From the NCBI GenBank assembly GCA_012728015.1, contig JAAYFY010000087.1, forward strand, positions 1 to 32,294: DNA of 32,294 nt. Direction: 5' to 3'. The position numbers were made by a program, and so were the translations under genes. Position 1 is the first letter of the stretch. Every line of letters begins with the position of its first letter. Origin of the DNA: Clostridiaceae bacterium (lineage in GTDB: Bacteria > Bacillota > Clostridia > DSM-8532). The notes beneath the pieces are model-generated. The model was given only the letters and a program-made list of their open reading frames with translations. It was not told the origin of the DNA and made no database searches. Shown in pieces: positions 1 through 32,294 of the stretch.

Positions 1-2
1 AA

Positions 3-180
3 ATAAAAAACTCATGTCAAAACCCCACCACCCTCAAACCCTTGTCCCATCTATTCTCAACCCTATTTTTCCAATCTCATCCACATAAAAAAGTCATGTC
101 AAAAATCACCCTATTCCCTTGCTCCTATCTCCTATTTTATTCCTATTTTTAGCCCCATTTTAGATAAAAAAGTCGTGTCA
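3..180 (+). repeat. Left-end transposase-site-like repeats (three spaced copies)
   Basis: Three copies of the motif ATAAAAAAGTCATGTCA lie at 3-19 (variant ACTC), 85-101 (exact) and 164-180 (GTCGTG variant), about 80 bases apart. A weaker partial copy (AAAAAATCATGG) is at 311-322. Short CCCTATTTT pieces occur between them but are not regular. The wide spacing resembles a Tn7 left end. Confidence 0.75.
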
Positions 181-352
181 TAAATAGGGATAAGTATCAA
201 GGGAAAAGGGGAAAGTTTTTTTCAATATCTTTCATCAATAATCCTTTCAAACCCTTTAAAATCAATATTTTTAGCCGTATACCTTACTCCTTGAGCCTAG
301 TAATCCTAAGAAAAAATCATGGCTCCAATAAGGTTTTCTACCCTATTTTCAC

Positions 353-418
353 CATGACTTTTAACATGACTTTTTTATTTTTAACACAACTTTTTTATTC
401 GTGACACGAGTTTTTTTG
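353..418 (-). repeat. Right-end transposase-site-like repeats (four packed copies)
   Basis: On the minus strand the motif recurs at 402-418 (outermost, AACTCGTGTCA variant), 382-398 and 362-378 with an exact 20-base period. A shortened copy at 353-362 abuts the third. Dense packing next to glmS matches the right end of Tn7, which is the end that lies nearest glmS. Confidence 0.75.
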
Positions 419-427
419 GGTTATACA

Positions 428-451
428 GCGGGGTTTTGGACAGTTTTTGTA
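428..451 (-). other. attTn7-type insertion site, presumed target duplication at 428-432
   Basis: These 24 bases separate the glmS stop codon from the TGT tip of the element. By analogy with Tn7, the five bases next to the tip (GCGGG on the plus strand, 428-432) should be the target-site duplication. The left copy would be outside the window, so this is untested. The end of glmS encodes the conserved NIAKSVTVE tail, which in Tn7 systems is the DNA recognised by TnsD. Confidence 0.6.
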
Positions 452-2278
452 CTACTCCACCGTCACGCTCTTGGCGATGTTCCTGGGCTTATCCACGTCG
501 TTGCCTTTCATAACCGACATGTAGTAGGCAAAAAGCTGGAGGGGTATTACGGCCGTAACGGGCGCTATTAGCGGATCGATGTCCGGGATGGCGATTACCG
601 CGTCGGCCGCCTTTTCAGCCTCCGGGGCATGTTTTCTTGAGGTAATGGCCAGTACCACCGCGCCCCTGGCCTTCACCTCCCGGATATTGCTAACCATTTT
701 TTCAAAGAGCAAGTCCTGAGTCATTGGGCAAATCACGAGGGTTCCATTTTCAACCAGGGCTATGGTGCCGTGCTTCAATTCCCCCCCGGCGTAGGCCTCG
801 GAATGTATGTAGGATATTTCCTTAAGCTTGAGGGAGCCTTCCATGGAAAGGGCATAATCAATGTTCCGGCCGATAAAGAAGATACTCCCTGCATTGTAGT
901 GCCCCGCGGCAAAGCGCTGTATTTCTTTCTTATCCCGCAGGATTTCCTCCATATTCCCGGGAAGACCCATGAGCTGGTCAAGATAATAGCGTATGTCTTC
1001 GTCATTTACTGTTCCCCTGATCTGGCCAAATTTCAGGGCCAGGAGGTACAGGACTGTAAGCTGCGCGTTATACGCCTTGGTGGATGCAACGGCAATCTCG
1101 GGTCCTGCAAAGGTGTAGAGCACATCATCGGATTCCCTTGCGATGGAGCTTCCCACCACGTTTACTATGGATACCACATGAGATCCCTTTTTCCTGGCTT
1201 CCCGGAGGGCCATAAGGGTATCCAGTGTTTCTCCCGACTGGCTTATGATTATGGTAATCTGTTTTTTGTCCACCATGGGATCGCGATACCGGAACTCGGA
1301 GGCAAGATCTGCTTCAACAGAGATCCGGACCAGCCTTTCAATAGCGTATTTCCCCACCACTCCTGCATGGTAGGCCGTACCGCAGGCTACGATATTGATC
1401 TTTTCACAGGACCTTACCATTTCATCGGTAAGGCTGAAGTTTTCAAACAGGATCTGCCCGTCCCTTATACGCGGGCTTATGGCTGCCTTTACAACGGCAG
1501 GTTCCTCGCAGATCTCCTTCATCATGAAATGCTCGTAGCCGCCTTTTTCGGCAGAGGCCACATCCCAGTCCACATGGAATACTTCCCTGTAAACCCGTTC
1601 TCCCAGCAAGTTGAAGATCTCGGCCCTACCCGCCGAAATGCGTACAACTTCCCTGTCTTCAAGGATTATTACGTTCTTCGTATATTCCAATATAGCCGGG
1701 ATATCAGAAGCGATGTAGTTCTCATCCTTTCCTAAACCCACGATGAGCGGGCTGTCCTTCCTTGCCGCAACGAATTCATCGGGACAGTCGGTGCAGATAA
1801 CCCCAAGAGCATAGGCGCCTTCCATTTCGTTCAAGGTTTCAATAACGGCTTTGACCAGGTCATCCCTGTAGTTGTAGTCAATGAGGTTTGCCACTACCTC
1901 GGTGTCGGTCTCCGATTGAAAATTGTAGCCCCTGGAGATCAGAAAATCCTTTAGCTTTATGTAGTTCTCAAGGATTCCGTTATGGACCACGGCGATCTTC
2001 CCGCCGCTGCTCACATGGGGATGGGAATTGGCGTCGCTGGGCTCTCCATGGGTAGCCCACCGGGTATGCCCTATTCCCATATGCCCCTTAAGGTCGACCG
2101 AGTTCAGTTTCCCCTCAAGGGCGGCAAGTCTTCCCTTGGTCTTGACCATCTTGATCTTTCCTTCATGGAGTATGGCGATTCCCGCCGAGTCGTATCCTCT
2201 GTATTCAAGCCTTTTAAGCCCGTTCATGAGGACAGGGGTTGCCTCCCTGCTCCCCACATAGCCAACTATTCCGCACAT
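452..2278 (-). CDS. glmS: Glutamine--fructose-6-phosphate aminotransferase (isomerizing)
   Basis: GlmS converts fructose-6-phosphate and glutamine to glucosamine-6-phosphate, the first step towards UDP-GlcNAc for peptidoglycan. The 608-residue product matches the usual family length. It starts Met-Cys-Gly-Ile-Val-Gly, with Cys2 being the N-terminal nucleophile of the class II glutaminase domain; GHTRWATHG is the following conserved glutaminase motif. Two SIS sugar-isomerase domains follow (for example CGTAYHAG, SQSGETLDT, and SYIHSEAYAGGELKHG), and the protein ends in the conserved KSVTVE. The frame is open 24 codons further upstream, but the ATG at 2278 has a good AGGAAAGGAG site and gives the required Cys2. 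The leader contains a glmS ribozyme, so the gene is repressed by its own product. A Tn7-like element sits 25 bp past the stop. Confidence 0.98.
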   Translation of the reverse strand: MCGIVGYVGSREATPVLMNGLKRLEYRGYDSAGIAILHEGKIKMVKTKGRLAALEGKLNSVDLKGHMGIGHTRWATHGEPSDANSHPHVSSGGKIAVVHNGILENYIKLKDFLISRGYNFQSETDTEVVANLIDYNYRDDLVKAVIETLNEMEGAYALGVICTDCPDEFVAARKDSPLIVGLGKDENYIASDIPAILEYTKNVIILEDREVVRISAGRAEIFNLLGERVYREVFHVDWDVASAEKGGYEHFMMKEICEEPAVVKAAISPRIRDGQILFENFSLTDEMVRSCEKINIVACGTAYHAGVVGKYAIERLVRISVEADLASEFRYRDPMVDKKQITIIISQSGETLDTLMALREARKKGSHVVSIVNVVGSSIARESDDVLYTFAGPEIAVASTKAYNAQLTVLYLLALKFGQIRGTVNDEDIRYYLDQLMGLPGNMEEILRDKKEIQRFAAGHYNAGSIFFIGRNIDYALSMEGSLKLKEISYIHSEAYAGGELKHGTIALVENGTLVICPMTQDLLFEKMVSNIREVKARGAVVLAITSRKHAPEAEKAADAVIAIPDIDPLIAPVTAVIPLQLFAYYMSVMKGNDVDKPRNIAKSVTVE

Positions 2279-2469
2279 ATTTATGCTCCTTTCCTTTATT
2301 CCTGGCAGGATTTCGGAGACAGCATCAAAAGCATGCGGTATAGCAGACACATGACATGAACATGCCCGCGTCCTTAAAACCGCAAGCGGATAAAAACGTT
2401 CCCTGCTAAGTTAAAATCGAGATACGGGACACAAAGAACAAATGCACAGATCCTGCGTGTCCCATTTTA

Positions 2470-2660
2470 AGAAATGCATGAATGGCCAATCCGACACACT
2501 TTGTCCCTGCCGTCGCCAGCAGTATTTGTAGTGTCTTATCGATGATGGCGCACCGGAAGGTTTCCGCCGAATTCTTCGATAACCTCCTTCTCCTCGTCGA
2601 CAAGGCACAACACGAAATACGCGTGTTCCTTGTCCTGGCGCTCCCTGCTCCGTCTTTTTG
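2470..2660 (-). ncRNA. glmS ribozyme/riboswitch in the glmS leader
   Basis: Read on the minus strand, this leader has the hallmarks of the glucosamine-6-phosphate-activated self-cleaving glmS ribozyme. GAGCGCCAGG contains the cleavage site between A2642 and G2641. A hairpin (GGACAAGG-type arm, returning as CCTTGTC) follows, then GACGAGGAG at 2590-2598 and the conserved core TTATCGAAGAATTCGGCGGA near 2564-2583, ending with a CCTTCCGG pseudoknot segment. It lies between the glmS promoter and the glmS start. In this class, product binding triggers cleavage and mRNA decay. The exact 3' boundary is approximate; about 190 further bases separate the core from the ATG. Confidence 0.93.
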
Positions 2661-2709
2661 GCTTTGTACCCTCCTTCCCGACGGATCGCATTCCGCATTT
2701 CACACTTCT

Positions 2710-2739
2710 ATTGTATGATGGGCCGGCTGTCCATTGCAA
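2710..2739 (-). promoter_or_regulatory. Probable sigma-A promoter of glmS
   Basis: TTGCAA (2734-2739) and TACAAT (2710-2715) are separated by 18 bases on the minus strand, immediately after the glmM stop codon. Transcription would begin near 2703, upstream of the ribozyme cleavage site, so glmS has its own start even though it follows glmM. Confidence 0.6.
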
Positions 2740-2742
2740 GAT

Positions 2743-4092
2743 TTATCCTAATCTTTCCTCAATGATCCTTACCAGCTCCTCCGCTTTCTTAGTTATGTAG
2801 TCCTGGTCCTTTCCCTCGATCATAACCCTTACCAGGGGCTCGGTCCCTGATGGGCGTATAAGAACCCTGCCCTCGCCCTTGAAGGCTGCTTCGAGCCTTG
2901 CGCAATGCTCCTCAATCACGGGGTCTTCCCTGTAGCTGTATTTCTTGTCGTTGCTGACCCTGGCGTTCCTTAATACCTGTGGGTAATCATTCATGACCGC
3001 GTTAAGTTCCGAAAGGCTTCTGCCCGATTCCTTGAGGACAGAGAGCAGCTTGAGGGCGGTAATTAGCCCGTCCCCGGTAGTGTTGTGCATCGACAGGATC
3101 ACATGCCCCGATTGCTCACCGCCGAGTACAAAGCCTCCCTCCAGCATCTTCTCCAGCACATACCGGTCACCCACAGGGGCCTTGATTATGTTAAGCCCGT
3201 TGTTCCTGGCCATTTCGTCGAAGCCCATGCTGCTCATGACCGTCGCTACAATGGTATTATGGGTGAGAAGCCCCTTGTTCTTCAGGTCCAGCCCGATAAT
3301 AGCCATCATATGGTCGCCGTCCACAAAACAGCCGTTTTCATCGACGGCCAGGACCCTGTCGGCATCGCCGTCGAATGCCAGACCGATATCGCACTTGTTT
3401 TCCACTGTGAATTTCTTTATCAAGTCAAGATGGGTTGACCCGCAGCCCTTGTTGATGTTCATGCCGTCAGGCTGGTTATTGATGACAAGCACCTCGGCCC
3501 TCAGCCTGCGGATCGCCTCGGGAGATGTTACGCAGGATGCCCCGTTGGCACAGTCCAAAGCAATTCTCAGCCCGGTCAGATCGGTTTTGCAGGTTTGTAT
3601 GGCATAATCCACATAGTCTTCAACTGCCGAATTCAGTTTATGTACCGTTCCCACCTGGTCTCCCACGGGGGTTGGGATCTCCTCAGCGTTATCCAGAATA
3701 ATGCGTTCTATCCTTTCCTCCACCTCATCAGGCAGTTTATACCCTTCCGAGTTGAAGAACTTGATGCCATTGAATTCTGCAGGGTTATGGGAGGCCGATA
3801 TTACAACCCCTGCGTCACAGCCGTATTTTCTTACCAGGTAAGCCACTGCGGGAGTGGGGACAACACCGGCCAGGATAGCCTGGGCGCCGGCGGAACAGAT
3901 TCCAGCTGTCAAGGCGCACTCAAGCATATCGCTGGAGCGGCGTGTATCCTTGCCCACAAGGATTTTTGGCTTTTGGGAGTTATCTCCTGAAAGAATATAC
4001 GCACCTGCCCTGCCCAGCTTGAAGGCCATATCACAGGTCAGTTCCGTGTTGGCAACGCCCCTGACCCCATCTGTTCCGAACAGTCTTTCCAT
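2743..4092 (-). CDS. glmM: Phosphoglucosamine mutase
   Basis: GlmM interconverts glucosamine-6-phosphate and glucosamine-1-phosphate, the step after GlmS in UDP-GlcNAc synthesis. The 449-residue protein begins MERLFGTDGVRGVAN, typical of the family. The phosphoserine loop is ISASHNPAEFNG with catalytic Ser101. The metal site DGDADR is at residues 241-246, the sugar-binding loop is GGEQSGH, and the C-terminal phosphate-binding loop is RPSGTEPLVRV. The frame is open 26 codons further upstream, but the ATG at 4092 has a GGAGG site 7 bases before it. It is transcribed just ahead of glmS in the same direction. Confidence 0.98.
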   Translation of the reverse strand: MERLFGTDGVRGVANTELTCDMAFKLGRAGAYILSGDNSQKPKILVGKDTRRSSDMLECALTAGICSAGAQAILAGVVPTPAVAYLVRKYGCDAGVVISASHNPAEFNGIKFFNSEGYKLPDEVEERIERIILDNAEEIPTPVGDQVGTVHKLNSAVEDYVDYAIQTCKTDLTGLRIALDCANGASCVTSPEAIRRLRAEVLVINNQPDGMNINKGCGSTHLDLIKKFTVENKCDIGLAFDGDADRVLAVDENGCFVDGDHMMAIIGLDLKNKGLLTHNTIVATVMSSMGFDEMARNNGLNIIKAPVGDRYVLEKMLEGGFVLGGEQSGHVILSMHNTTGDGLITALKLLSVLKESGRSLSELNAVMNDYPQVLRNARVSNDKKYSYREDPVIEEHCARLEAAFKGEGRVLIRPSGTEPLVRVMIEGKDQDYITKKAEELVRIIEERLG

Positions 4093-4222
4093 ACTTTTAC
4101 CTCCATAGTTTTTTAGCATTTGTTTGTCTTTTGGCTCTAACCGGCAAGCAGCCAGGTTATATATACTCATTACAGACTATGGTTATAACAGCATGCGAAG
4201 AAAGGGTGAAATGGATAGTAAT

Positions 4223-5935
4223 TCACATCGATTTTCCTGCAGGAAGCGGTTTCTGGTCATAATCACGGTCGCTGAAAAGCTTATGGCTCATGTCATCCAA
4301 AACAGCCTCCGCAACGTTCTTGCAGTTGTCCGTAATGCGCTCTATATAATGGATCAGCTCAAGGAAGTTAATGGCCGCTGTCGGCCTGCACTCGCCCTTG
4401 TTGAGCCGCTCAATATGCCTTTCCCTGAGATACCTTTCCTTTTCGTCAAATTGCTCTTCCTGCCTTATAACATTCCTTGCGGCCTCAGTATCACCCTCTT
4501 CGAAGGCCTTTCTCATGTCTATTGTGATTGTTTCTATATGTTCGAAAGCCTCATTGATCTCGCTAATCGCCGAGTCTGAAAACCTCGTCTTGGAATTGAT
4601 CATGTTGAGGGCTATTTCACTTATATCCTTGCAGTGGTCACCCACCTTCTCTATATCATGGGCTATGCGCATCAATCCCGTCAGGCGTATTGACTGGCCC
4701 GGCGTCAGGCTTCGGGACAGGATCTTGGAAAGGAAACCCACCACCTCGCGCTTCAGCATGTCAACGATATCTTCCAGCCTGAAGGTTTCCTCAACTGCCG
4801 ATGAATCCATATGAATAATGGATTCCCTGGCCTTAGCCACCATGGTCTGGGCGAATTTGCTCATCTGCTTGAGTTCGTTAACCGCCAGGCTCATGGCAAT
4901 GGACGGTGTGTTGAAAACCTTGGGATCAATATTGGCAAGGGTGCTCTCGGCTATAAGCTCGTCTCCCCTGTAAATCATGCAAGCCGCTTTTTCCAGCAGA
5001 TGTATAAGTGGGAGCATGATTGCAGTATTTATAATATTGAAAAGGGTATGGAAATTTGCGATAGCCACGTCCATGCTGCCGGCAGGAATAGGATCTCCCA
5101 TTAACCTGGTGATAACCCAGGCAGCCTGGGGAACAAAGAACAGGAATATGATGGAACCAACGGTATTGGTAATTACATGCACAATCGCGGCCCTTTTAGC
5201 GTTCAGCGTTGCCCCTATGGATGCCAGCATGGCAGTAATGGTAGTCCCTATGTTACTGCCCAGTACCAGCGGTATTGCCGCCGTCAGAGGAATAAGGGGC
5301 AATCCTTCAGGTGTCGGTGTAACAGCGAGTTTCTGGACAACCGCGATAACCGCGCTGCTGCTTTGAACGATAGCAGTGATCAGGGCTCCTACCGTAACAC
5401 CCAAGATCCGGTTATTACCGATACCAGTCATCAAATCCTGTATCTCATGGCTCACTGCCAGCGGTTTCATGGCAGCGCTCATTATATTCAGGCCAGCAAA
5501 GAGCACACCGAATCCGAAGAGCACCTGCCCGACATACTTAACCTTAGGATTCTTTATGAAGAAGTAGATCACAAAGCCAATTGCCAGGATGTGAAAAGCA
5601 TAATCGGTGATCTTTATGGAAACAAGCCAGGCTGTGATGGTGGTTCCGATATGCGCTCCCAGGATAACCCCGATGGCCTGGCGAAGGGTCATCAGCCCGG
5701 CACTGACAAATCCCACCACCATGACGGTTGTGGCACTGCTGCTCTGTATGATGGTGGTCACAAACATTCCCACCAGGATACCCATAAGAGGGTTCTTGGT
5801 CAAAATTTTTAAAATATGACGCATTTTTTCGCCGGCTGCCTTTTGAAGGCCCTCCCCCATGAAACTCATACCGAAGATGAAAAGGGCAAGTCCGCCTAAA
5901 AGGCTTGGTAATGCGTCCAGGATAATCTTCCACAT
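4223..5935 (-). CDS. Na/Pi cotransporter family protein with C-terminal PhoU-like domain
   Basis: This is a 570-residue membrane protein of the NptA/YjbB type, which moves phosphate with sodium across the cytoplasmic membrane. The N-terminal half has two inverted Na_Pi_cotrans repeats, each with the QSSSA signature (QSSSATTVMVVGF and QSSSAVIAVVQ), flanked by hydrophobic segments and GxxIGTTITA loops. After about residue 340 the protein becomes helical and charged, resembling PhoU (for example IAHDIEKVGDHCKDISE and IHYIERITDNCKNVAEAV), as in many bacterial homologues. It precedes glmM in the same direction with a 130-base gap, so co-transcription is possible but not shown. Substrate is inferred from the family; PhoU-like tails can be regulatory. 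Confidence 0.92.
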   Translation of the reverse strand: MWKIILDALPSLLGGLALFIFGMSFMGEGLQKAAGEKMRHILKILTKNPLMGILVGMFVTTIIQSSSATTVMVVGFVSAGLMTLRQAIGVILGAHIGTTITAWLVSIKITDYAFHILAIGFVIYFFIKNPKVKYVGQVLFGFGVLFAGLNIMSAAMKPLAVSHEIQDLMTGIGNNRILGVTVGALITAIVQSSSAVIAVVQKLAVTPTPEGLPLIPLTAAIPLVLGSNIGTTITAMLASIGATLNAKRAAIVHVITNTVGSIIFLFFVPQAAWVITRLMGDPIPAGSMDVAIANFHTLFNIINTAIMLPLIHLLEKAACMIYRGDELIAESTLANIDPKVFNTPSIAMSLAVNELKQMSKFAQTMVAKARESIIHMDSSAVEETFRLEDIVDMLKREVVGFLSKILSRSLTPGQSIRLTGLMRIAHDIEKVGDHCKDISEIALNMINSKTRFSDSAISEINEAFEHIETITIDMRKAFEEGDTEAARNVIRQEEQFDEKERYLRERHIERLNKGECRPTAAINFLELIHYIERITDNCKNVAEAVLDDMSHKLFSDRDYDQKPLPAGKSM

Positions 5936-6025
5936 AATTTTGGTTCCTCCGGATATTCATTTTTCATCCAATAAAGGCCTGCGGCCTCATGGCTTATGTT
6001 GAGTCATGCGTAAAAAGCCAATAGA

Positions 6026-6054
6026 ATTTTAACACAAAACAATCATCTGTGCCA
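6026..6054 (-). promoter_or_regulatory. Weak candidate promoter for the Na/Pi cotransporter gene
   Basis: TGGCAC (6049-6054) and TAAAAT (6026-6031) are 17 bases apart on the minus strand, about 90 bases before the start codon. The -35 box is poor. Other AT-rich boxes lie at 6080-6115, so the choice is uncertain. Confidence 0.3.
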
Positions 6055-6060
6055 TAAATA

Positions 6061-6257
6061 ATTAGGAAGCATCCTTATTCAATATATAATCCGTATATAT
6101 AACAATCTCTTTACAAGGTCGATTTATCCTTAGGGCTAATATAAAGAAAACCCACCCCGCCAGGTTATCACAGGCTGCCGACAAGTTTCGGGAACCAGGA
6201 TGATCAGGCGCAGCATACGCAGTATGCCCCGAAAACCGGGCAAACCTGTACAGGCAA
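6061..6257. other. Intergenic stretch with no recognised gene
   Basis: Between the ilv operon terminator and the Na/Pi gene promoter region there is no credible ORF. A perfect small hairpin (GCATAC/GTATGC, 6213-6227) and a GGCAAACC piece are visible, but no known riboswitch class could be fitted. Confidence 0.5.
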
Positions 6258-6303
6258 AAAAGTTATTAAAATACGGCCACCTCTTTACATGAGATGGCCG
6301 TAT
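6258..6303 (-). terminator. Rho-independent terminator of the ilv-leu operon
   Basis: An inverted repeat ATACGGCCA (6271-6279) / TGGCCGTAT (6295-6303), extended after one mismatch by three pairs, is followed on the minus strand by TTTTAATAACTTTTTT. It lies 15 bases after the stop codon of the last operon gene. Confidence 0.9.
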
Positions 6304-6318
6304 AACCGCGGCAGGGTT

Positions 6319-7989
6319 TCAGTCGGCTATATCCAGAATTACTTCCTCTATCGGGGCTCCCGGGGGAACCATTGGATACACTTTAAGGTCCCTGTCTATT
6401 TCGCAGTTAATCACCACGGGCCGGTTCTGCGCCATTGCCTTCCTGATGGTTTCTTCCACATTTGCCCTTTCGGTCAGGTTGTATCCGACGGCGCCGAAGG
6501 CCTCGGCCAGCTTGACAAAATCTGTGCCCCTGTCAATGGTGGTCTGCGAATACCGGCTGTCATAGAACAGGTTCTGCCACTGGCGCACCATGCCCAGGGC
6601 ATGGTTGTTCATGATCACCACAATAACTGGAAGCTTGTATTCCACCGCCGTAGCCAGCTCGTTCATGTTCATCCTGAAACTCCCGTCGCCGGCAATGTTG
6701 AACACCCTTTTTCCGGGGGCGCCAATCTGGGCGCCCAGGGAAGCTCCAAGGCCGAATCCCATGGTACCCAGGCCGCCCGAGGAAACAAAGGTCCTGGGTT
6801 TGACGAACCTGTAGTGCTGGGCTGTCCAGATCTGGTGCTGTCCTACTTCGGTTGCTATTATGGCCTCGCCGTCGGTCAGCTCATAGATCTTTTCGAGGAT
6901 ATACTGGGGTGTGAGGATATCTTCCCGGTAGGAGAGAGGATACTTTCCCTTCATATCCCGGATGAAGGACATCCATTCCTTTCTTTCAGTACTTTTTATC
7001 CTCTGGTTCAGCGCGCGCAGAACCTCACGCACATCCCCGATGATATACCTGCTGGACCGGACGTTTTTATTGACCTCCGCAGCGTCAATATCTATATGGA
7101 GAATCCGCGCGTTTGTGGCGAATCGCTCCGCCTTGCTCACAACACGGTCACTGAAACGGGCGCCCACGGCGATTAAAAGATCACACTGGGTAGCAGCCAT
7201 ATTGGAAGTCTTGGTCCCATGCATGCCTATCATGCCGGTATAGCAGGGATGTGTAGCGGGAAAAGCGCCCATCCCCATCAGGCTGAGAGTCACGGGGGCA
7301 TTGACCTTTTCCGCAAACTCCAAAAGCTCCTGGGACGCGTCGGAGGATATGACACCGCCCCCTGCATATATCAGGGGCTTTGAACTGCTGTTTATAAGTT
7401 CTACAGCATAATCGAGCGCCTTTTCGGAAATATACTCGGTAAGCCTGGGTATCTCAGGCTTCGGTGCGGGTATATATTCCGCCTTCTGCGCGGTGATGTC
7501 CTTCGGTATGTCGATCAGCACGGGGCCCGGCCTTCCCGCTTGGGCTATGTAGAAGGCCCGCCTGACTATATCGGCCAGGTCGTTGACATCCTTGACTATG
7601 AAATTGTGCTTGGTAATGGGCATGGTTATGCCTGTTATATCCACTTCCTGAAAACTGTCCTTGCCAAGAAGGCTTAAGGGCACGTTGCCCGTTATGGCCA
7701 CTATCGGCACCGAGTCCATGTAGGCAGTGGCGATACCTGTAACAAGATTCGTAGCTCCTGGTCCCGATGTGGCAATGCATACACCCACCTTCCCGGTGAC
7801 CCGGGCATAGCCGTCGGCGGCATGTGCAGCGCCCTGTTCGTGGGAGGTGAGATAATGCCTGACCCTGTCCCTGTATTTATACAGGGAATCGTAGATATTC
7901 AGAACAGCCCCCCCGGGAAAGCCGAAAATGGTGTCAACACCCTGTTCCAGTAAACATTCCAGCAGAATGTCAGCACCCGTTAACCGCAT
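6319..7989 (-). CDS. ilvB: Acetolactate synthase large subunit (second copy, promoter-distal)
   Basis: This ThDP enzyme joins two pyruvates to acetolactate (valine/leucine route) or pyruvate and 2-ketobutyrate to acetohydroxybutyrate (isoleucine route). The 556-residue protein has the N-terminal ThDP domain with FGFPGGAVLNIYD and catalytic Glu51 in SHEQGAAHAADGYAR, a central FAD-linked domain, and the C-terminal ThDP motif GDG at 434 reaching NN at 461-462. It keeps the full C-terminal tail (VYPMVPPGAP). The start ATG has a GAGGTG site. It is the last gene of the operon, 48 bases after ilvD, and has no small subunit of its own beside it. It is a paralogue of the ilvB at the head of the operon. 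Confidence 0.96.
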   Translation of the reverse strand: MRLTGADILLECLLEQGVDTIFGFPGGAVLNIYDSLYKYRDRVRHYLTSHEQGAAHAADGYARVTGKVGVCIATSGPGATNLVTGIATAYMDSVPIVAITGNVPLSLLGKDSFQEVDITGITMPITKHNFIVKDVNDLADIVRRAFYIAQAGRPGPVLIDIPKDITAQKAEYIPAPKPEIPRLTEYISEKALDYAVELINSSSKPLIYAGGGVISSDASQELLEFAEKVNAPVTLSLMGMGAFPATHPCYTGMIGMHGTKTSNMAATQCDLLIAVGARFSDRVVSKAERFATNARILHIDIDAAEVNKNVRSSRYIIGDVREVLRALNQRIKSTERKEWMSFIRDMKGKYPLSYREDILTPQYILEKIYELTDGEAIIATEVGQHQIWTAQHYRFVKPRTFVSSGGLGTMGFGLGASLGAQIGAPGKRVFNIAGDGSFRMNMNELATAVEYKLPVIVVIMNNHALGMVRQWQNLFYDSRYSQTTIDRGTDFVKLAEAFGAVGYNLTERANVEETIRKAMAQNRPVVINCEIDRDLKVYPMVPPGAPIEEVILDIAD

Positions 7990-8037
7990 GAAAACACCTC
8001 ATTTCAACTAATTCTTTGTCTTTTGCCACGATGTTTA

Positions 8038-9702
8038 TTACATTGTCTTTAAGACCGCGCCCTCATCGGCTGAGGAGACCATCCTCGCATAGCGGACCAG
8101 GTATCCGCCCTCCACCTTCGGAGGCGGGCAGACCCATTCCTTGCGCCTCTGCTCCAGTTCTTCCTCGGAAACCTTCAGGGTTATGGTGCATTTATTCATA
8201 TCTATAGCAATTATGTCCCCATCCCGGACCAGTGCTATGGGGCCGCCTTCGGCCGCTTCAGGGGAAACATGCCCTATGCTTGCGCCGCGTGTAGCGCCGC
8301 TGAACCTTCCGTCTGTAATCAGGGCCACATCTGCATCCAGCCCCATCCCTGCCAGCACCGAAGTGGGCATAAGCATTTCCCTCATGCCCGGACCGCCCTT
8401 CGGCCCTTCATACCTGATTACCACAACTTCGCCCTTTTTGATGGAACCAGAAAGTATTGCCTTGATGCACTCGTCCTCGGAATCGAATACCCTTGCAGGA
8501 CCTTCGTGGACCAGCATCTCCTCGGCTACCGCGCTTCTTTTCACAACGCAGCCATTTGGAGCGATATTGCCTTTAAGGACAGCTATGCCACCCGTCGGGC
8601 TATGGGGATTCTCAATTGGCCTTATAACCTGCGGGTTCCTGTTCCTTGCGCCGGCCAGGTTTTCGCCCACCGTCCTGCCGGTTACCGTTACAAGGTCAGG
8701 ATTGATGAGATTCTTTTTTGAAAGTTCTTTCATAACCGCGTAAACGCCTCCGGCGGCATGTAGATCCTCTACGAAATGCCTGCCCGCCGGTGCCAGCTTG
8801 CAGAGGTTCGGCGTCCTTGCGCTTATCTCGTTGGCCATCTCCAGGTCGAATCTTACGCCCGCCTCATAGGCTATAGCCGCAAGATGCAGCATGCTGTTTG
8901 TGCTGCAGCCCAATGCCATGTCCACGGCCAGCGCGTTGGCGAAAGCCTCGGGGTTCAGGATGTCCCGCGGTTTGATGTCGGCCTTCACCAGCTCCATGAT
9001 TTTAAATCCCGTCTTCTTGGCCAGACGCACCCGCTCGGCCATCACTGCCGGTATGGTGCCGTTGCCGGGCAGGGCCATGCCCAGGGCTTCAGTAAGGCAG
9101 TTCATGCTGTTGGCTGTAAACATACCGGAGCATGAACCACAGCTCGGGCAGGCGCGGTTCTCGTATTCGGCCAACTCTTCCCCGGTCATTTTGCCAGCGC
9201 TTACAGCTCCCACAGCTTCAAACATATCGGTAAGGCTGATGCCGGTGCTTCCGGCCCTGCCTGCCAGCATGGGGCCTCCGCTGACTACTATTGAAGGTAT
9301 GTTGACTCTGGCGGCTGCCATCAGCATGCCGGGAACTATCTTGTCGCAATTTGGTATAAGCACAAGGCCGTCAAACCCATGGGCAATTGTCATGGATTCG
9401 ATGGAATCAGCGATGAGTTCTCGTGAAGCCAGAGAATAATGCATGCCGGCATGGCCCATCGCGATGCCGTCGCATACGCCGATGGAAGGAAACTCAAAGG
9501 GCGTTCCGCCCGCGGCACGGATGCCTGCCTTTACTGCCTCGGCGATGGTATCAAGCCCGATATGACCGGGCACGATCTCGCTCTTGGCGTTTACAACCCC
9601 GATTAAGGGCCTGTCAATCTCTTCGTCGGTATATCCCATGGCCTTGAACAGGGACCTGTGGGGAGCTCTCTCAACGCCTTTCTTGACAATATCGCTTCTC
9701 AT
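8038..9702 (-). CDS. ilvD: Dihydroxy-acid dehydratase
   Basis: IlvD dehydrates dihydroxy-isovalerate and dihydroxy-methylvalerate to the corresponding keto acids, using an iron-sulfur cluster. The protein is 554 residues, as expected. Cluster and active-site motifs include [29 protein letters not shown] and [20 protein letters not shown] chose the ATG at 9702 (MRSDIVKKG) rather than the in-frame TTG at 9711, because the AGAGAGG ribosome site directly abuts the TTG but lies 9 bases before the ATG. It sits between leuB and the distal ilvB in the operon. Confidence 0.97.
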
Positions 9703-9724
9703 AGCATTCAACCTCTCTAAAGAT

Positions 9725-9771
9725 ACTGTGGGGACGGTTCATTTAACGTACAGGTGTTCCGTCCCTATTGT
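9725..9771. repeat. REP-like palindromic element between leuB and ilvD
   Basis: The 77-base gap between two operon genes is largely filled by an imperfect palindrome, GGGACGG (9731-9737) and CCGTCCC (9759-9765), with further partial pairing outwards. The GTGGGGACGGTTC wording resembles dispersed REP-type palindromes I know from other Clostridia. No second full copy is visible in this window. Confidence 0.5.
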
Positions 9772-9779
9772 TACTCCCT

Positions 9780-10850
9780 TTAAATATATCCGGCCACCAG
9801 CATGCCCATCTCGCGGGTTCCCACCAGCTTCTTGCCCGGGCTCATGATATCGCCGGTCCTGTATCCTTCCTCCAATACCCTGTCAACGGCTTTTTCAACA
9901 GCCCTGGCTTCATCCTCCAGCTGCATGGTGTACCTGAGCATCATGGCAACTGACAGTATTGTGGCCAATGGATTTGCCTTATCCTGCCCCGCGATGTCGG
10001 GCGCGGAGCCATGGATGGGTTCGTACAGCCCGAACCTTCCCTCTGCCAGGCTGGCCGAGGGCAGCATTCCTATGGAGCCGGTAATCATGCTGGCTTCATC
10101 GGACAGGATATCACCGAACATGTTGGTGGTAACAATCACATCGAACTGTTTCGGGTTCCGCACCAGCTGCATTGCGGCATTGTCCACGTACATATGCTCA
10201 AGGGCCACGTCGGGATAATCCCGGGCAACCTCTGTGACCACTTCCCGCCACAGCCGCGAGCTTTCCAGGACATTTGCCTTGTCGACACTGGTAACCTTTC
10301 CGCTTCTCTTTCTTGCGATTTCAAAAGCTATCCGGGCGATGCGCTCAACCTCGCCGACGCTGTAGGACTCGGTGTCGTAGGCCTCCTGGCCCATTTTTCC
10401 CGCGCGCCTCCCCCGCTCTCCGAAATAGATGCCGCCGGTAAGCTCCCGTACCACCATGATATCCATGCTCTCGCCGATGACATCAGGACGCAGGGTGCTT
10501 GCGTCACGCAATTCCTTGTTGAGTATGGCAGGGCGCAAGTTAGCGAAGAGCCCGAGGCTTCCCCTGAGCCCCAAAAGACCGGCTTCCGGCCTTTTATCCC
10601 CCGGAAGGCTGTCCCATTTCGGGCCTCCCATCGCTCCCAAAAGAACCGCGTCGCTTTTCATGCATTCGTCAAGGGTTTCCTTGGGCAGTGGGGTTCCGGT
10701 GGCGTCAATGGCGCATCCGCCTGCCAGCAGCTTCCCGAACCGGAAACTATGGCCGAACCTCCTGCCAACCTGCTCCAGCACCAGCAGCGCCTGTTCTGTT
10801 ACTTCCGGGCCTATGCCATCGCCCGGCAATACAGCAATCCTGTATTCCAT
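9780..10850 (-). CDS. leuB: 3-isopropylmalate dehydrogenase
   Basis: LeuB oxidises and decarboxylates 3-isopropylmalate with NAD to 2-ketoisocaproate in leucine synthesis. The same enzyme type acts on 3-methylmalate in the citramalate route to isoleucine. The 356-residue product starts [17 protein letters not shown], typical of the family, and has [27 protein letters not shown], the catalytic stretch [19 protein letters not shown] with [14 protein letters not shown], and [17 protein letters not shown] for NAD binding. The ATG at 10850 has an AAGGAGA site; ten further upstream codons of open frame are rejected on that basis. A 173-base gap without visible genes separates it from leuD. Confidence 0.97.
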
Positions 10851-11023
10851 ACTAATCTCCTTTTCGCCTGAATACGGCATTTACCCTGTCCAGCAGCAAA
10901 CCCCTTCCCTAAGGTTTATGAAGAGGGATATAAGACAGGGAACCGCCGCTTGATACTAAATAAGTCCGCTTCCATAACCCGGGGCACAGCCAACTGTCTG
11001 CGAAACATTGAAGCAACCCCTGT

Positions 11024-11521
11024 TCAGTTATCCTTGTATTTGTCCCTGATATAGTTCACCAGCCCGTCGGCCGCCATGATCTTTTTCATGAATTCAGGGA
11101 ACGGGCGTGCCTTGAAGGCGGTTCCTTTGGTCAGGTTTCTTATGATCCCGGCATCGAAATCCACTTCCACCTCGTCTCCCGCTTCAATCCCCTTTACCGC
11201 CTGCTCGCATTCCAGGATTGGAAGCCCAATATTGATGGCATTCCTGTAGAATATCCTTGCGAATGTGGAAGCGATCACGCAGGATATACCGGAAGCCTTG
11301 ATGGCAATGGGCGCGTGCTCGCGGGAGGAGCCGCAGCCAAAGTTCCTGTCGGCCACGATAATATCGCCCGGCTTAACATTCTTCACGAAATCGGGATCGA
11401 TATCCTCCATGCAGTGAGCAGCCAGTTCCTTTGGATCTGAAGTGTTCAGATAACGGGCGGGGATGATTACATCGGTGTCAACATTGTTTTGATATCTGAA
11501 TACTTTACCCTTTACTTTCAT
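11024..11521 (-). CDS. leuD: 3-isopropylmalate dehydratase small subunit
   Basis: This is the swivelling-domain subunit which pairs with LeuC to isomerise isopropylmalate, and probably citramalate to 3-methylmalate in this operon. The 165-residue product is the short form common in Clostridia and archaea. Typical motifs are [13 protein letters not shown], the substrate-binding [14 protein letters not shown], and [12 protein letters not shown]. The start ATG is 11 bases after the leuC stop, with an AGGAGGG site inside that gap, indicating tight co-expression. Confidence 0.97.
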
Positions 11522-11532
11522 AAAACCCCTCC

Positions 11533-12804
11533 TTAATCTGCCTTAAGCAGAGTGTCCGGATCAGTGATCCTTCCCGTGACGGCAGACGCGGCCGCCACCG
11601 CGGGACTGGCCAGGTATACCTCTGATTCGGTATGGCCCATCCTGCCCACAAAGTTCCTGTTGGTAGTGGATACAGCCCGCTCACCCTTTCCCAGTATACC
11701 CATATGTCCGCCCAGGCATGGGCCGCAGGTAGGTGTGGAAACCACAGCGCCCGCCTCGATAAACTGTTCGATAAGGCCTTCTTTCAGGGCGTCAAGATAG
11801 ACCTTCTGGGTGCCGGGGAATATGATAACCCTGACGCCCCTCCTGACCTTTCTTCCCTTAAGGATCTTCGCCGCCACCCTCAGGTCCTCCAGGCGGCCAT
11901 TGGTGCATGATCCGATAACCACCTGGTGGATTTCCACATCCCCGGCCTCATCTATGGTCCTGGTGTTGTCTGGAAGATGCGGGAATGCTATGGTGGGACG
12001 GATCTTTGACAGATCGATCTCATAAGCCTCGTCATAAACGGCATCATCATCGGGCTCGTATGCCTTCCAGGGCTTTTTGGAATGGGCACGCGCATATTCC
12101 ATGGTCTTTTCGTCCACCATGAATATACCGTTCTTGGCGCCTGCCTCGATGGCCATATTGGCCATGGTGAAGCGACCGTCCATGGAGATGTTCTGAAGGC
12201 CTTCACCCATGAATTCCATGGACTTGTAAAGCGCTCCGTCCACCCCGATCATGCCTATTATATGAAGGATGATATCCTTGCCGCTTACCCATCCCGAAGG
12301 CTTTCCCCTTAGCACGAATTTAATGGCTGTTGGTACCTTGAACCAGCATTTTCCTGTTGCCATGCCCGCGCCCATGTCTGTGCTGCCGACACCGGTAGAA
12401 AATGCTCCAAGGGCGCCATAGGTACATGTGTGGGAATCGGCGCCTATCACCAGGTCCCCGGGGCCAACCAGGCCCTTTTCAGGCAGGAGGCAGTGTTCAA
12501 TGCCCATCTCGCCGACATCAAAGAAGTTCTCCACGCCCATTCTTTGGGCAAATTCCCTCACAAACCTGCATTGCTCGGCAGCCTTGATATCCTTGTTGGG
12601 AGTAAAGTGATCCAGCACAAGGGCAACCTTTGATTTATCGTAAACCTTATTGGCCCCCATCTTCTGGAATTCCCGGATGGCTACGGGAGCAGTTATATCG
12701 TTGCCCAGCACCAGGTCCAGATCAGCCTCAACCAGCTGTCCCGGTTCGACTTTGTCCAGGCCCGCATGCGCGGCAAGTATCTTCTGCGTCATAGTCATAC
12801 CCAT
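11533..12804 (-). CDS. leuC: 3-isopropylmalate dehydratase large subunit
   Basis: LeuC is the aconitase-like catalytic subunit holding a 4Fe-4S cluster. The 423-residue product is the archaeal/clostridial short type. Visible motifs include the N-terminal [40 protein letters not shown] with one cluster Cys, and [11 protein letters not shown] and [11 protein letters not shown] with the others. In-frame starts exist at a TTG (12813) and ATGs (12804, 12798). The AAGGAGG site is 3 bases from the TTG and 12 from the ATG at 12804, which I prefer. It follows cimA by 17 bases. Confidence 0.96.
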
Positions 12805-12821
12805 ATTCCACAACGGCCTCC

Positions 12822-14411
12822 TTACATGTATACTCTTATCTTTTTCTCGAGATCCTTGATGAGCTTGTATTCTATGGAGTCAACAAGCGCAGTCCAGCTT
12901 GCCTCTATTATGTCGGTGGATACCCCGACGGTGGACCAAACGCTTTCCCCGTCGGTGGATTCGATGAGTACGCGTACCTTCGCGGCGGTGGCCGACTCGG
13001 AGTCTATCACGCGCACCTTGAAGTCTGTCAGGTGAACCGATGACAGTTCGGGATAGAATACCTCCAGGGCCTTGCGCAGGGCACGGTCCAGGGCATGTAC
13101 CGGTCCATCGCCTTCCGCTGCTGTGATCTCCGACCTGCCTTCAACCTTGACCTTTATGAGGGCTGAGGCAGAAGGACCCGGCTTTGATGGCTGCTCGGTT
13201 ATCAGCTTGAAGGATTCCAGCTCGAAGAAGGGTTGGTATTTACCAAGCTGCTTTCTTATGATCAGTTCAAAGGAGCTTTCGGCACCCTCAAACTGGTAGC
13301 CGTTATGCTCCAGCTCCTTTAGCCTGTTGATTACGGCCTCGGCTTCGCGGGATTCCTTGGTAATCGATGGACAGATCTCCCTCATCTTGTCTAGGATGGT
13401 TCTTCTTCCCGCAACCTCGGACATCAAAAAGCGCCTCTTGTTGCCTACCAGGTCAGGATCCACGTGTTCAAAGGATTTGGTCGCCTTGGCAACGCCGTCG
13501 ATATGCATCCCGCCCTTATGCGCAAAAGCGCTGTTGCCCACATAGGGATCCCTCTCGTTCATAGTCATATTCGAGATCTCCGAGATCTTCCTTGCCGCAT
13601 GGGTCAGCATCGCCAGCCTGTCCTGGGGTATGCAGGTTATCCCCTTTTTAAGCTGCAGGTTGGGTATGATGGTGGATAAGTTGGCGTTTCCGCAGCGTTC
13701 TCCGAAACCCAGGTATGTTCCCTGGACATGGGACGCTCCGGCCTCTACCGCCATGATGGTGTTGGCAACGGCCATACCCGCGTCGTTATGGGTGTGTATC
13801 CCGATCTTTACTTTAAAGGACTCGGCTACCTTCCTGGTGATCTCATAAATCTCGCTGGGGAAGCTTCCTCCGTTTGTATCGCAAAGCACAATACAGTCGG
13901 CCCCGCCTTCCACCGCCGCGTTAAGCGCTTTTAAAGCATAGTCGGGGTTTGCCTTATAACCGTCGTAGAAGTGCTCCGCGTCGAAGATGACTTCCTTTTT
14001 CTTTTTCTTGAAGAAGGCAACGGTCTCCCTGATCATATTCAGGTTCTCTTCAAGGGTTGTCCTTATAACTTCCTTGACGTGGAAATCCCAGCTCTTCCCG
14101 AATATGACGATGACAGGGGTACCGGCCGACAAAAGGGACTGGACATTGCTGTCCTCCTCCACGGTTATGTCGCGCCTTCTTGTGCTGCCGAAAGCCGCAA
14201 GCCTGGCATTCTTCAGTTTTACATGGCGCATCCTTTCGAAAAACTCGATATCCTTGGGGTTGGAACCGGGGTTGCCCGCCTCGATATACGCAACACCCAG
14301 GTCGTCCAGTGTCCTGACAATCTTCAGCTTGTCTTCCACCGAGAAAGATATTCCCTCTGCCTGCGCGCCATCTCTTAGAGTTGAATCAAATATATCAACC
14401 TTGCGCGTCAT
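12822..14411 (-). CDS. cimA: Citramalate synthase
   Basis: CimA condenses pyruvate with acetyl-CoA to (R)-citramalate, opening the threonine-independent route to 2-ketobutyrate and isoleucine. The 529-residue protein has an HMG-lyase-like TIM barrel: [13 protein letters not shown] near the N-terminus, [17 protein letters not shown] with metal-binding His residues, and [17 protein letters not shown] communication region and a C-terminal LeuA dimer (allosteric) domain follow ([10 protein letters not shown]..., [12 protein letters not shown]). The length, the start [17 protein letters not shown] and the wording match the citramalate synthase branch rather than LeuA. It occupies the place a leuA would hold between ilvC and leuC. 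It has an AAGGAGA site. Confidence 0.92.
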
Positions 14412-14490
14412 GCCGCATTCTCCTTTCTGATGCTTGCTGAAACGAAAACATGTGTCCTTTGCCGCGTCTGTTCTTGCAAGCGCTTTGTCC

Positions 14491-16012
<1,522 letters not shown>

Positions 16013-16070
16013 CTCCCCTTACTCTCCTAAGCGATAATCGTTTTATCATAAGCGTTTGTTTTTCTTTTAG

Positions 16071-17678
16071 TTACAACGTGCTCTCGTCGGGGTCCACTAC
16101 GCATTCCACCAGGAACGGACCTTTATGGCCCAGGGCCTGGTCAAAGGCCGCTTCCAGCTCGTCGTCACTGGTTACGCGTACGCCCTTTATGCCATAAGCA
16201 CTGGCGAGCATGACGAAATTGGGGTTTTTCTCAAGGGCAATGTGGCCGGTCTGGCCGAACACCCTTTTCTGTATCTCCCTGACCATTCCCAGGTGGGAAT
16301 TATTGAAAAGCACCATTTTAAGGTCTATATTGTTGGCTGCTATCGTCCCCAATTCGAATATGCTCATCTGGAAGCCACCGTCACCGGTAACCGCAACTAC
16401 CTGTCTTTCGGGCGCGGCGATCTTCGCCCCCACAGCGGCGGGGATTCCATAGCCCATGGTACCCATGCCGCCCGATGTCATGAACTTTCTTCCCGGAAGG
16501 TCATCGAAATGCCTGGCGGTCCAGAACTGGTTCTGACCCACATCGGCAACCATTATGGCCGTGTCGTTGAGCTTACCGGACAAAACGCGGATGGCTTTTT
16601 TGGGATTCACAAGCGAACCGGTTTTGTAGGTTTCCTCTGTCTTCATGGTTCCCAGCGTTTCCAGCCAGGCGCTGGTATCCTTCCGCTTTATCTTTTCATT
16701 CATCTTTTTGAGGATCTGGCCAAGATCCCCGACAAGGGGCACCTGGGTTCCCACAATCTTGCCTATCTCGGCGGGATCCACGTCGATATGGACAATACTC
16801 ATGTTTTCAGGAAGTATCTGCGTTCCGCCGGCAGTCCTGTCCGCGATACGCGCCCCGATGAAAACCATGAGATCGGCCATGCGGACCGCCTCATTGGCGT
16901 ATGAAAAGCCGTGGGTCCCTATCATGCCTACATAATGGGCATGGTTGGACGGGAAAGCTCCCTTCCCCATCAGGGTATGGACCACTGGAATGCCCGATTT
17001 TTCAGAGAAGGTCAGAAGCTCGGCATGGGCACGCGACAGATTCACGCCGCCTCCGGCCAGGATCAGCGGCCTTTCGCTTTCGGCAATGGCCTTCAGCGCT
17101 CTTTTTATCTGCCCCGCGTGTCCCTTTACCGTCGGCTTGTAACCGGTGATCTGGACGGTTTCCGGGTAATTGCACGGTATGTCCTCGGCCTGGATGTCGT
17201 GGGGAAGGTCTATGAGCACGGGACCTGGCCTTCCGGTCGACGCTATATGGAAGGCCTCGCGGAAAATCCGCGGGAGCTGGCTCGCGTCCTTTACAAGGTA
17301 ATTGTGCTTGGTAAATGACTCGGTAGCTCCTGTTATATCCGCCTCCTGGAAAACGTCCCTGCCGATCATGGAACTGGGGACCTGTCCCGTCAATACCACC
17401 AGCGGGATTGAGTCCATGTATGCCGTGGCAATTCCCGTAATCAGGTTGGTAGCTCCGGGGCCGGAGGTTGCGATGCATACCCCCGTTTTACCCGACACCC
17501 TGGCATAACCGTTTGCGCTGTGGGCTGCCGCCGACTCCTGGCGCACCAGGATGTGCCTGATATCCGACTTTCTCAGCGCCTCGTAAACATGAACAATATA
17601 TCCTCCCGGATAGCCGAATACGGTATCCACACCTTCTTCAACCAGGAATCTTACAATAGCTTCGGCTGCTTTCAACAA
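16071..17678 (-). CDS. ilvB: Acetolactate synthase large subunit (first copy, beside ilvN)
   Basis: This is the promoter-proximal acetolactate synthase catalytic subunit and the natural partner of the IlvN encoded next. It carries VFGYPGGYIVHVYEAL, the catalytic Glu in VRQESAAAHSANGYAR, a central domain, and the ThDP motif GDGGFQ...FNN about 104 residues from the end. The frame is open to a GTG at 17687, but the ribosome site AAGGTGG (17684-17690) overlaps those codons. TTG at 17678 (5-base spacing) or 17675 (8 bases) fits better, giving 534-535 residues. Unlike the distal copy, it ends VVDPDESTL and lacks the usual C-terminal tail with a PMVPPGA-type motif. Confidence 0.94.
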   Translation of the reverse strand: MLKAAEAIVRFLVEEGVDTVFGYPGGYIVHVYEALRKSDIRHILVRQESAAAHSANGYARVSGKTGVCIATSGPGATNLITGIATAYMDSIPLVVLTGQVPSSMIGRDVFQEADITGATESFTKHNYLVKDASQLPRIFREAFHIASTGRPGPVLIDLPHDIQAEDIPCNYPETVQITGYKPTVKGHAGQIKRALKAIAESERPLILAGGGVNLSRAHAELLTFSEKSGIPVVHTLMGKGAFPSNHAHYVGMIGTHGFSYANEAVRMADLMVFIGARIADRTAGGTQILPENMSIVHIDVDPAEIGKIVGTQVPLVGDLGQILKKMNEKIKRKDTSAWLETLGTMKTEETYKTGSLVNPKKAIRVLSGKLNDTAIMVADVGQNQFWTARHFDDLPGRKFMTSGGMGTMGYGIPAAVGAKIAAPERQVVAVTGDGGFQMSIFELGTIAANNIDLKMVLFNNSHLGMVREIQKRVFGQTGHIALEKNPNFVMLASAYGIKGVRVTSDDELEAAFDQALGHKGPFLVECVVDPDESTL

Positions 17679-17700
17679 TTCCACCACCTTATCACGGTAT

Positions 17701-17746
17701 AAAAAAACCCTCGTTCCGATGTAGTTACATACAGCAGGGACGAGGG
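17701..17746 (-). terminator. T-box intrinsic terminator
   Basis: On the minus strand the stem CCCTCGTCCC / GGAACGAGGG (imperfect) is followed by seven T residues, 14 bases before the first possible ilvB start. It overlaps the 3' side of the T-box antiterminator, as expected for tRNA-controlled attenuation. Confidence 0.92.
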
Positions 17747-18009
17747 ATATACTCCACGTGTTACCACCCTATTTCATTCCCATCTTGCGATGAGAATCTC
17801 ACGAGGTTCAATCAAACCTTCACCTGTAACGGGGCTTGCCGTTTACTCCTACTTCTATAAAAGGTTCAGAGCAACTGTTCGGGAGGGATATGCAAGACTG
17901 CGGTCACGCCGGTTTACACCAACCACCGGCTCTCTGTGCTGACTTGTGCAGCAATGCACGGCTCCGTCATCACATTTATAGGGAATATTTAGTTATGAAA
18001 CTATGATTA
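17747..18009 (-). promoter_or_regulatory. T-box leader of the ilv-leu operon
   Basis: The transcript from the promoter at 18016-18045 carries a Stem I with GATGACGGAG, AGAGAGCCGGTGG...AACCGGC (distal arm) and a CCGAACAG return. The conserved T-box AGGGTGGTAACACG lies at 17757-17770, then the competing terminator. T-box leaders sense uncharged tRNA by pairing its anticodon with a specifier and its CCA end with the T-box bulge. The specifier could be ATC (Ile, 17887-17889) or CTC (Leu, 17883-17885). The fold I can draw, with TGCA/TGCA above and GGAG/CTCC below the loop, favours ATC, but this is not firm. The operon therefore should be switched on by branched-chain amino acid shortage. Confidence 0.93.
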
Positions 18010-18015
18010 GGCTCC

Positions 18016-18045
18016 ATTATATCAGCCACCATTCTTGCCTGTCAA
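18016..18045 (-). promoter_or_regulatory. Consensus sigma-A promoter of the ilv-leu operon
   Basis: TTGACA (18040-18045) and TATAAT (18016-18021) are exact consensus boxes with an 18-base spacer on the minus strand. Transcription would start near 18009, at the head of the T-box leader. Confidence 0.92.
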
Positions 18046-18070
18046 TACCTTTTTTCAAACCAGGTCTAAA

Positions 18071-18118
18071 CCACGGGGACGCCTGCGGTTCGGCAAGTCA
18101 GGGGGATCATCCCCGTGG
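18071..18118. other. Large hairpin between two divergent promoters
   Basis: CCACGGGGA (18071-18079) and TCCCCGTGG (18110-18118) form a perfect nine-base inverted repeat with a 30-base loop. It lies between the -35 boxes of the leftward ilv promoter and the rightward GDT1-gene promoter. There is no T-run, so a terminator is unlikely; it may be an operator or a chance structure. Confidence 0.4.
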
Positions 18119-18124
18119 CTTGCA

Positions 18125-18154
18125 TTGATAACCCGGTATCATAAATGATATAAT
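18125..18154 (+). promoter_or_regulatory. Sigma-A promoter of the GDT1-family gene
   Basis: TTGATA (18125-18130) and TATAAT (18149-18154) are 18 bases apart on the plus strand. Transcription would start near 18161, leaving a leader of about 120 bases. Confidence 0.8.
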
Positions 18155-18160
18155 TTGCTG

Positions 18161-18255
18161 TGCCTGCGGACTTGCCTGAAAAACTCCGGGCCAAAAATCA
18201 TATTGCGGAGCCTGTCAGCATCATTTATTTATTGGGTAGGCTACATCAGCAGGCA
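18161..18255 (+). promoter_or_regulatory. Structured leader upstream of the GDT1-family gene, possible riboswitch
   Basis: The transcript begins with TGCCTGC (18161-18167), which pairs exactly with GCAGGCA (18249-18255). Inside are CTCCG/CGGAG (18184-18188 with 18206-18210) and AGCCT/AGGCT (18209-18213 with 18238-18242), which overlap by two bases. This suggests a closed multi-branch fold. UPF0016 genes are often controlled by the manganese yybP-ykoY riboswitch, but I could not find that class's conserved loops here. Confidence 0.35.
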
Positions 18256-18283
18256 GCTCAAACATGGAAAGGGAAAACACGTA

Positions 18284-18994
18284 ATGACCGTTGATTTTGG
18301 CGTTTTTGCAACCACATTCGGTATGGTTCTTCTCATGGAAATGGGAGATAAAACACAGCTCCTGGTGATGGCCTGCGCTTCCAAATACAAAGCCCGGCAT
18401 GTTTTTGCCGGCATAACCATTTCCATAATCGTTCTGAACCTGCTTGCCGTGTCACTGGGCACAATCATCGGAGGAATAAAGATCATACAGGACATCGTAA
18501 AGGCAGCCGCCTCCCTGCTTTTCATCTTCTTTGGCCTTTTGTCACTCAGGAAGGAAGAGGAAGAAGCCACATGCTCAACAGGGACTTCGACGGGCGCCAT
18601 CATCACGGTGGCACTGGCCTTCTTTTTGGCTGAGATAGGCGACAAAACCCAGCTATCCACTTTCTCCTTCTCAACTCTCTATCCTGACAGTCCGGCCAGC
18701 GTTTTTATAGGCTCCACGGCGGCCCTGCTGATTGCCGACTGCATCGGCCTGGCCACCGGCGCTGTGGCACTGAAATACATTCCCAAGCGGATCATGGCTC
18801 TTATCTCTTCGTTCCTGTTCATCCTCTTCGGGCTGATCAGCGAATGGTCGGCTCTTCGTAATAACTTTGGCATGGATGAGACAAAGGCCCGGATCATTGT
18901 GGGGATTACGGCCATCATAGCCCTGCTGGCGGCGGCGATTATCCTCATATTTCAAAAAAAGCATGCGAAAGATTCTTGCCATACCACCAAATAG
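18284..18994 (+). CDS. TMEM165/GDT1 (UPF0016) family cation exporter, probably manganese
   Basis: This 236-residue membrane protein belongs to the GDT1/UPF0016 family, whose bacterial members export Mn2+ and related ions. Both signature motifs are present: EMGDKTQL near residue 20 in the first repeat and EIGDKTQL near residue 115 in the second, each starting a three-helix unit. A charged, flexible linker (RKEEEEATCSTG) joins the halves. The frame runs 43 codons upstream, but the ATG at 18284 follows a GGAAAGGGA site and begins directly with the first membrane segment. It has its own promoter and a structured leader. Ion specificity is inferred from the family. Confidence 0.93.
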   Translation: MTVDFGVFATTFGMVLLMEMGDKTQLLVMACASKYKARHVFAGITISIIVLNLLAVSLGTIIGGIKIIQDIVKAAASLLFIFFGLLSLRKEEEEATCSTGTSTGAIITVALAFFLAEIGDKTQLSTFSFSTLYPDSPASVFIGSTAALLIADCIGLATGAVALKYIPKRIMALISSFLFILFGLISEWSALRNNFGMDETKARIIVGITAIIALLAAAIILIFQKKHAKDSCHTTK

Positions 18995-19012
18995 TATGGT
19001 AGAATGATTTTT
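18978..19012 (+). terminator. Weak terminator overlapping the GDT1-family stop codon
   Basis: CCATAC (18979-18984) and GTATGG (18994-18999) form a short stem that includes the stop codon, followed by AGAATGATTTTT. The stem is short and the T-run delayed, so termination would be partial at best. Confidence 0.35.
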
Positions 19013-19496
19013 GAATTGTAAAAATCATTTAAGAATTCAAAATAATCAGATAAAAGGTTATGAGTTGTTTTTAAAACATGATTGCAATTATCATGATTTT
19101 AATGTTTTAAAATTTGATGGTTATATGGGTTTCTTTGGTAATGAAAATAAATTTAACCTTATTGTTGATTTAGATAGGAATAATTTCGATATAGATTATG
19201 ACATTATAAAAAGCAATCATATTAGGGTGTATCCTGTTGGATATATAAATCCTCATAGATTAATAGACTCAGAAGCAGAAATTCCTGATCCAAAAGTATT
19301 AATTAACTTAGGATGGAATTATGTTACAATAAGTTTTGACTGTGTTAAAAATGGTATTTTTTACTTTGTAGCAACATTAGAACGTAATTATATAAATGAT
19401 GGGTTGCGACAAAGTGTAAAAATAGATGAAATTAATAATGAAATTTTAGCTAAGAAATTAGCTATTTTGCGTAAAGCTTATTATTCATTAATATAA
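19011..19496 (+). CDS. Hypothetical low-GC protein, start uncertain
   Basis: I do not recognise this 161-residue frame. It is very AT-rich (about a quarter G+C in sampled lines) compared with its neighbours, rich in Asn, Ile and Asp, and has no signal peptide or membrane segment. An in-frame stop (19005-19007) lies just upstream. The first usable codon is TTG (19011) without a good ribosome site. An ATG at 19004 is one base out of frame across a run of five T (19008-19012); losing one T would give an ATG-started protein. So the gene may use TTG, be 5'-truncated, or carry a frameshift. It is followed 21 bases later by a second low-GC gene with a strong ribosome site, suggesting a pair. Function is unknown. 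Confidence 0.6.
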   Translation: MNCKNHLRIQNNQIKGYELFLKHDCNYHDFNVLKFDGYMGFFGNENKFNLIVDLDRNNFDIDYDIIKSNHIRVYPVGYINPHRLIDSEAEIPDPKVLINLGWNYVTISFDCVKNGIFYFVATLERNYINDGLRQSVKIDEINNEILAKKLAILRKAYYSLI

Positions 19497-19517
19497 ATTG
19501 GAAGGAGTGTTTGTAGT

Positions 19518-19946
19518 ATGAAAATTTTGGTAGGCACAAATGAGATTGGACAGATTGTAGCAGAAGCTTTTACCCATATTAAAAATGATAATGAAAATTA
19601 TCAGGAATTTCTAAATAAGGCTAATTCTGAAGTTGATAGCGTAGATAATGAAGAAGTTCTTTTGGCTGCTCTTGATGTTAATAACATAGGTATTAAAGCA
19701 AAAGAAGAAAAGAGTCGTATTAAGCCTAAAGAAATAAAAGATCTTATTAAGAATCATAATTGTATAATGATGCTTGATTTGATGGCAAATGATTCAAAAG
19801 ATAAAAAGGCTATAGAAATAATGATGGATCTACGTGAAGGCTCATTAATTAGACCCATAAATAAAATTAAATCTAAAATTAATAAAAATCTTTTTGAAAT
19901 TCCTTTAAATGAATTGTATAATATTGTTTTTAATAATAAATTTTAA
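19518..19946 (+). CDS. Hypothetical low-GC soluble protein
   Basis: This 142-residue protein is not from a family I recognise. It starts MKILVGTNEIGQIVAEAF, has an AAGGAG ribosome site, and is predicted soluble, highly charged and helical, with many Lys, Glu, Asn and Ile residues. A middle stretch (KPKEIKDLIKNHNC, about residues 70-85) and a basic KIKSKINKN near residue 125 stand out. Codon use is as AT-rich as the preceding gene and unlike rpmB after it, so the two were probably acquired together. Their position between a metal exporter and a ribosomal gene says nothing specific about function. Confidence 0.7.
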   Translation: MKILVGTNEIGQIVAEAFTHIKNDNENYQEFLNKANSEVDSVDNEEVLLAALDVNNIGIKAKEEKSRIKPKEIKDLIKNHNCIMMLDLMANDSKDKKAIEIMMDLREGSLIRPINKIKSKINKNLFEIPLNELYNIVFNNKF

Positions 19947-20016
19947 GTTTGTTGTTGATTTGATCCATACTTTATTGATAAAGACCATTTTCAGCATGCT
20001 CGGGGAGGTGTAATCA

Positions 20017-20205
20017 ATGGCAAAGTGTGATATATGCAATAAGGAACAGCATTTTGGAATACAGATCAGCCACTCACACAGAAGGTCAAACAGGGTCTGG
20101 AAGCCCAATATCAGAAAGGTCACGCTTGTGGTTGACGGTGTCAAGAAGAGGATGAACGTTTGCGCGAAATGCCTCCGTTCCAGCAAAGCCGAAAAGACCG
20201 TATAA
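20017..20205 (+). CDS. rpmB: 50S ribosomal protein L28
   Basis: L28 is a small basic protein of the large ribosomal subunit. The 62-residue product has the family pattern KCDICNKEQHFGIQISHSHRRSNRVWKPN-like N-terminus and CAKCLRSS at the C-terminus. It is the zinc-ribbon form with two Cys pairs (CDIC, CAKC). The start is fixed by GGGGAGGTG nine bases upstream. It is followed by a strong terminator and faces spoVM, a neighbour it also has in other Bacillota. Confidence 0.97.
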   Translation: MAKCDICNKEQHFGIQISHSHRRSNRVWKPNIRKVTLVVDGVKKRMNVCAKCLRSSKAEKTV

Positions 20206-20221
20206 CCTGTCCATTGGCATG

Positions 20222-20252
20222 AAAAGAAAACCCGGGGAGACCCGGGTCTTTT
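20222..20252. terminator. Rho-independent terminator after rpmB, possibly bidirectional
   Basis: ACCCGGG (20230-20236), a GAGA loop and CCCGGGT (20241-20247) make a seven-pair GC-rich stem followed by CTTTT. The other side is flanked by AAAAGAAA, so it may also act leftwards. Confidence 0.88.
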
Positions 20253-20303
20253 GCTGTTTAACGGTTTTACAGACGTGGTTCCCCAGGCGCGGTTTTCTAT
20301 GTT

Positions 20304-20328
20304 AAAAAATGCGGCCGTAAAGCCACAT
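20304..20328 (-). terminator. Terminator downstream of spoVM
   Basis: On the minus strand ATGTGGC (20322-20328) pairs with GCCGCAT (20309-20315, one G-U pair) and is followed by a run of six T. It lies about 75 bases after the spoVM stop codon. Confidence 0.75.
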
Positions 20329-20402
20329 TCCTTATCTTGCGCATCCTCGCCCTGCCATAAGGCAGCGAATGTAACATGCCCGACTCTACCAGGTAAAACA
20401 GC

Positions 20403-20474
20403 TTAGCGGATCTTGAAAATACGCCTGAGTATCCCTCCCAGGAATCCGGGCATCTTAAGGACGACAATCTTCAT
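20403..20474 (-). CDS. spoVM: Stage V sporulation protein M
   Basis: This 23-codon gene is easily missed. Its product matches the tiny amphipathic SpoVM peptide that recognises the convex surface of the forespore and anchors the SpoIVA coat base in endospore formers. Lys7, Pro9, Phe11, Leu12, Gly13, Gly14 and Ile15 fall at the same positions as in Bacillus subtilis SpoVM (26 residues), including the important Pro9. The peptide ends in basic residues (RRIFKIR). A GGAGG site is 8 bases before this ATG; an ATG two codons earlier is too close to it. A terminator follows, and rpmB is next door as in other Bacillota. Confidence 0.9.
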   Translation of the reverse strand: MKIVVLKMPGFLGGILRRIFKIR

Positions 20475-20507
20475 CTGCATGACCTCCATGCCAGCTCCTG
20501 TCTCTAC

Positions 20508-20536
20508 AGTATATTCATAACTTCGCAGAAGTGTTC
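20508..20536 (-). promoter_or_regulatory. Candidate sigma-E-type promoter of spoVM
   Basis: GAACACT (20530-20536) and AATATACT (20508-20515), 14 bases apart on the minus strand, resemble mother-cell sigma-E boxes (kmATATT and CATACANT) with two mismatches in the first and one or two in the second. SpoVM is known to be sigma-E dependent in B. subtilis. Confidence 0.4.
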
Positions 20537-20622
20537 AACTGGTCTTATGTTAATTTTTGAGGTACAAGCTCATTTTTTCTTGCATTATAGATTCAAGCCG
20601 GGCGTCACGCCTTTGCCGCAGG

Positions 20623-22002
20623 TCAGCCCGCGACGATCTTTGCCAGGCTGTTTATAAAACAATACCCGTCATTATCGATTATCATCACCGCCACTCCCAG
20701 CCCAGATTCCAGGTCCGGCCGGGTTATATCGTCCAACATGATCTCGGTACCCGAGCGGAACATACTCCGGGAAAGCAGGAGGCTATGCCCCAGTTCCCTG
20801 CCTTTCAGCGTTTCAACAAGGTCCCGCCCCGTAAGGAGCCCTGTAACCGATACCCTGCCGCCAAAGAAACTATTCTCCACGGGATAGACCTTGAGCCTTA
20901 CATTTTTCATCCTGTTCTCAACCGTTCTGGCCAGTTCTTCCATGATGGGATAAAACAGTGTACCCGTGGCTATGCTTATTAACTTTTGATTATTTGCCCG
21001 TTTTCCCGGGTTTTCTTTCGGGCTCCCGGCGTGCTTGTACACATAGCTTTTTTCTTTCTCAATATCGGAAAGTGCCTCAAGGGTTTCATGGACAAAGGAA
21101 GATACCATGCCCACGCCGTTCTCTATCTGGGGGAAATCCTCATATGACTCATAGGGGGGCAGCGGCCTTTCCGCCAAAAGGTAGAATTCATCGGCCAGGT
21201 ATACCACACGGCTTCCATACCTGCTTAAGAGATCGCGCTGCCAGGCTTCTACTTGTTCCACCACCTGGGATGCGGACTCCCTGCTAAATGGCTCAAGAGA
21301 GTAAAGGCCCTCTCTGTACCGCGTAAGTCCCACAGGCACCACCGAGATGCTGTGCATCTGAGGATGGAACTGGCACAGGTCATGAAGGGTCCTGTCAAGT
21401 TCCTTCCCGTCATTTATCCCGGGACACAGAACAATCTGGCAGTTTACCGTTATCCCCGCATTAGTAAACCTTTTAATGCGCTGGAGTACGTCCCCCGCAA
21501 ACCGGTTGTTCAGCATCCTGACCCGTAGCTGCGGGTTGGTAGTGTGGACCGATACGTTCACAGGCGACATCCTGTACCGGATGATCCTGTCCATCTCTTC
21601 ATCATCCATGTTTGTCATGGTGATGTAGTTGCCGAACAAAAAACACAGGCGGATATCGTCATCCTTGTAATACAGTGATTCGCGCATGCCGGGTGGAAGC
21701 TGGTCGATGAAGCAGAAAACGCACTTGTTCCTGCAGCTTTTTTCCTCATCCATCAAAGGGTTTTCGAATTCCAGGCCGAGGTCTTCATCCTCGTCCTTCT
21801 CGATCTCCGCTGTCCATCTAACGCCGTCACAGCCTTCTATCTCAAGGGTCAGGAAATCATCGGAAGTCATGAACCTGTAATCGAATACGTCACGGATCTC
21901 CCTTCGGTTTATGGACAAGAGATAATCCCCGGCCTTTATTTCCAGCTCCTCGGCTATGCTGCCGGGCTGTATGCCCGATATCCTGATTTTTTGGATTTTC
22001 AT
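20623..22002 (-). CDS. DUF512 protein: PDZ domain plus radical-SAM-like Cys cluster
   Basis: The 459-residue product is a conserved clostridial and cyanobacterial protein of unknown function. A PDZ-like domain (about residues 1-60, with PGSIAEELEIKAGDYLLSINR) leads into CRNKCVFCFIDQLPPGMR, a C-x3-C-x2-C motif at about residue 90 typical of radical SAM 4Fe-4S sites. A TIM-barrel-like part and the C-terminal DUF512 region (about 290-450) follow. The start ATG has a GGTGATG-type site with modest strength. No obvious partner genes sit beside it. It is likely an iron-sulfur enzyme, but substrate and reaction are unknown. Confidence 0.9.
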   Translation of the reverse strand: MKIQKIRISGIQPGSIAEELEIKAGDYLLSINRREIRDVFDYRFMTSDDFLTLEIEGCDGVRWTAEIEKDEDEDLGLEFENPLMDEEKSCRNKCVFCFIDQLPPGMRESLYYKDDDIRLCFLFGNYITMTNMDDEEMDRIIRYRMSPVNVSVHTTNPQLRVRMLNNRFAGDVLQRIKRFTNAGITVNCQIVLCPGINDGKELDRTLHDLCQFHPQMHSISVVPVGLTRYREGLYSLEPFSRESASQVVEQVEAWQRDLLSRYGSRVVYLADEFYLLAERPLPPYESYEDFPQIENGVGMVSSFVHETLEALSDIEKEKSYVYKHAGSPKENPGKRANNQKLISIATGTLFYPIMEELARTVENRMKNVRLKVYPVENSFFGGRVSVTGLLTGRDLVETLKGRELGHSLLLSRSMFRSGTEIMLDDITRPDLESGLGVAVMIIDNDGYCFINSLAKIVAG

Positions 22003-22061
22003 TCCAGCATCACCATGCTTTAATACCGGCCTTCATCCTCCTCCTTCGCCGCCGCGGTCCA

Positions 22062-22097
22062 TAAAAAACAATAGCAGCTCGTTTTAATAAGCTGCTA
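22062..22097 (-). terminator. Terminator of the yceD-rpmF operon
   Basis: TAGCAGCT (22090-22097 in complement) and AGCTGCTA (22072-22079) form an eight-pair stem. On the minus strand it is followed by TTGTTTTTTAT. It lies about 35 bases after the rpmF stop. Confidence 0.9.
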
Positions 22098-22132
22098 CTT
22101 CTTCCTGTTGTTTTAAGGACTGTCAACGAAGA

Positions 22133-22321
22133 TTAAGACTTGGCCTCATCAACCTTAACAACTTCCTTGCCGTCGTAAGTACCGCACTCCATGCAAACCA
22201 CATGAGGAGGCTTCAGAGTGTGGCACTTGGGGCATGCCACCAGGTTAGGCGCGGCAAGCTTATAATGGGTTCTCCTTTTGTTCCTCCTCTGCTTGGATAC
22301 CTTACTCTTTGGGACTGCCAT
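22133..22321 (-). CDS. rpmF: 50S ribosomal protein L32
   Basis: L32 is a small zinc-ribbon protein of the large subunit. The 62-residue product begins MAVPKSKVSKQRRNKRR, and has two zinc-binding Cys pairs, CPKC and CMEC. A GGAGGTG site precedes the ATG. It follows the DUF177 gene by 69 bases, a very widely conserved pair. Confidence 0.98.
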   Translation of the reverse strand: MAVPKSKVSKQRRNKRRTHYKLAAPNLVACPKCHTLKPPHVVCMECGTYDGKEVVKVDEAKS

Positions 22322-22390
22322 TTATTTACACCTCCGTTCAAGACGATAGCCTCATTCCTGTTGTCCGGGAATAGTATGCTTTTATCGCAG

Positions 22391-22912
22391 TTAATTGTTT
22401 TTAAAATAACCTTTCAACGATTCCAATCTCGGATCAATGACCTGGCTGTCTTCGCAGCCGCAGTCGCTGCCGTTCAGCTTTTTGCCGCAAGTGGGGCACA
22501 ATCCCCCGCAATCCTCACCGCACAGATGCTGCATGGGGAGATTCAGAAGGATCGCGTTGGCCGCGATACGGCCAAGATCGATGTAGTGGCCCGTATACGT
22601 GAACAGGTCATCGTCCTCCATCGACGTATCCTGGTCTTCTTCAGCCCTCTCAATAATTTTCTCATCGAATGGAACGGTGAGATGGCGTTCGAGGGCTTCT
22701 CCGCAACGGTCGCAAAATGTCCTGTACCGGACCTGCGCTTCTCCCTTAACCTCGATCATCCGGTTAAAACACGTGGCGGTGCCCTTTACAGCCACCGGGC
22801 CTGTGAATGTCACGGTACCGATGCCGGAATCAAGCACCTCAAGCCTGTCGGATATCTCGAAACTGACCGATGCGCCAATGGTCTTTATGATCGAATTAAT
22901 GTCAAGTTTCAT
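22391..22912 (-). CDS. yceD: DUF177 (YceD-type) protein
   Basis: The 173-residue protein belongs to the DUF177/YceD family, almost always encoded next to rpmF and linked to 23S rRNA or large-subunit maturation in bacteria and plants. Motifs include FCDRCGEALE (about residue 65) and a second Cys cluster CGEDCGGLCPTCGKKLN with DCGC near the C-terminus. The frame is open 7 codons further, but the ATG at 22912 has a strong GGGGAGGGG site. It shares one transcript with rpmF, from the promoter at 22964-22993. Confidence 0.94.
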   Translation of the reverse strand: MKLDINSIIKTIGASVSFEISDRLEVLDSGIGTVTFTGPVAVKGTATCFNRMIEVKGEAQVRYRTFCDRCGEALERHLTVPFDEKIIERAEEDQDTSMEDDDLFTYTGHYIDLGRIAANAILLNLPMQHLCGEDCGGLCPTCGKKLNGSDCGCEDSQVIDPRLESLKGYFKNN

Positions 22913-22963
22913 AAAACCCCTCCCCTGGAACAAAAACCGCTTCCCGGAAGGTCAACATGAAAT

Positions 22964-22993
22964 ATTATACTCAGATAATCAGGTTGTTGTCAA
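22964..22993 (-). promoter_or_regulatory. Consensus sigma-A promoter of yceD-rpmF
   Basis: TTGACA (22988-22993) and TATAAT (22964-22969) with an 18-base spacer on the minus strand. Transcription would start near 22957, about 45 bases before yceD. Confidence 0.9.
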
Positions 22994-23082
22994 CACTGGA
23001 TTGGGCCATTTCTGAAGGATATTCCACGGTTTCTTCCGGCCCTGCAAAAACATTCCGCCAGGTAAATACATAAACCGATCCG

Positions 23083-23098
23083 GTATACCCGGGTATAC
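23083..23098. other. Perfect 16-base palindrome, possible operator
   Basis: GTATACCCGGGTATAC is a perfect palindrome about 40 bases past the M20 peptidase stop and upstream of the yceD promoter. It has no T-run. It could be a repressor site or part of a weak hairpin; no second copy was seen. Confidence 0.35.
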
Positions 23099-23140
23099 AT
23101 TACACCACTTTTTTACAGACCATCACATTCTCCATTAAAG

Positions 23141-24580
23141 CTACAGTTCGTAAATCAGGTTTGCATAGAACTCAACGGTTTTTATAAGCGTCTTTACAGG
23201 TATCCTCTCATTATGCCCGTGGATCATATCCCTTTCTTCACTGGACAGCTCCATTGGCGAAAACCTGTAGACATTATCGCATATCCGGCAAAAATGCCTC
23301 GAGTCACTGCAACCAAGCATCAGATAGGGTGACACTATGGCATCAGGCCACAGACTTACAATTACCCTCTTAAGCTTTTGCCACTCTTCACAATCGGTAT
23401 TGGAACTCTTTGAAGGATCGGTGCCCAGCAAAACATCTATCCTGATATCATCGTCCTTAACAATCCTCTTAAGCCTTTCTTTGGCCGAATCCACGGTATC
23501 GCCGCCAAGAAGGCGGAGGTTTGCCCCGAAGCTGGCCTTTGGCGGAAGGACATTAAACGCCTGGCTGCCTTCCATCTTTGTTATGGCACAGGTTGTATGC
23601 ATCAGCGCGTACATCTCATCGCCCGAGATTCTGCTGACTATTTTCAGTATCGGCTTAAAGAGCCAAAGATTGGCGAATATAACGCGAAGCGCAAAACCTG
23701 AGTACCGTCCCAGGGTATCAAACATCTCCAGGACGGGTTTTGCAAGCTGGAACCTGAAAGGATGCCTTTCAATCTCAACCATCGCTTTGGCAAGCCTGCC
23801 CGCGATAGTATGCCTCGGGGGCGTCGAGGAATGCCCGCCCTGGCTTTGCATTGTAAACGTTACATTCATCGCTCCCTTTTCGGCCGTGCCGATCAGAGCG
23901 CATGGCCTGTCAACCCCGGGGAAGACCTTTTCCACGATGGCTCCCCCTTCGTCAAGCACCATGGCGGGTTCTATGCCCCTTCTTTCAAGCTCCGACACTA
24001 TTGCCGGGCAGGTCTCCCCATAGTTCTCCTCATCCCCCGAAAAGGAAAACCAGATATCGTTTTTCGGCACAAAACCCTGCCGGATCAGGTGCTCTGCCGC
24101 TTCCATGATTCCGCACAGGGTACCCTTTGTATCAAGGGCTCCCCTTCCCCATATCTCACCGTTCTCTATTATTCCCTCGAAAGCGGGTTTTACCCAGCTT
24201 TTCTCATCGGCGGGGACAACATCGTAATGGGCCATAAGCACCGTCGGCTTTGATGACGATTCGCCCTTCCAGCAATACAAAAGCCCGGTTTTACCGATTC
24301 TCTCAAGGCTGCAGTGCTTATGGACATACGGAAACCTCTCCTGCAGCAACTTCCCGAACTTTTCGAACTCGCCTTTATCAACCTTCGATTCATCGATATC
24401 CGATACGGTCCTGCACCTGAGCATCGCAGCCATATCGTCAATAATCTTTTCTTCGTCAAGCCATATTTCACGCTTGCCGGCAACAGCTTCGGGAAGCGGC
24501 CTAAACCTGACAGCCCGGATTAATACAATGATAACCAATAATACAATTAAAGCCAGGACGTAACCAATAACATATGCCAT
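23141..24580 (-). CDS. Membrane-anchored M20 family metallopeptidase (carboxypeptidase S/PM20D1-like)
   Basis: The 479-residue product starts with a hydrophobic segment (about residues 4-22) and a basic stop-transfer RAVRFR, so the enzyme is probably anchored in the membrane. The M20 catalytic site is complete: HYDVVP with His118 and Asp120, GRGALDTKG with the bridging Asp150, and GDEEN with Glu184 (general base) and Glu185. The dimerisation domain has GGHSSTPPRHTI, and the last zinc ligand is in the C-terminal HGHNERI motif. In this family substrates range from peptides to N-acyl amino acids. It is the last gene of a three-gene unit after two small multi-span membrane proteins, with an AAGGGGGGAT site 21 bases after the preceding stop. 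Confidence 0.93.
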   Translation of the reverse strand: MAYVIGYVLALIVLLVIIVLIRAVRFRPLPEAVAGKREIWLDEEKIIDDMAAMLRCRTVSDIDESKVDKGEFEKFGKLLQERFPYVHKHCSLERIGKTGLLYCWKGESSSKPTVLMAHYDVVPADEKSWVKPAFEGIIENGEIWGRGALDTKGTLCGIMEAAEHLIRQGFVPKNDIWFSFSGDEENYGETCPAIVSELERRGIEPAMVLDEGGAIVEKVFPGVDRPCALIGTAEKGAMNVTFTMQSQGGHSSTPPRHTIAGRLAKAMVEIERHPFRFQLAKPVLEMFDTLGRYSGFALRVIFANLWLFKPILKIVSRISGDEMYALMHTTCAITKMEGSQAFNVLPPKASFGANLRLLGGDTVDSAKERLKRIVKDDDIRIDVLLGTDPSKSSNTDCEEWQKLKRVIVSLWPDAIVSPYLMLGCSDSRHFCRICDNVYRFSPMELSSEERDMIHGHNERIPVKTLIKTVEFYANLIYEL

Positions 24581-24601
24581 TGTTGATCCCCCCTTGCATG
24601 G

Positions 24602-25261
24602 CTAAATAATGTTCTTCTTGTATAGCAATCTTGCCACTGCAATTGATATTATTGCGCCAACGGGAACCAGGACGCCCACTGAGCCCGAAAGGGACGGAAC
24701 GGCGATAAACAGGACGGCCATGAACAGCATGGGTGTTACGGCAAGCTTCCAGTTCTTGCTTATATAGACCACTCCCAGGGCTCCGAACAATGCCGGGAGT
24801 ATATTGTCGAAAGCCGGCTTCAACATGGGAGAATTCAAGATGGGTGTCAGGGTACCCAGAAGAACCACTCCAACCGCTATTATCAGTGTTGTAACGATTG
24901 ATGAAGTCGCGACAGCGATTGTAGACACAATGTCCCCCTCCTCTGTGCCCGACTTGACATTGTTAATCTCCATGGCATTAATCGCGCAGGGCACTTTCAG
25001 GTTGGTCAGGTTGCCCGTTACAAAGGCAAGGTATGTTCCGCCCGTGCCAAGCATGGGTGTGAAGGTTATTACCTCTATGGCGCCGACTGTCCAGAATATC
25101 GGGGCAACTCCCAATAACCCCTTGAACACTGAGACAAAGGGCGGCCATGCGTTATAATAAACACATATTGAAATCGGAATAAACAAAAAAACCATTACCG
25201 CTGTCCATATCCACAGCTTTCCGTAATAATGGGTCTTATCATCATATGATCTTATAGCCAT
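24602..25261 (-). CDS. Multi-span membrane protein, partner of the DUF5058 protein
   Basis: The 219-residue protein has about five or six membrane segments and no extracytoplasmic domain. I do not recognise a named family with certainty. A conserved-looking glycine-rich loop GTGGTYLAFVTGNLTNLKVP (about residues 70-90) precedes charged residues EINNVKSGTEEGD, reminiscent of a substrate-site loop in a transporter. It starts 13 bases after the DUF5058 stop with an AAGGGGGGAT site like that of the M20 gene, so the three are co-expressed. A role as half of a two-component transporter is inference. Confidence 0.75.
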   Translation of the reverse strand: MAIRSYDDKTHYYGKLWIWTAVMVFLFIPISICVYYNAWPPFVSVFKGLLGVAPIFWTVGAIEVITFTPMLGTGGTYLAFVTGNLTNLKVPCAINAMEINNVKSGTEEGDIVSTIAVATSSIVTTLIIAVGVVLLGTLTPILNSPMLKPAFDNILPALFGALGVVYISKNWKLAVTPMLFMAVLFIAVPSLSGSVGVLVPVGAIISIAVARLLYKKNII

Positions 25262-25274
25262 TACTTATCCCCCC

Positions 25275-25997
25275 TTAAACGATTGCCGGCGTTATGATAG
25301 TCGCAAAGGCCATGGCGCCTATCATGCATATTGGCAGGGCATAATCCTGCAGCCATTTAACCTTGAGGACTTTTATCAGGATACCGCACACTGCCATAAG
25401 AACTGCTGAAAACAGCATAACGAATATGGGAATCCAACCGGCCAGGCCTTTCCTTATGTTTGAAAAAACCATTCCCATAAATGCGGATATCATGCCCATG
25501 AACATTGCCGTTATCAGCAGCTCGCCCCATTTGCTGTCCTTGTTTTTAATAGACACAAGCCCGCCCTGTATGCGTTTTATCAAAAGGGGCACCAGAATTG
25601 TGCTTGGTAAAATCCCAAGGGTCATTACCCATGCGATTGCTGAATAAACAACCGGGCTTTCAATGGTCTCGGAAACAGACACTCCAAGAGCTGATGCCGC
25701 GGAGGTAGCGGCTGGAAGCTCATATGTAATTGCTCCTATTACGCTCAACCTTATCCATGGAAGCGGAAGGCCCAAGAACTTCGATAAGGTCAGCACTCCC
25801 AGGAGTATTGAAACAGCGGGCGCAACTGTAAAAATCGCGGAAGAGGTTATGGTGTTTCTGAGTTTTTTTACGTCCATCCCTATCTCTTTTCCCCGCTTGT
25901 ACGCCCTTAATAAAAAGAACAGGGATTGGGCCAGGATAAAGATAATGATAAAGACTGCCACAAGATATAAAAAGCTGCTGTTAGGGTTAAAATTCAT
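25275..25997 (-). CDS. DUF5058 family membrane protein
   Basis: The 240-residue product resembles DUF5058 membrane proteins: N-terminal helix, a basic loop RAYKRGKEIGMDVKKLRNTI (residues about 30-50), then ITSSAIFTVAPAVSILLGVL, the loop WIRLSVIGAITYELPAATSA and further helices, six or seven spans in all. DUF5058 is uncharacterised. It is the first gene of the unit, followed by the small partner membrane protein and the M20 peptidase. The strong GGAGG site is 9 bases before the ATG. The arrangement suggests a transporter feeding the peptidase, but there is no direct evidence. Confidence 0.8.
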   Translation of the reverse strand: MNFNPNSSFLYLVAVFIIIFILAQSLFFLLRAYKRGKEIGMDVKKLRNTITSSAIFTVAPAVSILLGVLTLSKFLGLPLPWIRLSVIGAITYELPAATSAASALGVSVSETIESPVVYSAIAWVMTLGILPSTILVPLLIKRIQGGLVSIKNKDSKWGELLITAMFMGMISAFMGMVFSNIRKGLAGWIPIFVMLFSAVLMAVCGILIKVLKVKWLQDYALPICMIGAMAFATIITPAIV

Positions 25998-26035
25998 GCC
26001 GCTAGCCTCCTATTCGCCAGTTTCTTCTTGTGATA

Positions 26036-26064
26036 ACTATAATCGTTTATAAAGCCTATTTCAA
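26036..26064 (-). promoter_or_regulatory. Probable promoter of the DUF5058-M20 unit
   Basis: TTGAAA (26059-26064) and TATAGT (26036-26041), 17 bases apart on the minus strand, about 40 bases before the first gene. Confidence 0.75.
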
Positions 26065-26102
26065 TTCCAATATAAATTTGGCGCAGGCAGTCATCTGGCC
26101 AT

Positions 26103-26144
26103 AAAAAAGAGAGGCGTGTAAAAAACTATAAGATGCCTCTCTTT
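26103..26144 (-). terminator. Rho-independent terminator of glyA
   Basis: AAAGAGAGGC (26106-26115) and GCCTCTCTTT (26135-26144) form a perfect ten-pair stem with a 19-base loop. On the minus strand it runs into TTTTTTAT. It lies about 60 bases after the glyA stop. Confidence 0.92.
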
Positions 26145-26203
26145 CCCGGTATCCGTGTTTGCTTTATAAAAACTTGCCGTCCCCTGGCCCTGGATTTCCT
26201 CAT

Positions 26204-27445
26204 TTACCTGTAAAGCGGGAACCTGCGGGTCAACTCGCCCACCCTGCCGATTATCTCGGCCCTGTGGGATTCATAATCGCCGCTGAGGACCATATCCAGC
26301 AGAGCCGCGATCTCCTTCATCTCCTCTTCCTTCATGCCCCTGGTGGTTACAGCGGGCGTGCCAAGCCGGATTCCGCTGGTGACGAATGGGCTTCTGGTAT
26401 CGAACGGGATGCCGTTCTTGTTTACCGTTATCCTAACCCCATCCAGCATGTTCTGGGCGTCTTTTCCAGTTATGCCCCTGTTATTCAGGTCCACAAGCAT
26501 CAGATGGTTGTCGGTCCCGCCCGAAACAATCTCGAAGCCTTTTTCCATAAGGGCCTCGGCCAGCGCCTTCGCGTTCTTGACTACCTGGCGCTGGTATTCT
26601 TTAAAGGAGTCAGACATGGCTTCCTTGAAGCAGACCGCCTTTCCGGCTATGATATGCATCAAAGGCCCTCCCTGCGTGCCGGGAAATACAGCCCGGTCAA
26701 TATCCTTTGCGTACTTCTCCTTGCAAAGGATAATGCCGCCTCTCGGACCCCTCAATGACTTGTGGGTGGTGGTGGTGACAAAATCAGCGTAGGGAACCGG
26801 ACTTAGATGCAAGCCAGCCGCGACAAGGCCCGCTATATGGGCTATATCGGTCATAAGCAATGCTCCAACCTCATCACAAATCTCCCTGAAGGCCTTGAAA
26901 TCTATTGTTCTCGAGTATGCGCTGGCACCGGCTATGATCATCTTGGGTCTGCACTCCCGGGCTGTCCTTGCCAAGGCGTCGTAGTCTATGCGGCCGTCTT
27001 TCTCGCTCACCCCATAAGGAACGGGTTTGAAATACCTGCCCGACATATTGATGGGCATTCCATGGCTCAGATGGCCGCCGTGGGCCAGATTCATCCCCAT
27101 GAAGACATCTCCTGGCTCCATGACGGCAAAGAACACGGCCATATTGGCCTGGGCGCCCGAGTGGGGCTGGACATTGGCGTGTTCGGCTCCAAAAAGCTCC
27201 TTTGCCCTCTGGATTGCCAGGGTTTCTACCACGTCCACATGCTCGCATCCGCCATAATAGCGCTTTTTGGGATAGCCTTCGGCGTACTTGTTAGTCAGGG
27301 GCGTGCCGCACGCTTCCAGAACAGCCCTGCTGGTGAAGTTCTCCGACGCGATCAGTTCTATATTGCCTTCCTGCCTGTCTATTTCATCATAGATGGCACT
27401 GGCCACTTCAGGATCGATTCTTTCTATCTCGCTATACTTCATCAT
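26204..27445 (-). CDS. glyA: Serine hydroxymethyltransferase
   Basis: GlyA interconverts serine and glycine with tetrahydrofolate, the main source of one-carbon units. The 413-residue PLP enzyme has IELIASENF near the N-terminus, [24 protein letters not shown] and [10 protein letters not shown]. The PLP lysine lies in [13 protein letters not shown]. The ATG at 27445 has a GGGGG ribosome site 8 bases upstream; nine extra upstream codons are rejected. It is a single-gene unit with its own promoter and terminator. Confidence 0.98.
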
Positions 27446-27479
27446 TTGATTATCCCCCGTTAAATTTTTCATAAGTCTG

Positions 27480-27509
27480 ATTATAATGCTTTATGAAAGA
27501 TTATGTCAA
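27480..27509 (-). promoter_or_regulatory. Consensus sigma-A promoter of glyA
   Basis: TTGACA (27504-27509) and TATAAT (27480-27485) with an 18-base spacer on the minus strand. The predicted leader is only about 28 bases, which leaves no room for a folate or glycine riboswitch. Confidence 0.92.
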
Positions 27510-27618
27510 TAATTACGAATAATCATACGACCTCTGTGTTCATACAGTCTATTCGTTTATGCACCATCTTTGCTAATACGATCTCCGCCTTCATGCGCCT
27601 TTACCATTCATATACCAT

Positions 27619-27632
27619 GCCTGGTTCCAGGC
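27619..27632. repeat. Short palindrome, possibly a REP remnant or weak terminator
   Basis: GCCTGGTTCCAGGC is a near-perfect palindrome 11 bases beyond the stop of the membrane protein gene, next to CACCGTC. The wording resembles dispersed palindromes of Clostridia, but one copy in the window is thin evidence. There is no T-run. Confidence 0.35.
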
Positions 27633-27643
27633 ACCGTCTTCCC

Positions 27644-28528
27644 TCATACAGCCTCTACGCTCTTCTCCTTGGTCTTGTCCTTTCTCTCGAGGGAAGCGGC
27701 ATCCAGGAACATGAGCACAGACAGTCTCTGGGTGACGATCATGATGATGCTTTCCATAAACACCGAGATGAACAGGGCCAGGAGGGCATTGTTCACGTCG
27801 ATGGAAAACATGTTCAGAAGCCACCCCAGGATATATAGGCTCATCATGTTCATTATGATTTGTTTCTTGTTGCCCCGGGTAAGGTCAATGCTCTTTTTGA
27901 AGTTCCTGAAAATCCCCACATCGAATTCTATGATGAGCAGGTCCTTAAACACAAACAGGGTGCTGAGGGCCATGACGAACAGCGGAATCAGTGCCGTGAA
28001 AATGGTCAGCAGGGGTATGATTAACGAAACGATGCCCAAAACCATTATCAGTACAAGGACACCAGAATAAAAGGCGACATTGAAGAGCACGTTGAAAATA
28101 ATGAGTTTTGGTAGCCTTGAGAAAAACACCAAAGTGCGTTGGGCACCGGACATCCCGGGATTGGTCAGGCCAAAGAAATACCAGCTTCCGAAGAACAGTG
28201 AAATAAGGAAAGTTGCAAACCTTATGGCGGCAACCAGCAATACCACGTGTATAAAAGACTGGATCATCACTTCATAGTCACCTGAAGCAAACATGATGCT
28301 GTTGATCTTATCAAGGCTAAGTTCACCCTCAAGCCTTACATACAGCTTTTCGTAATGGGTATAAAGGTCGATGACATAAGGCTTTGCCATCATATACCCG
28401 CCGAACTGGACGGCAAGTGACAGAATAAAGATGATCTGTGCTACAAAAGGTTTATCCAGGTCGTAAAACCTGATCGCTTCCCTGAAATATCTGCTGAAGG
28501 GTTTTATGGTTCGCAGTCCTTTATCCAT
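27644..28528 (-). CDS. Membrane protein of unknown function, about six spans
   Basis: The 294-residue product has five or six hydrophobic helices, beginning after about residue 25 (FVAQIIFILSLAVQFGGYMMA), with a conspicuously hydrophobic stretch VLIMVLGIVSLIIPLLTIFTALIP-type around residues 165-190, and a charged tail. I do not recognise a named family. A FKKSIDLTRGNKKQ motif, recalling loops of bacterial DUF975- or DUF624-like membrane proteins, is not enough for assignment. The ATG at 28528 (MDKGLRTIK) has GAGGTGG ahead of it and overlaps the RluB gene end by 8 bases, so translation is probably coupled. The in-frame TTG 15 bases upstream is less likely. Confidence 0.75.
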   Translation of the reverse strand: MDKGLRTIKPFSRYFREAIRFYDLDKPFVAQIIFILSLAVQFGGYMMAKPYVIDLYTHYEKLYVRLEGELSLDKINSIMFASGDYEVMIQSFIHVVLLVAAIRFATFLISLFFGSWYFFGLTNPGMSGAQRTLVFFSRLPKLIIFNVLFNVAFYSGVLVLIMVLGIVSLIIPLLTIFTALIPLFVMALSTLFVFKDLLIIEFDVGIFRNFKKSIDLTRGNKKQIIMNMMSLYILGWLLNMFSIDVNNALLALFISVFMESIIMIVTQRLSVLMFLDAASLERKDKTKEKSVEAV

Positions 28529-29246
28529 TTGAGTCCACCTCAATTTTTTTCAGATCTTTTGATGAAAGATAGCGCCACTCGCCCGGCTTTAGGCTCCCCA
28601 GCCCCAACCCGCCGATGGCAACGCGTTTTAGGCTCCGCACCGGATGGCCGATGGCTTCGCACATCCTCCTGACCTGCCTGTTACGGCCTTCATGGATGGA
28701 TAACCTCAATACCGCTCGGCGCTTGTTTTGCCTTAGAAGCTCAACCTTTGCAGGCGAAGTAAGCCTTCTATCCAGCATGATACCATCCCTTAGCTTCTGG
28801 AGCGCTTCCCGGGAAGGCTCGCCTACCACCTCGGCAATATAGGTTTTATTCACCTGATGCCTAGGATGGGTGCTTCTATATGCGAAATCCCCATCGTTTG
28901 TCAGGATGAGCAGGCCTTCGGTATCATAATCCAGCCGCCCCACCGGGTAAACACGCTCACTAACTCCGCCTGTGAGGTCCATGACGGTTTTTCTGCCTTG
29001 CGGGTCCGAAGCGGTGGTGACATAACCCGCGGGCTTGTTGAGCATGATATAAACAGGCCTTTCTTCAGGCACCGCCGGTTTTCCGTCACATTCCACCAGA
29101 TCACCGGGAGAAACGGTTATCCCCATTTCGGTCACAGTCACCCCATTGACCCGTACCCTGCCGGCCCTGATCATCTCCTCGGCATGGCGGCGGGAGGCTA
29201 TCCCGCATCTGGAGAGATATTTTTGAAGACGCATTTTCTCAAACAT
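28521..29246 (-). CDS. rluB: RluB/RsuA-family rRNA pseudouridine synthase
   Basis: The enzyme isomerises a uridine in rRNA (RluB: 23S helix 80 region) to pseudouridine. An S4 RNA-binding domain (LQKYLSRCGIASRRHAEEMI) is followed by PVYIMLNKPAGYVTT and the catalytic GRLDYDTEGLLILTNDG with its Asp, then RNRQVRRMCEAIGHPV and a KRVAIGGLGLG loop. The frame is open back to 29288, but a TATAAT at 29272-29277 (minus strand) would place the transcript start near 29265. I chose ATG 29246 (MFEKMRLQ); ATG 29234 or 29261 are possible, as ribosome sites are weak. Gene choice within the family is uncertain. Confidence 0.9.
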   Translation of the reverse strand: MFEKMRLQKYLSRCGIASRRHAEEMIRAGRVRVNGVTVTEMGITVSPGDLVECDGKPAVPEERPVYIMLNKPAGYVTTASDPQGRKTVMDLTGGVSERVYPVGRLDYDTEGLLILTNDGDFAYRSTHPRHQVNKTYIAEVVGEPSREALQKLRDGIMLDRRLTSPAKVELLRQNKRRAVLRLSIHEGRNRQVRRMCEAIGHPVRSLKRVAIGGLGLGSLKPGEWRYLSSKDLKKIEVDSNG

Positions 29247-29392
29247 ATGCCTGCCGCTCATTTCGTCAACCATTATATCACAGTCCAATTATGTTGACTA
29301 TTTGATTTGATTTATTCATGATTAGCCGGGAAAGGTAAAACATGGGCATTACGGCACAAATAAAGCCGTGCGGTACTCCCGACAAAAAGTTG

Positions 29393-29421
29393 TTTACCTT
29401 ACGGACTTGCGTTATTATAAT
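29393..29421 (+). promoter_or_regulatory. Candidate promoter of ychF
   Basis: TTTACC (29393-29398) and TATAAT (29416-29421) are 17 bases apart on the plus strand, 50 bases before the ychF start. The -35 box is weak, the -10 exact. Confidence 0.6.
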
Positions 29422-29470
29422 AATGCGGCCCGGGCGGGATGCCGCCCCATGGTTATTGGAGGTAGTATAA

Positions 29471-30565
29471 ATGAAGCTTGGTATAGTCGGCTTGCCCAAT
29501 GTCGGGAAAAGCACACTTTTTAACGCTATCACAAAGGCAGGCGCAGATTGCGCCAATTATCCCTTTTGCACTATAGAGCCCAATGTGGGTATTGTCCGCG
29601 TTCCCGACAAACGCGTGGACAGGCTTGCCGAGATTTATCACCCGAAAAATGCTATCCATACAACTATTGAATTCGTGGATATAGCCGGGCTTGTGAAGGG
29701 CGCCAGCAGGGGCGAGGGCCTGGGGAACAAGTTCCTTTCCAATATCCGCGAGGTGGATGCCATCGTCCATGTGGTCCGCGCCTTCGATGACAGCAGCATC
29801 GTGCACGTGGACGGCCAGGTGGATCCCAAAAGGGATATTGAAACCATCAACCTGGAACTGGTATTTGCCGACCTGGAAACCGTGGAGAAGCGCATGGAAA
29901 AAACTCGTAAGATGATGAAATCCGGCGACAGGAAATACCAGGCCGAGCTGGCGCTCCAGGAAAAGATAAAGTCCCACCTGGAGAAGGGAATGCCCGTCAG
30001 GTCCATGTCCTTTGACGAGGATGAAGCGGCATACGTAAGGCAGCTGTTCCTTCTTACCTCCAAGCCCGTTCTCTACTGCGCCAATGTGGACGAAGAAGCC
30101 CTTTCTGACATCGATTCCAACCTCTATGTCCGAACCGTCAGGGCGATGGCCGAGGCCGAGAATTCAGAATCGGTAGTCATTTGCGCCAGGATCGAGGAAG
30201 AGATAGCCCAGCTGGATGACGATGAGAGAAAGCTCTTTTTGCGGGAGCTTGGGCTGGAGGAATCGGGCCTTGACAAGCTGGTTAGGGCAAGCTACAAGCT
30301 GCTCGGCCTTATAAGCTTCCTGACTATCGGTGATGATGAGGTGCGGGCCTGGACAATCGTGAAGGGCACAAAGGCCCCGCAGGCTGCCGGTAAAGTACAT
30401 TCCGATTTCGAGAAGGGGTTTATTCGCGCCGAGGTAGTGGCCTTCGACGACCTGATGCGCTGCGGTTCCTATGCCGCAGCCCGTGAGCAAGGCCTGGTCC
30501 GGTCCGAGGGCAGGGATTACGTCATGAAGGACGGGGATGTTGCCCTGTTCAGGTTTAATGTATAG
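29471..30565 (+). CDS. ychF: Redox-regulated ATPase/GTPase YchF (Obg family)
   Basis: YchF is an Obg-family P-loop protein, usually preferring ATP, that binds ribosomes and modulates stress responses. The 364-residue product has the P-loop GLPNVGKST (residues 7-15), the switch [17 protein letters not shown], the altered specificity loop (CANVDEEAL) in place of NKxD that typifies YchF, and a C-terminal TGS domain with [23 protein letters not shown]. The GGAGGTA site is close to the ATG. It is a single-gene plus-strand unit facing the hfq group. Confidence 0.97.
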
Positions 30566-30573
30566 GTCCGGCT

Positions 30574-30598
30574 CAGCCCAGGGTTTCCAAAGGGGCTG
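30574..30598. terminator. Weak convergent terminator
   Basis: CAGCCC (30574-30579) and GGGCTG (30593-30598) form a small stem between the convergent ychF and glycosyltransferase genes. No clear T-run follows on either side, so it is uncertain. Confidence 0.35.
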
Positions 30599-30610
30599 TT
30601 CCAGACCGCT

Positions 30611-31891
30611 TTATTGTTCCTGGTTATTGAACTTTAACCGTGAGTTTTTTTGCCCCAGCATCCTGTGACGGATACTGATACGCGTTCCCAGCACCAGCTT
30701 CCGCAGGACCGCGTTCCTTTTGGAGCGGCGGGACTTCCTTTCCCTGGCTAACTCGTCGACCACAAACCGTGCCAGATCATAGGGGGCCTGGGGCAGTGAC
30801 CGGATAAACTCGTTTCTTCTGATACTCTCCCTGTACTCATCAAGGATATTGGTGTTCAGGATCTTGTCAATAAGATCCTGCAACTCCTTTTCGTTGCTGA
30901 TGAGCCAGCCCGCCTTGTTTTTAAGGCAGAAATCCACATTTCCCTTCTCCTGAAGCCCAGCGCTGTGGGTCAGGATAGGCGGAACACCCTTTACAAGGTG
31001 CTCGAAAACGGTGGAGGGCCCTGCCTTGGTAATGGCAAAATCGGACGCCTCCAGGAGTTCATGCATGTTGTCCACGAATCCCAGGACAGCCATCCGGGTT
31101 TGTGAGTCCCTTCTCACCATGCCGCTGAGCGCCCTGAAGAGAGCTTCGTTCCTGGCACAGACCGCAATGATATTAAGCGGATATCCTTTTTCATAAATGA
31201 ACCTGACATACTTCCCCGTATCCCCTATGCCCTGGCCCCCGGCCGAAGCCAGGACAGTTTTTTGCGACCGATCCAGGCCCAATTCTTCAAGGATCTCATC
31301 CCTGGTTTTGGACACCTTTGCAAAGAACTTAGGATTTAAAGGGAAGGACATGACCTTGATTTTGTACCTTGGCTGACCCTGGCTTATCAGGTACTTCTTT
31401 GCCTCTTCGGTTGCGGTGATAATTATGTCCGCATCAGGATTTACCCACATGTTATGCCCGGTGATGGGATCTGCCATGAAACTTATTACCTTGTAATTGA
31501 ACCGGTACCTATCCCTTGCGAACAGCGCCACAGAGGTGCAAAAAAAATGTGTTGAAAACACGATATCAGGCTTGTATTCCAATATATAGCGGGCACCCTT
31601 CCTGATAAAATTATGGAAGAGCACCCTTGTTACAACATTTGATCGGGTCAGGTATTTGAATCTATCTATGAGCAGGTTGATATTTGTAGTGAGCTTTGGA
31701 TGCGCAAGAGCAAAATCCCAGGCTTCCTTCATGGCCTTATCATCCCTGATCGCGCCCGCTTCTTTGGCAAAATCAATAACATCAACCTGATATTGCCCGG
31801 TAAACAGTTGATCTATTGCTTCCTTCACGGCCAGCGCAATCATCCTGTGTCCGCCGCCGACCTCAATCATTGGGATGAGTATTTTTTTCAT
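30611..31891 (-). CDS. MGDG synthase-like glycosyltransferase (GT28 type)
   Basis: The 426-residue product resembles UgtP/MGDG synthase-type GT28 enzymes that transfer sugars from nucleotide-sugars to diacylglycerol in the inner leaflet. Visible are the N-terminal PMIEVGGGHRMIALAVKEAI with the GGGH loop, SFMADPITGHNMWVNPDADI and, in the C-terminal half, ASAGGQGIGDTG, GFVDNMHELLEASDFAITKAGPSTVFEHLVKGVPPI with the donor-binding pattern. A basic C-terminal tail (KSRRSKRNA) could bind membrane. It begins 19 bases after the hfq stop, with a GGAGATGA site rather far from the ATG, suggesting co-transcription. Sugar and acceptor are unknown. Confidence 0.85.
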   Translation of the reverse strand: MKKILIPMIEVGGGHRMIALAVKEAIDQLFTGQYQVDVIDFAKEAGAIRDDKAMKEAWDFALAHPKLTTNINLLIDRFKYLTRSNVVTRVLFHNFIRKGARYILEYKPDIVFSTHFFCTSVALFARDRYRFNYKVISFMADPITGHNMWVNPDADIIITATEEAKKYLISQGQPRYKIKVMSFPLNPKFFAKVSKTRDEILEELGLDRSQKTVLASAGGQGIGDTGKYVRFIYEKGYPLNIIAVCARNEALFRALSGMVRRDSQTRMAVLGFVDNMHELLEASDFAITKAGPSTVFEHLVKGVPPILTHSAGLQEKGNVDFCLKNKAGWLISNEKELQDLIDKILNTNILDEYRESIRRNEFIRSLPQAPYDLARFVVDELARERKSRRSKRNAVLRKLVLGTRISIRHRMLGQKNSRLKFNNQEQ

Positions 31892-31910
31892 TAAGCCGTG
31901 TCATCTCCAG

Positions 31911-32150
31911 TCAGGTTTCTCTGTTTTCATTGAAAATTATGTTTACGATCTTCATGGGAGAAACTGTTGAGATGGCGTGCTTATATACAAGCTGCTGCTT
32001 TCCTTCGCTGTCCAGTACAACAGTAAAGTTATCAAAACCTTTGACCATGCCTCTGAGCTGGAAGCCATTGGTCAGGTAGACGGTAACAGGAATATGCTCT
32101 TTTCTCACCTGGTTCAGAAAGACGTCCTGAAGGTTAATGTTTTTGGTCAT
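31911..32150 (-). CDS. hfq: RNA chaperone Hfq
   Basis: Hfq is an Sm-like hexamer that pairs small RNAs with mRNAs. The 79-residue product has the Sm1 motif [41 protein letters not shown] and the Sm2 motif [11 protein letters not shown] with the conserved His. AAGGAGGAG precedes the ATG. The likely upstream gene is miaA, a common order in Bacillota, and a glycosyltransferase gene follows. Confidence 0.98.
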
Positions 32151-32205
32151 GGAAACTCCTCCTTGCAGAAAAAATCATATGAAATCAACTCAAACGCCTT
32201 CCATC

Positions 32206-32234
32206 ATTTTACTAAATTAATAACTGATATTCAA
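32206..32234 (-). promoter_or_regulatory. Candidate internal promoter of hfq
   Basis: TTGAAT (32229-32234) and TAAAAT (32206-32211) are 17 bases apart on the minus strand. It overlaps the end of the upstream gene and would start transcription about 50 bases before hfq. Confidence 0.6.
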
Positions 32235-32294
32235 GGAGTCAACCAATATTTTTAACATTGCCCGCTTGCCGAGAGCCTGCGTATCAAGCCACTT
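32217..32294 (-). CDS. miaA: Possible 3' end of miaA (partial, cut by window edge)
   Basis: A frame open through the window edge ends in TAA at 32217-32219, giving 25 residues beginning Lys-Trp-Leu-Asp. The W-L-D-like start and the helical end resemble the C-terminus of tRNA dimethylallyltransferase, and miaA commonly precedes hfq in Bacillota. The piece is too short to be sure. Confidence 0.45.
   Translation of the reverse strand, partial: KWLDTQALGKRAMLKILVDSLNISY

Follow-up and report, generated by a model that had tools for sequence, protein, structure and literature searches.

The window analysed here, the whole stretch of 32,294 bases, is an entire contig (G000:C52), so that base 1 is a contig end and anything to the left of it is off-contig. 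At this end lies a gene-less segment (1-427, no strand assigned), followed by glmS (452-2278, minus strand; 608 amino acids), the target gene of attTn7, whose stop codon (452-454) is separated by 24 bp from the right tip of the segment. The GC content, about 0.5 in glmS, drops to 0.30-0.35 within 1-427, and the interior of the segment is without a long reading frame; an Rfam search gave no match. The initial annotation had read this segment as a Tn7-like element of roughly 434 bp, bearing both ends but no transposition genes and facing glmS with its right end, and it is primarily this reading, together with the suggestions made there about its origin, that we examine below.

The ends are defined by the motif AAAAASTYRTGTYA, which is matched perfectly in forward orientation at 6-19, 88-101 and 167-180 (plus strand), taken from motif match and spacing (82 and 79 bp) as the left-end TnsB-type sites L1, L2 and L3, and in inverted orientation at 362-375, 382-395 and 402-415 (minus strand), taken from motif match and a period of exactly 20 bp in both intervals as the innermost, middle and outermost right-end TnsB-type sites. 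Allowing up to two mismatches, the motif occurs nine times in the 32-kb window, against a mean of 1.9 and a maximum of 5 in 100 dinucleotide shuffles. The three spaced forward copies and three of the packed inverted copies of the initial annotation are thus perfect, whereas the fourth packed copy that it counted (345-362, minus strand; 83% match) is degenerate, lies out of the 20-bp register and constitutes one arm of the stem of a strong, intrinsic-terminator-like hairpin (312-362, minus strand; RNA fold -22.7 kcal/mol, z -5.7, none of 200 shuffles equally stable). As judged from its predicted fold, this hairpin would halt transcripts coming in from glmS. The right tip, TGTATAA (421-427, minus strand; TTATACA on the forward strand), is the same or nearly the same in the copies of the two families described below. 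Intact copies of the family to which the segment belongs, family 1, start with TGTATACA(A/C)ATAAAAAACTC, or in one case with TGTATATAGATAAA, from which it follows that the left end in the window misses 7 bases, TGTATAC or a close variant, and that of the 434 bp of the element the window holds 427, counted from its right end, the missing 7 bases and the full length being as first proposed. Between the ends, a segment at 235-273 (no strand assigned) is common to minis of the sister family 2, with 87% identity over 39 bp to an element in the genome G031; it contains no open reading frame, and in the copies examined in-frame stops stand on either side of it. A coding remnant (IDFKGIE) had been considered for this conserved interior and was dismissed, the frames being just short ones between stops.

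The position of the right tip relative to glmS is that expected of attTn7. Tn7 inserts "about 20 bp downstream of glmS" (PMC2918618), and in most element-bearing genomes right ends of this type placed after glmS have their tip 24-26 bp past the stop codon. The presumed 5-bp target duplication, GCGGG (428-432, no strand assigned), whose left partner is off-contig, lies within the remains of the glmS terminator and equals the GCGGG of the corresponding site in a close relative, G004, in which the site is element-free and the glmS terminator uninterrupted. Since the GCGGG of the window matches the terminator stem of G004, the insertion appears to have split the glmS terminator, and the hairpin of the element may, we infer, replace the terminator so broken. 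When the neighbourhood of the empty G004 site was used to look for the missing terminator half elsewhere in the genome of the window, nothing convincing emerged. End layout, right tip and attTn7 position all agree with the initial Tn7-like reading, and taken together they support the view that 1-427 is a gene-less Tn7-like mini-transposon that occupies attTn7 and has its right end turned to glmS. Further repeat arrays, built on different motifs, occupy roughly the same place downstream of glmS at other loci (L176, L181, L192, L195, L240) and apparently represent additional Tn7-like end families.

How widely, then, are such mini-elements distributed? Family 1 includes, besides the window copy, seven complete copies of 434-436 bp in four other Clostridia genomes, 86-89% identical to it. 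Family 2 has the motif AATAAASTYVRYTC, a length of 450-540 bp and the same layout, with a hairpin likewise beside the right end. The right-end pattern of three sites with a 20-bp period was found in 38 of 391 Clostridia genomes, its mirror-image control in 2 of 391. The genome of the window carries a single copy in 2.19 Mb, which disposes of the concern that the same repeats might be scattered throughout it. The single-contig genome G031 contains a solo 540-bp family-2 copy within a gene for a Mutator-type transposase, with GCTGG on both sides as a perfect duplication, such that the transposase frame runs on across the junction once the insert and one GCTGG are removed; a second copy, identical to the first, lies near glmS. 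The mini-elements, in other words, move. Several of them are without matching duplications, as would be expected after recombination, yet these cases weaken the pattern.

These data bear directly on the notion that the segment is an immobile intergenic array, serving as a transcription terminator for glmS or as a regulatory repeat. The strong hairpin towards glmS and the occurrence of arrays of this type after glmS in many genomes would both accord with such a role, but the element-free site of G004 is equipped with its own terminator, copies exist elsewhere, including the one in an insertion-sequence gene with its exact duplication, and in relatives minis are nested inside one another; we regard this possibility as scarcely credible.

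Right-hand minis can be recognised on their inner side by an additional right-end-like array, placed about 78 bp to the left of L1 and continued by a conserved spacer with CCTAACTA at its end (L014:3690-3800, L117:590-656, L208:14625-14713 and others). Between minis downstream of glmS, G031 harbours an anti-phage gene set, DUF1156-PLD/SNF2-DUF499-DUF3780 (L114:15370 to L115:5067). Neither mini was found in the plasmid DNA searched; the pattern gave thirteen hits in viral contigs, and tblastn gave no tns match there.

An element without genes must presumably be served by a transposase encoded elsewhere. TnsB was not found in the genome of the window, which is 99.87% complete, by the same protein search that was positive in seven genomes, and these seven are the only ones in which it was detected among 41 checked. 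A Pfam profile search for TniQ in this genome and its order was likewise negative; as the profile matched no control genome either, the absence of a helper leans on the TnsB search. With no gene in 1-427 and with none of TnsB, TniQ and Mu_transpos_C found in this genome, the window copy does not qualify as an autonomous Tn7-like transposon. The Mu_transpos_C matches that the search of genome and order did give proved to be short DDE+AAA units, two of them beside a DUF6431 gene, and these, like one more DDE+AAA unit among the candidates, had no matching ends in the stretches examined.

Such a picture is reminiscent of a plain non-autonomous, MITE-like relative of Tn7, that is, an internally deleted element moved in trans by cut-and-paste, whose helper has since been lost, the larger structures described below then being separate composite transposons. 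The short, gene-less form with intact ends, the 5-bp duplication at the G031 copy and the lack of a detected TnsB in most carriers are all consistent with this possibility. The label is nonetheless a loose one, because a full-size element that bears genes between these left and right ends, and whose internal deletion would yield the mini, was not found, and where tns genes are linked to minis they lie outside them. The composition of these larger structures and of their TnsA, considered in turn below, provides further reasons for thinking it unlikely.

Full-size relatives are available in two genomes, both represented by single contigs: G364 (3,843,301 bp) and G245 (4,897,678 bp). Both encode tnsA, tnsB, tnsC and a TnsD containing TniQ and TnsD domains. 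Around a unit of 57,651 bp, G364 has two direct 451-bp minis without a single difference, and TTATC lies beyond them on either side; around 70,812 bp, G245 has two direct 435-bp family-1 minis, equally free of differences, and GAAGT beyond them. Two identical 528-bp minis also bound a 1,341-bp unit in G364, with AATAC outside; older minis enclose the units of this genome, the outermost pair of ends agreeing at GGAGT over 64,103 bp. In both large units, the only two such pairs documented, tnsABCD lies between the two minis and outside each mini's own ends. Identical paired minis, whose inner flanks (TAGTTAG.../...CTAACTA) moreover recur in many genomes, are not what independent insertions of a MITE-like element would yield. 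The mini family tracks the type of tns operon, family 1 occurring with L206 and L211, and family 2 with L216, L207 and L214. A ParM-type actin and a DnaG-like primase are common to the two large segments, and a XerC/D-like recombinase is present in one of them; the proteins related to this ParM that occur in the plasmid collection are ParM/StbA proteins, carried for the most part by plasmids of Clostridia and related groups. A free circular donor of the TnsB clade was not found, there being no plasmid record with TnsB at 60% identity or above.

Several further features of these operons deserve mention. Directly before tnsA, the two tns operons share a conserved hairpin-forming leader, TGCCATTGACA...TGTCAATGGCA (L216:16040-16105, L206:44-115), which has no match in Rfam, and in each operon a gene with a SEC-C motif follows tnsD, adjoining a mini (L216:7436-9292, L206:7256-9604). 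G245 also carries a broken operon of the G364 type (L207:9039-15531), about 96% identical, with tnsB and tnsC split or shortened, and in G001 a tnsD remnant (L014:2760-3089; 43% over 115 amino acids) has a family-1 right end on one side and a family-2 mini on the other.

The state of the transposase subunits is of particular relevance to how such structures could arise. Whereas the DDE-region motifs of TnsB look preserved in this clade, each of its eleven TnsAs has Ser or Thr at the position corresponding to Asp114 of E. coli TnsA, which we take to be a catalytic residue under this numbering. The Asp is kept in the E. coli structure 1T0F, as it is in the six further Tn7-like TnsAs aligned for control, of which five are plasmid-borne and one comes from a clostridial genome. 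From this substitution the TnsA of the clade is predicted to be inactive as a nuclease, a loss that sits poorly with cut-and-paste transposition of a MITE-like element. A V. cholerae TnsA D90A mutant has been studied (PMC8188705), and experimentally the mutation of the TnsA active site, or the absence of TnsA, leads to cointegrates, in which the donor backbone lies between two transposon copies (PMC8188705; PMC11406308). A structure of this type, with a plasmid-like segment between identical direct copies and 5-bp duplications outside, is present in both G364 and G245.

Since the known structure of a cointegrate is the one seen here, the simplest account is that it is the mini which transposes, and that the large unit represents a donor circle that has become integrated. 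In this process TnsB, encoded outside the mini, would bind the mini ends in trans and, TnsA being predicted dead, would cut the 3' strands only; transposition would then copy the mini and join the entire donor circle to the target, giving a cointegrate. The outcome would be a plasmid-like segment with tnsABCD between two identical direct minis and 5-bp duplications outside, the structure present in the relatives. Homologous recombination, or a tyrosine recombinase of the circle, could subsequently act between the direct minis such that the circle is lost, and what would remain is a solo mini with its duplication, as is seen in G031, the route to which would be the one outlined.

One argument against this scheme is that identical outer duplications would also result if the large unit were moved in its entirety by cut-and-paste at its outermost ends. 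The large units would on that account move whole, their terminal minis being direct repeats kept identical by gene conversion, with solos again arising by recombination. The outer duplications at the units of 57,651, 70,812 and 1,341 bp, as well as the location of tnsABCD within both large units, are compatible with such movement. It leaves unexplained, though, why every terminal repeat has a complete pair of left and right ends and why the Asp of TnsA has been lost, and we deem it decidedly improbable. We favour as the best explanation, and consider rather probable, that the mini is a true transposon, that TnsB with a dead TnsA fuses a donor circle into attTn7 and that recombination leaves the solos. 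The broader proposal would be that a Clostridia-wide Tn7 lineage has lost the TnsA nuclease, that the gene-less mini is the integration device of a plasmid-like circle whose TnsABCD drive cointegration at attTn7, and that recombination between minis excises the circle and leaves solos; for this the balance seems to us an even one.

On the favoured explanation the window copy is most likely a solo, although it is possibly one member of a pair. The initial annotation had offered mobilisation in trans and the scar of a larger element as alternatives; both are possible, and, because full-size elements have identical minis at their two borders and solo minis bearing 5-bp duplications are also known, they may be two aspects of a single process.

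If this explanation is correct, it would mean that a TnsD-guided Tn7 has in nature exchanged cut-and-paste for replicative integration, and it would reveal a route by which whole plasmid-like elements enter the attTn7 safe site and leave it again. It would also imply that surveys centred on TnsB miss most of the mini family, many carriers having no detectable cognate TnsB. The small gene-less ends, with their built-in terminator and conserved target, are of practical interest, genetic tools for thermophilic Clostridia being few.

Tn7-like ends at attTn7 are already well known. The published layout of Tn7 ends is one of 3+4 TnsB sites, and tandem or nested Tn7-like ends have been mentioned (PMC8649781). 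In the literature searched, outside which most subscription papers lie, neither gene-less minis as terminal repeats nor a TnsD-type Tn7 with a dead TnsA was described. With Tn7 and the TnsD-type Tn7-like elements the minis share TGT/ACA tips (the left one being off-contig in the window), three spaced left and packed right sites, a right end towards glmS with insertion about 24 bp past the stop, and a 5-bp duplication (GCTGG, TTATC, AATAC and GAAGT in relatives, the window copy having the right half, GCGGG, on the contig), and the linked relatives encode TnsABC as well as TnsD. They differ in that the mini is gene-less between its ends, with three rather than four clear right sites, that the linked TnsA is without the catalytic Asp and that the tns genes are outside the mini. 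The predicted replicative route and the cointegrates recall type V-K CAST and Tn5053-type elements, which are without a working TnsA (PMC8188705, PMC11406308). Unlike these, the clade keeps a TnsA gene with an altered active site, its target is attTn7, presumably via TnsD, and the tns genes of the natural cointegrates are in the donor part.

In the IS26-type translocatable units, or pseudo-compound transposons, a circle with one copy integrates and ends between two direct identical copies. The minis resemble these units in that a circle with one copy would become flanked by two, but here the repeat is gene-less and has Tn7-like ends, and the transposase would be carried by the circle. With MITEs they have in common a length of a few hundred bp, the lack of genes, terminal sites, a target duplication and several copies in some genomes, whereas no parental element with the interior of the mini is shown and the minis serve also as the paired terminal repeats of large elements. 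Finally, by analogy only, they are comparable to the solo LTRs of retrotransposons, single repeats that retain the target duplication of the complete element and are explained by recombination between direct terminal repeats, the difference being that the minis rely on DDE DNA transposition and not on reverse transcription.
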